Source: Prauserella alba
GTDB lineage: Bacteria; Actinomycetota; Actinomycetes; Mycobacteriales; Pseudonocardiaceae
Direction of reading: 5' to 3'
DNA: 64,000 bases
NCBI RefSeq assembly: GCF_024171735.1
Contig: NZ_JAMTCH010000007.1
Span: forward strand, 124,001 to 188,000
Shown piece by piece: positions 1-64,000 of the stretch. The notes beneath the pieces were generated by a model. The model saw nothing but the letters and a program-made list of their open reading frames with translations. It did not search any database and was not told the DNA's origin. The position numbers and the translations under genes were made by a program. The first letter of the stretch is position 1. Each line of letters opens with the position of its first letter.

Positions 1-330
1 GCGGTGGCCACCGCAGGTCGCGTGGTGCTGGTCGGCATCTCCGATCAGCCGGTGACACTGTCGATGCGCACCCTCCCGGTGAAGGACGTCGACCTGCTCG
101 GCAGCCGCAACAGCCAACGCCGAATGGGCGACGCCCTGGACCTGCTCGCCGCCCATCCGGCCGCGACGATCGCGCTCGTCACCCACCGGATCCCGTTGGA
201 CCGGATCGACGAGGCGTTCACGCTGCTGCGCGACGCCGACGGCTTGGTCGGCAAGGTCGCGATCGACCTCGTCGGTGCCACTGCGGAGTCGGCAGTCGGG
301 GCGACCCGGCATGCGGAGGTGACGGTATGA
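1..330 (+). CDS. Zinc-type alcohol dehydrogenase/quinone reductase-like protein, C-terminal part
   Basis: The gene runs into the window from the left edge, so only the last ~109 residues are seen. The visible part has the end of a Rossmann-type NAD(P)-binding fold and the C-terminal MDR pattern: a G-S-R-N-S-x-x-R segment, then a region ending D-E-A-F-x-L-L-R-D-A-D-G-x-x-G-K-V, typical of zinc-dependent alcohol dehydrogenases. The zinc and cofactor motifs lie outside the window, so the substrate cannot be judged. Its stop overlaps the start of the next flavoprotein gene by 4 bases (ATGA), so the two are probably translationally coupled and may act in one catabolic pathway. Confidence 0.75.
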   Translation, partial: AVATAGRVVLVGISDQPVTLSMRTLPVKDVDLLGSRNSQRRMGDALDLLAAHPAATIALVTHRIPLDRIDEAFTLLRDADGLVGKVAIDLVGATAESAVGATRHAEVTV

Positions 331-1958
331 GCGTGCTCGTGGAACAGCCGCGGAGCCACTATGACGTCGTCGTCGCCGGGAGCGGGGCGGCAGGCCTGAC
401 AGCGGCGCTCGGCGCAGCCACCGCGGGTCTGTCGGTGCTGGTCGCCGAGAAGGACGAGCGGCTCGGTGGCACGTCGGCGGTCGGCGGCGGGGTGATCTGG
501 GCTCCGGGGAACCACCTCATGGCCGATGCCGGGTTCACCGATTCGCCCGCCGACGCACGGGCCTACCTGGCCGCGGGCAGCGACGGCCGGATGAGCGACG
601 ACGAGATCGACAGCTACGTCCGCACTGCTCCCGAGGCGGTCCGCGCCCTGTGCGGCTACGGGGTGCGGATGCGGCCGCTCGCCCGGCCGGACTACCACCC
701 GGAGTGGGCGGGAGCGGCCCGCGGTCGCGGTCTCGACCAGGATCCGTTCGATCCGCGGCCGTGGTCCGGGCTTTCCGATCTGTTGCGGCCGCCGACCTAC
801 CTCCCGCTCATCAGCATGTCCGAGCGGGACGGGCTCGCCGGGCGCGCACCGGATCCCGGGTTGCTCGAACGGCGCCGCGCCGAGAGGGTGCGGACCATGG
901 GCGGCGCGCTCGTCGGACGACTCGTCGTCGCGGCGATCGAGCGCGGCGTCGACCTGGTCGCGGGCAGCCCGGTCAGCGAGCTTGAGCGGACCGGCGACGG
1001 CTGGGCGCTCACGGTCGGCTCGACGCGCGTTACCGCCGGGGCGGTAACGCTGGCATCCGGCGGTTTCGAGTGGTCCCCGGCTCTGCGGCAGGCGTACCTG
1101 CCGTTCCCGGTGACCCCGATCAGCGCCCCGTCGAACACCGGCGACGGACTGCACCTCGGGCTGGCCGCTGGCGCGGCGGTCGCCGAGATGACCAGCGTGT
1201 GGGGCGTCCCGGTGATCGCACCGCCCTCGGCCGTCTACGACGGCATGCCCTCGGGCCGGATGGGCAACGTCGAGATGACGATGCCCGGTTCGATCACCGT
1301 GAACGCCGCGGGCCGCCGGTTCGTCAACGAGGCGACGAACTATCACGACCTGAACCGCGCGTTCGGAACCGTCGACCCCGCCACCGGACGGCACGCCAAC
1401 GCCCCGGCGTTCCTGGTCTTCGACCGCACCTACGCCGAGCGTTATCCGGTCGCCGGTTCGCCGCCGGACTCGGAGCCGTGGATCAGCCGGTCCGCCGACC
1501 TCGCGTCGCTGGCCAGGACGATCGGCGTCGACCCCGACGGCCTGCTGGACACGGTCGCTTCGTTCAACGAGCACGCGCGCGACGGTGAGGATCCGCAGTT
1601 CGGCCGGGGCGCGAGCCAGCAGGACCGACACCTCGGAGATCCGGCGGTGACACCGAATCCGTGTCTGGCGCCGCTGGAGGTTCCACCGTTCTACGCGGTT
1701 CCGGTGCACGCCGGCGTTCTCGGAACGGCGGGTGGCCTGGCCACGGACCGCGACGGGCGGGTGCTCGACCACGACGGCGTGATCATGGACGGGCTGTTCG
1801 CGGCGGGCAACTGTGCGGCCACGCTGTTCAAGGACGCCTATCCAGGAGGCGGTGCAACTCTCGGCTCGGCTGTGGTCCGAGCTTATCGAGCGGGTGCCCG
1901 GTTGAGCCTGGATCTGAACCCGTCCGCGGATCGACCCGCTTCCGAGGTCGCTGGCTGA
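327..1958 (+). CDS. FAD-dependent dehydrogenase of the KstD/fumarate reductase flavoprotein family
   Basis: A 543-residue flavoprotein. Residues 18-23 (GSGAAG) form the FAD dinucleotide-binding loop after a short N-terminal strand, followed by an E-K-D-E-R-L-G-G-T-S segment. A conserved R-R-F-V-N-E-A segment lies in the middle and the C-terminus has A-Y-P-G-G-G-A-T-L-G-S, which closes the FAD site in 3-ketosteroid delta1-dehydrogenases and flavocytochrome c-type enzymes. The family uses FAD to desaturate ketones or reduce enoates. The substrate is not shown here, and 'KstD' should be read as a family, not a reaction. It is coupled to the upstream dehydrogenase. Confidence 0.85.
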   Translation: MSVLVEQPRSHYDVVVAGSGAAGLTAALGAATAGLSVLVAEKDERLGGTSAVGGGVIWAPGNHLMADAGFTDSPADARAYLAAGSDGRMSDDEIDSYVRTAPEAVRALCGYGVRMRPLARPDYHPEWAGAARGRGLDQDPFDPRPWSGLSDLLRPPTYLPLISMSERDGLAGRAPDPGLLERRRAERVRTMGGALVGRLVVAAIERGVDLVAGSPVSELERTGDGWALTVGSTRVTAGAVTLASGGFEWSPALRQAYLPFPVTPISAPSNTGDGLHLGLAAGAAVAEMTSVWGVPVIAPPSAVYDGMPSGRMGNVEMTMPGSITVNAAGRRFVNEATNYHDLNRAFGTVDPATGRHANAPAFLVFDRTYAERYPVAGSPPDSEPWISRSADLASLARTIGVDPDGLLDTVASFNEHARDGEDPQFGRGASQQDRHLGDPAVTPNPCLAPLEVPPFYAVPVHAGVLGTAGGLATDRDGRVLDHDGVIMDGLFAAGNCAATLFKDAYPGGGATLGSAVVRAYRAGARLSLDLNPSADRPASEVAG

Positions 1959-2112
1959 GTGTCGCCCGACCCGCGGCGGTTTCCCTGCGCGTGTCCTGCT
2001 CCCGCCCGTCGCCCGGCCACCACCCCACAGCGACGCGCTGACGCGCGGCAGCGTCCTCGCGCGTGTTCTGCAGTCAGAACGGTTCGGATCGGGAAACGCC
2101 TGAATCCACGAC

Positions 2113-2718
2113 TCAGCGGTCGCCGGTGCCGCGAGCGGCGAGGGCTTCGCCGAGCTGGTCGGCGTGCCGCAGGGTGCGGACGAGGAACGGCACGACGAAC
2201 GCCGTCGGGCTGCGGTCGGCACCGCGTGCCTTCGCCGCGGCGCGTACCTCCCCCGCGATGCCGGACAGGGTGGCGATCGCCTGCACCGTCAGCCCCACGA
2301 GCAGCCCCACCATCTCCGGCCGCACCCCGAATCGTTGCAGCGGCCCCACGGCGCGTTCCACAGTGGACACCACGTCGTCGACACGGGTCGTCAGGGTGAA
2401 CAGGCTCGCCGCCGCCAACGCCGTGACGAGCCGCAGGCAGACGGTCGCCGCGGTCATCGCGCCGAGCAGCCACCACTGCACCGCGAACACCACGATCGAC
2501 ACGATCACCAGCGTCCGCACCAGCGGCCACCACCGTCGCCGCGGCACCCGCGCCACGACGTAGCCGGCCAGTACCGCCGTCAGCAGTCCGCCCAGCCACC
2601 ACGGCGAGTCGAGTACGACCACCGCCGCGGCCAGTGCGACCACGGCGAGCAGTTTCGGTCCGGCCGGCGCACGGTGCAGGACGCTCCCGCCCGGTTCGTA
2701 CAGCCCCAGCGGTGTCAC
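2113..2718 (-). CDS. ecfT: ECF transporter transmembrane (T) component, BioN-like
   Basis: About 201 residues with four to five hydrophobic segments and the two short Ala-Arg-Gly-type coupling signatures of T components near the C-terminus (K-A-R-G-A and A-L-A-A-R-G), which contact the ATPase. It is the last gene of the operon that begins with bioY and follows the ATPase gene, so it should join BioY and EcfA in an energy-coupling factor importer. A GTG exists at 2727, but the GAGG that would serve as ribosome-binding site overlaps it. GTG at 2718, 8 bases after GAGG, is preferred. Confidence 0.85.
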   Translation of the reverse strand: MTPLGLYEPGGSVLHRAPAGPKLLAVVALAAAVVVLDSPWWLGGLLTAVLAGYVVARVPRRRWWPLVRTLVIVSIVVFAVQWWLLGAMTAATVCLRLVTALAAASLFTLTTRVDDVVSTVERAVGPLQRFGVRPEMVGLLVGLTVQAIATLSGIAGEVRAAAKARGADRSPTAFVVPFLVRTLRHADQLGEALAARGTGDR

Positions 2719-2736
2719 GCCGACCACCTCGTGAGT

Positions 2737-2759
2737 GCCCCGAAGGGCACCTTCGGGGC
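2737..2759. repeat. Short hairpin, fragment of the dispersed palindromic element
   Basis: GCCCCGAAGG, three bases (GCA), then CCTTCGGGGC form a perfect 10-bp stem between ecfA and ecfT. It resembles the outer half of the longer element found at 9496, 35582, 42372 and 63939 (AAGGGCACCTT core), but lacks the ~20-bp centre. It lies inside an operon, so it could act as an mRNA stabiliser or partial terminator. Confidence 0.6.
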
Positions 2760-2860
2760 CGAAAACACCGCCACGCGCCAGCGTGCCGACGAGGGGTGGT
2801 GGTCGGGCCGGCGGGCGGGGGCCCGGAATGTTCCCTTGATCATGGACTGTGCCGACCTCG

Positions 2861-3529
2861 TCATGACACCAGGCCCCGGTAGTAGCGGACCGCTGTGGCC
2901 GGTTCGTCGTCGGCGACCACGCGGCCTTCGTCGAACACGAGGACGCGCTCGAAACCGTCGAGCAGGTCGAGGTCGTGGGTCACGAGCACGACCTGTTGCC
3001 GCAGCTGCGCCAGGAGGTCGATGAACCGGCGCTTGTTGCGCAGGTCGAGCAGTGTCGTCGGCTCGTCGCAGACCAGCACGTCGGGGTCGAGCACGAGCAT
3101 GGAGCACAGCGCGAGGAGCTGTTTCTGTCCGCCGGAGAGCTGGTGCGCGGGGTGTTCCGGGTCGAGGTCGTACTCGGCGAGTACCTCGGCCGCCCTGGCA
3201 GCACGATCCTTTTTGGACAACCCGCTGCCGCGCAACGAGAACGCGACGTCCTCGCCCGCGGTGGGCATGACGATCTGCGAATCCGGGTTGGTGAACACGA
3301 ACCCGACGTGTTTGCGTACCTTGCGCCCCTCCGTCGCGGTGTCGAGGCCGTCGACGCGCACCCGGCCGCGGGTCGGCACGACGAGGCCGTTGATCATCCG
3401 CGCGACCGTCGACTTGCCGGACCCGTTGGCGCCCACGAACGCGACCCGTCGCTCGTCGAGTTTCATGTCCACATCGGACACTACGGGATTCGTGTCGTAG
3501 GTGTGGCCGACGCCCTCGAACTCGATCAC
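2861..3529 (-). CDS. ecfA: ECF transporter ATPase component, BioM-like
   Basis: An ABC ATPase of about 222 residues. In order: Walker A G-A-N-G-S-G-K-S, a Q-loop region (F-T-N-P-D-S-Q), signature L-S-G-G-Q-K-Q, Walker B L-V-C-D-E-P-T-T, and the H-loop V-T-H-D. It should power biotin (or related vitamin) import with BioY and EcfT at the membrane. The open frame extends to 3556, but the extra nine codons consist of a tandem repeat; the conserved protein begins at GTG 3529 (V-I-E-F-E). About 140 bases separate its stop from ecfT, longer than the other junctions of this operon. Confidence 0.88.
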   Translation of the reverse strand: MIEFEGVGHTYDTNPVVSDVDMKLDERRVAFVGANGSGKSTVARMINGLVVPTRGRVRVDGLDTATEGRKVRKHVGFVFTNPDSQIVMPTAGEDVAFSLRGSGLSKKDRAARAAEVLAEYDLDPEHPAHQLSGGQKQLLALCSMLVLDPDVLVCDEPTTLLDLRNKRRFIDLLAQLRQQVVLVTHDLDLLDGFERVLVFDEGRVVADDEPATAVRYYRGLVS

Positions 3530-3532
3530 CGC

Positions 3533-3608
3533 GCACCCGTCCACATCACGGCGCACCCGTCCACATCACCGCGCCATTCGTCCACATCACCGTACGACCG
3601 TCCACATC
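3533..3608. repeat. Tandem array of a 20-21-bp unit (GTCCACATC core)
   Basis: GTCCACATC recurs at 3539, 3559, 3580 and 3600, separated by GCGCACCC-like sequence. The array covers the junction between thiolase and ecfA: its left edge touches the ecfA start and its right unit encodes the last thiolase residues. It is unrelated in sequence to the GCAACAC arrays elsewhere in the window, but has nearly the same period. Confidence 0.8.
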
Positions 3609-4714
3609 GTCGCCACTCCGATTCCGCCTCCCGCGGACAACGCCGCCAGTCCCGTCGAGCCCAGCCCCTGGCACACGAGCCGCGAGAACAATCGCACCAC
3701 GAGCACCGCGCCCGACGCTCCCCACGGGTGTCCCAGTGCGATGGCGCCGCCGTCCGGGCTCGCCGTCTCCTCGTCGATGCCTGCCGCGTCGAGACAGGCC
3801 AGCGCCTGCCCGGCGAACGCCTCGTTGAATTCGACGACGTCCGGCACCCCGCGGCGCAGGACCTCCCGCATCGCAGGCACCGCACCCAGACCGAGGCGAG
3901 CGGGGTCGCCGGCTCTGGTCGCCGACGCCACGAGCCGCAGCCCCGGAACGCCGAGTCGCGCACGCACGCGCTCACTCACCACGAGTACCGCAGCGGCACC
4001 GTCGTTGACCCCGCACGAGTTGGCCGCCGTCGCCGTGCCGGCATCGGTGAAAGCGGGTCGGAATCGCGCGAGGCGTTCGACCGTGAATCCGGAGCGGGGA
4101 CGTTCGTCGGCAGTGAGACCGCCGACGGGTACGAGTTCCCGGTCCAACCGGCCTTCGCCGCGTGCGGCGACCGCGCGGGCGTGGCTGCGCGCGGCGAAAG
4201 CGTCCTGCCGCCGGCGGGAGATCCCTGCCTCGGCCGCGACGAGGTCGGCGGCGGGCCCCATGTCGGGGTCGCCGAGCTCGGCCGGTGCGAACGGTGCGCG
4301 CGAGTACGGCGTCGGCGGGTCGGTGGGCCACGCGCGCTGCGGTGCGGTCGACGCGCTTTCGACACCACCGGCCAGGTAGGCCTCGCCCTCGCCCGCGCGC
4401 ACGGCCGCGGCCGCCTGCGTGATGGCGGCGAGTCCGCTGGCGCACTGCCGATCGACCGTCACCCCGGGAACGCCGATGCCCAGCCCCGCCCGTAGCGCAG
4501 CCACCCGCGCCGGGTTGCCGCCGGGGCCGAACACGTTGCCGAGCACGACGTCGTCGACTCCGTCGACCCCGCTGCCGGCCCGGTCGAGGCTCGCATCGTC
4601 GATCACCGACCGCAGCACTGGCGCGGCGAGCTCGTCGACGGTGTAGTCGCGGAGACCGCCGCCGTCGCGGCCGATGGGCGTGCGCCGCGCGGCGATCACG
4701 ACCGGCTCGGTCAC
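3587..4714 (-). CDS. Thiolase family protein (acetyl-CoA acetyltransferase type)
   Basis: A 375-residue thiolase, slightly short for the family (~390). The nucleophile loop is seen as V-D-R-Q-C-A-S-G-L, the middle signature as V-E-F-N-E-A-F-A-G-Q, the His motif as A-L-G-H-P-W-G-A-S-G, and the C-terminus as A-L-S-A-G-G-G-I-G. The second active-site Cys of the usual C-x-G-G-G-x-G motif is replaced by Ser (L-S-A-G-G-G), which could lower ordinary thiolysis. GTG 4714 overlaps the stop of the upstream ligase by 4 bases, so it is co-translated within the bioY operon. The substrate is unknown. Confidence 0.88.
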   Translation of the reverse strand: MTEPVVIAARRTPIGRDGGGLRDYTVDELAAPVLRSVIDDASLDRAGSGVDGVDDVVLGNVFGPGGNPARVAALRAGLGIGVPGVTVDRQCASGLAAITQAAAAVRAGEGEAYLAGGVESASTAPQRAWPTDPPTPYSRAPFAPAELGDPDMGPAADLVAAEAGISRRRQDAFAARSHARAVAARGEGRLDRELVPVGGLTADERPRSGFTVERLARFRPAFTDAGTATAANSCGVNDGAAAVLVVSERVRARLGVPGLRLVASATRAGDPARLGLGAVPAMREVLRRGVPDVVEFNEAFAGQALACLDAAGIDEETASPDGGAIALGHPWGASGAVLVVRLFSRLVCQGLGSTGLAALSAGGGIGVATMWTVVR

Positions 4715-6069
4715 GGTTCGGTCCCCGTGGTCGTGCCCGGTACGCCTGGGTCCGTTGGCGCCGTGCCTGCCGGTGCTGCATCAGGAGCGGCGTCCTGGGC
4801 CGTCAGTGGGACGGCGTCGCAGGTGCCGTCCCGCAGTTGCTGTTCCGCGACGCTCCGGGCCGGCTTGCCGGAGGCCGTACGCGGCAGCGACGTGGTCCAC
4901 AGCCACCGCCGCGGCCGCAGCTCGGGGCGGAGGGCGTTGCGCACGGCGGCGCGTAGCGCGGCCGGAGCCGGTGGCTGCGGGGCCTGCACGATCGCGGTGA
5001 CGAGCAGGCCGAGCCGCGGGTGCGGGGTGCCCGTGACCAGCGCGTCGTCCACACCCGCGACGGTACGCAGCACCTCCTCGACGGGTTCGGCGGGCACCTG
5101 TGTGCCGCCGCTGGCGACGACGGCCGATCCGCGTCCGTGGACGACCAGCCCGCCGGTCTCGGTGAGCCGCACGTGGTCGCCGTTGCTGAGCCACTCGGCC
5201 GCGGGTTCCAGGGCGCCGCTGCGCAGATAGCCGCTGAAGGCCAGTGGCGACCGCACCCACAGCACGTCGCCGGACACGTCGAGCTCGACGCCGTCGACGG
5301 GGCGGAGTTCGCCGTCGCGGCGGATCGCGATCAGGGACAGTTCCGCCGAGCCGTAGTACTCGACGAGGCGGGCCTCGGGCAGCGCGCGGGCGAACCGTTC
5401 GCGCAGCGCGTCGCCGAGGTGGGCGCCGCCGCACACGACGGTGCGCAGCGCCGACGGTCCAGGCCTGCGCTCGGCGTCCGCGACGAGCTCGGCGAGCATC
5501 GCGGGCACGAGGTGCACGGTGGCGGCCTCGCGCGCGTCGGCGGGGCGCCAGTGGTCGCGGCGGCGCAGCTCGGCGCCGCACCACACGGCGTGCAACGCGC
5601 CGAACAGGAACAGCGACGCGCTGAGCGGACCAGCCACGAGCACGGGCCCTTCGACGGGACCGAGCGCCTCGAAGCTGCGGATCCAGGAGGAACGCGTGCG
5701 CAGGCCGACCTTGGGCGTTCCCGTGCTGCCGGAGGTGGTCGGCAGGTAGAAGTACGGGTCGCCGTCCCCGTCGCTGTCACTGTCGTCGCGGTCGTCGGGA
5801 GCAACGGGATCAAGGTGATCGCCGGGTTCGGGACTGCCGTCGACGATCAGTGCCGGGGCGGCGTCGGCGAGGACGGCCGCGCGGTCGGCGGCAGGCCACG
5901 TCGGTTCGAGCACGAGCGTCGCGGCGCCGAGCAGGTCGGCCCCGAGCAGCCACGACAGCACGTCGCCGGTACCCTCCACGGCGACGCGGGTGCCGAACCC
6001 CACGCCGCGTTCCGCGAGGATGCGCGCGGCGACGTGAGCCGTGGCGGGAACGTGGGCCGTGAGCCTCAC
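4711..6069 (-). CDS. AMP-dependent acyl-CoA ligase-type (adenylate-forming) protein
   Basis: A 452-residue class I adenylate-forming enzyme. Visible core motifs: the phosphate loop T-S-G-S-T-G-T-P-K, Y-Y-G-S-A-E-L, the S-N-G-D-H motif, and R-T-A-S-G-K-P with the catalytic Lys near the C-terminus. It is shorter than typical fatty acyl-CoA synthetases (500-550) because the N-terminal part is reduced. A Pro/Thr/Ala-rich tail of ~35 residues follows. It is coupled by 4-base overlaps to bioY upstream and thiolase downstream. An acid substrate linked to biotin or pimelate metabolism is an inference from context only. Confidence 0.85.
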   Translation of the reverse strand: MRLTAHVPATAHVAARILAERGVGFGTRVAVEGTGDVLSWLLGADLLGAATLVLEPTWPAADRAAVLADAAPALIVDGSPEPGDHLDPVAPDDRDDSDSDGDGDPYFYLPTTSGSTGTPKVGLRTRSSWIRSFEALGPVEGPVLVAGPLSASLFLFGALHAVWCGAELRRRDHWRPADAREAATVHLVPAMLAELVADAERRPGPSALRTVVCGGAHLGDALRERFARALPEARLVEYYGSAELSLIAIRRDGELRPVDGVELDVSGDVLWVRSPLAFSGYLRSGALEPAAEWLSNGDHVRLTETGGLVVHGRGSAVVASGGTQVPAEPVEEVLRTVAGVDDALVTGTPHPRLGLLVTAIVQAPQPPAPAALRAAVRNALRPELRPRRWLWTTSLPRTASGKPARSVAEQQLRDGTCDAVPLTAQDAAPDAAPAGTAPTDPGVPGTTTGTEP

Positions 6070-6638
6070 CGGGAGCTGGCCGTCCGGGGCAGCGTGCCCG
6101 GCAGAGCGCGGTGGACGACGGCCGCGATCAGCGCCGTCGCCGCCACCTTGCCGAGGTCACCGGGCACGAACACGAGCGACTGGACCGCGGCCGCGCCGAG
6201 GTCGCCGATGTAGGCGCCGAGGAACGGGATGCCGATCAGGTAGTCGGCGAGCAGGCCCGCGAGCGTGGCGAGTCCGATGACGGGCAGGTTGGGCTTGGCC
6301 GCGCGGCTGACGATGAGCCCCGCGACGAGCGCGGAGAGGATCCAGCCGAACAGGAACCCGCCGCTGGGGCCCACGAACGGCGCCAATCCGCCGCGCCCGC
6401 CGGACAGCAACGGCAGGCCGATGGCGGTGAGCGCGAGGAACAGGACGACGGCCGCGGTGCCCCGGCGCGCGCCGAGCAGTACGCCCGCGAGCAGTGGACC
6501 GGCGTTCTGGATCACCACGGGCACGCCGGAGGCGCCGAAGTAGATGCCGGGGAAGATTCCGAGCACGGCGATGAACGCGGCGAAGACGACGATGCGTGCC
6601 AGGTCGGCGGCGGGCAGCGAAACGCGTGGTGCGGGCAT
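6066..6638 (-). CDS. bioY: BioY family biotin transporter substrate-binding (S) component
   Basis: About 190 residues with five to six transmembrane segments and typical BioY features: an N-terminal helix with A-A-F-I-A-V-L-G, the segment G-A-R-R-G-T-A-A, a G-R-G-G-L-A-x-x-x-G-P-S-G-G-F-L-F-G-W region that forms the biotin site, and Y-L-I-G-I-P. ATG 6638 fits the family; the longer frame to 6716 adds a non-conserved Arg-rich stretch. It is the first gene of the operon, followed by ligase, thiolase, ecfA and ecfT. I saw no clear regulator site upstream. Confidence 0.92.
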   Translation of the reverse strand: MPAPRVSLPAADLARIVVFAAFIAVLGIFPGIYFGASGVPVVIQNAGPLLAGVLLGARRGTAAVVLFLALTAIGLPLLSGGRGGLAPFVGPSGGFLFGWILSALVAGLIVSRAAKPNLPVIGLATLAGLLADYLIGIPFLGAYIGDLGAAAVQSLVFVPGDLGKVAATALIAAVVHRALPGTLPRTASSR

Positions 6639-6845
6639 GGTGGCAAGGTAACGCCGCCGCGGGCCGCGTGGCGGTAGACGTAGGTCACTCGCGGACACCG
6701 GACGCCGGTCGGACACAGAGCACCGGTACGGGGCGGGCGCAGGACACGGGGTACTGAGTGCAGGACACGCGGGGTAGTCGGTGGCGGTGTCGAGCCCGCA
6801 ACGACGACGTGACCGGTATCGAAACCGCTATGTAACGACCCTGCT

Positions 6846-6874
6846 AGTGCCAAATACCCACATGGAGTGGCACT
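6846..6874. promoter_or_regulatory. Inverted repeat upstream of the amino-acid ABC operon
   Basis: AGTGCCA and TGGCACT form a perfect 7-bp inverted repeat with a 15-base gap in AT-richer DNA just upstream of the binding-protein gene. It could be an operator or an mRNA hairpin. The regulator is unknown. Confidence 0.5.
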
Positions 6875-6915
6875 ATTCCCTAACCGACCAGTGCTCATTA
6901 CTAGGAGTGAAGACC

Positions 6916-7791
6916 GTGGTGCGTAACCCCTGGCGTAAACCCACGCAGCGTAAACTCCGTTCGCTCGCTGTGCTTCCCGTGCTGGCTCTGGCCGCTACCG
7001 CGGCCGGCTGCGCCGAGGAGGTCAACACCGCCGGTGATACCCAGGCAGGCGACAAGGTGGAGTTGATCAACGACGGTCAGTTGACCGTCTGCACCCACCT
7101 GCCCTACGAGCCGTTCCAGTTCCGCGACGGCGGCGAGACCGTCGGCTTCGACGTCGACCTCGTCGACCTGGTCGCCGAGGACCTCGGCGTGAAGCAGAAA
7201 CTCGTGGACACGAGCTTCGAAGGTATCGAGACGGGTCAGGTGTTCGAGGCGGGCGACTGCGACCTCGCCGCCGCCGCGATCACGATCACGGAGGATCGCG
7301 ACCGCGTCATGGACTTCTCGAAGGGCTACTTCGACGCCGACCAGGCGCTGCTCGTCAAGTCCGGTTCGAAGGTCGACGGGCTCGACGACCTCGACGGCAA
7401 GGTGCTCGGCGTGCAGCAGGGCACCACCGGCGAGGAGTACGGCAACGAGAACAAGGACAAGCACGGCTACCAGACCCGGCAGTACGAGGACCTCGAACTG
7501 CTGCAGCAGGGCGTGCAGAACGGCGCCGTCGCGGCGGGCATCAACGACAACTCCGTGCTGCTGTACGCCACGAAGACGAAGGACGCCCTCGAGGTCAGCA
7601 CCGAGTTCGACACCGGCGAGCAGTACGGCATCGCCGTCGCCGACGGCAACGGCGCGCTCAAGGCGAAGATCGACGAGGTGCTCGACGCCGCCAAGCAGGA
7701 CGGCCGCTACGACAAGATCTACGAGAAGTGGTTCGGCGAGGCCCCGCCCAAGGAAGACGGCGGCGAGGGCTCGGACGAGAGCGGCAAGTAG
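6916..7791 (+). CDS. Polar amino-acid (glutamate/glutamine-type) ABC transporter substrate-binding lipoprotein
   Basis: A family 3 solute-binding protein of ~291 residues. It starts with a basic region and a hydrophobic segment ending in a lipobox (T-A-A-G-C), so it should be cleaved and lipid-anchored outside the membrane. The mature part has L-T-V-C-T-H-L-P-Y-E-P-F, then V-G-F-D-V-D-L, and D-F-S-K-G-Y-F, all typical of GluB/GlnH-like proteins. GTG 6916 is chosen because AGGAG ends 8 bases before it; the longer frame has no support. It is the first gene of a three-gene importer operon. The C-terminus is charged and Gly-rich. Confidence 0.9.
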   Translation: MVRNPWRKPTQRKLRSLAVLPVLALAATAAGCAEEVNTAGDTQAGDKVELINDGQLTVCTHLPYEPFQFRDGGETVGFDVDLVDLVAEDLGVKQKLVDTSFEGIETGQVFEAGDCDLAAAAITITEDRDRVMDFSKGYFDADQALLVKSGSKVDGLDDLDGKVLGVQQGTTGEEYGNENKDKHGYQTRQYEDLELLQQGVQNGAVAAGINDNSVLLYATKTKDALEVSTEFDTGEQYGIAVADGNGALKAKIDEVLDAAKQDGRYDKIYEKWFGEAPPKEDGGEGSDESGK

Positions 7792-7872
7792 GCACAACTA
7801 TCGTTCCCCGGGGAGCCGGCCTCCGTCGTGGGGTCGGCTCCTTGCGATGGGCAACGTGTGAGGAGTCGGTCC

Positions 7873-8682
7873 ATGCCGATGTCGCCGCGCAAGCGGGCGC
7901 AGGCTTTCCGTGGCGTGCAGTACGCGATTCTCGTACTGGCCGTCGCGGCCGTGGCGTTCTTCGCCAACTGGGAACAGCTCGGCAACGCGTTCTTCAATCT
8001 GGAGGCGATGAGCACCCAATTCCCGGGTGTCATCACCACGGCGCTGGTCAACACGATCATCTACACCGGCCTCGGCTTCGCGCTCGGGCTGGCCGTGGGG
8101 CTCGTGCTGGCGCTGATGAAGCTGTCGTCGGTCGCGCCCTACCGGTGGATCGCCACCGTGTACATCGAGTTCTTCCGCGGCGTACCGGCGTTGCTGGTGT
8201 TCATCGCGCTCGGGTTCGGTGTGCCGCTGGCGTTCCAGATCCAGTTCGACACCTACTCGACGGCCGCGATCGCGCTCGGCCTCGTCGGGTCGGCCTACAT
8301 CGCCGAGACGCTGCGCGCGGGCATCCAGGCCGTGCCGAAGGGGCAGGTCGAGGCGGCACGTTCGCTCGGCATGTCGCAGTCGCGCGCCACGTTCACGGTC
8401 GTCATCCCGCAGGCGTTCCGGATCATCCTGCCGCCGCTGACCAACGAGCTGATCCTGCTGACGAAGGACTCGTCACTGATCTACCTGCTCGGCCTGCTCG
8501 GCACGGAGTACGAACTGGCGAAGTTCGGCAGGGAGGGCATGAACGCGACCAACTCGATGTCGCCGATCCTGCTGGCCGGCCTCTGCTATCTGCTGATCAC
8601 GGTGCCGCTCGGCTACCTGTCGCGGTACCTCGAACGCCGCGCGGGCCGTAAGCGCGACGAAGGACTGGAGGTGACGGCGTGA
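7873..8682 (+). CDS. Amino-acid ABC transporter permease
   Basis: About 269 residues with five to six membrane segments. The ATPase-contact loop of His/Glu-type permeases is seen as E-A-A-R-S-L-G-M-S, preceded by the family segment [12 protein letters not shown] 7873 follows AGGAG with a 7-base gap. Only one permease gene is present, so the channel is probably a homodimer. It overlaps the ATPase gene by 4 bases. Confidence 0.92.
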
Positions 8683-9473
8683 GCGCCGACACGGGTGACG
8701 CGCAGGCCGCGAGTGGCGGGCCGATCGTCGAGATCACCGGCCTGAACAAGGCGTTCGGCATGCTCGAGGTGCTCAAAGGCATCGACATGCGCGTCGAGCG
8801 CGGCGAGGTCGTCTGCATCATCGGTCCTTCGGGTTCGGGTAAGTCGACGCTGCTGCGTTGCGTGAACGTTCTGGAGGAGCCCAACGCCGGCAGCGTCGTC
8901 GTCAACGGCTTCGAGCTGACGGACCCGGACGTCGACATCGACCGGGCTCGGCGTTCCATCGGCATGGTCTTCCAGGCGTTCAACCTGTTCGGCCACCTGT
9001 CGGTGCTGGACAACCTGACGGTCGCGCAGCGCAAGGTGCTCAAACGTGATGCAGGCGAGGCCGAGCGGATCGCGCGCGAGAACCTCCAGAAGGTGGGCCT
9101 CGCCGAGAAGGCCGGTGCGATGCCCGAGCAGCTCTCCGGCGGGCAGCAGCAGCGCGTGGCGATCGCGCGGGCGCTGTCGATGCAGCCGGCGGTGATGCTG
9201 TTCGACGAACCGACCTCGGCGCTCGATCCCGAGCTGGTCGGCGACGTGCTCGGGGTGATGCGCCAGCTCGCCGACGAGGGCATGACGATGCTCGTGGTCA
9301 CGCACGAGATGCAGTTCGCGCGCGAGGTCGCCGACAAGGTGCTGTTCATGGACGGCGGCGTGATCGTCGAGTCCGGCCCGCCTGCAAAGGTCATCGCCGA
9401 CCCGGCCGAGGACCGCACCAAGACGTTCCTCAGCCGCGTCCTCAACCCGGTGCACGCCTCCGAAACCGACTGA
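8679..9473 (+). CDS. Amino-acid ABC transporter ATPase (GlnQ/GluA type)
   Basis: A 264-residue ABC ATPase. Walker [10 protein letters not shown]-loop V-F-Q-A-F-N-L-F, signature L-S-G-G-Q-Q-Q-R, Walker [15 protein letters not shown], and H-loop V-V-T-H-E-M-Q-F-A are all intact and in the order of polar amino-acid transporters. The start GTG overlaps the permease stop, indicating coupling. A palindromic repeat element follows the stop. Confidence 0.93.
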
Positions 9474-9495
9474 CACCTGACCGGGTGAGGTCTGA

Positions 9496-9550
9496 TGCCC
9501 CCAAGGGCACCTTGGTTGCGTTGAGTGCGACCAAGTTGCCCTTGGGGGCA
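9496..9550. repeat. Dispersed palindromic element, copy 1
   Basis: A ~55-base near-perfect inverted repeat with outer arms TGCCCCCAAGGGCA and TGCCCTTGGGGGCA around a variable centre. The same element occurs at 35582, 42372 and 63939. This copy lies after the ABC ATPase gene and could terminate that operon, but the copy at 42372 between divergent genes shows that the family is not only a terminator. Confidence 0.9.
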
Positions 9551-9733
9551 TTTCGCTCGTGACAGGGCGAGGTTCCGAGATCGCTGAAACAGGTGATGTT
9601 TCGCGTCGTTGCGCGGTAAGTTGTCGCTCTGCGCGGTCGCGCCGGTACCTGGTGTTGCCTCCGCGCCCAGACCACCCACACCGTGGTCGGGGCCGGCTCC
9701 GGCCGGCAGGTGACCAGAGAGGGGCGTTGCGCA

Positions 9734-12634
9734 ATGCCGAGCATCCGCCGACGAAGTGGTGGCGACGACCGCCCCGACGACCCCGAGCGCGCTGACGACC
9801 CCGAGCGCTCGGGTCAGGACGCCGACGGTCACGCCGACGTCGTCACCACGCAGTGGATCCCCGCTCCGGACATCGATCCGCGCGACATCCCGTCCCCCGG
9901 CGAAGTCCCCAGCTCCACCGCACGTCACGCCGCCGCAGCCGCCCCGACCGGCACTCCGGACTCGGATACCTCCGACCCGGGCAGTGGCGACCCAGGCACT
10001 GCCGACCCGGACGCCTCCACCTCAGACGTCTCCAGCTTGGACGCCTCCGACCCAGGTGCCCCTGGACCGGGCACGCCCGCTCCAGGAAGGGCTGCCCCAG
10101 GTGCAGCCGTCCCAGGTACGCCGGGTTCAGGTACGCCGGGATCGGGCTTTCCGATCCCGCCGAAGCCAGCGTTCGCCGTTCCCCGCGCCCGAAAACCCGG
10201 CAGAACCGCCAACGCGGGCAAACTGAGCGGAACCGGCAGGTCCGGCACGGGCAGGTCCGGCACTCCGGACGAGGCCGCTGCCCCCGGGGACGGCTACGAC
10301 CCGTTCGACCCCGACTCCGAGCCGGCCCACGTCGTCGACGCCTCCGAGCTGGTCCGCCAGGTCCTCGACAGCGGTTTCAGCGGCCTGTTGCGCTGGCGGA
10401 AACAGTCGACCAACGCGCCGATCGTGCAGGTCGACAATGCGTACATCACCGGGCGCCTCGACCTGCGCGGTGCCGACCTGAGGTACCTGTTCCGGTTCGA
10501 ACGTTGCCGGTTCGAGCACTCACCCGACGTGCGCGAGGCCAAGCTCCTCGGCCTGGTGTTCCAGCGCTGCCGGCTGCCCGGGTTGCTGGCCCGCAACCTG
10601 CGCACCGGCAACGACCTGCGGCTGATCAAGTCCTACATCGAGGCCGAGGCGGGCGGCACCGACGGCGAGACGACGATGCGCCGGGCCGGAGGCGTCGACC
10701 GCGGCATGCCCGATGCGGCCGTCAACCTGACCGATGCCGTCATCGAGGGTTCGGCGGTGCTCACGGCGACGCGGATCGTCCACCCGCAGGGCAAGGCATT
10801 GCACGCGGACCGGCTCCTGGTCACCGGTGCGCTGCTCGCGTACCGGCTGGACGCCGAGGGCGAGGTGCGTATCCCGGGCCTGCGCACCGGCGGCAACGTC
10901 AACTTCTCGGGGGCGCTGTTGCGCAATCCCGACGGGTTCGCGCTGAACGGCAACGGCGCGGTCGTCGGCGGCAGCCTGTTGTGCGAGGTCGACCGGACCG
11001 GTGGTGACCAGGGTGAGCAGCGTTTCCGCACCCGGGGGCTGTTGTACCTGCCGAGCATGCGCGTCTCGGGTGACCTCAACTTCCGCGGCGCGGAGCTGAA
11101 GGTCAAGCAGGGCGGGGTCGGGGTCGACACATGGAAGACGGGCGACTGGTACGTCGATCCGTATCCGGCGCTGATCGCCGACCGGCTGCACGTCGAAGGC
11201 AACGTCGAGCTCTCGGACGGGTTGGACGTCGACGGCACGCTCCGCATGGTCAACGCGAGACTCGGCGGTTCGCTGCGGTTGGCCGAATCCCACATCCGCG
11301 TGCTGCCCAGCCGCAAACCGCCGTTCCGGGATCGCGCGGTACACCTCGACGGCAGCCGGCTCAGCGGCGATCTCGACACCAAGGGGATTCGCGCGAAAGG
11401 CCAGGTGCGGATCGCGGATGTCACGATCCGCGGCAACGTTCACCTCACCGACGGCACGTTCAGCCACCCCGGCAGGGACGTGCTGTCGCTGCGCCGCACC
11501 ACCGTGTCCGGCAACCTCAAGGTCCGGCGGTGTCATGCCGAGGGGACGTTGCGGCTGATGGGCATGTCGGTCGGCGGCAGCATCGATCTGCAGGGCACCG
11601 AGGTCGGCCAACCGGAACGCAAGGACGACGGCAGCTGCGACTGGGCGGTGGATCTGCGGTCGGTACGGGTGGCGCGCAGCGTGCTGCTCACGGCCGAGGA
11701 GAAGCGCCCGTTCACGGCTCGTGGCGGCGTGACCATGGACGGGGCGCAGATCCAGCGGCAGCTCGACATCACCGGTGCCCAGCTGTGCGGTGCGGTCGAC
11801 GGCACCGACGACCCCGCCACGGTCGCGCTCGATGCGGGCGACACCCACGCCGACGAGTTCGTGCTCGCCCCGGGCAGTCCGCCGCTCGGGAAGGTCGTGC
11901 TGCTGCGGGCCCACTGCGGCACGCTCACCGACGACGCCGAGGCCACCGATACGGGCGCCACCGGTGCCGAGAGCAGCCTGTGGCTGGCGACCGGCGGGCT
12001 GGAGCTCGAAGACTTCCGCTACGACAGCCTCGGCACGCCGATCGGGATCGACGACGCCGTGGAGGTGCGGCGCAGGCTCCGGCTGTTGCACGACGCGATC
12101 GGCGGATACCGGCCGGGGCCGTACGACCAGTTCGCGGCGACGCTCCGCTCGTCCGGCAACGAGGAGCAGGCGGACTGGGTACTGGCGAAGAAGCAGCAGT
12201 ACCGGTACGAGTCGCTCGCGCACGGCAAGCCGGTCGTCGGGCTCGGGGTGCGGCTGTGGAGCCTGCTGCAGCGGTGGACGGTGGGCTACGGCTACCGCCC
12301 GGTGCGCGCGATCGCGCTGCTGCTGTTGCTCCTGGTCGCGGGCAGCGTGTGGTTCGGCCTGGGTGTCGACGACTGCACCCGGGACGGCGACCTGCTGGCG
12401 GTGGACGACCGACGGTGTGCGGTCAACGCCGACGACACGGGCCTGAACTGGAACCCGGTGCTGTTCACGGTCGACCTGCTGGTGCCGATCGTCGACTTCG
12501 GCAACAAGGGCAGATGGCATCTGAGCGGGGCCGACATGTGGGTCGCGACCGGGTTCACGGCCATGGGCTGGGTGCTCGCGACCACCGCCGCCGCCGGTAT
12601 GAGCCGGGCTCTCCGGCGCAACAACGGGAAATGA
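9734..12634 (+). CDS. Large membrane-anchored beta-helix-like protein (often called 'membrane-associated oxidoreductase')
   Basis: About 966 residues. Residues ~1-180 are low-complexity, rich in Asp, Pro, Gly, Ser and Thr with P-G-x-P-G-like repeats. Residues ~210-790 carry many turns of the pattern G-x-L-x-L-x-G-A, like pentapeptide-repeat or bactofilin-type right-handed beta-helices. The C-terminal ~150 residues hold two membrane segments with a conserved V-G-Y-G-Y-R-P-V-R-A between helix and membrane, and F-T-V-D-L-L-V-P-I. This architecture matches a widespread actinobacterial family annotated as oxidoreductase without visible catalytic or cofactor motifs. ATG 9734 has a GAGGGG upstream. 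Function unknown. Confidence 0.8.
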   Translation: MPSIRRRSGGDDRPDDPERADDPERSGQDADGHADVVTTQWIPAPDIDPRDIPSPGEVPSSTARHAAAAAPTGTPDSDTSDPGSGDPGTADPDASTSDVSSLDASDPGAPGPGTPAPGRAAPGAAVPGTPGSGTPGSGFPIPPKPAFAVPRARKPGRTANAGKLSGTGRSGTGRSGTPDEAAAPGDGYDPFDPDSEPAHVVDASELVRQVLDSGFSGLLRWRKQSTNAPIVQVDNAYITGRLDLRGADLRYLFRFERCRFEHSPDVREAKLLGLVFQRCRLPGLLARNLRTGNDLRLIKSYIEAEAGGTDGETTMRRAGGVDRGMPDAAVNLTDAVIEGSAVLTATRIVHPQGKALHADRLLVTGALLAYRLDAEGEVRIPGLRTGGNVNFSGALLRNPDGFALNGNGAVVGGSLLCEVDRTGGDQGEQRFRTRGLLYLPSMRVSGDLNFRGAELKVKQGGVGVDTWKTGDWYVDPYPALIADRLHVEGNVELSDGLDVDGTLRMVNARLGGSLRLAESHIRVLPSRKPPFRDRAVHLDGSRLSGDLDTKGIRAKGQVRIADVTIRGNVHLTDGTFSHPGRDVLSLRRTTVSGNLKVRRCHAEGTLRLMGMSVGGSIDLQGTEVGQPERKDDGSCDWAVDLRSVRVARSVLLTAEEKRPFTARGGVTMDGAQIQRQLDITGAQLCGAVDGTDDPATVALDAGDTHADEFVLAPGSPPLGKVVLLRAHCGTLTDDAEATDTGATGAESSLWLATGGLELEDFRYDSLGTPIGIDDAVEVRRRLRLLHDAIGGYRPGPYDQFAATLRSSGNEEQADWVLAKKQQYRYESLAHGKPVVGLGVRLWSLLQRWTVGYGYRPVRAIALLLLLLVAGSVWFGLGVDDCTRDGDLLAVDDRRCAVNADDTGLNWNPVLFTVDLLVPIVDFGNKGRWHLSGADMWVATGFTAMGWVLATTAAAGMSRALRRNNGK

Positions 12635-12720
12635 GCCGCGTCGCACGGGTGCGCTATGGCGGCGGGAGCGGGGCGACCGGTAGACACTCCCCTGCACGTC
12701 GTCAGACGAGAGGAACGGCC

Positions 12721-13203
12721 ATGTCGACAGCGAAGGAACCGGACGCGTCCGGTTCGATCCACATCGACGCCTCGCCGGAACAGGTGTATGCGCTGGTCAG
12801 CGATCCCGGCGTGCTGGCCGAGCTCGCGGGTGAGTACGAGGGTTTCCGTTGGCTCGACGGGGCGACCGGGGCGAGGCCGGGTGCCCGGTTCCGCGGCCGC
12901 AACCGGAACGGTTTCCGCAGGTGGAGCACGACGGCGACGGTGACCGACGCCGCCGAGGGTGAGAAGTTCGCGTTCGACGTCGGCGCCGGCCCGCTGAAGG
13001 TGGCCCGGTGGCAGTACGACCTCGAACCGGACGGCGACGGCTGCCGGGTCGTCGAGAGCACGTGGGACCGGCGTCCCGGCTGGGCCAGGGTGGTCACCGG
13101 CGTGGCGCTCGGCACGATGGACCGTGCCGGGATCAACAAGCGCAACATCGACAAGACGCTCGCGGGCGTGAAGCGGCGCGCGGAGTCCGTGACGGCAGGC
13201 TGA
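12721..13203 (+). CDS. SRPBCC family protein (polyketide cyclase/START-like)
   Basis: About 160 residues. It begins with S-I-H-I-D-A-S-P-E-Q-V-Y-A-L-V-S-D, the first strand and helix of the START/Bet v1 fold, and continues with W-S-T-T-A-T-V and E-S-T-W-D. These proteins bind hydrophobic ligands; many are uncharacterised. The gene is embedded in a longer open frame that runs through the previous gene, but similarity begins only at ATG 12721, after a GAGAGGAA sequence. No ligand can be named. Confidence 0.85.
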   Translation: MSTAKEPDASGSIHIDASPEQVYALVSDPGVLAELAGEYEGFRWLDGATGARPGARFRGRNRNGFRRWSTTATVTDAAEGEKFAFDVGAGPLKVARWQYDLEPDGDGCRVVESTWDRRPGWARVVTGVALGTMDRAGINKRNIDKTLAGVKRRAESVTAG

Positions 13204-13437
13204 GCCTGGCCGGACGCGCCTCCGACGGCCGTCGAGCGCGGAGTTCGCCGTCGGCAGGCCTGCGTTCGTGTCCGGAGGTGCCTGTAGCGGGCCTCGTGCG
13301 GTCCACCCGGTCACCGATCGGGTGCGTGACTGCACCCGGTGACGGTGGGCGGGCCCGCACCGCCGTTCGGTCGGCGCCCGATCGGCGCAGTGCGGCCGTG
13401 ACAGCTGACGTGCGGAAACACCCTCCGCATTCCCCCA

Positions 13438-13463
13438 CTCGCGGGTGATCGCTCTCGCGGGTG
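13438..13463 (+). repeat. Short direct repeat in the 13204-13498 intergenic gap
   Basis: CTCGCGGGTG occurs at 13438 and 13454, followed by a CACTCGGGGG variant. The ~295-base gap otherwise shows no gene or clear hairpin. Its role is unknown; it may be another small extragenic repeat family. Confidence 0.4.
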
Positions 13464-13498
13464 TAATGCCGCACTCGGGGGCGCACCTTTCCGCTTCG

Positions 13499-15400
13499 AT
13501 GACGTTCACTGGAAATGTGAGTGACACCGACCCAGTGCCCGCGAGCAGCACCGCGCGGCAGCACGTCCGCGCGCCCGAGCTCGCCGGCACCGACTGGCTG
13601 AACACGGGTGGCGAGCGGCTTCGCCTCGCAGGACTGCGGGGCAAGATCGTCCTGCTCGACTTCTGGACGTCGGGGTGTATCAACTGCCAACACGTAATCG
13701 ACGAGCTCCGCCCCATCGAGGAGGAGTTCGCCGACGTGCTCGTGACCATCGGGGTGCACTCGCCGAAGTTCACGCACGAGGGTGAGCGCGCGGCGATCGC
13801 GGCGGCCGTCGAGCGCTACGGCGTGCACCACCCGGTGCTGAACGACCCCGACATGACGACGTGGCGGCAGTACGCGATCAAGGCGTGGCCGACCCTCGTG
13901 GTCGTCGACCCCGAGGGCTACATCGCGCACGTCGCGGCGGGTGAGGGCCACGGGGAGGCGTTGCGCCGCGTCGTCGGCGAGCTGGCCGGGGAGCACGACG
14001 CGAAGGGCACACTGCGCCGCGGCGACAGCCCGTACGTGGCCGACGAGAAGGCCGACACCGAACTGCGTTTCCCCGCGAAGGCCGTGGCGACGGCGGGTGG
14101 GCGGCTGCTCGTGGCCGACACCGCGGGGCACGGCGTCGCCGAGTTCGCCTCGGACGCCGAGACGGTCGTCCGCCGCTTCGGCAGTGGCGAGCGCGGTGGC
14201 CGCGACGGGGCGTTCGACGTGGCGTCGATGGCGGAGCCGTCCGGCCTGACGCTGTTGCCGGAGGCGGTCGCCCAGCGGGTCGGCTACCACCTGGTCGTCG
14301 CCGACACGGCGGGCCACACGCTGCGGGGTGTCGACCTGTCGAACGGCGCCGTGACGACCGTGGCGGGAACCGGCGAGCAGTGGCGCGACGGCGACGACAC
14401 GGGTAAGGCGCTCGACGTCGACCTGACCAGCCCGTGGGACGTGTGCTGGTGGGACGAGGCCGACGGGGGCCCTGGCGCGGTCGTCGTCGCGATGGCGGGC
14501 AACCACACCCTCGGCCTGTTCGATCCGGCGGAGGCCACGGTGCGCAGGCTGGCGGGTACGACCACCGAGGGACTGCGCGACGGCCGCGCCGACGAGGCGT
14601 TCCTCGCGCAGCCGTCGGGACTGGCCGTCGGCCGCAACCGGATGTGGTTCGTCGACGCCGAGACGTCGGCGTTGCGGTGGATCGAACGTGACGGCCACGA
14701 CGGCTACGCGGTTTACACCGCCGTCGGCACGGACCTGTTCCATTTCGGCCACCGTGACGGCAAGGCCGCGCACGCGTTGCTGCAGCACCCGCAAGGGGTG
14801 GCCGTGCTGCCGGACGGCACCGTCGGCGTCGCCGACACCTACAACGGTGCGGTCCGCCGCTACGACCCGGCGACGGGTGAGGTCGCCACGATCGCGTCGG
14901 GGCTGGCCGAACCGGCCGGCGTCGTCGTGGCCGACGGCACGGTGTTCGTCGTCGAAACGGGTGCGCACCGGCTGACGCCGCTGGATCTGTCGGACGCCGA
15001 TCAGGTCGCCGGCGACGCGCTTGAGGTGCGCAGGCCCGCGACGGTGCTGGCTTCGGGTGCGGTGCAGCTGAACGTGGTGTTCACACCGCCGCCGGGGCAG
15101 AAGCTCGACGACCGGTACGGCCCGTCGACCCGGCTCGAGGTGAGCGCATCGCCGCCGGAACTGCTCGTCGAGGGCGACGGCGCCGACACCGACCTGTCAC
15201 GGCTGATCCGCCTTTCCGACGACGTGACCGAGGGCGTGCTGCAGGTCGTCGCCCAGGCGGCCAGCTGTGACGTCGACGCCGAGCATCCCGTCTGCCGGGT
15301 CACCCGACAGGACTGGGGCGTTCCGATCCGCGTCGAGCGCGGCGGTGACGGCCGGCTGAGCCTGGTGATGTCCGGAAACCCGGGTCCGGCGGGGGCTTAA
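13499..15400 (+). CDS. Thioredoxin-like and NHL-repeat protein
   Basis: About 633 residues. The N-terminal ~150 residues are an AhpC/TSA-thioredoxin fold with the redox motif S-G-C-I-N-C near residue 58. The rest is a predicted NHL beta-propeller with repeats such as L-L-V-A-D-T-A-G-H, V-V-A-D-T-A-G-H-T-L, and G-V-A-D-T-Y-N-G-A-V-R-R-Y, each a blade motif. The architecture matches NHLRC2-type proteins. No signal peptide is seen, so it is probably cytoplasmic. The start is uncertain: ATG 13499 and GTG 13517 are both possible and neither has a strong ribosome site. The Cpn10-like gene follows 9 bases later. Confidence 0.85.
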   Translation: MTFTGNVSDTDPVPASSTARQHVRAPELAGTDWLNTGGERLRLAGLRGKIVLLDFWTSGCINCQHVIDELRPIEEEFADVLVTIGVHSPKFTHEGERAAIAAAVERYGVHHPVLNDPDMTTWRQYAIKAWPTLVVVDPEGYIAHVAAGEGHGEALRRVVGELAGEHDAKGTLRRGDSPYVADEKADTELRFPAKAVATAGGRLLVADTAGHGVAEFASDAETVVRRFGSGERGGRDGAFDVASMAEPSGLTLLPEAVAQRVGYHLVVADTAGHTLRGVDLSNGAVTTVAGTGEQWRDGDDTGKALDVDLTSPWDVCWWDEADGGPGAVVVAMAGNHTLGLFDPAEATVRRLAGTTTEGLRDGRADEAFLAQPSGLAVGRNRMWFVDAETSALRWIERDGHDGYAVYTAVGTDLFHFGHRDGKAAHALLQHPQGVAVLPDGTVGVADTYNGAVRRYDPATGEVATIASGLAEPAGVVVADGTVFVVETGAHRLTPLDLSDADQVAGDALEVRRPATVLASGAVQLNVVFTPPPGQKLDDRYGPSTRLEVSASPPELLVEGDGADTDLSRLIRLSDDVTEGVLQVVAQAASCDVDAEHPVCRVTRQDWGVPIRVERGGDGRLSLVMSGNPGPAGA

Positions 15401-15409
15401 CATGAACGC

Positions 15410-15754
15410 GTGGTGGAACCCCGGAACAACGCGGATTCGGACGCGAAGCTCGAAATCCAGATGCTGCACGACCGGCTGCTCGTGCGGCAGCCGTCGGAGG
15501 ACGGTGAGCGGCGCAGCAGCAGCGGCATCGTCATCCCGGCGACCGCGCAGATGGCCAGCCGGCTCTGCTGGGGCGATGTCCTCGGCGTCGGCAACAACGT
15601 ACGCAACATCAAGGTCGGTGACCGAGTCCTGTTCAACCCCGAGGATCCGCTCGAGGTGGAGATCCAGGGCGACGCCTACCTGGTGATGCGCGAGCGTGAC
15701 GTCCACGCGCTCGCGAGCGAGCGGACCGAACAGGGCACAGGCTTGTACTTGTAA
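15410..15754 (+). CDS. Cpn10/GroES-like protein
   Basis: A 114-residue protein with the GroES fold: M-L-H-D-R-L-L-V-R-Q near residue 18, the mobile-loop region S-S-S-G-I-V-I-P-A-T, and the G-D-R-V-L-F-N segment. It has ~15 extra N-terminal residues and no GroEL gene nearby, so it is a stand-alone paralogue rather than the canonical groES of a groESL operon. It follows the NHL gene closely in the same direction. Whether it works with a chaperonin is not shown. Confidence 0.85.
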   Translation: MVEPRNNADSDAKLEIQMLHDRLLVRQPSEDGERRSSSGIVIPATAQMASRLCWGDVLGVGNNVRNIKVGDRVLFNPEDPLEVEIQGDAYLVMRERDVHALASERTEQGTGLYL

Positions 15755-15777
15755 CGCAGAGCACGCGGGGAGGGCTG

Positions 15778-17934
15778 GTGCGCGACGAGTTGGACCGGCC
15801 GTGGGAACACCCGGCCCACCCCGAGGGCGACCCTGCCCGCTCCCCGCGTGAGCACGGGCAGGCCGGTCACGGCGGGTACGAGGTCTACCAGGACGACGGC
15901 TCGCTGAACCTGCCGGACAACTGGCTGCTCTCGCACGACCCCGCGTGGCCGTCCGACAACACCGACCCGGAGGCCACCGGTACGGACCTGCCCGCCGCGG
16001 CGTTCTCGGCGTATCCGAGCGTGCGGTACCGCGACGAGGCCGCCGCTGGCAGCGGTGAGATCGGCCTCGCGGACGACCTGCTCGGACCAGCCGAGCCCCG
16101 CAAGCGGCCTGCTCGCACGAGGATCCGGCGTGGCATCGGCAAGGCCTTCATGATCTTCGGTGGCACGGTCGTCGCGCTGTTGTTCGTGTACCTGGTGGAC
16201 CTGATCACCAGCTTCGGCGATGTGCCGCGCGGCGTGACCGTGGCTGGTGTCGAGGTCGGCGGGCTGAGCCCGGCGGACGCGGAGGAGAAGCTGCGCACCG
16301 AGCTCGGCCCGCAGCTGACGGACCCGCTGCCGGTGCGCGCCGGCGACGTGACGACCCGGCTGAACCCTGCCGATGCGGGCCTCGGCCTCGACTGGGCGGG
16401 CACGGTCGAACGTGCGGGCAACCAGCCGATCGACCCGCTGTCACGGGTGACGTCGCTGTTCACCACGCGCGAGATCGGCGTCGTGTCGTCGGCCGACGAC
16501 GACGTGCTGCGCGAGGCGGTCACCGGCCTGGCCGCAGGCGAGATCGACCACGAGGTGCGCGAGGGTGACGTCGGGTTCCGCACCGTGGCCGACGGCGGCG
16601 TCGAACCGTTCCCGATCATGCCGCGGCAGGGGCAGCGCCTCACCGACGTCGACGGCGCGATGAAGCAGATCAAGGCCAACTGGCTGGCCGACAAGGGAGT
16701 GGAACTCGCCGTCGACGTCACGCCCGCGAAGACGAACGAGCAGGCAGTGCGCAGGGCGCTCGAACAGACCAAACCGCTCGTGTCGGCCCCCGTGACGGTG
16801 CGCGCCGACGAGGCGGCGGCCACGCTCACCCCGAAGCACATCAGCGACGCGATGAAGCACGAACCCTCCGACGGGGGCACGCTGCAGCTGACGCTCGACC
16901 GGGCGAAGCTGCAGGACGTGCTGGTCCCGCGGCTCGACGAGACCGAACGGCGCGCATCGAACGCCGAGTTGGTGTTCGCGGGCTCGCGGCCGTCGGTCGA
17001 ACCGTCGAAGGAAGGCAGGCGGATCGACTGGCAGGAGACGTTCGCACCGTTCTTCACGGTGGCAGGCAAGCAGGAGGGGCGCACGCTCGACGTCGTCTAC
17101 CACGTGCAGGCACCCGACGTGAGCACCGAGGAGCTGCGGAAGCTGGGCATGAAGGAGGTCGTCGGCGAGTTCACGACCGGCGGGTTGAGCGGTGCGGCCG
17201 CGCGGAACGTGTCGACGATGGCCGCCGCGGTGACCGGTTCCGTGGTGCGGCCCGGTGACGCGTTCAGCCTGGAGGCGGTGACCGGCCCGCGGACGTCGTC
17301 GAAGGGTTACGTCGAGGCGCCGCTCTACGAGGACGGCACCGGCCCTCGTGCCATCGGCGGCGGCGTGTCGCAGCTGACGAGCACGCTGTACAACGCGGCG
17401 TACGAAGCCGGGTTGAAGGACGCGGGGCACACGGCGCACCCGACGTTCGTCGACCGTTACCCCGCCGGCCGCGACGCCGTGTCGCACCTGCCGGACGGCT
17501 CGTCGGTCGACATGTCGCTGACCAACAACCTCGACAGCGGGGTGGCGGTGCAGGCGTGGACGTCCGGCGACAGCGTGACGGTACGGCTGTGGGGCACGGA
17601 GCAGTACCGCGTCAGCGGATCGACGAGTGACCGCACCGACGTGAAGTCGCCGCCGGTGCAGCGGGAACGCGGACCGGGCTGTGAGGAGACGTCGGGCGCG
17701 GAGGGCTTCACCGTCACCGACACGCGCGTGGTGAAGGCGCTGCGCGGCGACCGCGTCGTGGACCGGCAGTCGACGACCGTGACCTACCGGCCGGTGCCGC
17801 GCGTGGTGTGCGAATCGGGCGACGGCGGCGGTGACGACGGCGGTGATGACGGGGGCGGCGACCCGCGGCGGCCGGGCTGGCCGTTCCTGCCCGGTGACGA
17901 GCGTTCCCGGCAGGTCGACCGCAGCCGCGGCTGA
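15778..17934 (+). CDS. VanW family membrane-anchored protein
   Basis: A 718-residue protein. Residues 1-115 are hydrophilic, ~118-142 form one transmembrane helix, and the rest should be outside the cell. It contains two peptidoglycan-binding-like (YoaR-type) segments, then a VanW domain with P-G-D-A-F-S-L, G-Y-V-E-A-P, and G-G-G-V-S-Q-L-T-S-T-L-Y-N-A-A. The C-terminus is Gly/Asp-rich. VanW domains occur in cell-envelope proteins, but their activity is not established. The start is GTG 15778, preceded by GGGGAGGG. Confidence 0.87.
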   Translation: MRDELDRPWEHPAHPEGDPARSPREHGQAGHGGYEVYQDDGSLNLPDNWLLSHDPAWPSDNTDPEATGTDLPAAAFSAYPSVRYRDEAAAGSGEIGLADDLLGPAEPRKRPARTRIRRGIGKAFMIFGGTVVALLFVYLVDLITSFGDVPRGVTVAGVEVGGLSPADAEEKLRTELGPQLTDPLPVRAGDVTTRLNPADAGLGLDWAGTVERAGNQPIDPLSRVTSLFTTREIGVVSSADDDVLREAVTGLAAGEIDHEVREGDVGFRTVADGGVEPFPIMPRQGQRLTDVDGAMKQIKANWLADKGVELAVDVTPAKTNEQAVRRALEQTKPLVSAPVTVRADEAAATLTPKHISDAMKHEPSDGGTLQLTLDRAKLQDVLVPRLDETERRASNAELVFAGSRPSVEPSKEGRRIDWQETFAPFFTVAGKQEGRTLDVVYHVQAPDVSTEELRKLGMKEVVGEFTTGGLSGAAARNVSTMAAAVTGSVVRPGDAFSLEAVTGPRTSSKGYVEAPLYEDGTGPRAIGGGVSQLTSTLYNAAYEAGLKDAGHTAHPTFVDRYPAGRDAVSHLPDGSSVDMSLTNNLDSGVAVQAWTSGDSVTVRLWGTEQYRVSGSTSDRTDVKSPPVQRERGPGCEETSGAEGFTVTDTRVVKALRGDRVVDRQSTTVTYRPVPRVVCESGDGGGDDGGDDGGGDPRRPGWPFLPGDERSRQVDRSRG

Positions 17935-18032
17935 CCCGGCGCTGTCACGCGTTCGTCAAGCACTTGGCCGCGCAGGTCGGTCCGGCCACGGGTTTCCGGC
18001 CCCCTGCCACCGAGCCCGAGCCCGGGGACGCG

Positions 18033-18314
18033 TCAGCGTTCGACCCTCTTGCGGTCCTTGCCTGCGATGCCGGCGGCGAGGGAGACACCGACGGCGGCGA
18101 CGACGACCTGCGTGATGAGCTCGAGCCAGTCCCAGCCGTCCGTGTCGGCGTAGCCGAGGCCGCGGGCGATCGCCGTCCCGACGAACGCGGCGACGATACC
18201 GACCAGCAGGGTCAGCCAGATGGCGATCTTCTGCTTGCCGGGTGCGACGAGCCTGCCGAGCGCGCCGATGACGAGCCCGACGACGATCGCCGAGATGATG
18301 CCCGAAATCTCCAT
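18033..18314 (-). CDS. GlsB/YeaQ/YmgE family small membrane protein
   Basis: A 93-residue protein with three hydrophobic helices: M-E-I-S-G-I-I-S-A-I then G-A-L-G-R-L-V-A-P-G, a second helix with L-L-V-G-I-V-A-A-F-V-G, and a third before K-D-R-K-R-V-E-R. This is the pattern of transglycosylase-associated/GlsB proteins, which are stress-linked but not enzymes. ATG 18314 is preceded by GGAGG. It is transcribed convergently to the VanW gene. Confidence 0.9.
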   Translation of the reverse strand: MEISGIISAIVVGLVIGALGRLVAPGKQKIAIWLTLLVGIVAAFVGTAIARGLGYADTDGWDWLELITQVVVAAVGVSLAAGIAGKDRKRVER

Positions 18315-18327
18315 GCCGAGCCTCCTG

Positions 18328-18396
18328 TGTCTGCGTGCTTGCGCTGGGTGCCTGCATGGCTGGGTGCCTGCGTAGCTGAATGTCTGCGTGGCTGCG
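18328..18396. repeat. Short tandem repeat, mostly 16-bp period
   Basis: T-G-(T/C)-C-T-G-C-G-like units start at 18328, 18349, 18365 and 18381; the last three are spaced exactly 16 bases. The array lies directly upstream of the GlsB-like gene, so it sits in its promoter or leader. Confidence 0.65.
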
Positions 18397-18479
18397 CCGG
18401 CTTGCCGTCGGCCGACGACAGTCTGCGCGTACCCAATGATCGCACCCTCAACCCGAACTTCGGCCGAACCGAACACGAA

Positions 18480-18522
18480 AAGGGCACCCCGGTCGCCAAG
18501 GGGCGACGGCCGGAGTGCCCTT
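18480..18522. terminator. Rho-independent-type hairpin after fadE5-like gene
   Basis: AAGGGCAC and GTGCCCTT bound an imperfect long stem just beyond the stop of the acyl-CoA dehydrogenase gene (minus strand). It is almost symmetric and may act in both directions. Confidence 0.7.
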
Positions 18523-18551
18523 CTCGGTGGTGAGACGCCTGCCTGCGCGGA

Positions 18552-20387
18552 TCAGAACGCCGCTTCGTCGACCTCCATCAGGTCGTTGTCGGCGGCCTCG
18601 GCGATGGCGCGGCGGGCCGTGAGCTCCGGCAGCACCTGCTTGGCGAAGAACGACGCCACGGCGACCTTGCCCTCGTAGAACGACTTGTCCTTGGCGCTCG
18701 CCTCGTCGAGCTTGTCCAGCGCGATCTCGGCCTGCTGCAGCAGCTTCCAGCCGACGATCAGGTCGCCGGCCGACAGCAGGAAGCGCACGCTGTGCTGGCC
18801 GACCTTGTAGACGTTGTTCACGTCCTCCTGCGCCGAGGTCAGGTTGCCGATCATCGAGCCGAGCATGCCCTGGACGTCGTCGAGAGCCTGCTTGAGCAGC
18901 TCCCGCTCCTTCTTCAGGCGCGAATCGGGCTCGGACGCTCCGCCTTCCACGAACTTCGAGATCTCGCCCGCGATGTAGGTCAGCGCCTGGCCCTTGTCGC
19001 GGACGATCTTCCGGAAGAAGAAGTCCATCGACTGGATGGCCGTGGTGCCCTCGTACAGCGAGTCGATCTTCGAGTCACGGATGTACTGCTCGATCGGGTA
19101 GTCCTGCAGGAACCCCGAACCACCGAACGTCTGCAGCGACTGGACCAGCTGTTCGGTGGCGCGCTCGGAGCCGACGCCCTTGACGATCGGCAGCAGCAGG
19201 TCGTTGACGCGCTCGGCGAGCTTGATCGACTCCTCGTCGCCCTCCTGCGTCCACACCTGGTCCTGGAACGACGCGGTGTAGAGGTACACCGCGCGCATGC
19301 CCTCGGCGTAGGCCTTCTGCAGCATCAGGCTGCGGCGCACGTCGGGGTGGTGCGTGATCGTCACGCGCGGGGCGTTCTTGTCGGTCTGCTTGGTCAGGTC
19401 CGGGCCCTGCACGCGCTCCTTGGCGAACTCGAGCGCGTTGAGGTAGCCGGTCGACAGCGTCGCGATGGCCTTCGTGCCGACCATCATGCGCGCGTACTCG
19501 ATGACCTGGAACATCTGCGCGATGCCGTTGTGCACCTCGCCGAGCAGCCAGCCCTTGGCGGGCGTGCCGTGCTGGCCGAACGTGAGCTCGCACGTGGTGG
19601 AGACCTTCAGGCCCATCTTGTGCTCGACGCCCGTGACGTAGGCACCGTTGCGCTCGCCGATCTCGCCGGTGTTCGTGTCGAAGTGGTACTTCGGCACGAG
19701 GAACAGCGACAGGCCCTTGGTGCCGGGGCCGTGTCCCTCGGGGCGGGCCAGCACCAGGTGCATGATGTTCTCGGTCATGTCCTGGTCGGCCGAGGTGATG
19801 AAGCGCTTGACGCCCTCGATGTGCCAGGAGCCGTCCTCCTGCTGCACGGCCTTGGTGCGGCCCGCGCCGACGTCCGAACCGGCGTCGGGCTCGGTCAGGA
19901 CCATCGTCGCGCCCCAGGCACGGTCGATCATGAGCTGCGCCCAGCGCTGCTGCTCCTCGGTGCCGTTCTGGTCGACGACCATCGCGAAGTTCGGGCCGGC
20001 CATGTACATGTACAGCGCCGGGTTCGCGCCGAGGATCAGTTCGGACGCGGCCCACTGCACCGTCGGAGGCAGGCCGAAGCCGCCGAGCTTGTTGGTCAGG
20101 CCCAGACGCCACCACTCGCCGTCCCACAGCTGCTGGTAGCTCTTCTTGAACGACTCCGGCAGCGTGGCCGAGAAGGTCTTCGGGTCGTACACCGGCGGGT
20201 TGCGGTCGGCGTCCTCGAACGACTCGGCCAGCGGTCCCGTCGCGAGATTGTTGAGCTCGGACAGCACGCCGCGGGCGGTGTCCTCGTCGGACTCGGCCAG
20301 CACGCCCTTGCCGAGCCGGTCCTGGATGCCGAGGACCTCGAAGAGGTTGAACTCCAGGTCCCGCACGTTGCTCTTGTAGTGGCCCAT
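18552..20387 (-). CDS. fadE5: Acyl-CoA dehydrogenase, FadE5-like
   Basis: A 611-residue flavoenzyme, the same length as M. tuberculosis FadE5 and with a matching N-terminus ([10 protein letters not shown]). It shows the large acyl-CoA dehydrogenase layout: [13 protein letters not shown] for substrate and FAD contact, then the C-terminal helical domain with catalytic Glu in L-Y-E-G-T-T-A-I-Q near residue 445. The family introduces the trans-2 double bond in fatty acyl-CoA during beta-oxidation and passes electrons to ETF. ATG 20387 is preferred over the longer frame to 20447, which adds only Arg/Thr-rich residues. A palindrome lies ~120 bases upstream. Confidence 0.92.
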
Positions 20388-20509
20388 GTCGTCGCTCCGT
20401 ACGAAGGTTGTTCGGGTGTGGCGGCCGGGCGCTGTTCGTACGTCCATGCACAGCCCGTGGTGTGGACGGCTCCGGACAACACGGCCCTACTCGCCGGTAA
20501 CTTAAGGAT

Positions 20510-20525
20510 ATTACTACTAAGTAAT
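20510..20525. promoter_or_regulatory. Palindromic operator candidate upstream of fadE5-like gene
   Basis: ATTACT-ACTA-AGTAAT is a perfect 6-4-6 inverted repeat in AT-rich DNA. A related site (CCTACT-GAGG-AGTAAT) lies upstream of etfD at 40435. The size and symmetry suit a TetR-type repressor of fatty-acid oxidation, but no such regulator is identified in this window. Confidence 0.6.
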
Positions 20526-20641
20526 CGACGGCAAGTCGTGGCGGTGTTTTCTGGGTCTCGTCTCCGTTCTTCCGTCCTTCCGGATGGTCGCGACAGCGTG
20601 ACTTTGGGCCACCGCGAGCGACTCGGGGCGGCGTACGCCGG

Positions 20642-21532
20642 TCAGGCCGGTGCGGTGGGCGGTGCGGTCGGCGGTACGGACGACGGGTTCGCCGCGGGGG
20701 TGTTCTGGGGCGTGGTGTTCTCGGGCGGGGTGTGCGGAGGCGGAGTGTGGGCCTTCGGGGGCTGCTGTTGCGGTGGCCCCGGAGTGCCGTCGGCCGACGG
20801 CGCCGTGCTCTCCTCGGGCCGCGGGATGAGAATCCCCGAGCGGAACGCCTTCGTCACCGCATGCGTGCGGTCCCGTGCCGACAGCTTGCGCAGGATGCTC
20901 TTGACGTGCGTGCGCACGGTTTCGACGGACAGGAACAGCGTCTTGGCGATCGCCGAGTTCTCCAGACCTTCGGCCACCAGCTGCAGCACCTGGTACTCGC
21001 GCCTCGACAACGGCATCTGCTGCTTGCCGCCCGTGCTCGTGCCGTCGGCCGACGGCTGGCGCTTGGGGCGCGCCGTCAGCGCGGCGAGCGCCGGATCGGT
21101 GTAGCGGCGGTCGATGTGGGCCCTGCGGATCGCCTCGGCCAGGCGGCGGGGCTCGGCCGTGCGGGGCACGGTCGCGTGGGCGCCCGCGGCCGATGCGGCG
21201 GACAGGAATTGCGGCGTGCGGTGTGCATCCCGCACCAGCACGACGACGACCAGTGTCGGATCGCCGTCCCGGAGCAGTCGCACGAGGTGGCAGTGCGGAT
21301 CGAAGCCCGAATCGAGGATCACGATGTTCGGCCGCAGCTGCTCACACAGCTGCAGCGACGCGTGATGACTCGCTGCGTGGCCCGCCCACTGCAGCCCCGG
21401 CGTTTTGCTGACCAGGACGTTCAGGCCTTCACGGAAGACCGGGACCGGGTCGAGGGCCGCGACCGTGAGTGTCCGCGTTCCCGATGGTCCGAGCCCACCT
21501 GCTGGGCGGCTTCTGTCGATACTTTGCGCCAT
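20642..21532 (-). CDS. Orphan LuxR-type response-regulator-like transcription factor
   Basis: About 296 residues. Residues ~25-140 resemble a receiver domain; the phospho-acceptor region is I-V-I-L-D-S-G-F, but the acidic pair at the start is reduced to one Asp (A-A-L-D-P) and the usual Lys region reads V-P-R-T, so phosphorylation is doubtful. A NarL-type helix-turn-helix follows at ~175-235 (L-S-R-R-E-Y-Q-V-L-Q-L-V-A-E-G, then V-E-T-V-R-T-H-V). The last ~50 residues are a Pro/Thr/Asn-rich tail. No histidine kinase is adjacent. ATG 21532 follows GGAG with a 5-base gap. Confidence 0.85.
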   Translation of the reverse strand: MAQSIDRSRPAGGLGPSGTRTLTVAALDPVPVFREGLNVLVSKTPGLQWAGHAASHHASLQLCEQLRPNIVILDSGFDPHCHLVRLLRDGDPTLVVVVLVRDAHRTPQFLSAASAAGAHATVPRTAEPRRLAEAIRRAHIDRRYTDPALAALTARPKRQPSADGTSTGGKQQMPLSRREYQVLQLVAEGLENSAIAKTLFLSVETVRTHVKSILRKLSARDRTHAVTKAFRSGILIPRPEESTAPSADGTPGPPQQQPPKAHTPPPHTPPENTTPQNTPAANPSSVPPTAPPTAPA

Positions 21533-21863
21533 AACCACTCCGTCTCCGCACGTCCTCGTGGACGTGTTCGCCGCCGTGTTGCCACGGTCCCCCGGCGAGA
21601 TCTGCTCGCTGTCGTTCGCAGCTGTGACTGGCGAGCCTCGACCTCATGACGCGATGAGCCGATGTTTTGTTCAGTTCCTAGGCGGAGTGTGCCCGGTTAG
21701 TCGACTACGCGCTGGTTGCGGCGCGCAAACGGTTGATACATCGCTGGTCGGACCGGGTTGTCGAGACGTTCCGTAGTGATCTCAGGCGGCGGGGTGGCGC
21801 CGACGATGACCGATTGCCTATGCTGTGTGACCTGCCACACATACCGGCATCAAAGGAGATGGC
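21533..21863. other. Divergent intergenic region with a CRP-like site
   Basis: This 331-base gap separates the LuxR-type gene (minus) from the small membrane gene (plus). No convincing gene is seen in it. The only clear signal is an inverted repeat at 21824-21841. Confidence 0.6.
21824..21841 (+). promoter_or_regulatory. CRP/GlxR-like palindrome
   Basis: TGTGTGACCTGCCACACA has perfect 6-bp arms and contains TGTGA-N6-ACACA, one mismatch from the CRP consensus TGTGA-N6-TCACA. It lies 23-40 bases upstream of the GTG of the 63-residue membrane protein and overlaps its probable promoter region, which would suit repression. Confidence 0.5.
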
Positions 21864-22055
21864 GTGTACTTGGCATCGGTGCTCGGGCTCTTCGCCCTGC
21901 TGCTCGCCGTCGCCGCGGTCATCGTGACGTGGGAAGACCGCCGCGCCGACCGTCAGCGCGCCCGCACCCGGGACGCGCAGCTCGCGGCGCTCGGCGAGGT
22001 CGACCCGCTCGCGCCCGCGAGATTCCAGGCCGAACTACGGGAACGCTCTTCGTAG
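21864..22055 (+). CDS. Small single-pass membrane protein, unknown function
   Basis: A 63-residue protein: an N-terminal hydrophobic helix (residues ~2-22), then a charged Arg/Asp-rich tail with R-A-D-R-Q-R-A-R-T-R-D. A good AAGGAGA site precedes GTG 21864 by about 5 bases, which supports translation. It is not recognised as a named family. The CRP-like site upstream suggests regulation. Confidence 0.7.
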   Translation: MYLASVLGLFALLLAVAAVIVTWEDRRADRQRARTRDAQLAALGEVDPLAPARFQAELRERSS

Positions 22056-22120
22056 GCGGCCGCCTCCGGTGAGCGGGTGCCTACCGTGAGAACTGCCGAC
22101 CGGTGGAGGGGTGTGCCGGG

Positions 22121-22453
22121 ATGCCGAAGTGGGCCGACGTGGTGACGTTCGCGACCGGGTTGCCGGAGGTCGAGGAGTCGACCTCGTACGGCACGCCTGC
22201 CCTGAAGGTCAACGGCAGGAGCTTCGCGCGGCTGCGCACCGACACCGATGGCGGGCTGGTGCTGTTGTGCGGCATGGACGAGAAGGAAGCGTTGCTGGCC
22301 TCCGGTGAACAGGCGTTCTACACCACGCCGCACTACGACGGTTACGGCGCGATCCTCGTCGATCTCGCCGCCGTCGACGAGGCGCAACTGCACGAACTGA
22401 TCGAGGAGTCCTGGCACCGCAAGGCGCCGGAGCGGGCCAAACGCCGGCGCTGA
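22121..22453 (+). CDS. MmcQ/YjbR family protein
   Basis: About 110 residues with the YjbR/MmcQ pattern: an N-terminal helix, L-P-E-V-E-E-S-T-S-Y-G-T-P-A-L-K-V-N-G-R as the characteristic segment, then A-F-Y-T-T-P-H-Y-D-G-Y and a final helix rich in basic residues (K-R-R-R). The fold resembles DNA-binding domains, but no role is proven. ATG 22121 begins the conserved part and follows GGAGGGG; the GTG at 22103 is less likely. Confidence 0.88.
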   Translation: MPKWADVVTFATGLPEVEESTSYGTPALKVNGRSFARLRTDTDGGLVLLCGMDEKEALLASGEQAFYTTPHYDGYGAILVDLAAVDEAQLHELIEESWHRKAPERAKRRR

Positions 22454-22471
22454 CGGCCTGCGGGCTGCGGT

Positions 22472-23032
22472 TCAGGCCGGGGCGTGGCAGGTGTAGGTGA
22501 CCCCGCCGGGGAACGACTTCATGTCACGCAGCGCCATCCGGGGCAGGGTGTAGCCGTCCGGGAACAGCCTGCGCCCGCGCCCCTGCACGACCGGATAGCC
22601 GAACAGGCGGTACTCGTCGACGACGCCCGCCCGGACGAGCGTGTGACACAGCGTGATGCTGCCCGTGACGACGATGTCCGCACCTGGTTGACCTTTGAGT
22701 TCGCGGATCGCCGTGACCGGGTCGCCGGTGCCGATGAGGTGGGTGTGCTGCCAACCCGGGTCGGTCAGCGTGCCGGTGACCACGAATTTGTCGACCCGGT
22801 CGAGGAAGCCGGAGACGTCGCCGGTCTGCTTCGGCCGGAAGTCGCGGAAGTCCTCGAACGTCTGCCTGCCCAGCACGACGGCGTCGCACCGCTCCTGCTG
22901 GCGGCGGTTCTCGGCGGCCAGCTCGGCGTTCTCGGCAACCCCGTGGGACTCGGTCTTCGGGTCGAGCCAGGGATCGAGCAGCTCGACGCAACCGTCGAGT
23001 GTGATATTCTGCGTGATGGCGAGTGTGCGCAT
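22472..23032 (-). CDS. Dihydrofolate reductase family (RibD C-terminal-like) protein
   Basis: About 186 residues starting M-R-T-L-A-I-T-Q-N-I-T-L-D-G, with V-V-L-G-R-Q-T-F-E-D-F for the NADPH region, V-V-T-G-T-L, and a C-terminal Y-P-V-V-Q-G-R-G-R-R-L-F. This is the DHFR-like family seen widely in actinobacteria, generally of unknown substrate. It is not the essential folA. ATG 23032 is the family start; the longer frame is an artefact of high GC. It is convergent with the YjbR gene. Confidence 0.87.
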   Translation of the reverse strand: MRTLAITQNITLDGCVELLDPWLDPKTESHGVAENAELAAENRRQQERCDAVVLGRQTFEDFRDFRPKQTGDVSGFLDRVDKFVVTGTLTDPGWQHTHLIGTGDPVTAIRELKGQPGADIVVTGSITLCHTLVRAGVVDEYRLFGYPVVQGRGRRLFPDGYTLPRMALRDMKSFPGGVTYTCHAPA

Positions 23033-23431
23033 GGTGGCCCTCTGGACATCGGCGTCGACGGCGGTGCGTGGCTCGGCCCAGGATGCCCGACGGGTCCGCC
23101 CTTCAGTCGAGGGCGCGGGCCGGCTCTTCGACGGCCGCTGCGACCGGGGCGGGATCGTCCACGGTGGCCAGGTGACTCGCCGCGAGTGACCGCACGGTTG
23201 CGTCCAGGTTTGCCGCACGGGATGGGCACGAACGGCGCCGGCCGGTTCGGGGCTACCGGTCCGGCGCCGTTCGTGTCCGGTCACCGACGGCCTGCATCGC
23301 CTGCGACGTCGCGAACCCGCCACGATTCGGGACGGAACCGGGGAGGTTCCTTCGTGACGGTCGGGGGTGTCCGCGGCGCGCGCCCGGGGTTGGCGTGCTC
23401 GGCCGACGTGTACGTGGTGCCTGTCGCGGTG
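23033..23431. other. Intergenic region containing a strong hairpin
   Basis: This 399-base stretch holds a near-perfect hairpin at 23227-23275 and no gene that I can support. Several open frames cross it, but none has a ribosome-binding site or a recognisable sequence. Confidence 0.6.
23227..23275. terminator. Long hairpin downstream of the 48-residue gene
   Basis: CACGAACGGCGCCGG and CCGGCGCCGTTCGTG form a perfect 15-bp stem with a 19-base loop that itself can pair CCGG with CCGG. It would end transcripts coming from 23578 (minus). There is no T-run. Confidence 0.65.
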
Positions 23432-23578
23432 TTACCGCGAGGGGCTCGGTGACAGCACCACGAGCGAAAGCAGCAGCAGGGAAGCCAGTCCTGCCACCAG
23501 GAACGCGAGCACGCCCGTGACCGACCATGCGGCCAGTCCTGCGATTCCGAGCGCACCCGCCGAGGCAGATGTCCACAT
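23432..23578 (-). CDS. Small hydrophobic protein (48 residues), unknown function
   Basis: This small gene encodes 48 residues beginning M-W-T-S-A-S-A-G-A and containing two hydrophobic runs (I-A-G-L-A-A-W-S-V and V-L-A-F-L-V-A-G-L-A-S-L-L-L-L), ending P-S-P-S-R. A GGAG lies 7 bases before the ATG, an inverted repeat lies ~75 bases upstream and a strong hairpin lies downstream, together giving a gene-like unit. No family is recognised. It could be a short membrane peptide. Confidence 0.5.
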   Translation of the reverse strand: MWTSASAGALGIAGLAAWSVTGVLAFLVAGLASLLLLSLVVLSPSPSR

Positions 23579-23651
23579 GGGCCATCTCCGTCTCGCGTCG
23601 GGGGATGTGTAAAGGGGTCATCCGGCGTATCGCCACACTTCCCCTGTCCGT

Positions 23652-23666
23652 TATCACGCCGTGATA
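23652..23666. promoter_or_regulatory. Inverted repeat upstream of the 48-residue gene
   Basis: TATCACG-C-CGTGATA is a perfect 7-1-7 palindrome in an AT-rich stretch ~75 bases upstream of the minus-strand ATG 23578. It is a candidate operator; the regulator is unknown. Confidence 0.45.
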
Positions 23667-23801
23667 TCGAATGGCATGCGTCACCCGAATGGTGGCTGTG
23701 GTCAGGTCCTCTCGTGCGTTTCGCCTGCTATATCCCGATTCTCGGGTGTGCGATCGGTCGTCGGCCGGATGGTTCGGACGTTGCGCAGCGGCCACCGGGT
23801 G

Positions 23802-24449
23802 TCAGCTGCCGGCCGCTTGCGGTTCGAGCGCGTGCAGTGCTTCCTGCACGCAGTCCGCCCATCCGCGCTCCCCCGGTTCGGTCACCCCGGAGTCGCCGGT
23901 GAACGCACTGGACACCACGACATCGGGTTGCAGGGCCGCCAGTTCCGTGAGGCTCGACATGAGCCGGGCGTGGTCGCTCATGCCGGGGATGTAGCCGGCA
24001 CGCCAGTGGCCGTTCGGGTCGACGTAGATCGTGTCTCCGGTGAACAGGTACTTCCGTCCGGACACGGGCACCAGGAAGCAGGTGCTGCCGGGAGTGTGCC
24101 CGGGAGTCGGCACCACCTCGATGCCCGCTGCGGTGACGTGCCTGTCTTCGAAGGCGCCGTCGACCGCGGTGACCTCGCGTGCCAGGTCGGCTTCGGTCGT
24201 GTGGATGTGCAGAGTCGCGCCGAAGCGTTCCTTGACCGTGTGGAGTGACGGCGCGATCTCGTCCTGATGACTCAGGTAGTGGTCGGCGACTCCGCCGAGT
24301 TCGGCCATGCGGTCGAACTCGGTGTCGTGGGTCGTGTTGTAGAACAGGACGTTGCCGCCCGGATTGAGCCAGAGGTAGGCGTGGGTGCTCAGTCCGGGGA
24401 ACGGGTATTCGGGTTCGGTTTCCCACAGGTCGTCGGCGATCTTCTTCAT
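23802..24449 (-). CDS. MBL-fold metallo-hydrolase-like protein with altered metal site
   Basis: A 215-residue protein with the metallo-beta-lactamase fold: an N-terminal strand pair, then at the normal H-x-H-x-D-H position only L-S-H-Q-D-E, followed by intact P-T-P-G-H-T-P-G-S and F-T-G-D-T-I-Y. Two of the usual His ligands are therefore missing, so the metal content or activity may differ from glyoxalase II-like enzymes. An AAGGGG site precedes ATG 24449. The upstream promoter matches SoxR-controlled promoters, suggesting a role in response to redox-active compounds. Confidence 0.88.
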   Translation of the reverse strand: MKKIADDLWETEPEYPFPGLSTHAYLWLNPGGNVLFYNTTHDTEFDRMAELGGVADHYLSHQDEIAPSLHTVKERFGATLHIHTTEADLAREVTAVDGAFEDRHVTAAGIEVVPTPGHTPGSTCFLVPVSGRKYLFTGDTIYVDPNGHWRAGYIPGMSDHARLMSSLTELAALQPDVVVSSAFTGDSGVTEPGERGWADCVQEALHALEPQAAGS

Positions 24450-24480
24450 GGCGGTTTCCCCTTTCTCGCTGGTGAGGGGG

Positions 24481-24511
24481 ACGTTAGAACCTCAAGTTAA
24501 CTTGAAGTCAA
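24481..24511 (-). promoter_or_regulatory. SoxR-type (MerR family) promoter
   Basis: On the minus strand, TTGACT (24511-24506) and TAACGT (24486-24481) are separated by 19 bases, the long spacer typical of MerR-family promoters. The plus-strand sequence CCTCAAGTTAACTTGAAG (24490-24507) matches the E. coli soxS SoxR site CCTCAAGTTAACTTGAGG at 17 of 18 positions and includes a perfect 14-bp palindrome. It points to the MBL gene. No soxR gene lies in the window. Confidence 0.8.
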
Positions 24512-24641
24512 TGCCGGCGAGCGCCACGAGGGCGGGAGTCCGCTGCGGGTGCGTCCGGATGCCGAACGTGCGGAAACGGGCATGTGGCCACTGCGGCCGT
24601 CGTAGGATCCGGCGGTGCCGCCCGATCTCCGGAGGATTTCC

Positions 24642-25250
24642 ATGACCGAACCCGTGCGTGTTCCGGCCGTACCGCCTGCCCATCGGCACGGCGAGATCTA
24701 CCGCAGCGTCGCCGACCCGGCCACCGGCGATCGCACGGCGAAGCTGTACCTGCTCCTCGGAGTGAGTGAGCTGGTGGTCATGGGCGTGCTCGCGTTCTTC
24801 ATGGAACCGCCCGTGCGCTGGCTGTTGCTCGCCTTCGGCGTCGCCGGATGTGCGACGTTCGCGCTGGTGCTGTACCCGCGGGCGAAGCAGGTCGCGGGCG
24901 CTGCGGGCGACGACCTGATCAACGTGATCGTCGTGCCTTCGGGGTTGATCACGCGTGGCGGGCTCCAGCTGTCGTGGCAGGACCTGTCGGCGCTGCGGAT
25001 GGATGTCACGAAGAACGCCGGCAACCAGGGCCGGTTCGCGATGCACCTGTCCCTCCAGCTCACCGAGGGTGCTGCGGTGAAGGCACGCACGACGACGCAA
25101 GCGCAACGGAGCGGCTTCGTCGGTACGGACCGCATCCGCGTCACGCTCGGGGCTGCGGAGGAGGCGGAGCTCCAACGGGTGCGCGGGCTGCTGGAGCAGG
25201 CCTGTGCGTCGGCCGGTGTCCCGTTCGACTACACCGAACGCCGAACCTGA
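24642..25250 (+). CDS. Membrane protein with PH-like/YcxB-like domain, unknown function
   Basis: About 202 residues. After a hydrophilic N-terminus, two membrane helices (residues ~32-75: L-L-L-G-V-S-E-L-V-V-M-G-V and L-L-L-A-F-G-V-A) are followed by a soluble domain with V-V-P-S-G-L-I-T-R-G-G-L-Q-L-S-W-Q-D, the strand pattern of bacterial PH-like domains. ATG 24642 follows GGAGG with a 7-base gap. No role is known. It is convergent with the next small membrane protein gene. Confidence 0.75.
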   Translation: MTEPVRVPAVPPAHRHGEIYRSVADPATGDRTAKLYLLLGVSELVVMGVLAFFMEPPVRWLLLAFGVAGCATFALVLYPRAKQVAGAAGDDLINVIVVPSGLITRGGLQLSWQDLSALRMDVTKNAGNQGRFAMHLSLQLTEGAAVKARTTTQAQRSGFVGTDRIRVTLGAAEEAELQRVRGLLEQACASAGVPFDYTERRT

Positions 25251-25254
25251 CGAG

Positions 25255-25623
25255 TCATTCCGCGGACCTGACCGAGGCCTGCCGGGGTCCGAGAACCGCC
25301 CGGCATGCCGCGATGAGCGCCAGTGCCGCGAACTGCATGGCGGCCGCGACGACGGCGTGCACCGCCCACGCCCCGACGAGCGTCGGGCCTCCCCACGTTC
25401 CGGGGCCGAGCGCGTCGGCCAGCGGATGTGCGAGGTGTTCGATGACGTCCGGTCGTAGCGGATACAGCCATCCTGCCCAGACCAGGTACACGATCAGCGC
25501 TGCGGCGAGTGCGGCGACGACCGAAAGTCCATAGTGGACGAACTTGCGGCCGATGCCACGACTCCGGACGGGCAGGCGCCAGGCCGTGAATGCGAATCGC
25601 AGCAGTTCCCGTGGACGAGTCAT
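25255..25623 (-). CDS. Hypothetical membrane protein
   Basis: About 122 residues with two hydrophobic helices: L-S-V-V-A-A-L-A-A-A-L-I-V-Y-L-V-W and W-A-V-H-A-V-V-A-A-A-M-Q-F-A-A-L. It starts at ATG 25623 inside a slightly longer frame. No family is recognised. It is divergent from the trpS leader, whose start lies 83 bases away, so their promoters share a short region. Confidence 0.65.
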   Translation of the reverse strand: MTRPRELLRFAFTAWRLPVRSRGIGRKFVHYGLSVVAALAAALIVYLVWAGWLYPLRPDVIEHLAHPLADALGPGTWGGPTLVGAWAVHAVVAAAMQFAALALIAACRAVLGPRQASVRSAE

Positions 25624-25705
25624 GATCCGACGATCCACGACGAGGCCCGCGGCGACCATGGGGACAACCCCCGGAATCGGTCCTCACTTCGGATACGATC
25701 GGCGC

Positions 25706-25753
25706 ATGCGCACGCGAATCGCCATGTGGTGGGCCGCCGACCGGCGGCCCTGA
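25706..25753 (+). CDS. trpS leader peptide with tandem Trp codons
   Basis: A 15-codon reading frame, M-R-T-R-I-A-M-W-W-A-A-D-R-R-P. The two Trp codons (25727-25732) sit exactly where hairpin 1:2 begins. A TACGAT at 25694-25699 could be a -10 box, which would make the transcript start at or next to the ATG, so this peptide may be read from a leaderless mRNA. It matches the regulatory leader described for the auxiliary TrpRS gene of Streptomyces coelicolor in kind, though I cannot compare sequences here. Confidence 0.8.
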   Translation: MRTRIAMWWAADRRP

Positions 25754-25795
25754 CCTTGCGCATGTTCACCACGGCCGCCCGTAGGGCGGCCGTGG
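25731..25795 (+). promoter_or_regulatory. Trp transcriptional attenuator
   Basis: Four segments can be read. Segment 1 GGGCCGCC (25731-25738) pairs perfectly with segment 2 GGCGGCCC (25743-25750). Segment 3 CCACGGCCGCCC (25769-25780) pairs with segment 4 GGGCGGCCGTGG (25784-25795) in a 12-bp stem, the terminator. Segment 2 can instead pair with segment 3 (GGCGGCC with GGCCGCC at 25773-25779), the antiterminator. A ribosome stalled at the Trp codons would cover segment 1 and free segment 2. There is no strong T-run after the terminator, as is common in high-GC actinobacteria. Confidence 0.85.
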
Positions 25796-25857
25796 ACTCG
25801 CGTTTCCGCGACGGTGCGTCCCCGGGTGGTCTCCGAATCGGCCCTGGAGGCACCGAC

Positions 25858-26901
25858 ATGTCCCACCCGTCCCGTCCTCGCCTGCTCACCGGTGATCGCC
25901 CGACCGGCAGGCTCCACCTCGGCCACTACGTGGGCAGCCTCGCCAATCGGGTCCGGCTGCAGCAGGAGTACGAGACGTTCCTGATCCTGGCCGACCTGCA
26001 TCTGCTCACGACGGAGAACTCCCCCGACGCCGTGGCGCGGATTCCCCAGCACGTCCGGGAGCAGGTGCTCGACGCGCTCGCCGTGGGTGTCGACCCGGAA
26101 CGCGTCACGTTCTATCTGCAGTCCGCGATCGGCGAGGTCGCCGAGCTGAACACGTTGCTGCAGAGCCTCGTCTCGGTCTCCCGGTTGCAGCGCATCCCGA
26201 GCCTGAAGGAGATGAGCCGCGGCGGCGAGATGGGTTACGCCCTGCTGGGCTATCCGGTGCTGCAGGCCGCGGACATCCTGTGTGTCAAGGCGGGTGCCGT
26301 TCCGGTGGGGCAGGACAATCACGCCCACGTCGAGGTGACGCGCGAGATCGCGCGGCGGTTCAACGGCCTGTACGGCGAGGTCTTCCCGGTGCCCAGCGCG
26401 GTCGCCAGCGACGTGCCCAGCCTGATCGGCACCGACGGGCGGGCGAAGATGAGCAAGTCTCTCGGTAACGCGATCTACCTCTCCGATCCTGCCGAGGACG
26501 TCGCCCGCAAAGTCGCCGGCATGTACACCGATCCGCAGCGGGTACGAGCAGACGTACCCGGCACCGTCGAGGGCAACCCGGTGTTCCAGTACCACCGCGC
26601 GTTCAACGACGACCGTGGCCAGGTGGCCGACCTGGAGCAGCGGTATCGCGAAGGGCGCGTCGGCGACGTCGAGGTCAAACAGGCGCTGGCAGCGGCGCTC
26701 GACCGGTTCCTCGATCCGGTGCGGGAGCGGCGTGCGCAGTACGCTGCGCGGCCCGGATACGTCGACGAGCTGATCACCTCCGGCACGGAACGGACGCGCG
26801 TCGTGGTCCGGGAGGTGGTGTTCGAGGTGCGCCGGGCGATGGGGTTGACCGGCGCCTACAACCGGTTGCGCCGCAAGGCCGAGCGTTCGGCGAGGCACTG
26901 A
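25858..26901 (+). CDS. trpS: Tryptophanyl-tRNA synthetase
   Basis: A 347-residue class I synthetase that charges tRNA-Trp. The HIGH-type motif is G-R-L-H-L-G-H-Y near residue 17, preceded by T-G-D-R-P-T, and the KMSKS motif is intact at A-K-M-S-K-S-L-G-N. The T-G-D-R-P-T-G-R-L-H-L-G form resembles the auxiliary, indolmycin-resistant TrpRS class rather than the common bacterial form; this is a judgement from the motif only. ATG 25858 follows GGAGG. The attenuator upstream should raise expression when charged tRNA-Trp is low. Confidence 0.93.
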   Translation: MSHPSRPRLLTGDRPTGRLHLGHYVGSLANRVRLQQEYETFLILADLHLLTTENSPDAVARIPQHVREQVLDALAVGVDPERVTFYLQSAIGEVAELNTLLQSLVSVSRLQRIPSLKEMSRGGEMGYALLGYPVLQAADILCVKAGAVPVGQDNHAHVEVTREIARRFNGLYGEVFPVPSAVASDVPSLIGTDGRAKMSKSLGNAIYLSDPAEDVARKVAGMYTDPQRVRADVPGTVEGNPVFQYHRAFNDDRGQVADLEQRYREGRVGDVEVKQALAAALDRFLDPVRERRAQYAARPGYVDELITSGTERTRVVVREVVFEVRRAMGLTGAYNRLRRKAERSARH

Positions 26902-26975
26902 CCGGGTGCGCGAGCCGCGTGCCGGGTGTGGTGCGGGACGTGGTGCGGGCGCTGCATCGGTGGCCCGCGCAACGG

Positions 26976-27007
26976 TTCAGCGCTTGCTGAATGGTCAGCG
27001 CTCGCTG
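26976..27007. promoter_or_regulatory. Two tandem palindromic operators upstream of cmtR
   Basis: TTCAGC-GCTT-GCTGAA (26976-26991) is a perfect 6-4-6 inverted repeat. CAGCG-CT-CGCTG (26996-27007) follows, so the CAGCGCT core is repeated about 17 bases apart. They lie 14-45 bases before the cmtR ATG and would suit autorepression by an ArsR-type dimer. Confidence 0.65.
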
Positions 27008-27020
27008 TACTGTTCGGTGC

Positions 27021-27461
27021 ATGCTGACGAGTGAGACGCGGGAAGCTGCGTTGTCGCGCCTGGGTCGGGCGTTGGCCGACCCCACCCGGTGCCGGATCCT
27101 GGTGGCGCTGCTGGACGGCGTGAACTACCCGGGGCAGCTGGCGACGAAGCTCGACCTGACGCGTTCGAACGTGTCGAACCATCTGGCGTGCCTGCGCGGG
27201 TGCGGGCTGGTCGTGGCCGCCTACGAGGGCAGGCAGGTCCGGTACGAGCTGGCCGATCCGCACCTCGCCCGCGCGCTGGGCGAGTTCGTGCAGGTGGTGC
27301 TGGCTGTCGACACGGGCCAGTCGTGCGTCGACGACCCGCGGCCCACTGCGGAACCGGCACCGGAAACCGTTGCGGCGTGCGGCGACGAGGACGACCCGGG
27401 TCGCGGTCCGGCCGGCGACGGTGTCGCAGTCGTCGCGGACGGGGAGCTCGCCGATGGCTGA
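27021..27461 (+). CDS. cmtR: ArsR-family Cd/Pb-type metal sensor, CmtR-like
   Basis: About 146 residues. A winged helix-turn-helix (L-T-R-S-N-V-S-N-H-L-A-C-L-R-G-C) is preceded by L-A-D-P-T-R-C-R-I-L. The three metal ligands of M. tuberculosis CmtR fall at the same positions: Cys57 and Cys61 in helix-4, and Cys102 in the tail (Q-S-C-V-D). The N-terminal Cys4 of that protein is Ser here. The C-terminal ~30 residues are an extra acidic, Gly/Ala-rich tail. It should repress its operon and release DNA on Cd(II) or Pb(II) binding. It overlaps the exporter gene by 8 bases. Confidence 0.92.
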   Translation: MLTSETREAALSRLGRALADPTRCRILVALLDGVNYPGQLATKLDLTRSNVSNHLACLRGCGLVVAAYEGRQVRYELADPHLARALGEFVQVVLAVDTGQSCVDDPRPTAEPAPETVAACGDEDDPGRGPAGDGVAVVADGELADG

Positions 27462-28275
27462 CGACTGCTGCGGCCCGAACGGTTCGCCGGTTGCCACGTC
27501 CGCCGATGCCGCGCCGTCGGCCGGAGCCACGTCCGGCACCGTTGACGCAGCCTCCGTCGACACCGGCCCGGCCGGCGTCGCGCCGGTGGGCACGGCAGGG
27601 CACGCCGACGTGCCGGGCTGTGGTGACGGGTGCTGTTCGGCGGAGGTGGCACCGCAATCAGGGTCGGGCGCGGGACCCGGCGATCACCGGCGCGCGGTGT
27701 TGTCACGCCGCGTGCGGCTGTTCGTGGCGGCGACGATCACCTACAACGTCATCGAGGCGGTCGTCGCGATCACCGCGGGTGCGGTCGCGTCATCTGCGGC
27801 GCTGATCGGGTTCGGGCTGGATTCGACGGTCGAAGTCGCGTCGGCGGCGGCCGTGGCGTGGCAGTTCGCCGGGCGCGATCCGGAGCGGCGCGAACGGCTC
27901 GCGCTGAAGGTCATCGCGGTGTCGTTCTTCGCGTTGGCGGCCTACGTGACGTTCGAGTCCGTCACGACGCTGGCCGGTGGCGAGCAGGCGGACCACTCGA
28001 CGGTCGGTATCGCGCTGGCGGCGGTGTCGCTGGTGGTCATGCCGTTCCTGTCGTATGCGCAACGCCGTGCCGGGCGCGAACTGGGGTCGGCGAGTGCGGT
28101 GGCCGATTCGAAACAGACGCTGCTGTGCACCTACCTGTCGGGTGTCGTGCTGGCCGGGCTGTTGCTGAACTCGCTGCTCGGCTGGGCGTGGGCCGATCCG
28201 GCCGCCGCCCTGGTGATCGCCGCACTCGCCGTGAAGGAGGGCCGCGACGCCTGGCGCGGCGACCACTGCTGCTGA
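27454..28275 (+). CDS. CDF-type cation efflux protein with Cys-rich ends
   Basis: About 273 residues. The N-terminal ~85 residues are hydrophilic and include M-A-D-D-C-C-G and G-C-G-D-G-C-C-S, and the C-terminus ends G-D-H-C-C; these Cys/His clusters may catch soft metals. The membrane part has five to six helices; helix 2 carries the CDF metal-site pattern as G-L-D-S-T-V-E-V-A, and a later one has V-A-D-S-K-Q-T. It lacks the long cytoplasmic C-terminal domain usual for CDF exporters. Coupling to cmtR indicates Cd/Pb-responsive export. Confidence 0.87.
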   Translation: MADDCCGPNGSPVATSADAAPSAGATSGTVDAASVDTGPAGVAPVGTAGHADVPGCGDGCCSAEVAPQSGSGAGPGDHRRAVLSRRVRLFVAATITYNVIEAVVAITAGAVASSAALIGFGLDSTVEVASAAAVAWQFAGRDPERRERLALKVIAVSFFALAAYVTFESVTTLAGGEQADHSTVGIALAAVSLVVMPFLSYAQRRAGRELGSASAVADSKQTLLCTYLSGVVLAGLLLNSLLGWAWADPAAALVIAALAVKEGRDAWRGDHCC

Positions 28276-28318
28276 GTGGGCCGCCGCGCCGGTTCGCTCC
28301 TTCCATCCACAGTGGACG

Positions 28319-29200
28319 TCAGATGTCGGCGATCCTCGGCCGGATGTCGCCGACGAGGCTCGTCGCCCACGGCACTGGATCCTGGTACGCGGGCGGCATC
28401 ACACTGACCAGCGAGACGCCGAGCTGCCGATAGGCCTCCATCTGCCGGAGGAAGCCGTCGGGGTCGGTGGTCGTCTCCCCCTGGTACAGGATCGTCTTCT
28501 CGATGGCGTCGTAGTCGGTGCCGAGTGCCTCGCAGTGCTTGCGCAGTACGTCCAGCTTGTGCCGCACGGCCGCGACCCCCTGGTCGCCCGGGGCGCCGAA
28601 CAGGTTGCAGGCCTGGCCGTACTGCGCGACGAGCCGCAGCGTCTTGCGTTCGCCGCCACCGCCGATGAGGACGGGGATCGTGCCGTCGGCGGGCCGGGGC
28701 AGGCAGATCGTCTCGGTGAGCCGGTAGTGCTTGCCGTTGTAGGCGCCGTCGTCGGCGGACCACATCTGGCGGCAGATCTGCAGCGTCTCCTCGAGGCGTT
28801 CGAACCGCTCGGCGAGCGGTGGGAACGGAACGCCGAGGCCCGCGTGCTCCCGGTCGTACCAGGCCGCGCCGAGTCCCAGCACCGCGCGTCCGTGCGAGAG
28901 CGTGTCGAGGGTGGTGACGGTCTTGGCGAGCAGGCCGGGGTGCCGATACGTCACGCCGGTGACCAACAGCCCGAGCCGGACGTTGTCGGTGACACCGGCG
29001 AGGTAGCCGAGCGCCGTGTAGCCCTCGAGCATCGGTTCGAACGGACCGCCGACCTGCTCCATCTGGAACCAGTGGTCCATCAGCGTCAGCAGGCTCACGC
29101 CGCCCTGATCGGCGACACGTGCGGTCTCGGCCAGGCGATCGGCGAGCGTCGTCTCCCACTCCGGGTGGGTGAACGTGTAATAGTGCAGTCCGAGCTCCAT
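28319..29200 (-). CDS. LLM-class F420-dependent oxidoreductase-like protein
   Basis: About 293 residues of the luciferase-like monooxygenase fold. It starts M-E-L-G-L-H-Y-Y-T-F, with D-H-W-F-Q-M in the first active-site loop, R-L-G-L-L-V-T-G-V-T-Y-R-H-P, and A-V-L-G-L-G-A-A-W-Y in the phosphate-binding region. The pattern favours coenzyme F420 over FMN, but this is a family inference. The long open frame upstream of ATG 29200 is not coding in this strand. It is divergent from the VOC gene, with ~90 bases between starts. Confidence 0.9.
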   Translation of the reverse strand: MELGLHYYTFTHPEWETTLADRLAETARVADQGGVSLLTLMDHWFQMEQVGGPFEPMLEGYTALGYLAGVTDNVRLGLLVTGVTYRHPGLLAKTVTTLDTLSHGRAVLGLGAAWYDREHAGLGVPFPPLAERFERLEETLQICRQMWSADDGAYNGKHYRLTETICLPRPADGTIPVLIGGGGERKTLRLVAQYGQACNLFGAPGDQGVAAVRHKLDVLRKHCEALGTDYDAIEKTILYQGETTTDPDGFLRQMEAYRQLGVSLVSVMPPAYQDPVPWATSLVGDIRPRIADI

Positions 29201-29290
29201 GCGACCGACCCTACGTCCGCGACCGGGCTTCCGCGCGGTCGAAGGCGGGCGGCAGCTGCAACCGTCGTGGGTCGCGGGCAGTATCGGCAC

Positions 29291-29668
29291 ATGGCTGATT
29301 TCGCGACGAACACCCATCACGCGCTCGACTACGTCGAGCTTCCCGTCACCGACTTCGACTCCGTGAAGACGTTCTACGGCGACGCCTTCGGCTGGCAGTT
29401 CACGGACTACGGTCCGGGGCCCGCATACGTCGGGATCCGCGCGGCATCCGGCGGAGCTGCCGAGATCGGCGGATTCCGGAAGGAGGAGCGGGTCATCCCC
29501 GGTGGGCCGCTGGTGCTGTTGTATTCGACGGACCTGGACGAGAGCCTGCGGGTCGTCCGGGACGCCGGCGGCGTGATCACCCAGGAGCCGTTCGACTTCC
29601 CGGGTGGCCGACGGTTCCATTTCCGCGACCCGGCCGGCAACGAACTCGGCGTCTGGACGGCCGCGTGA
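29291..29668 (+). CDS. VOC family (glyoxalase/bleomycin resistance-like) protein
   Basis: A 125-residue protein of one VOC module pair: D-Y-V-E-L-P-V-T-D-F-D-S-V-K-T-F-Y-G-D-A-F-G-W at the N-terminus, and the second half with G-G-R-R-F-H-F-R-D-P-A-G-N-E-L-G-V-W. Its Glu in the final strand and the His near the N-terminus (T-H-H-A-L-D) are possible metal ligands. The substrate is unknown. Confidence 0.9.
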   Translation: MADFATNTHHALDYVELPVTDFDSVKTFYGDAFGWQFTDYGPGPAYVGIRAASGGAAEIGGFRKEERVIPGGPLVLLYSTDLDESLRVVRDAGGVITQEPFDFPGGRRFHFRDPAGNELGVWTAA

Positions 29669-29789
29669 GTGAACGGTGACCTCGCGACAGGAAGCGACTG
29701 TGTGACAGGCAGCGACCGTGGCGACCCTCCGAAGCGAGTTCTGAAGCGCTAAGAAGCGAGAATAGAGTTCTCCGAAGAGGGTGCTGTCA

Positions 29790-30281
29790 ATGGATACAGC
29801 TGAGGCGTGTCGCCTTGCCCGGGCTTCTAAATGCCGTTGTGAAACTTGTCATTACTGTGACCGCCGAATAGCCGGTCGGCATGATCACGATCACTTTCCT
29901 GTTCCCACGGTGGCAGGCGGAACGGCCACGGTGGCTGCCTGCCTTGACTGCCACGACCTCAAGGATCGGTACACCCTCATGTACCGATGGCCGGTCAGCG
30001 CAGTAGTTCTCGGACTCCAGGGGCTTTACGAAGTCGCCCTCTCCTCGATACAGGAGGCCTCGTCGGGATCCGAGTTCATCGAGTCGTTAGCTCGGCATTC
30101 CTCTTTGAATGACGAGTTCGTCATGACGCATTGGAGCGATCTGCCGCCGCTTAGCCGTGTCCTGTATGGAAAATTGCGTCGCGTTCTCGAGGAGAGGCGG
30201 CTTCAAGGACGGCAGGACGATCACGAAACGTTGGCGTCGACCCTTCAGGTGCCGCTGCTTGAGTGGGGTCGGCGGCGATAG
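29790..30281 (+). CDS. HNH nuclease-like small protein
   Basis: About 163 residues. A zinc-knuckle-like C-E-T-C-H-Y-C, then H-D-H-D-H-F-P-V-P and A-C-L-D-C-H-D-L-K, in the order of HNH endonuclease finger motifs (Cys pair, His-rich loop, Cys pair plus His). The rest is helical without a known domain. Base composition is clearly less GC-rich than the neighbours, suggesting recent transfer. ATG 29790 is preferred; a GAGGG lies upstream. No methylase or transposase partner is next to it, so its target is unknown. Confidence 0.7.
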   Translation: MDTAEACRLARASKCRCETCHYCDRRIAGRHDHDHFPVPTVAGGTATVAACLDCHDLKDRYTLMYRWPVSAVVLGLQGLYEVALSSIQEASSGSEFIESLARHSSLNDEFVMTHWSDLPPLSRVLYGKLRRVLEERRLQGRQDDHETLASTLQVPLLEWGRRR

Positions 30282-30367
30282 GTGTTGACGGTCCGGTTGT
30301 TCGCCAGGGAAACGGGCCAGATGCCGCAGTCTTTTCCAGGAGTTCTGCAGTGATTACAGTCGGGGCC

Positions 30368-31288
30368 ATGCGGGTGTTCGTGACGGGTGGTACCGGCGCA
30401 CTCGGCAGGTATGCGGTTCCGGCGCTGGTGGCGGCCGGTCACACGGTGACTGCGCTGGCACGCACACCGGACAAGGCGGACGCGTTGGCCGTGCAGGGCG
30501 CGAGACCGGTAGTCGTGTCGCTGTTCGACCCATCGGCGCTCGCCGCGGCGTTCGTCGGCCACGATGCGGTGCTCAATTTGGCCACGGCGATGCCGTCGAC
30601 GATCGGCTTCGCGTTTCGGCGCGCATGGCGTGCTACAGAGCGCGTGCGCACCGAAGGATCGGCAGCGGTGGTCGACGCCGCGACGACGGCAGGCGTCGGT
30701 CGGCTGGTGCAGGAGTCGGTGGCCATGCTTTACCGCGACCACGGGAGTCGCTGGGTCGACGAGGAGGCCCCGGTCGACCACTATCCGGCAGCGGTGGGCA
30801 ACCACGCCGCAGAGGCCAGTGCGCATCGTTTTGGTGCGGCCGGAGGGACGGCGGTCGTGTTGCGGTTCGGATTGTTCTATGGGCCGGGCGCTCGTCACAG
30901 TGAGCAGATGTTCGCTGCGGCCCGTCGTCACCTCGGTCCGGTCCTGGGCCCGCCGGAAAACTACCTTTCGTCGATTCATCTGGCCGATGCGGCTTCGGCC
31001 GTGGTCGCGGCACTGGGCGCTCCTACCGGCACCTTCAACGTCGTCGATGACGAGCCGCTGACCAAGCGCGCCTACGCTGACGCCCTCGCCGAGGCTGCGC
31101 GCACGACTTCGTTGCTGCGGATGCCGGGACGTGCGGGCCTTCTGTTCGGTGACCGCCTCACGCCTCTGACGCGGTCACTGCGCGTGAACAACGCCCGTTT
31201 CCGGGCCTCCGCGGATTGGGCGCCCCGTTATCCGAGTGCCCGGGAAGGCTGGAACGCGACTGCAGCCGCATTCGGCCGCTCCCCATAG
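30368..31288 (+). CDS. NAD(P)-dependent epimerase/reductase-like protein (extended SDR)
   Basis: About 306 residues. The N-terminus M-R-V-F-V-T-G-G-T-G-A-L-G-R has the extended SDR cofactor loop (T-G-G-T-G-x-L-G). After it come V-L-N-L-A-T-A and S-S-I-H-L-A-D-A-A-S-A-V. The catalytic Tyr-x-x-x-Lys is not obvious, so it may be an atypical SDR. ATG 30368 begins the conserved fold. Together with the next gene it forms two independent NAD-binding genes of similar type. Confidence 0.85.
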   Translation: MRVFVTGGTGALGRYAVPALVAAGHTVTALARTPDKADALAVQGARPVVVSLFDPSALAAAFVGHDAVLNLATAMPSTIGFAFRRAWRATERVRTEGSAAVVDAATTAGVGRLVQESVAMLYRDHGSRWVDEEAPVDHYPAAVGNHAAEASAHRFGAAGGTAVVLRFGLFYGPGARHSEQMFAAARRHLGPVLGPPENYLSSIHLADAASAVVAALGAPTGTFNVVDDEPLTKRAYADALAEAARTTSLLRMPGRAGLLFGDRLTPLTRSLRVNNARFRASADWAPRYPSAREGWNATAAAFGRSP

Positions 31289-31535
31289 CGTGGCCAGGAA
31301 CGGGGTGGAGACGGCTCGCGCTGCCTGACCGAACAATCACGGCACCGGCTGCGTTTTCGGCTCCCGAGTTCAGGTGTGCAGCAGGTCCGAACCCGCGTCC
31401 GCCGTCCACTCGGCGATCTGCAGGGGCGTCCTTGCCGGTGAGGACGTAGTGGCCCCGCTGTGACTTTCGACTAGAGGGGTGCGCTCGGCCGTCGCTAGCG
31501 TCGGGTCGAACGAACGGTCTTCACGAGGAGCTTCG

Positions 31536-32462
31536 ATGATTCTGCTGACGGCGATGCCCCCGTCCCGAGAGCCGGGAGCCGTACCGACCGTGCCGGTGGT
31601 CCGGACATTGGCGGAGCGGCTGCGCGAACATGGGCAGCGGGTGCGTGTCCTCGTTCCGGAATCCGAAGCCGGCGATTGGCCCGATGGCATCGAACTGCTA
31701 CTGGGACGGGTCACCGACCCGGTCGAATTCTCGGCAGCCGCTGCGGATGCCGAGCTGGTCTTCCTCGGTGGCCTCACCGGTGAACCGCTGGCGCCCCTAC
31801 GTGAGCTGACCACCACACTTGTCACCGAGCGGGTCCGACGGGTGGTGGTGCTCGGCTCGCACGGATCCGATTTCGACGACGGGATATCGGACGAAACGTG
31901 GCAATGGTCGGCGTTCGAGCGATGCCTGGAGAACCGCGGGGTCGGTCGCGTGTGGCTGCGGCCGACGGCGGTGATGGCTAGCGCGAATGTCGGTGGGTAC
32001 CCCATTCCGGGTTCCGCGGTGGTGGACAGGATCCGACGCGGTCAAGAGGTTCACGAATACTTGCCCACCGCGCCGTACGCATTCATCCACGAGAATGATC
32101 TTGCCGAGATCGCGGCGACCCTGCTGCTGGGGGACCGATGCGGCGGGACGGTCGATGTCAGCGGGACGACGGTGAGCGCCCTGGAGCGGATCGCTGCCCT
32201 TGGCGCTGCTCTCGGTGCCGAACCGAAGCTGGTCGAACTGACGGCGGACGAAGCAGTGGAGCGATGGCGGCGGGACGGCTGGCCCGAGGACACGATCGGC
32301 GTGATGCTGTACGCGCTGCCCGCCTTCGCCGCGCAGCCCGACAATCTGGGGTTACGGGAGCAGGAGGAGACTGCCCGGGTGCTCCTGGGGCGAGCGCCGC
32401 GGACGTTCCAGCAATGGGCGGCCCAGCTCGCCGACCGAGTGACTTCGCCAGAAGGGTCGTGA
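31536..32462 (+). CDS. Atypical SDR/NmrA-like NAD(P)-binding protein
   Basis: About 308 residues starting M-I-L-L-T-A-M-P-P-S-R-E; the Gly-rich cofactor loop of NmrA-type proteins is degenerate here. It continues with R-V-R-V-L-V-P-E-S-E-A, V-V-V-L-G-S-H-G-S-D, and W-L-R-P-T-A-V-M-A. GAGGAG lies 5 bases before ATG 31536. Such proteins may reduce substrates or only sense NADP. The substrate is unknown. Confidence 0.78.
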   Translation: MILLTAMPPSREPGAVPTVPVVRTLAERLREHGQRVRVLVPESEAGDWPDGIELLLGRVTDPVEFSAAAADAELVFLGGLTGEPLAPLRELTTTLVTERVRRVVVLGSHGSDFDDGISDETWQWSAFERCLENRGVGRVWLRPTAVMASANVGGYPIPGSAVVDRIRRGQEVHEYLPTAPYAFIHENDLAEIAATLLLGDRCGGTVDVSGTTVSALERIAALGAALGAEPKLVELTADEAVERWRRDGWPEDTIGVMLYALPAFAAQPDNLGLREQEETARVLLGRAPRTFQQWAAQLADRVTSPEGS

Positions 32463-32525
32463 CGGCACTTCCGACGACCGTACTTGCCCGGTGGCGGTGA
32501 GACAGGGCGCCCCGCCTCCGGCACG

Positions 32526-32572
32526 ACGAAGGCCCAGGTCTGAAGTGGATGGCTTCTGACCTCGGCCTTCGT
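32526..32572. terminator. Bidirectional terminator between the SDR-like gene and tRNA-Gly
   Basis: ACGAAGGCCCAGGTC and GACCTCGGCCTTCGT form a 15-bp stem with one C/C mismatch around a 17-base loop. It lies 7 bases beyond the 3' end of the tRNA (minus strand) and 64 bases after the stop of the plus-strand gene, so it can serve both. Confidence 0.8.
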
Positions 32573-32578
32573 GGTTGG

Positions 32579-32649
32579 AGCGGATGACGGGAATCGAACC
32601 CGCGTTCTCAGCTTGGGAAGCTGATGTTCTACCATTGAACTACATCCGC
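32579..32649 (-). tRNA. tRNA-Gly (CCC anticodon)
   Basis: The minus strand reads as a full cloverleaf: acceptor GCGGATG pairs with CATCCGC, the D-loop has GTTCAATGGTAGAAC, the anticodon arm TCAGC-TTCCCAA-GCTGA gives anticodon CCC, and the T arm is GGGTTCGATTCCCG. The discriminator is T and CCA is not encoded. It reads GGG codons. tRNA-Gly genes are common integration sites; see the HNH finding. Confidence 0.95.
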
Positions 32650-32796
32650 CTGCTGTCGACCGATCTTACAAGGTCCGCGCGGATCGTCACCCCACCCCCC
32701 GGTGAACCCCGCTTCGCCTCCTGTCGCTTGACGCTCGCCCGCAGAGTGACAACACTTGTTGTCATCACCTGGACGGGTCGTGCGAAGGAGCATGCG

Positions 32797-34026
32797 ATGA
32801 GCGGTGACGAGCGGCTACCCGAGCCCGACTTCCTGCGCACCGGCGGGTTTCGCCTGGCCACACTGCTGTACGCACCCGGTGACGTGCGCGGCACCCGCCG
32901 TCAGCTCGACTCGCTCCGCGAGTACGCCCAGCTCGGCGACCCACTTGCCGACGACGTCGTCGCCCTGTTCGAACGCCTGCCGCCCGGCGAGGGGCGCGCC
33001 CTCTTCGAACGCGCGCTCACCGATGGCATCGACGCCGTCCCGAACCCGCCAGCCGAGCTCGACGCGTTCTTCCGGCACGCGGAAGCCACGCCGTACTGGG
33101 TCGACCACGCCCGGCTCGACGCGGGCGCCCGTGCCATCGTCCGCACCGGCCTGCTCGGCCTCTTCCCTCTCGGCGACATGGCCCTCATGGGTGGCTACCT
33201 GTCGTCCAGGGCGACGAAACCGCTCATCGGCACCGGTGCCCTCGTCGAAGACTTGGCCGCGAAACGACTCGTCGAGACCACCCACTGGTGGCTCGATGTC
33301 ACCACGCCCGGCGCACTGCGCACCCACGAACCCGGCTACGCCGCCGCGCTGCGTGTCCGCCTCGTCCACGCGCACGTCCGCGCCGCCATGAACCGCCGAC
33401 CCGACTGGGACTACGACGCCTGGGACCGGCCCATCAACCAGCTGCAGACCGTCGGCACGCTCCTGCTGTTCTCGCTGGTCTACGTGCTGGGCATGCAACT
33501 GCTCGGCGTCCGCTACACCGACGACGAACGCGCCGACATCCACCACCTGTGGCGCTACATCGGCCGGCTCATGGGCATCGCCGACGGACTGCTCCCCGCC
33601 ACCGAGGACGACTCCTGGCGGCTGCTCTGGCTGCTCGCCACCAGCGAGTTCATCCCCGACGACGACTCGAAACGCCTCGCCGCCGCGCTGCTCGCCACGC
33701 ACGAAGGCGTCGGGCAGGGTCGCGGCGCTGCCGGCAAGGTGCTCGCGTACACGTCGGTGCGGCTCCACGGCTCGGTCAGCAGGCTCGTGCTGGGCAAGGA
33801 CAACGCCGACTTCCTCGGCCTGCCGAACGACCCGGTCGCGCAGGGTGCGGTACTCGCCGGTGCCGCCGTCAACTTCGCGGCCGAAAGTGCGCGACGTCTC
33901 GTGCCGGGCGCCACCGCGGCGGCGGAACGCATCGGCGAGCTCGGGCGTAAGCAGTACCAGCGCAGGCTCGGATCGCTGTTCCGCATCGACCGCACCTACG
34001 CACGGCACATGCGCACCGCGGCCTGA
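32797..34026 (+). CDS. MpaB/Lcp-like oxygenase family protein (DUF2236)
   Basis: A 409-residue mostly helical protein. The central part has G-D-M-A-L-M-G-G-Y, then R-V-R-L-V-H-A-H-V-R, and N-Q-L-Q-T-V-G-T-L-L-L-F-S; these resemble the conserved heme-pocket region of latex-clearing proteins and the fungal MpaB family. The R-x-x-x-H pattern could hold the heme, but the exact ligand cannot be settled without alignment. No signal peptide is visible. AAGGAG precedes ATG 32797 by 6 bases. The substrate is unknown. Confidence 0.78.
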   Translation: MSGDERLPEPDFLRTGGFRLATLLYAPGDVRGTRRQLDSLREYAQLGDPLADDVVALFERLPPGEGRALFERALTDGIDAVPNPPAELDAFFRHAEATPYWVDHARLDAGARAIVRTGLLGLFPLGDMALMGGYLSSRATKPLIGTGALVEDLAAKRLVETTHWWLDVTTPGALRTHEPGYAAALRVRLVHAHVRAAMNRRPDWDYDAWDRPINQLQTVGTLLLFSLVYVLGMQLLGVRYTDDERADIHHLWRYIGRLMGIADGLLPATEDDSWRLLWLLATSEFIPDDDSKRLAAALLATHEGVGQGRGAAGKVLAYTSVRLHGSVSRLVLGKDNADFLGLPNDPVAQGAVLAGAAVNFAAESARRLVPGATAAAERIGELGRKQYQRRLGSLFRIDRTYARHMRTAA

Positions 34027-34050
34027 CCCCCTCGGCGATAGGGTGGGCCC

Positions 34051-34632
34051 GTGTTGCTCAGTGACCGCGACCTCCGCAAGGAGCTCGACGCAGGCCGGCT
34101 CGCCGTCGACCCGTACGGGCCGCAGATGCTCCAGCCGTCGAGCATCGACGTGCGCCTCGACCGGTTCTTCCGTGTCTTCGACAACACGAAGTACACGCAC
34201 ATCGACCCGTCGTTGCAGCAGGACGAGCTCACCTCGCTCGTCGAGAAGACCGACGGCGAGGCGTTCGTGCTGCACCCCGGCGAGTTCGTCCTCGGCTCGA
34301 CGTTCGAGGTGTTCAGCCTGCCCGACGACCTCGCGGGCCGCCTCGAAGGCAAATCGTCACTCGGCAGGCTCGGCCTGTTGACGCACTCGACAGCCGGATT
34401 CATCGACCCCGGCTTCGACGGGCACATCACCCTCGAACTGTCGAACGTCGCCAACCTGCCGATCACGCTGTGGCCGGGCATGAAGATCGGCCAGCTGTGC
34501 CTGTTCCGGCTCACCAGCTCCAGTGAACACCCCTACGGCTCCAGCGAAGCCGGCTCCAAGTACCAGGGCCAGCGCGGCCCCACACCCAGCCGCGCGTACC
34601 GCAACTTCGACCGCGTCGACACCGCCCGCTGA
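34051..34632 (+). CDS. dcd: dCTP deaminase (bifunctional, dUMP-forming type)
   Basis: A 193-residue trimeric-type enzyme: M-L-L-S-D-R-D-L-R at the start, Q-P-S-S-I-D-V-R-L for the nucleotide, [10 protein letters not shown], and the catalytic region [13 protein letters not shown]. Actinobacterial members such as that of M. tuberculosis deaminate dCTP and also cleave dUTP, giving dUMP for thymidylate; I infer the same here from length and sequence type. The start is GTG 34051, shortly after the previous gene. Confidence 0.93.
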
Positions 34633-34753
34633 AGGTCGAGACCACGTCCGAACGGTTGTCCACGGCCGACCGGGACGGCAGCTCGGGCAAATGGGCTGAT
34701 CAGTCTCACAGAACGGTTCGATAAGTCACCCGTTGGTGGTAGCTTGCCCGGTC

Positions 34754-35554
34754 GTGGCTACCCCGACCCCCCGATCCCGCGCCGCGCTGGTGACGCTCAG
34801 CGTGCTCGTCGGCGTCGCGGGCGCAGTGGGCGGCCACCTGCTGTGGCCCGACACCGAATCCGCGGGCACCGTGCAGAGCGCAGGCCCCGGCAGTGGTCTG
34901 GAACGGCAGTCGCCCGAACAGCCGCCCGCCGATCCTGAAGGCCAGCGAGGCGGGCCCGGCGCCGAGGCGTCCGTGGCCCCCGCGCCTGCGACGTCATCGG
35001 TCTCACTGCCCGGCACAACTCCCACCACTCCGACCACCGAACCCGCGCCGCCCACCACGTCCGCCCCGCCGGACACCGGCGGCGCACCCGACGTCTCGAC
35101 CACTCCGACCACGAGCCCGCCGAGCTCGACGTCGGGCACCACGACGTCACCGACCTCACCCACGACGACCGGGGAGGACCGCAGCGAGCTGCTGGTCGAA
35201 GAGCTCGCGCGGTACGTCAACGAGGAGCGCGAGGTCGCGGGCTGCTCCCCCGCTCGGCTCGCCCCGTCGCTCGACGAGTCCGCGCAGGCGCACAGCGACG
35301 ACATGTCCGAGCAGGGCCGGTTGTCGCACGAATCATCCGACGGAACGTCGTTCGAGGACCGCGTCGAAGCGCACGGCTACGACGACCCCGCGGCCGAGAA
35401 CCTCGCTATGGGCGTGACATCTGCGCGTGCCGTCGTCGACAACTGGATGGCGCAGGACGCCCACCGGGACAACATCACCGACTGTGACGTGACCTCGCTC
35501 GGCGTTGGCCTCAACGAGGACGGCTGGTACTGGACCCTCGATCTCGGCTACTGA
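34754..35554 (+). CDS. CAP (SCP/PR1)-domain secreted or membrane-anchored protein
   Basis: About 266 residues: a short basic N-terminus, one hydrophobic segment (L-V-T-L-S-V-L-V-G-V-A-G-A-V), a Thr/Pro/Ser-rich linker (~30-140), then a CAP domain with A-Q-A-H-S-D-D-M, S-H-E-S-S-D-G, A-A-E-N-L-A-M-G, and W-M-A-Q-D-A-H-R-D-N. The His and Glu pairs of the CAP cavity are present. The linker suggests crossing the cell wall. The start is uncertain (TTG 34733, GTG 34736 or GTG 34754), and none has a clear ribosome site. Confidence 0.85.
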   Translation: MATPTPRSRAALVTLSVLVGVAGAVGGHLLWPDTESAGTVQSAGPGSGLERQSPEQPPADPEGQRGGPGAEASVAPAPATSSVSLPGTTPTTPTTEPAPPTTSAPPDTGGAPDVSTTPTTSPPSSTSGTTTSPTSPTTTGEDRSELLVEELARYVNEEREVAGCSPARLAPSLDESAQAHSDDMSEQGRLSHESSDGTSFEDRVEAHGYDDPAAENLAMGVTSARAVVDNWMAQDAHRDNITDCDVTSLGVGLNEDGWYWTLDLGY

Positions 35555-35581
35555 CCGTTGCCGGCCCGCGGGGCGGGCAGA

Positions 35582-35634
35582 GCCCCCAAGGGCACCTTGG
35601 GCGCTCTCAACGCAACCAAAGTGCCCTTGGGGGC
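35582..35634. repeat. Dispersed palindromic element, copy 2
   Basis: GCCCCCAAGGGCACCTTGG and CCAAAGTGCCCTTGGGGGC flank a short centre. It lies between the 3' ends of the CAP gene (plus) and aidB (minus), and could terminate both. Confidence 0.9.
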
Positions 35635-35659
35635 ACGAAGGCCTCACTCGGACGGGTGG

Positions 35660-37288
35660 TCACTCGGTCGGGGTGATGCGGCTCAGGATGCGGGTCGTGT
35701 CGACACCCGTGGGCAGGGTGCCGAACGCCGCGCCCCAGTCGCCGGCCAGCCGCGACGCGCAGAAGGCGTCCGCCACCGCCTCGTCGCCGTGACGTACCAG
35801 CAACGAACCCTGCAGCACCAGCGCGAGCCGCTCCACGAGCCTGCGTGCGCGGTACTCCACATCGGACAGGTCGGCGAGTTCCTTGCGTACCCCCGCGATC
35901 GCCTCGTCGAGTCGTCCGTCCACGCCGGACGCCGCGTCGAGCTCCGCGACGAGCGCCTCCACCGAGTCCGGCTGTTTCGCCATCGCGCGCAACGTGTCCA
36001 GCGCCGCCACGTTGCCCGAACCCTCCCAGATCGACGACAACGGCGACTCCCGGAACAGCCGCGGCATACCCGACTCCTCCACGTAACCGTTGCCGCCAAG
36101 GCATTCCAGCGCCTCGGCGGCGTGTGCGGGCGCCCGCTTGCACACCCAGTACTTCGTCACCGCCAGCGCCAGCCGCCGGAAAGCCGCTTCACCGTCGTCG
36201 GCAGCGGCGCGGTCGCTCGCACCGGCCAGCCGCATCGCCACCAGCGTGGCCGCCTCGGACTCGACGGCCAGATCCGCCAGCACGTTCGCCATCGCCGGAT
36301 GGTCGGCCAGCCTCGCGCCGAAGGTCGACCGGTGCCGCGCGTGGTGCGCCGCCCGCACCGTGCCGTAGCGCATGCCCGCCGCTCCGCCGATGACGCAGTC
36401 CAGCCGCGTGTTCGACACCATCTCGATGATCGTGCGGACCCCGCGGCCCTCCTCACCGACGAGCCACCCGGACGCCCCGTCGTACTCGATCTCGGCCGAC
36501 GCGTTGGACTTGTTGCCCAGCTTGTCCTTGAGTCGCTGCAGGTGGATGGCGTTACGCGAACCGTCCGGAAGTACACGCGGCAGCAGGAAACACGACAGCC
36601 CACCCGGCGCCTGCGCGAGCGTGAGGAACACGTCCGACATCGGTGCCGAGGTGAACCACTTGTGGCCGGTCAGTGCATATGCCCCCGCTCCGGCGGGAGT
36701 CGCGGTCGTCGTGTTCGCGCGCACGTCGGAGCCGCCCTGCTTCTCCGTCATCGACATACCGGCGATGAGGCCGCGCTTGCCCGTCGGAACGCGCAGGCCG
36801 TAGTCGTACTCGCGCGCCGCGAGCAATGGCTCGTACACGTCGGAGAGCTGCGGGCTGTGCCGGAGCGTCGGCACAGCCGAGTACGTCATCGAGATCGGGC
36901 ACGTGTGGCCCGCCTCGTTCTGGCTCCACACGTAGAACTTCGCCGCCCGCGCCACGTGTGCACCGGGTCGCGAGTCCCGCCACGGCGCCGCGTGCAGCCC
37001 GTGCGAGACGGCCACGTCCATCAGGTCGTGCCAGTGCGGGTGGAACTCCACCTCGTCGACGCGGTGGCCCACGCGGTCGTGGGTGCACAGCACGGGCGGA
37101 TTCTCGTTCACCAGCCTGCCCCACTCCTGCACGCGCTCGCTGCCCGCGAGCGTGCCCAGTTCGTGCACCTCGTCGGCGGCCCAGCCGGCACCTTCACGTT
37201 CCAGGCCTGCCAGCAGTGTCGGGTCGTCGGCGAGATCGTGGCCGGTCAGCTGCGGCACCTGGTTCGTCACGTCATGGGTTGCCGGCAT
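35660..37288 (-). CDS. aidB: AidB-like acyl-CoA dehydrogenase family protein
   Basis: A 542-residue protein, the same size as E. coli AidB (541). The N-terminal region has E-G-A-G-W, N-E-N-P-P-V-L, V-E-F-H-P-x-W-H, and the FAD region M-T-E-K-Q-G-G-S-D-V, all characteristic of AidB. AidB is part of the response to alkylation damage in E. coli; its real reaction is still debated. Here the gene overlaps the end of a TetR-family regulator gene by 17 bases and is co-transcribed with it. Confidence 0.92.
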   Translation of the reverse strand: MPATHDVTNQVPQLTGHDLADDPTLLAGLEREGAGWAADEVHELGTLAGSERVQEWGRLVNENPPVLCTHDRVGHRVDEVEFHPHWHDLMDVAVSHGLHAAPWRDSRPGAHVARAAKFYVWSQNEAGHTCPISMTYSAVPTLRHSPQLSDVYEPLLAAREYDYGLRVPTGKRGLIAGMSMTEKQGGSDVRANTTTATPAGAGAYALTGHKWFTSAPMSDVFLTLAQAPGGLSCFLLPRVLPDGSRNAIHLQRLKDKLGNKSNASAEIEYDGASGWLVGEEGRGVRTIIEMVSNTRLDCVIGGAAGMRYGTVRAAHHARHRSTFGARLADHPAMANVLADLAVESEAATLVAMRLAGASDRAAADDGEAAFRRLALAVTKYWVCKRAPAHAAEALECLGGNGYVEESGMPRLFRESPLSSIWEGSGNVAALDTLRAMAKQPDSVEALVAELDAASGVDGRLDEAIAGVRKELADLSDVEYRARRLVERLALVLQGSLLVRHGDEAVADAFCASRLAGDWGAAFGTLPTGVDTTRILSRITPTE

Positions 37289-37877
37289 GGGGAACTCCTA
37301 GAGCTCGCAGGGTGAATGTGGACAGCTCGCCGACGGCGTCCTCTCCGCCCGAGGTCAGCGGTCCGATCATGACCTCGGCGACGGCGCCGACGACTGCGGC
37401 GGCGGTGAGCGCCGCCTCCTGGGGAGGTAGCGTGCCGTCACGTACGCCCTCGCCGATCCGGGCCGCGACGACGTCGCGGAACGCGCGGCGGAACACGATG
37501 CGTTCGGCCTCAACCGGTGCATCGACGGGTTCCGCGAGCAGTGCGTACGCCAGGCGTGGTGCTTTGAGGGCGCGCGCGGCGAACGTGTCGACGACGGCGA
37601 CGACCCGCTCTCCCGCCGACCCCGGCCGTTGCGCGGCGCGTTCCACGGCCTCGACCTCCCGCGTCACCAGCTGCCGGAACAGTTCGACGACCAGCTCCGC
37701 CTTGTTGCCGAAGTGCCGGTAGACGCTGCCGGTGGCGACGCCCGCGCCTTCGGCGACCGCCGCCACGGAACAGCCCGCGTAGCCGCGGGTGGCGAGCAGC
37801 TCGACGGCCGCGTCGAGGATCGCGGCGCGCTGGGAGTCCATGCGTGCCTGGATCTTCGGGGTGCGGCGGTACACCAT
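37272..37877 (-). CDS. TetR-family regulator upstream of aidB
   Basis: A 201-residue repressor-type protein. The helix-turn-helix is G-Y-A-G-C-S-V-A-A-V-A-E-G-A-G-V-A-T-G-S-V-Y-R-H at about residues 27-50. The C-terminal ligand-binding part has no recognisable specificity. It starts at ATG 37877; the longer frame adds only nine extra residues of no conservation. An inverted repeat sits 9 bases upstream, suggesting autorepression. Effector unknown. Confidence 0.9.
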   Translation of the reverse strand: MVYRRTPKIQARMDSQRAAILDAAVELLATRGYAGCSVAAVAEGAGVATGSVYRHFGNKAELVVELFRQLVTREVEAVERAAQRPGSAGERVVAVVDTFAARALKAPRLAYALLAEPVDAPVEAERIVFRRAFRDVVAARIGEGVRDGTLPPQEAALTAAAVVGAVAEVMIGPLTSGGEDAVGELSTFTLRALGVPHAGNP

Positions 37878-37885
37878 GACAAGTA

Positions 37886-37901
37886 GTGAACCACCATTCA
37901 C
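37886..37901. promoter_or_regulatory. Candidate TetR operator before the aidB operon
   Basis: GTGAA-CCACCA-TTCAC is a perfect 5-6-5 inverted repeat. It lies 9-24 bases from the regulator start, overlapping its leader. Confidence 0.55.
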
Positions 37902-38013
37902 ACCTTGAGGCAAGGGGCGCGGTGGCGGTACGCACTTCCGCGGCCCGCTCCGCCCGGGTCCCCGTGCAGCGGCCTCGCCCTGGTCGGAACGTGTGTGGGT
38001 GCCGAAACGAGAA

Positions 38014-38047
38014 CGGGCGCCGCACCGGAGGTCCGGTGCGGCGCCCG
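38014..38047. terminator. Hairpin after etfD
   Basis: CGGGCGCCGCACCGG-AGGT-CCGGTGCGGCGCCCG is a perfect 15-bp stem with a 4-base loop, 20 bases beyond the etfD stop on the minus strand. Confidence 0.85.
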
Positions 38048-38066
38048 CTACGGCTGCCCGCGTTGG

Positions 38067-40370
38067 TTACGACTCGTCGGTCGAACCGGGCTTCTCGCTC
38101 GCGGCATCCGCCGCGCCTGCCGTGTCGGCCTTGCCGTCCGGCTCGGCCTCACCGCCGGCCTCGGCCTCCGGAGCGCCGACCGCGACCGGCTCCTTGTCGG
38201 AGCCCCGCTTGACCGCCGACAACAGCAGCTGCGACACGTCGACGACCTCGAGGTCCTCGCTCGCACTGCCGTCACTCTGCCGCGAGGTGACGCCGTCGTT
38301 CAGCATCACCCGGCAGAACGGGCAGCCCGTCGCGATCTTCGACGGCGCCGTGCCGAGCGCCTCGTCGACGCGTTCGACGTTGATGCGCTTGCCGATCTGC
38401 TCTTCCATCCACATGCGCGCACCACCGGCACCGCAGCACATCGAACGGTCGCCGTGCCGCGGCATCTCACGCAGGTTCGCGCCCGCGGCACCGACGAGCT
38501 CACGCGGCGCCTCGTACACCTGGTTGTGGCGGCCGAGGAAGCACGGGTCGTGGTACGTGATGTCCTGCGCGACCGGCGCCATCGGCGTCAGCCGCTTCTC
38601 CCGCACCAGCCGGTTGAGCAGCTGCGTGTGGTGCACGACCTCGTAGTTGCCGCCGAGGTCCGGGTACTCGTTGGCGAGTGTGTTGAAGCAGTGCGCACAC
38701 GTGACGACGATCTTGCGCTTCGCGGGCTCGGTGTTCTCGAACACCGAGTTCAGCACCTCGACGTTCTGCTGCGCGAGCATCTGGAACACGAACTCGTTAC
38801 CCGCACGGCGAGCCGGGTCACCGGTGCAGGTCTCCTCCGGCCCGAGCACCGTGTACTTCACATCGGCCATGTGCAGCAGCTCCGCCACCGCACGCGTCGT
38901 CTTCTTCGCGCGGTCCTCGAACGCACCGGCGCAGCCGACCCAGAACAGGTACTCGGTGTCACCGAACTCGCCGTCGAACACGGGCACCTCGAAGTCGAGG
39001 TCCTCGGCCCAGGCCATGCGGTCCTTGGCGTTCTGGCCCCACGGGTTGCCCTTGTTCTCCAGGTTCTTGAACAGCGAGTTCAGCTCGGTCGGGAAGTTCG
39101 ACTCGATCATCACCTGGTAGCGGCGCATGTCGACGATGTGGTCGACGTGCTCGATGTCCACGGGGCACTGCTCGACGCAGGCACCGCAGTTGGTGCAGGA
39201 CCACAGCATGTCCGGGTCGATGACGCCGTTCGCCTCGGCGTCGCCCACCAGTGCACGCTCGGACTCGGCCAGCGCCAGCACGTCGATGCCGGCGTGCGGG
39301 TCGTCCCCGGTCAGGCCGATCTCGTCGCCTGCCATGTCCTTCTTGCCGCCCGCCATCAGGTACGGCGCCTTGGCGTAGGCGTGGTCGCGCAGCTGGGTGA
39401 TCAGCATCTTCGGCGACAGCGGTTTGCCCGTGTTCCACGCCGGGCACTGCGACTGGCAGCGGCCGCACTCGGTGCACGTCGAGAAGTCGAGCCAGCCCTT
39501 CCAGCTGAAGTCCTCGACCTGGCCGGCACCGAAGACGTCCTTCTCCGGGTCGGCCTCCTCGAAGTCGAGCGGCTCGCCGCCGCTCATCATCGGCTTCAGC
39601 TTGCCCAGCGCGACGCCGCCGTCGTCCTCGCGCTTGAAGTAGATGTTGAAGAACGCGCTGAACCGGTGCCAGGCCACACCCATCGTCAGGTTCCGGCCGA
39701 CCACGACCAGCCAGATCATGCCCGACAGCAGCTTGATCAGCGCCATGATCGACACGGCGGCGGTGGCGCTCGGCAGGATCTGCGCGAGCGGCTGGGTCAC
39801 GAAGCTCGACCACAGGGCCGGGTCCTCGATGCCGCTGGAGATCTTGAACGCCTTGACGCCGAGGATGCCGAGACCCTCGATGACCACCACGGCCTCGACG
39901 AAATAGGCGGCCGCGAAGTCCGATCCCTGGAACCGGGACTGCCGGTCGGCGCGGCGGGGGTGGTTGGCCTGGCGGATGATCGCCAGTGCGACACCACCGA
40001 CGACGGTGCCGATGCCCAGCAGCTCCAGTAGCAGTTGCCACGGCGCCCAGTGGCCGATGATCGGCCACGCGAAATGCGGGTCGAAGATCTCGCCGTAGGC
40101 CTCGAACAGTGCCAGCGAGCCGAGCAGGAAGCCCCACATCACGAGCCAGTGCCATGGCCCGACGCGGCGGAACTTGTTCATCCGCGTGTGGGCCGCGAAC
40201 TCCTTGATCAGCGTCTTGAGGCGCGGGGCGAACGGTCCGTAGCGCGTGCCGTCCGGCTGCCCGAGTCGGATGATGCGCACCTGCCGGACGACGGCGGCGG
40301 CGAACACACCCCAAGCGACAATGCTGACGGCAACGCCGATCACGCCGAGCGTGATCTGCAATGCACCCAT
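38067..40370 (-). CDS. etfD: Membrane Fe-S oxidoreductase, EtfD-like
   Basis: A 767-residue protein of the heterodisulfide reductase-related family. About five membrane helices occupy residues 1-250 (diheme-type region). Two [4Fe-4S] motifs follow: C-T-E-C-G-R-C-Q-S-Q-C-P near residue 297 and C-T-N-C-G-A-C-V-E-Q-C-P near 392. Two Cys-rich CCG-type domains end the protein, with C-A-H-C-F-N near 557 and C-C-G-A-G-G near 643. M. tuberculosis Rv0338c (EtfD) is the related protein; it moves electrons from ETF to menaquinone during fatty-acid oxidation. The C-terminus is an acidic Ala/Pro tail. Confidence 0.88.
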   Translation of the reverse strand: MGALQITLGVIGVAVSIVAWGVFAAAVVRQVRIIRLGQPDGTRYGPFAPRLKTLIKEFAAHTRMNKFRRVGPWHWLVMWGFLLGSLALFEAYGEIFDPHFAWPIIGHWAPWQLLLELLGIGTVVGGVALAIIRQANHPRRADRQSRFQGSDFAAAYFVEAVVVIEGLGILGVKAFKISSGIEDPALWSSFVTQPLAQILPSATAAVSIMALIKLLSGMIWLVVVGRNLTMGVAWHRFSAFFNIYFKREDDGGVALGKLKPMMSGGEPLDFEEADPEKDVFGAGQVEDFSWKGWLDFSTCTECGRCQSQCPAWNTGKPLSPKMLITQLRDHAYAKAPYLMAGGKKDMAGDEIGLTGDDPHAGIDVLALAESERALVGDAEANGVIDPDMLWSCTNCGACVEQCPVDIEHVDHIVDMRRYQVMIESNFPTELNSLFKNLENKGNPWGQNAKDRMAWAEDLDFEVPVFDGEFGDTEYLFWVGCAGAFEDRAKKTTRAVAELLHMADVKYTVLGPEETCTGDPARRAGNEFVFQMLAQQNVEVLNSVFENTEPAKRKIVVTCAHCFNTLANEYPDLGGNYEVVHHTQLLNRLVREKRLTPMAPVAQDITYHDPCFLGRHNQVYEAPRELVGAAGANLREMPRHGDRSMCCGAGGARMWMEEQIGKRINVERVDEALGTAPSKIATGCPFCRVMLNDGVTSRQSDGSASEDLEVVDVSQLLLSAVKRGSDKEPVAVGAPEAEAGGEAEPDGKADTAGAADAASEKPGSTDES

Positions 40371-40434
40371 GATCGGGCCTTTCGGTTCGGTCTTCGTGGT
40401 GGGTGTCGGGAGGGTATCTCTTCCTCGGTTGATG

Positions 40435-40450
40435 CCTACTGAGGAGTAAT
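40435..40450. promoter_or_regulatory. Palindrome upstream of etfD similar to the fadE5 site
   Basis: CCTACT-GAGG-AGTAAT shares the TACT-N4-AGTAAT core with ATTACT-ACTA-AGTAAT at 20510. It lies ~65 bases upstream of the etfD start. Confidence 0.55.
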
Positions 40451-40465
40451 GGATAAGAGACGCCC

Positions 40466-40508
40466 TAGTCCCACTGATGTGGCAGAAACCTCGCCAATAG
40501 TGGGACTA
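40466..40508. promoter_or_regulatory. Wide inverted repeat in the etfD/SMR promoter region
   Basis: TAGTCCCACT (40466-40475) and AGTGGGACTA (40499-40508) are perfect 10-bp complements 23 bases apart. The right arm sits near the -35 region of the SMR gene and a TATCTT -10-like box follows. Two such half-sites would suit the TetR regulator encoded downstream. Confidence 0.6.
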
Positions 40509-40530
40509 ACGTTCAGGTATCTTCACCGGG

Positions 40531-40857
40531 GTGGGTGCATATTTGTTGATCGCCGGAGCGATCGTCGCCGAGGTCGCCGGCACCGTGTCGTTGAAGTTGT
40601 CGGAGGGTTTCTCCAGGCTGCTGCCGTCGATCGCCGTGATCGTCGGGTACGGCACGGCGTTCGTGCTGCTGGGGCAGGCGTTGAAACACGGTATGCCGGT
40701 CGGGGTGGCGTACGCGATCTGGGCGGCCGCCGGTGTCGCGCTCGTGGCGTTGCTCGGCGCGGCCTTCCTGGGCGAACCGATGAACCTGACCATGGCCGCG
40801 GGGCTGGCACTCGTCATCGGCGGCGTCGTGCTGCTCGAAACGGGGCGCGCGACGTGA
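40531..40857 (+). CDS. SMR-family multidrug/quaternary ammonium exporter
   Basis: A 108-residue protein with four membrane helices. The SMR Glu is present in helix 1 (A-I-V-A-E-V-A-G-T), followed by K-L-S-E-G-F-S-R in the loop, and helix 3 has Y-A-I-W-A-A-A-G-V. The family exports cationic drugs or guanidinium in exchange for protons. Only one subunit is encoded, so a homodimer is expected. It overlaps the TetR gene by 4 bases. It starts at GTG 40531. Confidence 0.9.
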   Translation: MGAYLLIAGAIVAEVAGTVSLKLSEGFSRLLPSIAVIVGYGTAFVLLGQALKHGMPVGVAYAIWAAAGVALVALLGAAFLGEPMNLTMAAGLALVIGGVVLLETGRAT

Positions 40858-41417
40858 AGCGGCAGGTCGACGGTCGCAAGGCGCGCGGCGAGAAGCGGCG
40901 CACCGAGATCATCGAGGCCACGCTGCGGGTGATCGAACGCGACGGCGTCGCCGGCGTCACCCACCGCACGGTGGCCGCGGAGGCGGGCGTGCCGACGACG
41001 TCGACCACGTATCACTTCGCCACCCTCGACGACCTGCTGGTGGCCACGCTGATCGACTGCGCGCGGGACATGGCCACCGAGGTGTACTGGATGATCGACC
41101 GCGCGCGCTCACACGGGCGAGGGCGCGGCGCGGAGGAGATCGCCAAACTTCTGGCCGAGGCGCTCGGGCCGAAACGAGGGCGGACGATGGCCGAGTACGA
41201 GCTGTATCTGCTGGCGGCGCGCAAACCGGAGCTGCGCCCCGCCGCGCGGCGGTGGCTCGACGTGCTCACCTCGATGGTGCGCCACGACGACGAGGTCGCC
41301 TTCCGCGTGTTCCTCGCCGGCATCGACGGCCTGCTGATCCAAGGGCTCATCGACGACGAACCGCCCGGCGAGGAGGAACTCCGCCCGGTCGTCGACTACC
41401 TGCTCAACCCGAGATGA
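40854..41417 (+). CDS. TetR-family regulator of the SMR exporter
   Basis: A 187-residue protein. Its N-terminal helix-turn-helix reads G-V-A-G-V-T-H-R-T-V-A-A-E-A-G-V-P-T-T-S followed by T-Y-H-F, a common TetR pattern. It is translationally coupled to the exporter, so it is likely to repress it until a toxic cation binds. The wide inverted repeat at 40466-40508 is the best candidate target. Confidence 0.88.
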   Translation: MKRQVDGRKARGEKRRTEIIEATLRVIERDGVAGVTHRTVAAEAGVPTTSTTYHFATLDDLLVATLIDCARDMATEVYWMIDRARSHGRGRGAEEIAKLLAEALGPKRGRTMAEYELYLLAARKPELRPAARRWLDVLTSMVRHDDEVAFRVFLAGIDGLLIQGLIDDEPPGEEELRPVVDYLLNPR

Positions 41418-41434
41418 CCCACGCGGCCGTGGCC

Positions 41435-41525
41435 GTGTTGCGTGCTGCGGAGCCCGTGTTGCGTCTTGAGGGGGCCGTGTTGCGTTCTCCGGAACCCGAA
41501 TTGCGGATTCCGGTGGCGGTGTTGC
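41435..41525 (-). repeat. 21-bp tandem array (array 1, five units)
   Basis: GTGTTGC starts at 41435, 41456, 41477, 41498 (variant GAATTGC) and 41519, exactly 21 bases apart. Read on the minus strand, the units are GCAACAC followed by a GGSCCC-like stretch. Confidence 0.92.
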
Positions 41526-41570
41526 ACCTCGTGTGCGTGCGTTCCTGTATCCGGGACCACCCGGCGTGAG

Positions 41571-41631
41571 CCGCAGACACAGCGTTCGCCCCACCGGCTG
41601 GACTCCCGGTGGGGCGAAACGCCGTCTGCGG
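41571..41631. terminator. Large hairpin between inverted 21-bp arrays
   Basis: TTCGCCCCACCGG (41585-41597) pairs perfectly with CCGGTGGGGCGAA (41606-41618), and CCGCAGAC (41571) with GTCTGCGG (41624), separated by small bulges. It lies between convergent genes and is a likely bidirectional terminator. Confidence 0.75.
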
Positions 41632-41715
41632 AACCGGTTGGCGTGACACGGCAGCGGGATGTGCGGGCACCGAACCCAACGCATCCCCACCCCAGAATCG
41701 GCCACGCCGGAATCG

Positions 41716-41785
41716 GCAACACGAGCCCCGGGAAATGCAACACGAGCCCTCAGGAATGCAACACGGGCCCCGGGGAGCGCAACAC
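41716..41785 (+). repeat. 21-bp tandem array (array 2, four units)
   Basis: GCAACAC starts at 41716, 41737, 41758 and 41779, exactly 21 bases apart, joined by G-A-G-C-C-C-like and G-G-A-A-T-like segments. It is in the orientation opposite to array 1. Confidence 0.92.
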
Positions 41786-41789
41786 GATG

Positions 41790-42338
41790 TCAGCCCTTGT
41801 TCTCGTGGAGCCCGGTGAGGGTGGCACGGCCCAGCGTGTGACCGAACATGTTGAACGACAGGAACGCGGGCCTCGACTCGTCGGGGATGTCGAGCGAATC
41901 GACGTCCAATGCGTGCACCACGAAGATGTAGCGGTGCGGGCCGTGCCCGGGAGGCGGTGCGGCGCCGAGGTACTGGCGGACGCCGCCGTCGGTGGTGAGC
42001 ATCCTGGCGCCCGCAGGCAGGTTCGCGCCGCTCGGGTCGCCCGCGCCGGTGGGCAGTTCGGTGACCGAGGCCGGGATGTTGTACACCGCCCAGTGCCAGA
42101 AGCCGCTCACGGTGGGTGCATCCGGGTCGTAGCAGGTCACGACGAAGCTCTTCGTGCCGTCGGGGAAGCCGGACCACGCCAGGTGCGGCGAGGTGTCATC
42201 ACCTCCGGCGCCGAACAGGCCGGACAGCTGCGGGGTCGGCAGCGCCTGGCCGTCGGCGATGTCGTCGCTGCGCACGTCGAAGCTCGGCACCTGCGGCAGG
42301 AAGTCGTAGGGGTTGAAGTTGAACGGCGCGTCGGCCAT
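41790..42338 (-). CDS. YbhB/YbcL family (PEBP/Raf kinase inhibitor-like) protein
   Basis: A 182-residue PEBP-like protein: T-S-P-H-L-A-W-S-G-F-P, then V-V-T-C-Y-D-P-D-A-P-T, F-W-H-W-A-V-Y-N-I-P, and the C-terminal G-P-H-R-Y-I-F-V-V-H-A-L, which together form the anion/ligand pocket of this family. The bacterial role is unclear. Its stop overlaps the end of the 21-bp array. Confidence 0.9.
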   Translation of the reverse strand: MADAPFNFNPYDFLPQVPSFDVRSDDIADGQALPTPQLSGLFGAGGDDTSPHLAWSGFPDGTKSFVVTCYDPDAPTVSGFWHWAVYNIPASVTELPTGAGDPSGANLPAGARMLTTDGGVRQYLGAAPPPGHGPHRYIFVVHALDVDSLDIPDESRPAFLSFNMFGHTLGRATLTGLHENKG

Positions 42339-42371
42339 CTCACGCTCCTCGTGGTCTGGTGGCAGGGCGGA

Positions 42372-42424
42372 GCCCCCAGGGGCACCTTGGTGGCGCTGAG
42401 TGCGACCAAAGTGCCCCTGGGGGC
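42372..42424. repeat. Dispersed palindromic element, copy 3
   Basis: GCCCCCAGGGGCACCTTGG and CCAAAGTGCCCCTGGGGGC with both arms changed in a compensating way relative to the other copies (CCAGGGG versus CCAAGGG). It lies between two divergent genes, so it cannot be a terminator of either. Confidence 0.9.
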
Positions 42425-42614
42425 AACGTCGGCCCCAGGGTATGCAGCCGGATGCGGTGCGTCAGGGTGGGCGCGCCGCACACCGCCCCGGGGCGCGGCG
42501 CGGCCGGTCGGAATCGCGGCCGGAATCAGGGTCATATCGGGGTTGGCCCCAATGTCGGGGCCGGTGTGGTGGGCCTAGTGTTCTCACAACCACGGCATAG
42601 CGAATCGAGGGTCC

Positions 42615-43397
42615 ATGGCAGCTCCGCGAATTCGGCGCCCGGTGCTGGCGATCGGCGGACTGGTGTTCGTCGGCGCGGGCGCGGCGATCGCGTTCGGGGT
42701 GTTCGACGAGGAGACCGTGACGCATCGGCAGTCGGTGAGCGGTGTGGCGCGGATCGAGCTCGACAAGGGTGCGGGCGATGTGACCATCCGTGCCGCCGAC
42801 GTCGAGGCGGCGAGGGTGGTCGAGACCAAGACCTACCGGTGGGGCGACGGCGACCCTGCGTTCGAGGTGCACGACGACGTGCTGACGCTGCCCGACTGCG
42901 GCACGTGGTGCACGACCACGCACGAGCTTGTCGTGCCGCGCGGGGTGGCGGTCTCGGGGGACCTCGGTTCCGGTGAGCTCGACGTCAGGGGTGCGGAGTC
43001 GCTGGACGTCGAGGCGGGTTCGGGCGGCGCGCGGATCTCGGACGTCGAGGGGGACGCCCGCGTGGATGCCGGGTCGGGACACGTCGAGCTCGCGAACATC
43101 GGCGGCACGGTGACCGTCGATGCCGGCTCCGGCGGGATCAGCGGGCGCGGGCTGGCCGGGCCGGTGGAGGCCGAGGCGGGTTCGGGAGAGATCACGCTCG
43201 ACCTGGACCGCCCCGCCAGCGTCACGGCGTCGACGGGCAGTGGGGACATCGCGCTGACGGTGCCGCGTGCCGATTATCGGCTCGAGGGTGACAGCGGCAG
43301 CGGTTCGCGGGAGATCGACGTCGCCACGTCGTCCGGCGCGCGCCACACGCTGTCACTCGACACGGGGAGCGGGGACGTCACGGTCCGTCGTCGCTAG
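42615..43397 (+). CDS. DUF4097 family beta-strand repeat protein
   Basis: A 260-residue protein with an N-terminal hydrophobic segment (V-L-A-I-G-G-L-V-F-V-G-A-G-A-A-I-A-F) followed by repeated short strands with the pattern G-S-G-x-I/V and G-A-G-D-V-T, as in DUF4097 adhesin-like proteins (V-D-A-G-S-G, V-E-A-G-S-G, D-T-G-S-G-D). It should be anchored in the membrane and extend outside. Role unknown. GAGG lies 4 bases before ATG 42615. Confidence 0.85.
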   Translation: MAAPRIRRPVLAIGGLVFVGAGAAIAFGVFDEETVTHRQSVSGVARIELDKGAGDVTIRAADVEAARVVETKTYRWGDGDPAFEVHDDVLTLPDCGTWCTTTHELVVPRGVAVSGDLGSGELDVRGAESLDVEAGSGGARISDVEGDARVDAGSGHVELANIGGTVTVDAGSGGISGRGLAGPVEAEAGSGEITLDLDRPASVTASTGSGDIALTVPRADYRLEGDSGSGSREIDVATSSGARHTLSLDTGSGDVTVRRR

Positions 43398-43526
43398 CCG
43401 TGCGCCGTCGTCGGGCCGGTCGAAGGGGGTCGTGACCGGCCGGGCTCGTCATGAATTGTCTCGACCAGCCGGCTGTGACAGCCGCGGGAACAAACGTCGC
43501 AGGTCGGACGTTATGCTGGCAGAAAG

Positions 43527-43603
43527 GTTGAGTAGGCGTCACTCAAGTCTGGCTTGACGACTCTCGACCGGTAGCGTTAGAACTTGAGTGAGCCCCGCTC
43601 AGG
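43527..43603 (+). promoter_or_regulatory. HspR-controlled dnaK promoter with two HAIR sites
   Basis: HAIR 1 at 43527-43547: TTGAGT-N7-ACTCAA. HAIR 2 at 43583-43603: CTTGAGT-N7-GCTCAGG, with two changes from the ACTCAAG half. Between them lies TTGACG (43554-43559) and, 17 bases on, TTAGAA (43577-43582), a plausible sigma-70-type promoter that both sites would block. Confidence 0.88.
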
Positions 43604-43678
43604 TCTCGGTGATCCGCCGAGTCACCCGGTCAGCCGGGTCGGTGGGGTGTCCACAGGATCAGTAGGAGGGAAAGACAC

Positions 43679-45556
43679 ATGGCGCGAGCGGTCGGCATCG
43701 ACCTTGGTACGACGAACTCGGTCGTTTCCGTGCTCGAGGGCGGTGAGCCGACGGTCATCGCCAACTCGGAGGGCGCACGTACCACCCCGTCCATCGTCGC
43801 CTTCGCCAAGAACGGCGAAGTGCTCACGGGGCAGCCCGCCAAGAACCAGGCCGTCACCAACGTCGACAGGACGATCCGGTCGGTCAAGCGGCACATGGGC
43901 ACCGACTGGAAGACCGAGGTCGACGACAAGGCCTACACCGCCCAGGAGATCAGCGCGCGCGTGCTGATGAAGCTCAAGCGCGACGCCGAGTCCTACCTGG
44001 GTGACGAGGTGACCGACGCGGTCATCACCGTCCCGGCGTACTTCGAGGACGCCCAGCGCCAGGCCACGAAGGAGGCCGGCCAGATCGCGGGCCTGAACGT
44101 CCTGCGCATCGTCAACGAGCCGACCGCGGCCGCGCTGGCCTACGGCCTCGACAAGGGCGAGAAGGAACAGACCATCCTGGTGTTCGACCTCGGTGGCGGC
44201 ACGTTCGACGTCTCGCTGCTGGAGATCGGCGAGGGTGTCGTCGAGGTCCGCGCCACCAGCGGTGACAACCACCTCGGCGGTGACGACTGGGACGAGCGCA
44301 TCGTCGACTGGCTGGTGGACAAGTTCAAGGCGTCCAACGGCATCGACCTGACCAAGGACCGCATGGCGCTCCAGCGCATCAAGGAGGCCGCGGAGAAGGC
44401 GAAGATCGAGCTCTCCAGCTCCTCGACCGCCAGCATCAACCTGCCGTACATCACGGTCGACGCGGACAAGAACCCGCTGTTCCTCGACGAGACGCTCTCG
44501 CGTGCCGAGTTCCAGCGCATCACCTCCGACCTGCTCGAGCGTGCGCGCAACCCGTTCAACAACGTGGTGCGCGACGCCGGCATCTCGGTCGGCGAGATCG
44601 ACCACGTCGTGCTGGTCGGCGGTTCCACGCGCATGCCGGCCGTGACCGAGCTGGTCACGGAACTGACCGGCGGCAAGGAGCCGAACAAGGGCGTCAACCC
44701 GGACGAGGTCGTCGCCGTCGGTGCCGGTCTGCAGGCCGGTGTGCTCAAGGGCGAGGTCAAGGACGTCCTGCTGCTGGACGTCACGCCGCTTTCGCTCGGC
44801 ATCGAGACCAAGGGTGGCGTGTTCACCAAGCTCATCGAGCGCAACACGACGATCCCGACCAAGCGCAGCGAGATCTTCTCGACGGCCGACGACAACCAGC
44901 CGTCGGTGCAGATCCAGGTGTTCCAGGGTGAGCGCGAGATCGCCGCGCACAACAAGAAGCTCGGCATGTTCGAGCTGACGGGCCTGCCGCCCGCGCCGCG
45001 CGGGGTGCCGCAGATCGAGGTCTCCTTCGACATCGACGCCAACGGCATCGTGCACGTCACGGCGAAGGACCTCGGCACCAACAAGGAACAGTCGATGACC
45101 ATCACCGGCGGCTCCGCGCTGCCGCAGGAGGACATCGACCAGATGGTCAAGGACGCCGAGGCGCACGCCGAGGAGGACCAGCGGCGCCGTGAGGAGGCGG
45201 AGACCCGCAATCAGGCGGAGACGCTCTCCTACCAGACCGAGAAGTTCGTGACCGACAACGAGGACAAGTTGCCGGACGAGCTCAAGACCAAGGTCAAGTC
45301 GGCGATCGAGGAGACCAACGAGGCGCTCAAGGGCGACGACATCGCCAAGGTCAAGGAGTCCGTCGAGAACCTGAACACGGTCTCGCAGGAGCTCGGCCAG
45401 GCGCTGTACGCCAACGCGGGCGCCGAGGGCGCGGCCGGTGCCGACGCCGGTGCGGCAGGAGCGGCGGGCGCCGGCACGGGTGCGGACACCGGGTCCGCCA
45501 AGGCCGACGACGACGTCGTGGACGCCGAGATCGTCGACGAGGACGACAAGAAGTGA
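43679..45556 (+). CDS. dnaK: Chaperone DnaK (Hsp70)
   Basis: A 625-residue Hsp70. The ATPase domain begins [10 protein letters not shown], contains [10 protein letters not shown] and [10 protein letters not shown], followed by the linker [10 protein letters not shown] and substrate domain. The C-terminus is an Ala/Gly/Asp-rich tail. It folds or holds proteins with GrpE and DnaJ from the same operon. AGGAGG lies upstream of ATG 43679. HspR should repress it. Confidence 0.98.
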
Positions 45557-46320
45557 CCGAGCGGGACGAGACCGAAGTCCGGGAAGAGGAGCCGGTCGTC
45601 GTGCGGGATCGCCGCAAGGTCGACCCGGAGTCGGGTGACCTGCGCGATCCCGAGGACGGCGAGGCTGTCGAGGTGCCGGCGGGTGATCTCGCGGGTACGG
45701 AGATCGGCGGGGCGGCGGACGAGGCCGAGCAGGCCGCGCCCGACGCGGAGTCGGAACTGGCCAAGCAGCTGGAGGAACGCACCGCGGACCTGCAGCGCGT
45801 CCAGGCCGAGTACGCCAACTACCGCAGGCGTGCCGACAAGGAGCGGGAGCAGCTCGCGGCTTCGGGCAAGGCGTCGCTGGCCGGCGACCTGCTGCCGCTG
45901 CTGGACGACGTCGAGCGGGCCGCCCAGCACGGCGACCTGACCGGCGCGTTCAAGGCGGTGGCGGACAAGCTGGTCGAGGCGCTGGAGAAGGCCGGTCTGG
46001 AACCGTTCGGCGTCGAGGGCGACGAGTTCGACCCGAGCGTGCACGAGGCGGTGCAGCACGACACGTCGCCGGAGGTGTCCGGTCCGACCGTGACGACCGT
46101 GCTGCGGCGCGGCTACCGGTTCGGTGACCGCGTGCTCCGGGCTGCGCTCGTGGCCGTCACCGACCACGAACCCGGCGAGGCACCCGCCGACGCCGGTCCG
46201 GCCGAGTCGGATGCTGTGGCGGCCTCGCAGCCGGGTGCGGAGGTGCCCGGTGCGGACGCACCGATCGACCCACCGGTCGAAGGTGAGCTCCCCATCGACG
46301 GCGATGAGCAACGGAACTGA
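45553..46320 (+). CDS. grpE: Nucleotide exchange factor GrpE
   Basis: A 255-residue protein: an acidic N-terminal ~70 residues, a coiled-coil with [14 protein letters not shown], then the beta-domain with F-D-P-S-V-H-E-A-V and [14 protein letters not shown]. The C-terminal ~55 residues are an extra acidic, Ala/Pro-rich tail. It releases ADP from DnaK. GTG 45553 overlaps the dnaK stop. Confidence 0.96.
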
Positions 46321-46347
46321 CGACAAGCGGAAAGGAGGAGACGCCCG

Positions 46348-47550
46348 ATGAGCGCTCGGGAGTGGCTCGACAAGGACTTCTACCGTGAGCTGGGCGTCTC
46401 CTCCGACGCTTCCACGGACGAGATCAAGAAGGCGTACCGGAAGCTGGCGCGGGAGAACCACCCCGACGCCAACCCCGGCAACGCCGAGGCGGAGAAGAAG
46501 TTCAAGGCCGTCTCGGAGGCCTACGGCGTGCTGTCCGATGCGGACAAGCGCAAGGAGTACGACGAGGCGCGCGCCCTGTTCGGCTCCGGCCGTACCGGTG
46601 GCGGCTTCGGCGGTTTCCCCGGTGGCGGCCCCGGCGGTCCGGGTGGTCCCGGCGGTGCCGGCGGATTCGATCTGGGCGACATCTTCGGCCAGGGCGGCGG
46701 CCAGGCGGGCGGCTTCGGCGGACTGGGCGACATGCTCGGCAACCTGTTCGGCCGCAGGGGCGGCGCCGCGGGCGCGCAGCGTGGCCAGCGTGGCAGCGAC
46801 GTCGAGACCGACGTGCGGATCGACTTCGCCGAGGCGGTCAGGGGCGCGACGCTGCCGCTGCGACTGTCGAGCCCCGCGACGTGCGGTACGTGCGGCGGTA
46901 ACGGCGCCCGGCCCGGCACGTCCCCGCGGACCTGCCCGACGTGCTCGGGAGCGGGGCTCGTCAATCGCAACCAGGGTGCGTTCGCGTTCTCCGAACCGTG
47001 CCCCGACTGTCGTGGCAGCGGGCAGCAGATCGACGACCCCTGCCCGGAGTGCACCGGTGAGGGCGTGTCCACGCGGACGCGCACGCTCACGGTGCGGATC
47101 CCACCCGGCGTCGACGACGGCCAGAAGATCCGCCTGGCAGGGCAGGGCGAACCGGGCAAGGGCGGCGCGTCCGCAGGCGACCTGTTCGTCCGCGTGCACG
47201 TGCGTGCCGACGACGTGTTCGGCAGGTCCGGCAACGACCTGACGATCACCCTCCCCGTGGAGTTCACGGAGCTGGCGCTCGGCACCACGCTGACCGTGCC
47301 GACGCTCGATTCGAAGGTGTCCGTGCGCGTGCCGGCGGGCACGGCCAGCGGGCGCGTGCTGCGGGTGCGCGGCAAGGGAATCGCCAAACGGGATGGCTCC
47401 CAGGGCGATCTCCTCGTTACGCTCCAGGTCGTCGTGCCCTCGAAGGTCGACGACGAAGCGAAGGCAGCACTCGAGAAGTACGCCGATGCGGTCGCAAGGC
47501 ACGATCCGCGACCCGAGATCACTGCGCTGTTGCGCGACAGAGGTGAGTGA
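46348..47550 (+). CDS. dnaJ: Chaperone DnaJ
   Basis: A 400-residue class A J-protein. The J domain has the H-P-D motif in E-N-H-P-D-A-N; a Gly/Phe-rich region follows; four zinc repeats are seen ([32 protein letters not shown]), then the C-terminal substrate domain. It delivers clients to DnaK and stimulates ATP hydrolysis. AAAGGAGGA precedes ATG 46348. Operons with dnaJ1-hspR are typical of actinobacteria. Confidence 0.97.
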
Positions 47551-47999
47551 TGTTCGGTTCAGGTTCGCCGGGGTTCGGCATGCCGTACGGCGCCGACGAG
47601 GACACTCCCGTCTTCGTGATCTCCGTCGCGGCGCAGCTGTCGGGGCTGCATGCGCAGACGCTGCGGTCGTACGACCGGATGGGACTCGTCTCGCCCGGCC
47701 GTACGACCGGCGGCGGCAGGCGCTACTCCATGCGTGACATCGCCCAGCTGCGCGAGGTGCAGCGGTTGTCACAGGACGAGGGCGTCAACCTCGCGGGTAT
47801 CAAGCGGATCATCGAGCTGGAGAACCAGGTCGAGGCGCTGCAGGCCCGCGTGACGGAACTCGCGGAGGAACTGTCGTCGGCCTACGCGGCGGCCGAGCAG
47901 GCGGCCGCCGCCGTGCACGCGTCCTACCGCAAGGACCTGGTGCCGTTCCGGAAGCAGAACGCCGTGGTCGTCTGGAAACCGGGCAAGCCGAAGCGCTGA
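47547..47999 (+). CDS. hspR: Heat-shock repressor HspR (MerR family)
   Basis: A 150-residue MerR-type regulator: [22 protein letters not shown] as helix-turn-helix, G-R-R-Y-S as wing, and a helical C-terminus ([12 protein letters not shown]). It represses dnaK and clpB through HAIR sites and in Streptomyces uses DnaK as co-repressor. It overlaps dnaJ by 4 bases; GTG 47547 or ATG 47550 could be the start. Confidence 0.96.
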
Positions 48000-48038
48000 C
48001 GCCCGTTTCCGTGGCGGCGCGGCTGCACCCGGCACCGC

Positions 48039-48087
48039 GTGTTGTGCATTCGGGGGCCCGTGTTGCGGATTCCGGGGCGCGTGTTGC
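48039..48087 (-). repeat. 21-bp tandem array (array 3, three units)
   Basis: GTGTTG(C) starts at 48039, 48060 and 48081, exactly 21 bases apart, with GGGGCCC/GGGGCGC between. It lies between the 3' ends of hspR (plus) and the dienelactone hydrolase gene (minus). Confidence 0.88.
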
Positions 48088-48114
48088 GGGTTCCGGGGCC
48101 GTGGGGCTGTCGAC

Positions 48115-48819
48115 TCAGCGCAGGTGCTTGCCGAAGAATGCGAGCACCCGGCGCCACGAATCCTCGCTGGCCTCGTGGTCGTAGCCGAAGCCGCTGATGC
48201 GGGCGACGAGATTGAACGGGCCGAGCGGCAGCTGGTTGGCGAAGCTGTGCCGGGCCTGTGGATACTCCTTGACGTCGTGCGGAACGCTGCGAGCGGTGAG
48301 TGCGGTTTCGAGCTCGTCCGCGGCGCCCTTCAACGTCGGGTCCTTCCCGCCGAAGCTGGCGACCACCGGGCACGCGTCGTCGAGTACGGACATGTCCCCG
48401 GGCAGCTGCCCGTAGTACGGCGCCGAGGCATCGAATTCGCCGCCGGCTGCCACCAGTGCGAACCCGCCGCCCAGGCAGAATCCCACGATGCCCACGCGGC
48501 CGTTGCAGTCGGCGCGTTCGGCGAGGGTGCGGCGCGCCGCTTCGAGGTCGTCGAACGCCCTGCCCCGGCCCGCCAGCATTGCGCGGAACACCGACCGGAC
48601 ACATCGGACCAGCCCGCCGCGCGAGTAGAGATCGGGCGCGAGTGAGACGAAGCCCGCGGTGGCGAAGCGCTCGGTGATGAGGCGAGTGTCCCGCGTCAGG
48701 CCGAACACGTCGTGCACGACAACGACGCCCGGCCACGGCCCCGATCCGGCGACGTCGGATTGCGGCTCGGCGAGGTAGGCGTCGATGGTGCCGCCGGTGA
48801 CCTCGATCGTTGTCTCCAC
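48115..48819 (-). CDS. Dienelactone hydrolase family protein
   Basis: A 234-residue alpha/beta hydrolase. The nucleophile is Cys in G-F-C-L-G-G-G, the usual form for dienelactone hydrolases, with Asp in F-G-G-K-D-P and His in Q-A-R-H-S-F. Such enzymes open lactones in aromatic degradation, but many paralogues have other substrates and no aromatic pathway lies nearby. A 20-odd-base gap separates it from the response regulator gene upstream. Confidence 0.9.
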   Translation of the reverse strand: METTIEVTGGTIDAYLAEPQSDVAGSGPWPGVVVVHDVFGLTRDTRLITERFATAGFVSLAPDLYSRGGLVRCVRSVFRAMLAGRGRAFDDLEAARRTLAERADCNGRVGIVGFCLGGGFALVAAGGEFDASAPYYGQLPGDMSVLDDACPVVASFGGKDPTLKGAADELETALTARSVPHDVKEYPQARHSFANQLPLGPFNLVARISGFGYDHEASEDSWRRVLAFFGKHLR

Positions 48820-48845
48820 GGGTCCTCCTCGGTCGGATTCGGTGG

Positions 48846-49523
48846 TCAGTCTTCCGCGTCACGCACGACGAGCGCGATCTGGACGCGGTTCTCGACCGCG
48901 AGTTTGCCGAGCACGTTTCCGATGTGTGCCTTGACGGTCGCGACGCTGACGTGCAGCCGCGCGGCGATCTCGGCGTTGCCGAGGCCGTCCGCGATGGCCC
49001 TGGCAGTGTCGAGTTCCCGCGCGGTCAGCGTGGCCAGCTTCCCGGCCGCGGCTGCCTGGACGGAGCGCCTGGCCTCCGGCGACCGGGGTCCGGTGGCCGC
49101 CGCGATCAGCCGAGCGGTCGCCGCGGGCGACAGTGCCGGGTCACCCGCGGCGACGGTTCGTATCGCATCGACGATCTGCGCGGGCGGCGTGTCCTTGAGC
49201 ACGAACCCGAGAGCGCCGGCACGCAAGGCACCGAGCACGAAATCGTCCGAATCGAAGGTGGTGAGCACGAGCACTCGGGGCGGCGCGGAGCGGCCCAGGA
49301 TGGCATCGGTGGCGCTGATCCCGTCCCGGCCGGGCATCCGGACGTCCATCAGCACGACGTCCGGCCGGTGCTGCTCCACCGCGGTGATCGCGGCGTCGCC
49401 GTCGGCCGCTTCGGCGACCACCGTGAGGTCCGGCTCGCCGTCGAGCACGAGGCGCAACGCCATGCGCACCAGTTGGTCGTCGTCGACGACGACGATCCGA
49501 ACCGGATCCCGTTCGTCGTCCAC
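48846..49523 (-). CDS. NarL/FixJ-family response regulator
   Basis: A 225-residue protein. The receiver has V-V-D-D-D-Q-L-V-R at the acidic site, V-L-M-D-V-R-M-P-G-R-D with the phospho-Asp, T-T-F-D, and L-K-D-T with Lys. A LuxR-type helix-turn-helix is at the C-terminus (L-T-A-R-E-L-D-T-A-R-A-I-A-D-G, then S-V-A-T-V-K-A-H-I). It forms a two-component system with the kinase gene directly upstream (no gap). Confidence 0.95.
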   Translation of the reverse strand: MDDERDPVRIVVVDDDQLVRMALRLVLDGEPDLTVVAEAADGDAAITAVEQHRPDVVLMDVRMPGRDGISATDAILGRSAPPRVLVLTTFDSDDFVLGALRAGALGFVLKDTPPAQIVDAIRTVAAGDPALSPAATARLIAAATGPRSPEARRSVQAAAAGKLATLTARELDTARAIADGLGNAEIAARLHVSVATVKAHIGNVLGKLAVENRVQIALVVRDAED

Positions 49524-50723
49524 TCAGGACCTCGTTTCGTCGTCGGGACGCGGCCAGGGCAGGCGCGCAGCGAGAAGATATCCACCATCAGCGTTGTGGC
49601 GGTGGTCGAGTTGGCCGCCCAGCAGCGTGATGCGTTCGGCCAGACCGAGCAGGCCGAAGCCCGACTCCGGCTTTGGAGACTCCGGCTTTCGTGCGCGCAC
49701 GCCGGTGGCCGGTGAGTTTCCGACGCTGATCCGCAGTTCGTCGCCTTCCGCTCCCCCTGCGCTGATCTGCACGGCAGCACCGGGAGCGTGGGTTGCGGCG
49801 TTGGTCAGTCCTTCCTGGACGACCCGGTAACAGGCTCTGCCGATGGTCTGCGGCGGCGTGCCCCGCACAGTGGTCGTCCACGTGACGTCCAGTCCGGATG
49901 CGCGAGCGTCGGCCACCAGGTCCGGGACGTTCTCGACGGTGGGTTGCGGCTGCTCCGGCCGGCCCGGATCGGCACGGAGCACACCGAGCACGTCGCGCAG
50001 TTCCTCCAGTGCCCGGTGCGCGCCGTCGGCGATACCGCGGACCATGGCTCGTCGATCGTCGGCAGACAGGTCGGCCCGGTGGTCGAGAACTCCGGCTTGC
50101 ATGGCGACCAGGGAGATCCGATGTGCGAGCACGTCGTGCATCTCGCGGGCGATGCGATTCCGTTCCCGGGCACGGGCCTGCTCCGCTCGCGCGAGCTGCT
50201 CCCGCTCCGCGCTCTCCGCCCTGTGCTGCAGCGAGTGCAGCTCCGTCCGGCGGGCACCTATCGCCACGCCGACGGCCGCGGCGATTCCGGCGACCAGCAC
50301 GGCGAGCAGGATCTGGAGCCACAGTGGACCGTTCAGTGTGCCCGCCATGCGGAACTCGACGTGAGCTTGCGACGCGGTGGCCGAGACGAGCAGCACCACG
50401 GCGATCTCCGACGGGCGCCGGCGGGTGGCGAGCGAACACAGCGCCAGTAGCGCGGCAGCGGCGGCGGCGGTCGAGACCACCGACGCGAGGGTGGTCGCCA
50501 GCGCCACCGTGAGTGGGAACCGCCTCCGCCACATGAGGGCAGCCAGGCATGCGAGCCCCACGAGCGGATCGCCGGTGTAGAACCAGGTGTCCGGTCCCGC
50601 CGAGTACTGCTGCGCCAGCTGGATGCCTGATACGACCCACAGGAGTGCACCGATCGCGGCGCCCGCGAGGAGCCGCCACACTTGCTGCGGCGGGCTGAGC
50701 CGGGGCGCGGCGTCGGTGATCAT
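49524..50723 (-). CDS. DesK/NarL-type sensor histidine kinase
   Basis: About 399 residues. Five to six membrane helices occupy ~15-150. The HisKA_3 motif is E-M-H-D-V-L-A-H-R-I near residue 200 with phospho-acceptor His. The ATPase domain has V-V-Q-E-G-L-T-N-A-A-T-H as N box and G-F-G-L-L-G-L-A-E-R as a G box. The sensed signal is unknown. A much longer frame runs past ATG 50723 but has no kinase features. It is divergent from the secreted hydrolase gene at 50907, a plausible target. Confidence 0.93.
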   Translation of the reverse strand: MITDAAPRLSPPQQVWRLLAGAAIGALLWVVSGIQLAQQYSAGPDTWFYTGDPLVGLACLAALMWRRRFPLTVALATTLASVVSTAAAAAALLALCSLATRRRPSEIAVVLLVSATASQAHVEFRMAGTLNGPLWLQILLAVLVAGIAAAVGVAIGARRTELHSLQHRAESAEREQLARAEQARARERNRIAREMHDVLAHRISLVAMQAGVLDHRADLSADDRRAMVRGIADGAHRALEELRDVLGVLRADPGRPEQPQPTVENVPDLVADARASGLDVTWTTTVRGTPPQTIGRACYRVVQEGLTNAATHAPGAAVQISAGGAEGDELRISVGNSPATGVRARKPESPKPESGFGLLGLAERITLLGGQLDHRHNADGGYLLAARLPWPRPDDETRS

Positions 50724-50906
50724 CCCGGTCAGTATCGCCTCACGCGATATCCCGCGCAGCGGCCGCGAGGATGATGCCGGAACAGACCTGGGTCGGACCC
50801 GAGCCTTCGACGCGGGTCGAGGAAGGTCTGGACGCCGGAACGATGTGGACCGCACCGCGCGCCACGAAGAATCGCTGCCGTGATGGCACCGAACGTGGGG
50901 GAACAC

Positions 50907-52424
50907 ATGCGAAAAGCCGTGACTTGCGTCCTCACCGCCGCTTTCGTCCTGTCGGCGGTTCCCGGGGTATCGGCGGCGGCCGGGTCGGCGGCGCCGGGCG
51001 TGCCGTCGGCGATGTCGGCAACACCGACGCAGAACGGGCCGATCGCCGGGGACTCCCTGCGCTGGGGGCCGTGTCCCGGGGAGGTGTCCGCGCCGAGCCT
51101 GGAGTGCTCGACGCTGACCGTGCCCGTCGACTATCGGAAACCCGACGGCAGGAAGATCGAGCTCGCGGTGTCGCGCCTGCCGAGCCAGGACCCTTCGAAG
51201 CGACGGGGCGTGCTGCTGACCAATCCGGGCGGGCCGGGTGGTCCCGGACTCGGTTATCCGGCCGTGCTGGCCGCGGCCGGGCTGCCGAAGCAGGTGCTCG
51301 ATTCCTACGACCTCATCGGCATGGACCCGCGTGGGGTCGGCCGCAGCGCACCGGTGACCTGCGACCTCACGGAGCAGCAGCAGGCCCGCGGCGGCTTCCC
51401 CCGGTACGCGCACACCGCGGTCGACGTCGTGACCGAGGCCCGGTACGCGCGGACCGTCGCCGAGCAGTGCGCCACCTCGGCGACGGCGTGGATGCTGCCG
51501 CACACCACCACCGCCAACACGGCTCGCGACATGGACCGGCTCCGTGCGGCGTTGGGCGCGCCGAAGATCTCCTACCTCGGCGCTTCCTACGGCAGCTACC
51601 TCGGCGCGGTGTACACCACGATGTTCCCGCAGCGCAGCGACCGGGTCGTGCTCGACAGCAACATGGGACCCGGCGGCTACGACTACGAGGGCATGCGGTT
51701 GTTCGGCCGCGGTTTGGCGGATCGGTTCCCGGACTTCGCGGCGTTCGCCGCCGCCCGCCCCGAGTACGGCCTCGGCAGCACGCCGGCGCAGGTGCGCGCG
51801 AAGTTCTTCGAGCTGGCTCAGCGGCTGGACGACGAGCCGGTCCACGGTATCGACGGAACGTTGCTGCGGGGCATCACGCTGGAACAGCTCTACAGCGACG
51901 CGCAAATGCCCCGATTGGCCGAGATGTGGCAGGCGCTCGACGAGAAGGGGCCGTTGCCGCCGTCACCGCCGCCCCCGTCGGGTGACATGGAGAACCTGAT
52001 GTCCGCGCGGCTCGCGGTGACCTGCGGCGACTCGCGATGGCCACGGTCGTTGTGGCGGTACATGCGCAACGTCGCCGTGGACCGCGCGAAATACCCGATG
52101 CTCGGCGGTTCGGCGGCCAACATCGGACCGTGCGCGTTCTGGCCCGGCGAACACCGGGAGCCGCCGGTACGCATCGGTGACCGCGGCCCTTCGAACGTGC
52201 TCATGGTGCAGAACGAGCGCGATCCCGGGACGCCGCTGGCAGGTGCCTTGCAGCTGCGCCGCGCATTCGGGCAGCGGGCCACGATGGTGACCGCCGACCA
52301 GGGCGGCCACGGTGTGTACCCGTTCGGCGGCAACACCTGCGCGAACGACGCCGTGACGGCGTACCTGACGAACGGTGATCGGCCCTCTCGCGATCGCGCC
52401 TGCGCCGCTGAGGAGGGCGAATGA
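50907..52424 (+). CDS. Secreted alpha/beta hydrolase (tripeptidyl aminopeptidase-like)
   Basis: About 505 residues. A signal peptide is seen (M-R-K-A-V-T-C-V-L-T-A-A-F-V-L-S-A-V-P-G-V-S-A). The mature part has N-P-G-G-P-G-G-P-G as oxyanion region, the nucleophile elbow G-A-S-Y-G-S-Y-L-G, and final H in G-G-H-G-V-Y. This is the layout of SlpD/SlpE and TAP-type peptidases of actinomycetes. GGGGGA lies 6 bases before ATG 50907, so that start is preferred over GTG 50880. The next gene overlaps it by 4 bases. Confidence 0.9.
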   Translation: MRKAVTCVLTAAFVLSAVPGVSAAAGSAAPGVPSAMSATPTQNGPIAGDSLRWGPCPGEVSAPSLECSTLTVPVDYRKPDGRKIELAVSRLPSQDPSKRRGVLLTNPGGPGGPGLGYPAVLAAAGLPKQVLDSYDLIGMDPRGVGRSAPVTCDLTEQQQARGGFPRYAHTAVDVVTEARYARTVAEQCATSATAWMLPHTTTANTARDMDRLRAALGAPKISYLGASYGSYLGAVYTTMFPQRSDRVVLDSNMGPGGYDYEGMRLFGRGLADRFPDFAAFAAARPEYGLGSTPAQVRAKFFELAQRLDDEPVHGIDGTLLRGITLEQLYSDAQMPRLAEMWQALDEKGPLPPSPPPPSGDMENLMSARLAVTCGDSRWPRSLWRYMRNVAVDRAKYPMLGGSAANIGPCAFWPGEHREPPVRIGDRGPSNVLMVQNERDPGTPLAGALQLRRAFGQRATMVTADQGGHGVYPFGGNTCANDAVTAYLTNGDRPSRDRACAAEEGE

Positions 52425-53089
52425 CCGGCGTGGGCAGCGGATTCCGGGCGTGGCGACGAGAGCGGGCCCTGGGCAGGGTCAAGCCCGGTGACGGGCGGGA
52501 GCTGAAGCGGTTCCGGTGGTGGCAGTGGACGCGGCGCGCACTGTTCCACATCCGACTGCCCGACGACGGCAGACAGCTGCTCTACAGCGTCGACGTCCTG
52601 CACGGGAAATACGACTCGAACGGTCGGCGGCATGCCGATCTGTATCTCGACGGCAGGCACCACGCCGCTTCGGTTGTCCCGGCGCGGTTCCCCGTGCCCG
52701 GCGGCACCATCGAGGTGGCGGCGAGCGGGTTCGGGCTCAAGCGCTGCCACTACGTCACCGCCGAGGGCGCCGAGCACCGGCTCGCCCCGGATCCGGCGTC
52801 CGCAGAGGGACGGCGGCTGCGACTCGAACGAGAGCACCCGATGCTGAGCCGTTGGATCGGTGCCGTTTCGGTGAGTGTGCTGTTGGTCGCGTTGCTTGTC
52901 CTGCTCACGCAGCTCGCCGAGTCGATCACCCGCGTGCCCGAGATCGCCGAGCACCTCGGCACCTTCAGCGCGCCGGTTGAGCTGCCGGTGTGGGCCAACA
53001 TCACGGTCACCGTCGCGGCGGCACTGGCCAGTACCGAACGGGCTCTTCGGCTGCGCTACAGCCGACTGCTCGACGGTTCGGTCGGCTGA
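52421..53089 (+). CDS. Hypothetical membrane protein
   Basis: A 222-residue protein coupled to the hydrolase gene (ATGA overlap). The first ~140 residues are soluble and basic with beta-strand patterns (L-F-H-I-R-L-P-D-D-G-R-Q-L-L-Y-S-V-D-V). Two membrane helices follow (I-G-A-V-S-V-S-V-L-L-V-A-L-L-V-L-L and A-N-I-T-V-T-V-A-A-A-L-A). No family is recognised. Confidence 0.75.
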   Translation: MTGVGSGFRAWRRERALGRVKPGDGRELKRFRWWQWTRRALFHIRLPDDGRQLLYSVDVLHGKYDSNGRRHADLYLDGRHHAASVVPARFPVPGGTIEVAASGFGLKRCHYVTAEGAEHRLAPDPASAEGRRLRLEREHPMLSRWIGAVSVSVLLVALLVLLTQLAESITRVPEIAEHLGTFSAPVELPVWANITVTVAAALASTERALRLRYSRLLDGSVG

Positions 53090-53140
53090 GCGGACGGGCG
53101 CCGAGCGGTGGCGTGAGTCCAGATCACGCGGTGCCGGATG

Positions 53141-53231
53141 GCAACACGGACGCGGGAATCTGCAACACAGGCCCCGGAAAGCGCAACACGCGGCCCGGAA
53201 AGCGCAACACGGGCCCCGGAAAGCGCAACAC
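53141..53231 (+). repeat. 21-bp tandem array (array 4, five units)
   Basis: GCAACAC starts at 53141, 53162, 53183, 53204 and 53225, exactly 21 bases apart. The last three units read GCAACACGNGGCCCGGAAAGC with almost no change. It lies between the 3' ends of two convergent genes. Confidence 0.95.
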
Positions 53232-53251
53232 GCGGGTTTTTCGGGGGTGGG

Positions 53252-54427
53252 TCATTCCTCGATGAACGGGTCGTAGCGGATCTGGTCCAGGGCCGTGCCC
53301 GCGACGAGCATGCGGCTGACGGTCGCGCGGATCATGGCGGGGGAACCCGAGACCAGCACGTCGTGGTCGGCCCACGCGCCGTACGACGACACGACGTCCG
53401 CGAGGGTGCCGACCTCGAACCCGGACAGTCCCTCGTCCCGCTCGACCACCGGGTGCACGGTCAGCCACGGGTTCGTCGACGCCATCGAGCGCAGCACCTC
53501 CAGCGCGTACAGGTCCTCACGCGCGGCGCCGCCGTAGAAGATCGTCACGTTGGGGTTCTTCCCGAACCGGCCGAGGTCGTCGAGGAGCGATTGCAGCGGG
53601 GTGATGCCCGTGCCGCCTGCGATCATGAGGACGTCGCGGCCGGACTCGCGGTCGACGTGCAGTTGGCCCATGGGGGCACCGAACCGCCACACGTCGCCGG
53701 GCTGGGTGTGGCTCACGATGCCGCGCGAGACCCACCCGCCCTCGATGGCGCGGACGTGGAACTCGATCGAACCGTCGGGTCGCGGCGCGTTGGCGGGCGA
53801 CAGGTTCCGCCACAACCGCGGCCGTTGCGGCACCTCGACGCTCAGGTACTGGCCGGGCCGGTACGGGATGTGACGGTCGGGCTCGATCCGCACGAGCGCC
53901 AGATCCCAGCTCAGCCTGCGATGTTCGGCGACGGTGCCGGTCCACGACGGCGGGTACTCGTCGGCCTCGGCGGCGTCCTGCATCGAGCGGGCGACGATCG
54001 TGAACGCCTCCGCCCACGCACGTTCGACGTCGTCGGTCCAACCGGGTCCCAGTTGCCGTTTCACCGCGGCCAGCAGCGCCGTGCCGATCGCCTCGTAGTG
54101 GTGCGTCTGCACGCCGAACTTGCGGTGGTCGCGGCCGAGCTGAACCAGGTACGGCGCCACGTCGTCGGGCCGGTCGACCGACTGCAGGATGTTGACGATC
54201 GCGCGGACGAGCTTGCCGCTGCGCACGTCCATGTGGATCGGGAAGAAGTCGCGTGCCTCGGGGGCGAGGGTGAACAGCATCCCGTAGAAGAATTGGGCGA
54301 CCTCGGGTGTGTGCGGCTCGATCTCGCGCCACGTCTCACGGATGTGGCGGACCATCGTGGTGACGGCCTCAGGGGCATTGCCCGAGTCTGCGACCTTCGG
54401 GATCGGGTTGAGCGGCTCGGCTGTCAT
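53252..54427 (-). CDS. Flavohemoglobin (type II-like)
   Basis: About 391 residues. An N-terminal globin domain (~15-150) has the proximal His region as H-R-K-F-G-V-Q-T-H-H-Y and the B-helix F-F-Y-G-M-L-F. A ferredoxin-reductase domain follows with R-P-G-Q-Y-L-S-V for FAD and I-A-G-G-T-G-I-T-P-L for NAD(P). The length matches mycobacterial type II flavohemoglobins, for which electron donors other than NADH have been proposed. It could detoxify nitric oxide or link to lactate. ATG 54427 is chosen because the upstream frame is non-conserved. Confidence 0.87.
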   Translation of the reverse strand: MTAEPLNPIPKVADSGNAPEAVTTMVRHIRETWREIEPHTPEVAQFFYGMLFTLAPEARDFFPIHMDVRSGKLVRAIVNILQSVDRPDDVAPYLVQLGRDHRKFGVQTHHYEAIGTALLAAVKRQLGPGWTDDVERAWAEAFTIVARSMQDAAEADEYPPSWTGTVAEHRRLSWDLALVRIEPDRHIPYRPGQYLSVEVPQRPRLWRNLSPANAPRPDGSIEFHVRAIEGGWVSRGIVSHTQPGDVWRFGAPMGQLHVDRESGRDVLMIAGGTGITPLQSLLDDLGRFGKNPNVTIFYGGAAREDLYALEVLRSMASTNPWLTVHPVVERDEGLSGFEVGTLADVVSSYGAWADHDVLVSGSPAMIRATVSRMLVAGTALDQIRYDPFIEE

Positions 54428-54666
54428 ATCGCGGCACCGGGCTCGGCAAGGCCACCGGGGCCGGGGACACGGCGGTTCCCGGCGTGGTGGCGGGTGTGCT
54501 GGCAGTCGATACGCACTGTGATCGTCAGGGCCTTCCGGGGCTAGGCGCGCGCGGGTGACGCGGCGGCCGGCGTGAAAACGCCGGTTGTGATCGAACCACT
54601 TCCCGCGGCGGCACGGGGCCGCGGCGAGAAGCTCCCAGTCAAGCTCACTGTCCAATCCGCCTTTCG

Positions 54667-54709
54667 GTGCGTACGCACGAGATCACCCTAAATTCATGTG
54701 CAGCTGCAC
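54667..54709. promoter_or_regulatory. Pair of GTGC-N4-GCAC palindromes upstream of flavohemoglobin
   Basis: GTGCGTACGCAC (54667-54678) and GTGCAGCTGCAC (54698-54709) are perfect 12-bp palindromes with centres 31 bases apart (about three helical turns), around an AT-rich stretch (CCCTAAATTCAT). Confidence 0.6.
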
Positions 54710-54886
54710 GGTAGGGCGTAGCGGGTCGCTCGTCCTGTTGTTGCTCCGGATGGGTGGATCATCCGGCTGTTTTGGGGCCTATATCACTTTTGTGGGGGTG
54801 AGTCGTCACCGTGAGGTAACGGCTCATTCGTCACTTCTCGTGATCAACTACATCCCCCTTGCGGGGGGTTCTGGGGTGGAACACGA

Positions 54887-54922
54887 AGCGGCCCGGCACC
54901 CAGATTCGGATGCCGGGCCGCT
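54887..54922. terminator. Terminator hairpin after the first AGCS gene
   Basis: AGCGGCCCGGCA and TGCCGGGCCGCT form a perfect 12-bp stem with a 12-base loop, 39 bases beyond the AGCS stop on the minus strand. Confidence 0.85.
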
Positions 54923-54960
54923 CGAGGTGGGGTCCGCAGCGGAAGCCGCTGGCGGACCGG

Positions 54961-56550
54961 TCAGACCTTCGTCTTCTCCTTCTTCTGGATCTCCCCGCTG
55001 TCGACCTTGCCGAGGAAGTCCTTGACCTCCTTCTTGACCACCGGCAGCAGCAGGTACAGGCCGGTGATGTTGAACAGGGCGAGCAGGAACAGCACTGCGT
55101 CGGCGAAATCGATGACCGACTGGAGCGTGAGCACCGCGCCCGCAGCCGACATCACGCAGAACAGCACCTGGTAGATGCGGATCGACACCGTCCTGCGGCC
55201 GAACAGGTAGCCCCAGGCCTTCTCGCCGTAGTAGCCCCACGTGATGAGCGTCGAGATGGCGAACAGCACCACGGCGACGGTCAGCACGTACGGGAACCAC
55301 GGCATCACCGTCGCGAAGGCGTCCGACGTGACCGTCACACCGTCGGGAGCGTCGGCGCCGTTCTGGTTGACGTCGGCGAAGCCCTGGGTCCAGATCGCCG
55401 GCTTGGCGATGACGATGGTCAGTGCGGTCATGGTGCAGACGATGACCGTGTCGATGAAGGGTTCGAGGAGGGCGACGAAGCCTTCGGTGGCGGGGTTCTT
55501 GGTCTTGACGGCGGAGTGGGCGATGGGTGCGGAGCCGAGGCCGGCTTCGTTGGAGAAGGCGGACCGCTGGATACCGACGATGAGTGCGCCGATCATGCCG
55601 CCTGCGACGCCTTCGCCGGTGAACGCGCCGCTGACGATCTCGCCGATCGCCGCGGGAACCGCGGTGAAGTTGGCGAGGATGACCACGAGACACGCGACGA
55701 TGTAGAGCACGCCCATCGTCGGCACCAGCCGCGACGTGACGTTGGCGATCGACTTGATCCCGCCGATGATCACGATGCCGATGACGATCGCCAGGATGAT
55801 GCCGAACACGAGCGCCGAGCCGTCGCTGCCGAACAGGCCGTCCTCGCCGCCCGTGACGTCCTTGATCTGCGCGAACGCCTGGTTCGACTGGAACATGTTG
55901 CCGCCGATGATCCCGAAGAACAGGATGCCGATGGCGGTGAGCACGGCCAGCACCTTGCCGAGGCCGACGCCGAAGCCGTTCCTGAACCGGTCGGCGATGC
56001 CCTTGCTCAGGTAGTACATCGGGCCGCCGGAGACGGTGCCGTCCTCGTGCTCCTCCCGGTACTTCACACCGAGGGTGCATTCGACGAACTTACTGGCCAT
56101 GGCCAGCAGGCCGGCGCAGATCATCCAGAACGTCGCGCCGGCACCACCGATGGTGACAGCGGCACCGACGCCGGCGATGTTGCCGAGTCCGACGGTGCCG
56201 GACAGTGCCGACGCGAGGGCTTGGAAGTGGTTGATCTCGCCGGGCTCGTTCTTGTCCGTGAACTTGCCCCGCACCAGGTCGGTGGCGAGCTTGAACTTCC
56301 GGACCTGGATGAACCCGAAGTAGGTGGTGAAGACGATCGCGCCGAGGATCAGCCAGGAGACGATCCACGGGAACGTCACACCGCCGAGCGTGACCTCGGC
56401 GAACACGAAGTTGGACAGACCGTCGGCGATGGGGGTGAAGTTGTCCGCGATCCAGCTCTCGACGCCGGCGAAGATTCCCCCTCCGTCCGCCGCGAGGGTG
56501 TGGGTGGAGCCGGGCGGGTTCGCCGCCCCGGCTGTGCTCTGCAGATACAT
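54961..56550 (-). CDS. AGCS-family sodium:alanine/glycine symporter (paralogue 1)
   Basis: A 529-residue transporter with about ten to eleven membrane segments. Family features seen: G-T-V-G-L-G-N-I-A-G-V, G-A-G-A-T-F-W-M-I, S-K-F-V-E-C-T-L-G-V-K-Y-R, and S-A-F-S-N-E-A-G-L-G-S-A-P-I-A-H. The family imports alanine or glycine with Na+. The C-terminus is Lys/Glu-rich. A second copy of the gene lies just upstream and shares a nearly identical 206-base tract. Each copy has its own terminator. Confidence 0.93.
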   Translation of the reverse strand: MYLQSTAGAANPPGSTHTLAADGGGIFAGVESWIADNFTPIADGLSNFVFAEVTLGGVTFPWIVSWLILGAIVFTTYFGFIQVRKFKLATDLVRGKFTDKNEPGEINHFQALASALSGTVGLGNIAGVGAAVTIGGAGATFWMICAGLLAMASKFVECTLGVKYREEHEDGTVSGGPMYYLSKGIADRFRNGFGVGLGKVLAVLTAIGILFFGIIGGNMFQSNQAFAQIKDVTGGEDGLFGSDGSALVFGIILAIVIGIVIIGGIKSIANVTSRLVPTMGVLYIVACLVVILANFTAVPAAIGEIVSGAFTGEGVAGGMIGALIVGIQRSAFSNEAGLGSAPIAHSAVKTKNPATEGFVALLEPFIDTVIVCTMTALTIVIAKPAIWTQGFADVNQNGADAPDGVTVTSDAFATVMPWFPYVLTVAVVLFAISTLITWGYYGEKAWGYLFGRRTVSIRIYQVLFCVMSAAGAVLTLQSVIDFADAVLFLLALFNITGLYLLLPVVKKEVKDFLGKVDSGEIQKKEKTKV

Positions 56551-56889
56551 GGTCAGGTAGTTGACCTGAACGAATGGTTTAGAGCAAGGAAATCAAACGA
56601 TTTGTTACGGCGCGTTATCGCAACGCGGTGTATCGGACGGCTTCGCTACGTCACTCGATGCAGGTGAGAGCGGCGAACGGGGCAGTCTCGAAGGTCGGCC
56701 GTCCGGAGGAATGTTATGTGTCCCCGTTCACATGGACCCCCGAAAGTGGCCCGGTGATGATCACCGTCGGTACCCTGCGCCGCCCGGTCGGTCCCCACGG
56801 AGAACGCCCCCGGCGCACTGTCTGCGATCAGTGCATCCGGGGGCGTTCGGGTCGCCGAACCCGGGCGATACGTGCCGGGCCGGTGTGTG
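56551..56889. other. Intergenic region between the two AGCS genes
   Basis: This 339-base gap holds the promoter/leader of paralogue 1 (with an inverted repeat TCAGGT-AGTTG-ACCTGA at 56553-56569 next to the start codon), and the terminator of paralogue 2. No gene is seen. Confidence 0.65.
56802..56848. terminator. Terminator hairpin after the second AGCS gene
   Basis: GAACGCCCCCGG and CCGGGGGCGTTC form a perfect 12-bp outer stem; GCACTG and CAGTGC form an inner 6-bp stem. It lies 41 bases beyond the stop on the minus strand. Confidence 0.88.
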
Positions 56890-58491
56890 TCAGCTCTGCG
56901 GTTCCTTGTCGGTGCGCTGGATCTCGCCGGTCTTGAGCTTGCCGAGGAAGCCCTTGACCTCCTTCTTCACGACCGGCATCAGCAGGTAGAGCCCGATGAT
57001 GTTGAACAGCGCCAGCGAGAACACTACGGCGTCGGCGAACGACAGCACGCTGCCGAGCGTGAGCACGCAGCCCACGACACCGGTCAGGCAGAACAGCACC
57101 TGGTAGATGCGCTCACCGACGCGCGACCTGCCGAACAGGAACGTCCACGCCTTCTGGCCGTAGTAGCCCCACGTGATCATCGTCGAGATGGCGAACAGCA
57201 CCACGGCGACGGTCAGCACGTACGGGAACCAGGGCAGCACGGTGCCGAACGCCTCGGACGTGATCGTCACGCCCTGCTCGTTGTCGGGTGCCTCCCCGCC
57301 CGCGGCCACGGTCGCCTTCGTGTTGAGCCACATCTGCGGGCTGGCGATGACGATGGTGAGTGCGGTCATGGTGCAGACGACGACGGTGTCGATGAAGGGT
57401 TCGAGGAGGGCGACGAAGCCTTCGGTGGCGGGGTTCTTGGTCTTGACGGCGGAGTGGGCGATGGGTGCGGAGCCGAGGCCGGCTTCGTTGGAGAAGGCGG
57501 ACCGCTGGAAACCGACGATGAGTGCGCCGATCATGCCGCCTGCGACGCCTTCGCCGGTGAACGCGCCGCTGACGATCTCGCCGATCGCCGCAGGCACGTG
57601 CCCGATGTTCATGACGATCACGAGCAGGCACGCCGCGATGTAGACGACCGCCATCGCAGGCACGAGCCTGCCGGTCACGGCGCCGATCGACTTGATCCCG
57701 CCGATGATCACGACGCCGATGACCAGTGCCAGCACGATGCCGAAGATGAGGGCGGAGCCGTCGCTGCCGAACAGGCCGTCGTCACCGCCGGTGACGTCCC
57801 GGACCTGCTGGAAGGTCTGATTGGCCTGGAACATGCTGCCGCCGGCGATGCCGAAGAACAGGATGCCGATCGCGGTGAGCACGGCCAGCACCTTGCCGAG
57901 GCCGACGCCGAACGCGTTGGGGAATCGCTCGGCGAGGCCCTTGCGCAGGTAGTGCATCGGGCCACCGGAGACGGTGCCGTCCTCGTGCTCCTCCCGGTAC
58001 TTCACACCGAGGGTGCATTCGACGAACTTGGTGCACATGCCGAGCAGGCCAGCCAAGATCATCCAGAACGTCGCACCCGCGCCACCGATGGTCACGGCGA
58101 CACCGACACCGGCGATGTTGCCGAGACCAACGGTGCCGGACAGCGCCGAGGCCAGCGCTTGGAAGTGGTGGATCTCGCCCGGTTCCGACTTGTCGGTGTA
58201 CTTGCCCCGCACAATCTGCGTGGCGAGCTTGAACCGGCGGAACTGGATGAATCCGAAGTAGATGGTGAAGATGGCGGCCGCGAGGACCAGCCACGCCACG
58301 ATCCAGGGGAAGGAGACGCCGAACACGCTGATCTCGGCGAACACGAAGGCCGAGAAGCCGTCCGAGATCGGCGTGAAGACGTCGTTGATCCAGGTTTCGA
58401 TCGAGGAGAGGAACTCGCTCTCAGCCGCTAGGACGTGGGTGTCTCCCGACATCGGCGGCGAGCTGGTGGAGACTGCGCTCGGTACAGGCAT
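56890..58491 (-). CDS. AGCS-family sodium:alanine/glycine symporter (paralogue 2)
   Basis: About 533 residues, with the same family motifs as paralogue 1 (G-L-G-N-I-A-G-V, A-F-S-N-E-A-G-L-G-S). The frame opens at 58524, but aligning the leaders of the two paralogues (GGTCAAC about 10-13 bases before the ATG in each) favours ATG 58491. The last ~10 residues differ from the paralogue. The pair arose by tandem duplication, and one segment looks recently homogenised. Confidence 0.92.
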   Translation of the reverse strand: MPVPSAVSTSSPPMSGDTHVLAAESEFLSSIETWINDVFTPISDGFSAFVFAEISVFGVSFPWIVAWLVLAAAIFTIYFGFIQFRRFKLATQIVRGKYTDKSEPGEIHHFQALASALSGTVGLGNIAGVGVAVTIGGAGATFWMILAGLLGMCTKFVECTLGVKYREEHEDGTVSGGPMHYLRKGLAERFPNAFGVGLGKVLAVLTAIGILFFGIAGGSMFQANQTFQQVRDVTGGDDGLFGSDGSALIFGIVLALVIGVVIIGGIKSIGAVTGRLVPAMAVVYIAACLLVIVMNIGHVPAAIGEIVSGAFTGEGVAGGMIGALIVGFQRSAFSNEAGLGSAPIAHSAVKTKNPATEGFVALLEPFIDTVVVCTMTALTIVIASPQMWLNTKATVAAGGEAPDNEQGVTITSEAFGTVLPWFPYVLTVAVVLFAISTMITWGYYGQKAWTFLFGRSRVGERIYQVLFCLTGVVGCVLTLGSVLSFADAVVFSLALFNIIGLYLLMPVVKKEVKGFLGKLKTGEIQRTDKEPQS

Positions 58492-58869
58492 GACGTAAAG
58501 GTTGACCCGTACGGTCTCTGTCAAACAAGGTTTTCCGCCGGTTTGTTACGCCGAGTCGTTAAAACGGCTGACTTAAATATGTGCCAAGCGTGCAAACCGC
58601 CATAATCGGACACCTTCGGTAGCCGGTGCTCCACCCTCAGCAGTCCTGCGTGCGCTCCTCGGTGAGGTGCACCCTCTGGGTTGGCTCGGGCGCGCCCGGG
58701 TTCAGGGTCGACTCCACGCTGTCCTCGCCCACCTGCCGACACCGGATCGCTCTCTTGACAGTGTCGACTCCCCCGCGTGTAGCCGCCGCGCTGGTCCACC
58801 CCCGGCGTGCCCTGCCCCTGTCACGGCGTGGAGCGCGCAACGTGGGTCTGCGGGGGTCGCCCCGCAAAG
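58492..58869. other. Divergent intergenic region between AGCS 2 and clpB
   Basis: About 380 bases without a supported gene. The left end should hold the AGCS promoter (AT-rich around 58500-58610). A TTGACA at 58755-58760 may belong to an unassigned promoter; I could not place a good -10 after it. Confidence 0.55.
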
Positions 58870-58890
58870 GTTGAGTGGAACAAACTCAAC
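58870..58890 (+). promoter_or_regulatory. HAIR site for HspR upstream of clpB
   Basis: GTTGAGT-N7-ACTCAAC is a perfect 7-7-7 inverted repeat matching the HspR consensus (CTTGAGT-N7-ACTCAAG) apart from the outermost bases. It lies ~75 bases before clpB. Confidence 0.9.
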
Positions 58891-58966
58891 TTTTCTGACG
58901 TTGTCCTACATGGCGGCGCTCGAACTGCGAGGCTGCTCCTAGTGCTGACGATCCAGAGGTGAGGGG

Positions 58967-61573
<2,607 letters not shown>

Positions 61574-61646
61574 TCGGACGGATGAGACGGCGTGCCGCCC
61601 GGCCTGCCTCTTCGGTGTGGCGGGCCGGGCGGGATACGCTGCTCGC

Positions 61647-62420
61647 GTGGGTATTCCGGCGTGGATCTGGTTCGTCATCGCGGCCGTCGCCGCCGTGGCG
61701 GGTCTCGCTCTGCTGATGACCGACCGCGCGCGCGAAAGCTCCCGCAACCGGGAACGCGCGCGCTGGGCCGAGCTGCGCGGCTGGCAGTACGTCGACGAGG
61801 ACGAGGAGCTGCCGCGCGAATGGTCGGGCGGTGCGATCGGCTACTTCGGCGCAGAGGCCGCTGTGAACGTGGTCGCAGGCTCGACGTTCACCTCGGACGG
61901 CAGGCGCCCGGTGTTCGTGTTCGACATCGTCGCCGACGGCGTCATCCCCTCGGTGATCGTGGCCGTACGCTGCAACCGCGTACAGCCGGTACTGCTCGAA
62001 CTGTGGCTGGCGAGCGTGCCGTTCCAGCGCACCGAGATGCCGGAGCTGCTGGGGCCGGTCGGCCAGCGGTACGCGTTCGCCGACGACGTGGCAGCGGGCC
62101 GCGCGCTGGTCACGCAGGAGCTCGTCGAAGCGGCCGACGCGCTCGGCGGCGACGTCGGTGTCGCGTGGATCGAGCAGGAATGGGTGCTTGCCAGCGTCGC
62201 GCCCAACGTCGGCCCTTCGCGGTTGGAGCGCCTGCTGCGTGATCTCGGCGAGATCGCCGACGTCATCGACCCCTCGGAAGAGGCGATGGAGGAGCGGTAC
62301 GTGCCGGCGCAGGCGCCCGGCGTCGAACCGCCCGCCGCCGAACCGCTGGCCGCCGATCCGTCCGACCCCGAGGTCGACGAGCCCGGCGTGAACGCCCCCG
62401 GCAACGGTGTCAACCGCTGA
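61647..62420 (+). CDS. Hypothetical membrane-anchored protein
   Basis: A 257-residue protein. An N-terminal helix ([18 protein letters not shown]) is followed by a soluble domain with [13 protein letters not shown] and [12 protein letters not shown], and an acidic Pro-rich tail. A TACGCT lies 6 bases before GTG 61647, so the mRNA may be leaderless. Its stop overlaps the SDR start (TGATG). No family is recognised. Confidence 0.8.
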
Positions 62421-63184
62421 TGCCGACAGCCGTCATCACCGGCGCCACGTCCGGCATCGGTGCCGCGTTCGCGCGCGAACTGGCCGCTGAGAGCTACGAC
62501 CTCGTGCTCGTCGCGAGGGACGACACGCGCCTGCGCACCCGGGCGGACGCGCTCGTGGAGGGCTACGGCGTTTCCGTCGACGTGCTGGCCGCCGATCTGG
62601 GGACGGCCGAGGGGCGAGCTGCCGTCGAGGAGCGGCTGGCAGCCGGTGTCGACCTGCTCGTCAACAACGCGGGGCTCGGACTCGCGGGCGAGTTCTGGAC
62701 CGCATCGCCCGAGCAGCTGCAACACCAGCTGGACGTCAACGTCACGGCGGTGCTGCAACTGACCCGTGCCGCCGTGCCCGCGATGCGCGAGGCGGGCGGC
62801 GGCGACGTCATCAACGTCTCCAGCGTTGCGGGCTTCTTCTCCGGCCGTGGCTCGACGTACACGGCCAGCAAGGCGTGGGTGACGTCGTTCTCCGACGGCC
62901 TGGCGTCCGCACTGCGTGGTTCGGGCGTGCGGGTCATGGCGCTGTGCCCGGGATTCACCCACACCGAGTTCCACGACCGTGCCGGGCTGGACAAGTCCGG
63001 TCCGAAGGGCATCTGGCTGGAGGCCGACGCCGTCGTGGCCGAGGCGCTGTCGGACCTGCGGCGCGGCAAGGCCGTCTCGGTGCCGGGCAGGCAGTACAAG
63101 TTCGCGGTGGCGATCGGGAAGCTGTTGCCGCGTGGGCTGATCCGCCGTCTCGGCGGGCTGTTCGCCGGCCGCGACCGCACCTGA
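62420..63184 (+). CDS. Short-chain dehydrogenase/reductase
   Basis: A 254-residue classical [14 protein letters not shown] as cofactor loop, N-N-A-G-L-G-L-A-G, catalytic Ser in V-S-S-V-A-G-F and Tyr/Lys in Y-T-A-S-K-A-W-V. Arg/Asp choice after strand 2 (V-A-R-D-D) favours NADP(H). The substrate is unknown. It is coupled to the hypothetical gene upstream. Confidence 0.93.
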
Positions 63185-63329
63185 ACGAGGCCGCAGGCAT
63201 CTGCCTCGGCTGCGGCGGTGCGGGACACCGCCGGGTGTCGCCGAAGGATGCGCGGCCGGGCGCGGTGGCCGTCACGTCTGGTGCGGGCCGCGGCCGGAGC
63301 CGGCAGGCGCGCGTGCCAGACTGCGGCCC

Positions 63330-63899
63330 GTGGCGACACCCTCGTTGGATCAAGCGGCGAAGAGCGAACTGGCCAGGCTCGTCACCGAGTTGTGCGTGGT
63401 GCACGGCAAGGTGACGCTCGCGTCCGGTAAGGAGGCCGACTACTACGTCGACCTGCGCCGGGCCACTCTCCATCACGCGGCGGCGCCGCTCATGGGCACG
63501 TTGCTGCGGCAGTTGACGGCCGACTGGAACTACGTCGCGGTCGGCGGGCTCACCCTCGGTGCCGACCCGGTGGCGACGTCGATGCTGCACTCGGCCGCGG
63601 CCGACGGCATGGTGCTCGATGCGTTCGTCGTGCGGAAGAACCTCAAGGAACACGGCATGCAGCGCCGGATCGAGGGCATGGAGGTCGCGGGGCAGCGGGT
63701 GCTGGCCGTCGAGGACACGTCCACGACCGGCGGCAGTGTGCTCACGGCTGTGGAGGCGCTGAACGAGGCTGGCGCGACCGTGGTCGGCGTGGCGACGGTC
63801 GTCGACCGTGGCACCGGCGCGCGCGAGGCCATCGAAGAGGCGGGCCTCGAATACCGGTACCTCCTCGACCTCGACGACCTCGGCCTGTCCGCCACCTGA
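63330..63899 (+). CDS. pyrE: Orotate phosphoribosyltransferase
   Basis: A 189-residue type I PRTase that makes orotidine 5'-phosphate from orotate and PRPP. Visible: A-S-G-K-E-A-D-Y-Y-V-D-L-R-R for orotate, V-G-G-L-T-L-G-A-D-P, R-K-N-L-K-E-H-G-M, and the PRPP motif V-L-A-V-E-D-T-S-T-T-G-G-S. It starts at GTG 63330. A palindromic element followed by GTTTT lies 39 bases after the stop. Confidence 0.95.
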   Translation: MATPSLDQAAKSELARLVTELCVVHGKVTLASGKEADYYVDLRRATLHHAAAPLMGTLLRQLTADWNYVAVGGLTLGADPVATSMLHSAAADGMVLDAFVVRKNLKEHGMQRRIEGMEVAGQRVLAVEDTSTTGGSVLTAVEALNEAGATVVGVATVVDRGTGAREAIEEAGLEYRYLLDLDDLGLSAT

Positions 63900-63938
63900 C
63901 CACCACCGGGCGACCCCCGAACAGCCCAGCGCGCTAGT

Positions 63939-63991
63939 GCCCCCAAGGGCACCTTGGTGGCACTCAATGCAACCAAGGTGCCCTTGGGGGC
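63939..63991. repeat. Dispersed palindromic element, copy 4
   Basis: GCCCCCAAGGGCACCTTGG and CCAAGGTGCCCTTGGGGGC around a short centre, followed by GTTTT. At this position, after pyrE, it looks most like a true terminator. Confidence 0.9.
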
Positions 63992-64000
63992 GTTTTCGCT

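Follow-up and report, generated by a model that had tools for sequence, protein, structure and literature searches.

The window, a 64,000-nucleotide stretch of a Prauserella genome, contains a trpS gene (tryptophan--tRNA ligase) preceded by a short open reading frame with two adjacent Trp codons and by segments with the potential to form alternative RNA stems (25694–25857). Neighbouring genes (23.8–29.2 kb) encode a metallo-beta-lactamase-fold protein, two proteins without a Pfam match, a CmtR-type metal regulator, a cation-efflux protein and an F420-dependent LLM-class oxidoreductase. A search of the 5.6 Mb genome for a second trpS, proposed in the initial annotation, finds two genes over the TIGR00233 cut-off: that of the window and another (L002) with 38% identity to it and an intact reading frame of 351 aa. 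Only the window copy has a tandem-Trp leader, there being none in 450 nt upstream of the second gene. The leader region is organized as follows.

25694–25699, + strand: TACGAT, predicted −10 box (TAnnnT), six bases (CGGCGC) 5′ of the leader ATG
25706–25753, + strand: leader ORF MRTRIAMWWAADRRP, stop TGA at 25751–25753 (sequence; kept in sister species)
25706–25712, + strand: 5′ arm of helix P0, ATGCGCA, with the start codon inside (clade C covariation; folding)
25727–25732, + strand: tandem TGG (Trp) control codons 8 and 9 (sequence)
25731–25738, + strand: segment 1, GGGCCGCC, pairs with segment 2 over 8 bp
25743–25750, + strand: segment 2, GGCGGCCC, pairs with segment 1; 25743–25749 alternatively with segment 3
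25757–25763, + strand: 3′ arm of helix P0, TGCGCAT, four bases past the leader stop codon (clade C covariation; folding)
25769–25780, + strand: segment 3, CCACGGCCGCCC, putative terminator 5′ arm; 25773–25779 also antiterminator partner of segment 2
25784–25795, + strand: segment 4, GGGCGGCCGTGG, putative terminator 3′ arm, without a U-run after it
25846–25850, + strand: GGAGG, trpS ribosome-binding site (GGAGG also present in sisters L003, L018 and L026)
25858–26901, + strand: auxiliary trpS, tryptophan--tRNA ligase of a TrpRS II-like lineage (TIGR00233, 289.7 bits; PF00579; tree; PDB relatives)

The initial annotation had proposed a tandem-Trp peptide of 15 codons, a hairpin 1:2 of 8 bp, a perfect terminator stem 3:4 of 12 bp, an alternative pairing 2:3 of 7 bp, an overlap of the Trp codons with segment 1, and a TACGAT six bases ahead of the leader ATG, and all are present. 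The peptide starts at the ATG at 25706, the second Trp codon supplies as its last bases the two G that open segment 1, the 3:4 stem has zero mismatches, and 2:3 joins GGCGGCC (25743–25749) to GGCCGCC (25773–25779). The pairings 1:2, 2:3 and 3:4 are mutually exclusive, and the Trp codons are placed such that a ribosome on them would mask segment 1. Folding of 25690–25870, suggested in the same annotation, gives −99.9 kcal/mol (z −3.16), with 1 of 200 dinucleotide shuffles as good.

The two strands of the window contain 11 mini-ORFs of 7–30 aa that start with ATG or GTG and encode WW; the leader is the only one with TAnnnT 5–8 nt upstream, and it has a downstream stem of at least 8 bp as well. 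Twenty first-order Markov sequences of 64 kb contain 120 such mini-ORFs, one with the box and none with both box and stem. A known Rfam family is ruled out as the identity of the element: no Rfam covariance model, RF00513 (Trp leader) and T-box included, matches the attenuator at its gathering score (the whole window yields only a tRNA), and at E up to 1 the region 25650–25900 gives a single unrelated 17-bit match and six related loci give none.

Loci with both the enzyme and the leader of the window are referred to as clade C and derive from five Prauserella genomes (that of the window included) and two genomes of genus g34. All seven have TAnnnT 6 or 7 nt before the leader ATG or GTG, and leader and box are kept at all six intact loci other than the window. 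The window's TrpRS class is found, at E 1e-70 or better, in 10 of 390 genomes of the family, Pseudonocardiaceae. No gene of this kind was found in one genome of the genus (G006, 91% complete), and in another (G001) TrpRS residues 152–346 only are encoded, on a continuous contig from which ~1.07 kb corresponding to window 25244–26313 is absent. At this G001 site (L028:2080–2130) the neighbours are kept but the attenuator is gone, as is the first half of trpS, either by natural loss or through an assembly fault.

A covariance model (R1) was built from the seven clade C leaders and contains no trpS coding sequence and nothing 5′ of the start codon. Searched against 52 loci at E up to 0.1, it matches class A, clade D, L085, L090, L016 and one class B locus, and it has no match in the supplied loci of genes without a leader, including ten housekeeping-type trpS (L002, L139–L147). 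True sites also give a weaker match on their other strand (in the window 24.3 bits, vs 125.1 for the site itself). A scan of 366 family genomes with strict filters, ten candidates being scored per genome, finds R1 matches in 118, of which 115 lie directly upstream of trpS (7 of the window class and 108 of class A) and three have no trpS within the stretch taken; without the seven training loci or their species, 108 of 111 are directly upstream of trpS. Every one of the 115 trpS-linked loci carries a Trp-containing ORF of 7–30 residues (106 with WW and nine with a single Trp), starting with ATG at 72 and GTG at 43. Tandem-Trp leaders are found within 450 nt of none of 20 trpS loci classed as housekeeping, and the first 1600 bases of trpE at seven loci of the genus contain no tandem-Trp leader with a −10 box. 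In Streptomyces, Trp-codon leaders with the box are present at 21 of 21 class A and 11 of 12 class B loci read (the exception is L128); two of these 32 leaders have a single Trp. The leader counts leave out L104, whose N-terminus is missing. At L243:61–200 an R1 match has a frame reading ..RTFLAMWWAACRRP.. with no early stop and no trpS alongside, and is perhaps a decayed orphan attenuator.

This anatomy and conservation support the Trp-responsive ribosome-mediated attenuator claimed in the initial annotation, and place it on a second trpS. We read the element, with a probability of about 0.88, as a leaderless ribosome-mediated transcription attenuator that induces the auxiliary trpS when charged tRNA-Trp is short. 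Transcription would begin at the leader ATG, onto which a 70S ribosome would load directly. With ample Trp-tRNA the ribosome would reach the stop codon and mask segments 1 and 2, such that 3:4 forms and transcription ends. When Trp-tRNA is scarce it would stall on the tandem Trp codons and mask segment 1, segment 2 would take segment 3 before segment 4 exists, and the polymerase would continue into trpS. P0 would keep the switch off on a ribosome-free leader and would conceal the leaderless start codon once the first ribosome has gone by.

These states were modelled by masked folding of seven sequences, numbered in nucleotides from the leader A, with a ribosome whose A site holds the first Trp codon assumed to cover nt 1–36 (segment 1 and the 5′ arm of P0). 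When nt 1–36 are masked and the RNA extends to segment 3, 2:3 forms: the window, L003, L018 and L026 each give −16.4 kcal/mol, L021 −14.9, L036 −15.3 and L170, a class A locus, −20.0 kcal/mol. When the ribosome has reached the stop codon (nt 1–60 masked) the 3:4 stem forms (−27.5 kcal/mol in the window). Once segment 4 is present, 3:4 is the stabler fold in six of the seven sequences (L021 takes another fold), and the switch would therefore have to be kinetic; in classical attenuators too the choice of fold is kinetic. The free fold of nt 1–112 has P0, 1:2 and 3:4 together in the window, L026, L021 and L170; in L003 and L018 the 5′ end has other partners, and L036 favours 2:3 over 3:4, so that a switch that is off by default does not fit there. 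The energy cost of keeping the first 7 nt unpaired is 4.2 kcal/mol for the window and 0.8–8.6 kcal/mol for the six other sequences, and any lock of P0 on the start codon would be modest. Pairing 2:3 can form in 49 of 49 cells and is without covariation.

The leader has a −10 box 5–8 nt before its start and no Shine-Dalgarno sequence ahead of the ATG (by eye), the combination taken here as the mark of a leaderless start. TAnnnT is found 5–8 nt upstream of the leader start at all 115 trpS loci identified with the RNA model, and at 6 or 7 nt also in the leaders of classes A and B and clade D. Because the model includes no sequence 5′ of the start codon, its presence at 115 of 115 loci is independent support for a leaderless start, as the initial annotation claimed, and a transcript start at or beside the A of the leader ATG is a well supported prediction. 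If instead the leader were translated from a leadered transcript begun farther upstream, TACGAT would not be a promoter, in keeping with a consensus scan of 25500–25900 that finds no E. coli-type −35/−10 pair and with a leader frame that is open farther 5′ in the window (25544–25753). This is very improbable given the box at every one of the 115 loci with a model blind to upstream sequence, its recurrence in classes A, B and clade D, and a leader ATG without a visible Shine-Dalgarno.

Termination is less straightforward. The 3:4 stem of the window is followed by ACTCGCG and lacks the U-run of a Trp attenuator, and a consensus scan of 25500–25900 finds no intrinsic terminator. The three closest sisters (L003, L018 and L026) read CCGTTTTC at the site where the window reads CCGTGGACTC; over 25784–25810 the window is without TTTT after the stem, and its stem is two pairs longer. 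The TTTT of these sisters makes the absence in the window look like a local loss, and we read the missing U-run as lowering the claim for an intrinsic terminator, not the claim of attenuator-like working. The leader could also work without an intrinsic terminator, with 3:4 pausing the polymerase or stabilising the RNA and shut-off depending on Rho, or with the hairpins acting on translation or RNA decay. Such modes would suit the stem of the window, the 31 of 103 parsed family class A loci that have fewer than four T in the ten stem-end bases, and S. lividans TrpL2, which lacks a U-rich tail according to PMC8079986. We nevertheless regard them as unlikely, since six of the seven clade C loci have at least four T at the stem end, the trpS Shine-Dalgarno (25846–25850) is 50 nt past the stem and in neither alternative pair, and no perfect stem found downstream of the leader is stronger than the 12-bp one.

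Helix P0 encloses hairpin 1:2. All 49 of its cells are paired in clade C, with double changes at two of seven pairs: the first base of the start codon changes from A-U to G-C in both g34 rows, and position 5 from G-C to A-U in L021, where the peptide changes from R to H. Covariation in clade C is present in P0 and in 3:4, and the whole structure has four double-change pairs vs 1.6 in shuffles (5 of 500 as high). The class A helix of Streptomyces lies farther in (nt 9–17): it begins near nt 9 and does not take in the start codon, which in the window is part of P0. Class A P0 is 89.9% paired with double changes at five of nine pairs, and the whole class A structure has five double-change pairs vs 3.4 in shuffles (24 of 500 as high). 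When partners are slid by 1–3 columns, whole-structure pairing in clade C and class A falls from 95–98% to 30–51%.

The P0 signal is uneven across the wider set. With a pass set at no more than 15 shuffled linkers in 300 giving as good a longest helix, 20 of 21 class A, five of seven clade C and four of six clade D loci pass, as do one of the pair L085 and L090 and one of 11 class B loci, the class B negative being partly due to hairpins mis-set in parsing, as its short linkers show; for the window, 7 of 300 shuffles are as good. In the family, 68 of 110 loci pass at a threshold of at most 10 of 200 (5 of the 115 were unparsed and left out), and native linkers score a mean of 17.4, linkers swapped between family loci 15.0 and shuffled linkers 12.1. 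A wide family set aligned with a P0-free model (R2; 96 rows, 95 distinct, with 4 of 100 loci giving no match, and leaving out L172, L272, L273, L275–L278, L280 and the clade C loci) has 71.6% of P0 cells paired, vs at most 54.1% for slid versions and a mean of 69.8% for letter shuffles (8 of 500 as high); double-change pairs are no higher than in shuffles (5 vs 5.6), and of 93 cells for the start-codon base of P0, 45 have no partner. A cruder duplex-energy test with a wide 3′ region gives no clade C signal (for the window, 151 of 200 shuffles are as good), perhaps through inclusion of the GC-rich segment 3 in that region. On these comparisons P0 is strong in two clades, likely in a third and weak in the wider family, and is not seen in class B.

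P0 may be questioned as a functional element, ATGCGC-like starts and a GC-rich linker pairing through composition. The negative duplex test, the near absence of P0 from class B (1 of 11), the rather good pairing of swapped linkers and the narrow margin by which the wide family exceeds letter shuffles, without an excess of double changes, are all compatible with such a by-product. It is nonetheless somewhat unlikely, although with an appreciable chance of being right, because in the linker-restricted test most class A, clade C and clade D loci outscore 285 or more of 300 shuffles, double changes support two of seven pairs in clade C and five of nine in class A, and pairing collapses when the partners are slid.

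The nearest named relatives of the window TrpRS are those of Prauserella salsuginis (94% protein identity) and P. halophila (93%). In a tree of 68 sequences (quick method with SH-aLRT only; L009 left out as too gappy) it groups with sequences of Spirochaetes, Chloroflexi and Parachlamydiales (53–64% identity). The best PDB match is 6ncr, and the label TrpRS II-like is used because the third-ranked relative among solved structures is a 'Tryptophanyl-tRNA synthetase II'. The Deinococcus TrpRS II of PDB 2a4m shares the LTGDRPTG start with the window enzyme. The deepest branch of the tree (SH-aLRT 97*) separates class A from the window TrpRS, and Streptomyces TrpRS with the matching leader type MMTRTCTQLWWAA are about 34% identical to that of the window. 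S. lividans TrpL2, given as MMTRTCTQLWRAA in PMC8079986, matches these class A leaders, and as class A is in another part of the tree, the proposal of the initial annotation that this trpS belongs to the same auxiliary class as the Streptomyces enzyme fails. The tree rules out the window trpS as a member of the TrpL2-controlled class.

Leader presence requires at least five changes on the TrpRS tree. In genus g60, presumably Micromonospora (a guess), the same TrpRS class is without a tandem-Trp leader in 400 nt at 25 of 25 loci, which represent 25 of the 47 g60 genomes that gave a match, and an attenuator that tracks enzyme lineage is ruled out. Two of these 25 loci have a single-Trp ORF, neither with TAnnnT in the 16 bases upstream inspected. 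Window-class relatives in spirochaetes, chloroflexi and some actinobacteria, and Streptomyces L004 and L005, are also without the leader. In g24 (G232 and G233) the roles are reversed, the window-class trpS (L037 and L038) having no leader and the other trpS (L085 and L090) having one. Clade C genomes and g24 have one attenuated and one plain trpS each; this is not general, as in g60 neither gene has a boxed leader (six genomes read for the second gene), one second trpS there having a WW ORF at −404 without a box.

One attenuator type is found on three TrpRS classes (four clades). In an attenuator tree of 66 rows, with 20 of the 108 family class A loci hand-picked for variety, the seven clade C rows fall among Pseudonocardiaceae class A attenuators (support 88/88) in a group of 26 rows (18 class A, seven clade C and L085). 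The attenuators of clade D, whose enzyme is of the same class as that of the window, group with class B (100/99). These placements suggest, and make likely, a change of enzyme under a conserved attenuator, and in the Prauserella-type genomes suggest a different TrpRS lineage under an attenuator that groups with the class A attenuators of the family. Clades C and D as a single clade are unrejected at 5% (p-AU 0.0581), the bootstrap is unsettled, and the tree brings long branches together. None of the six neighbour genes of the window tested is found beside class A loci, and synteny thus gives no support for a swap in place. A possible reading, which we offer tentatively, is that a leaderless attenuator with a 5′-end lock has moved cassette-like between TrpRS lineages and marks the role of 'inducible spare TrpRS' rather than descent; P0 would hide the start once its downstream arm is made, such that only the first ribosome, loaded near the polymerase, decides.

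Several related systems are known. Ribosome-mediated attenuation of an auxiliary S. coelicolor trpS has reportedly been described by Vecchione and Sello. The trp operon attenuator of E. coli and actinobacteria shares the tandem Trp codons and exclusive 1:2, 2:3 and 3:4 pairings and differs in that it controls biosynthesis; the E. coli trp leader has a Shine-Dalgarno. Mycobacterial cysteine attenuators are likewise said, by the title of Canestrari 2020, to be leaderless short ORFs, and concern cysteine and different genes. Korolev 2015 reportedly treats Trp attenuators in Actinobacteria, and their breadth there may partly be in print already. The initial annotation knew of no earlier report of a leaderless start, which does not hold: leaderless Trp leader peptides before trpE and trpS of S. 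lividans are reported from TSS data in PMC8079986, where TrpL2 before trpS shares with the window a leaderless Trp leader peptide, two hairpins and the lack of a U-rich tail. A candidate attenuator is predicted for S. avermitilis trpS2 (Seliverstov 2005, PMC1262725), likewise a classical Trp attenuator before trpS in an actinobacterium; the available text names no leaderless start, P0-like helix or other TrpRS lineages. A leaderless ilvB leader in C. diphtheriae (PMC5784534) and indolmycin resistance of TrpRS1, a spare TrpRS (PMC9437257), have also been reported.

A leaderless ribosome-mediated Trp attenuator on Streptomyces trpS is thus already known, and the window appears, from its sequence and those of its relatives, to be a real and well-conserved further case. 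The additions worth following are helix P0 and the single attenuator on several TrpRS lineages; neither a 5′-end helix like P0 nor an attenuator common to TrpRS lineages was met in the open-licence literature, with queries aimed at neither. One regulatory RNA would be tied to the slot of 'inducible spare TrpRS' in several actinobacterial groups, whatever lineage fills it, and would offer a handle for finding spare TrpRS that does not rely on enzyme similarity. P0, if functional, would show how a leaderless leader limits itself to one deciding ribosome.

Three further observations concern trpS surroundings. In Streptomyces (L004 and L106–L138) non-housekeeping TrpRS fall into at least three classes: A and B, which are attenuated at nearly all loci read, and that of the window, at L004 and L005. 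At L005, L074, L044 and L053 a window-class trpS without a leader lies close behind another reading frame, the end of which resembles an aminotransferase in L005 and L074 (by eye). In the window, the gene for the CmtR-type Cd/Pb-sensing regulator overlaps the cation-efflux gene (26991–28275), likely forming a metal-resistance pair beside trpS.
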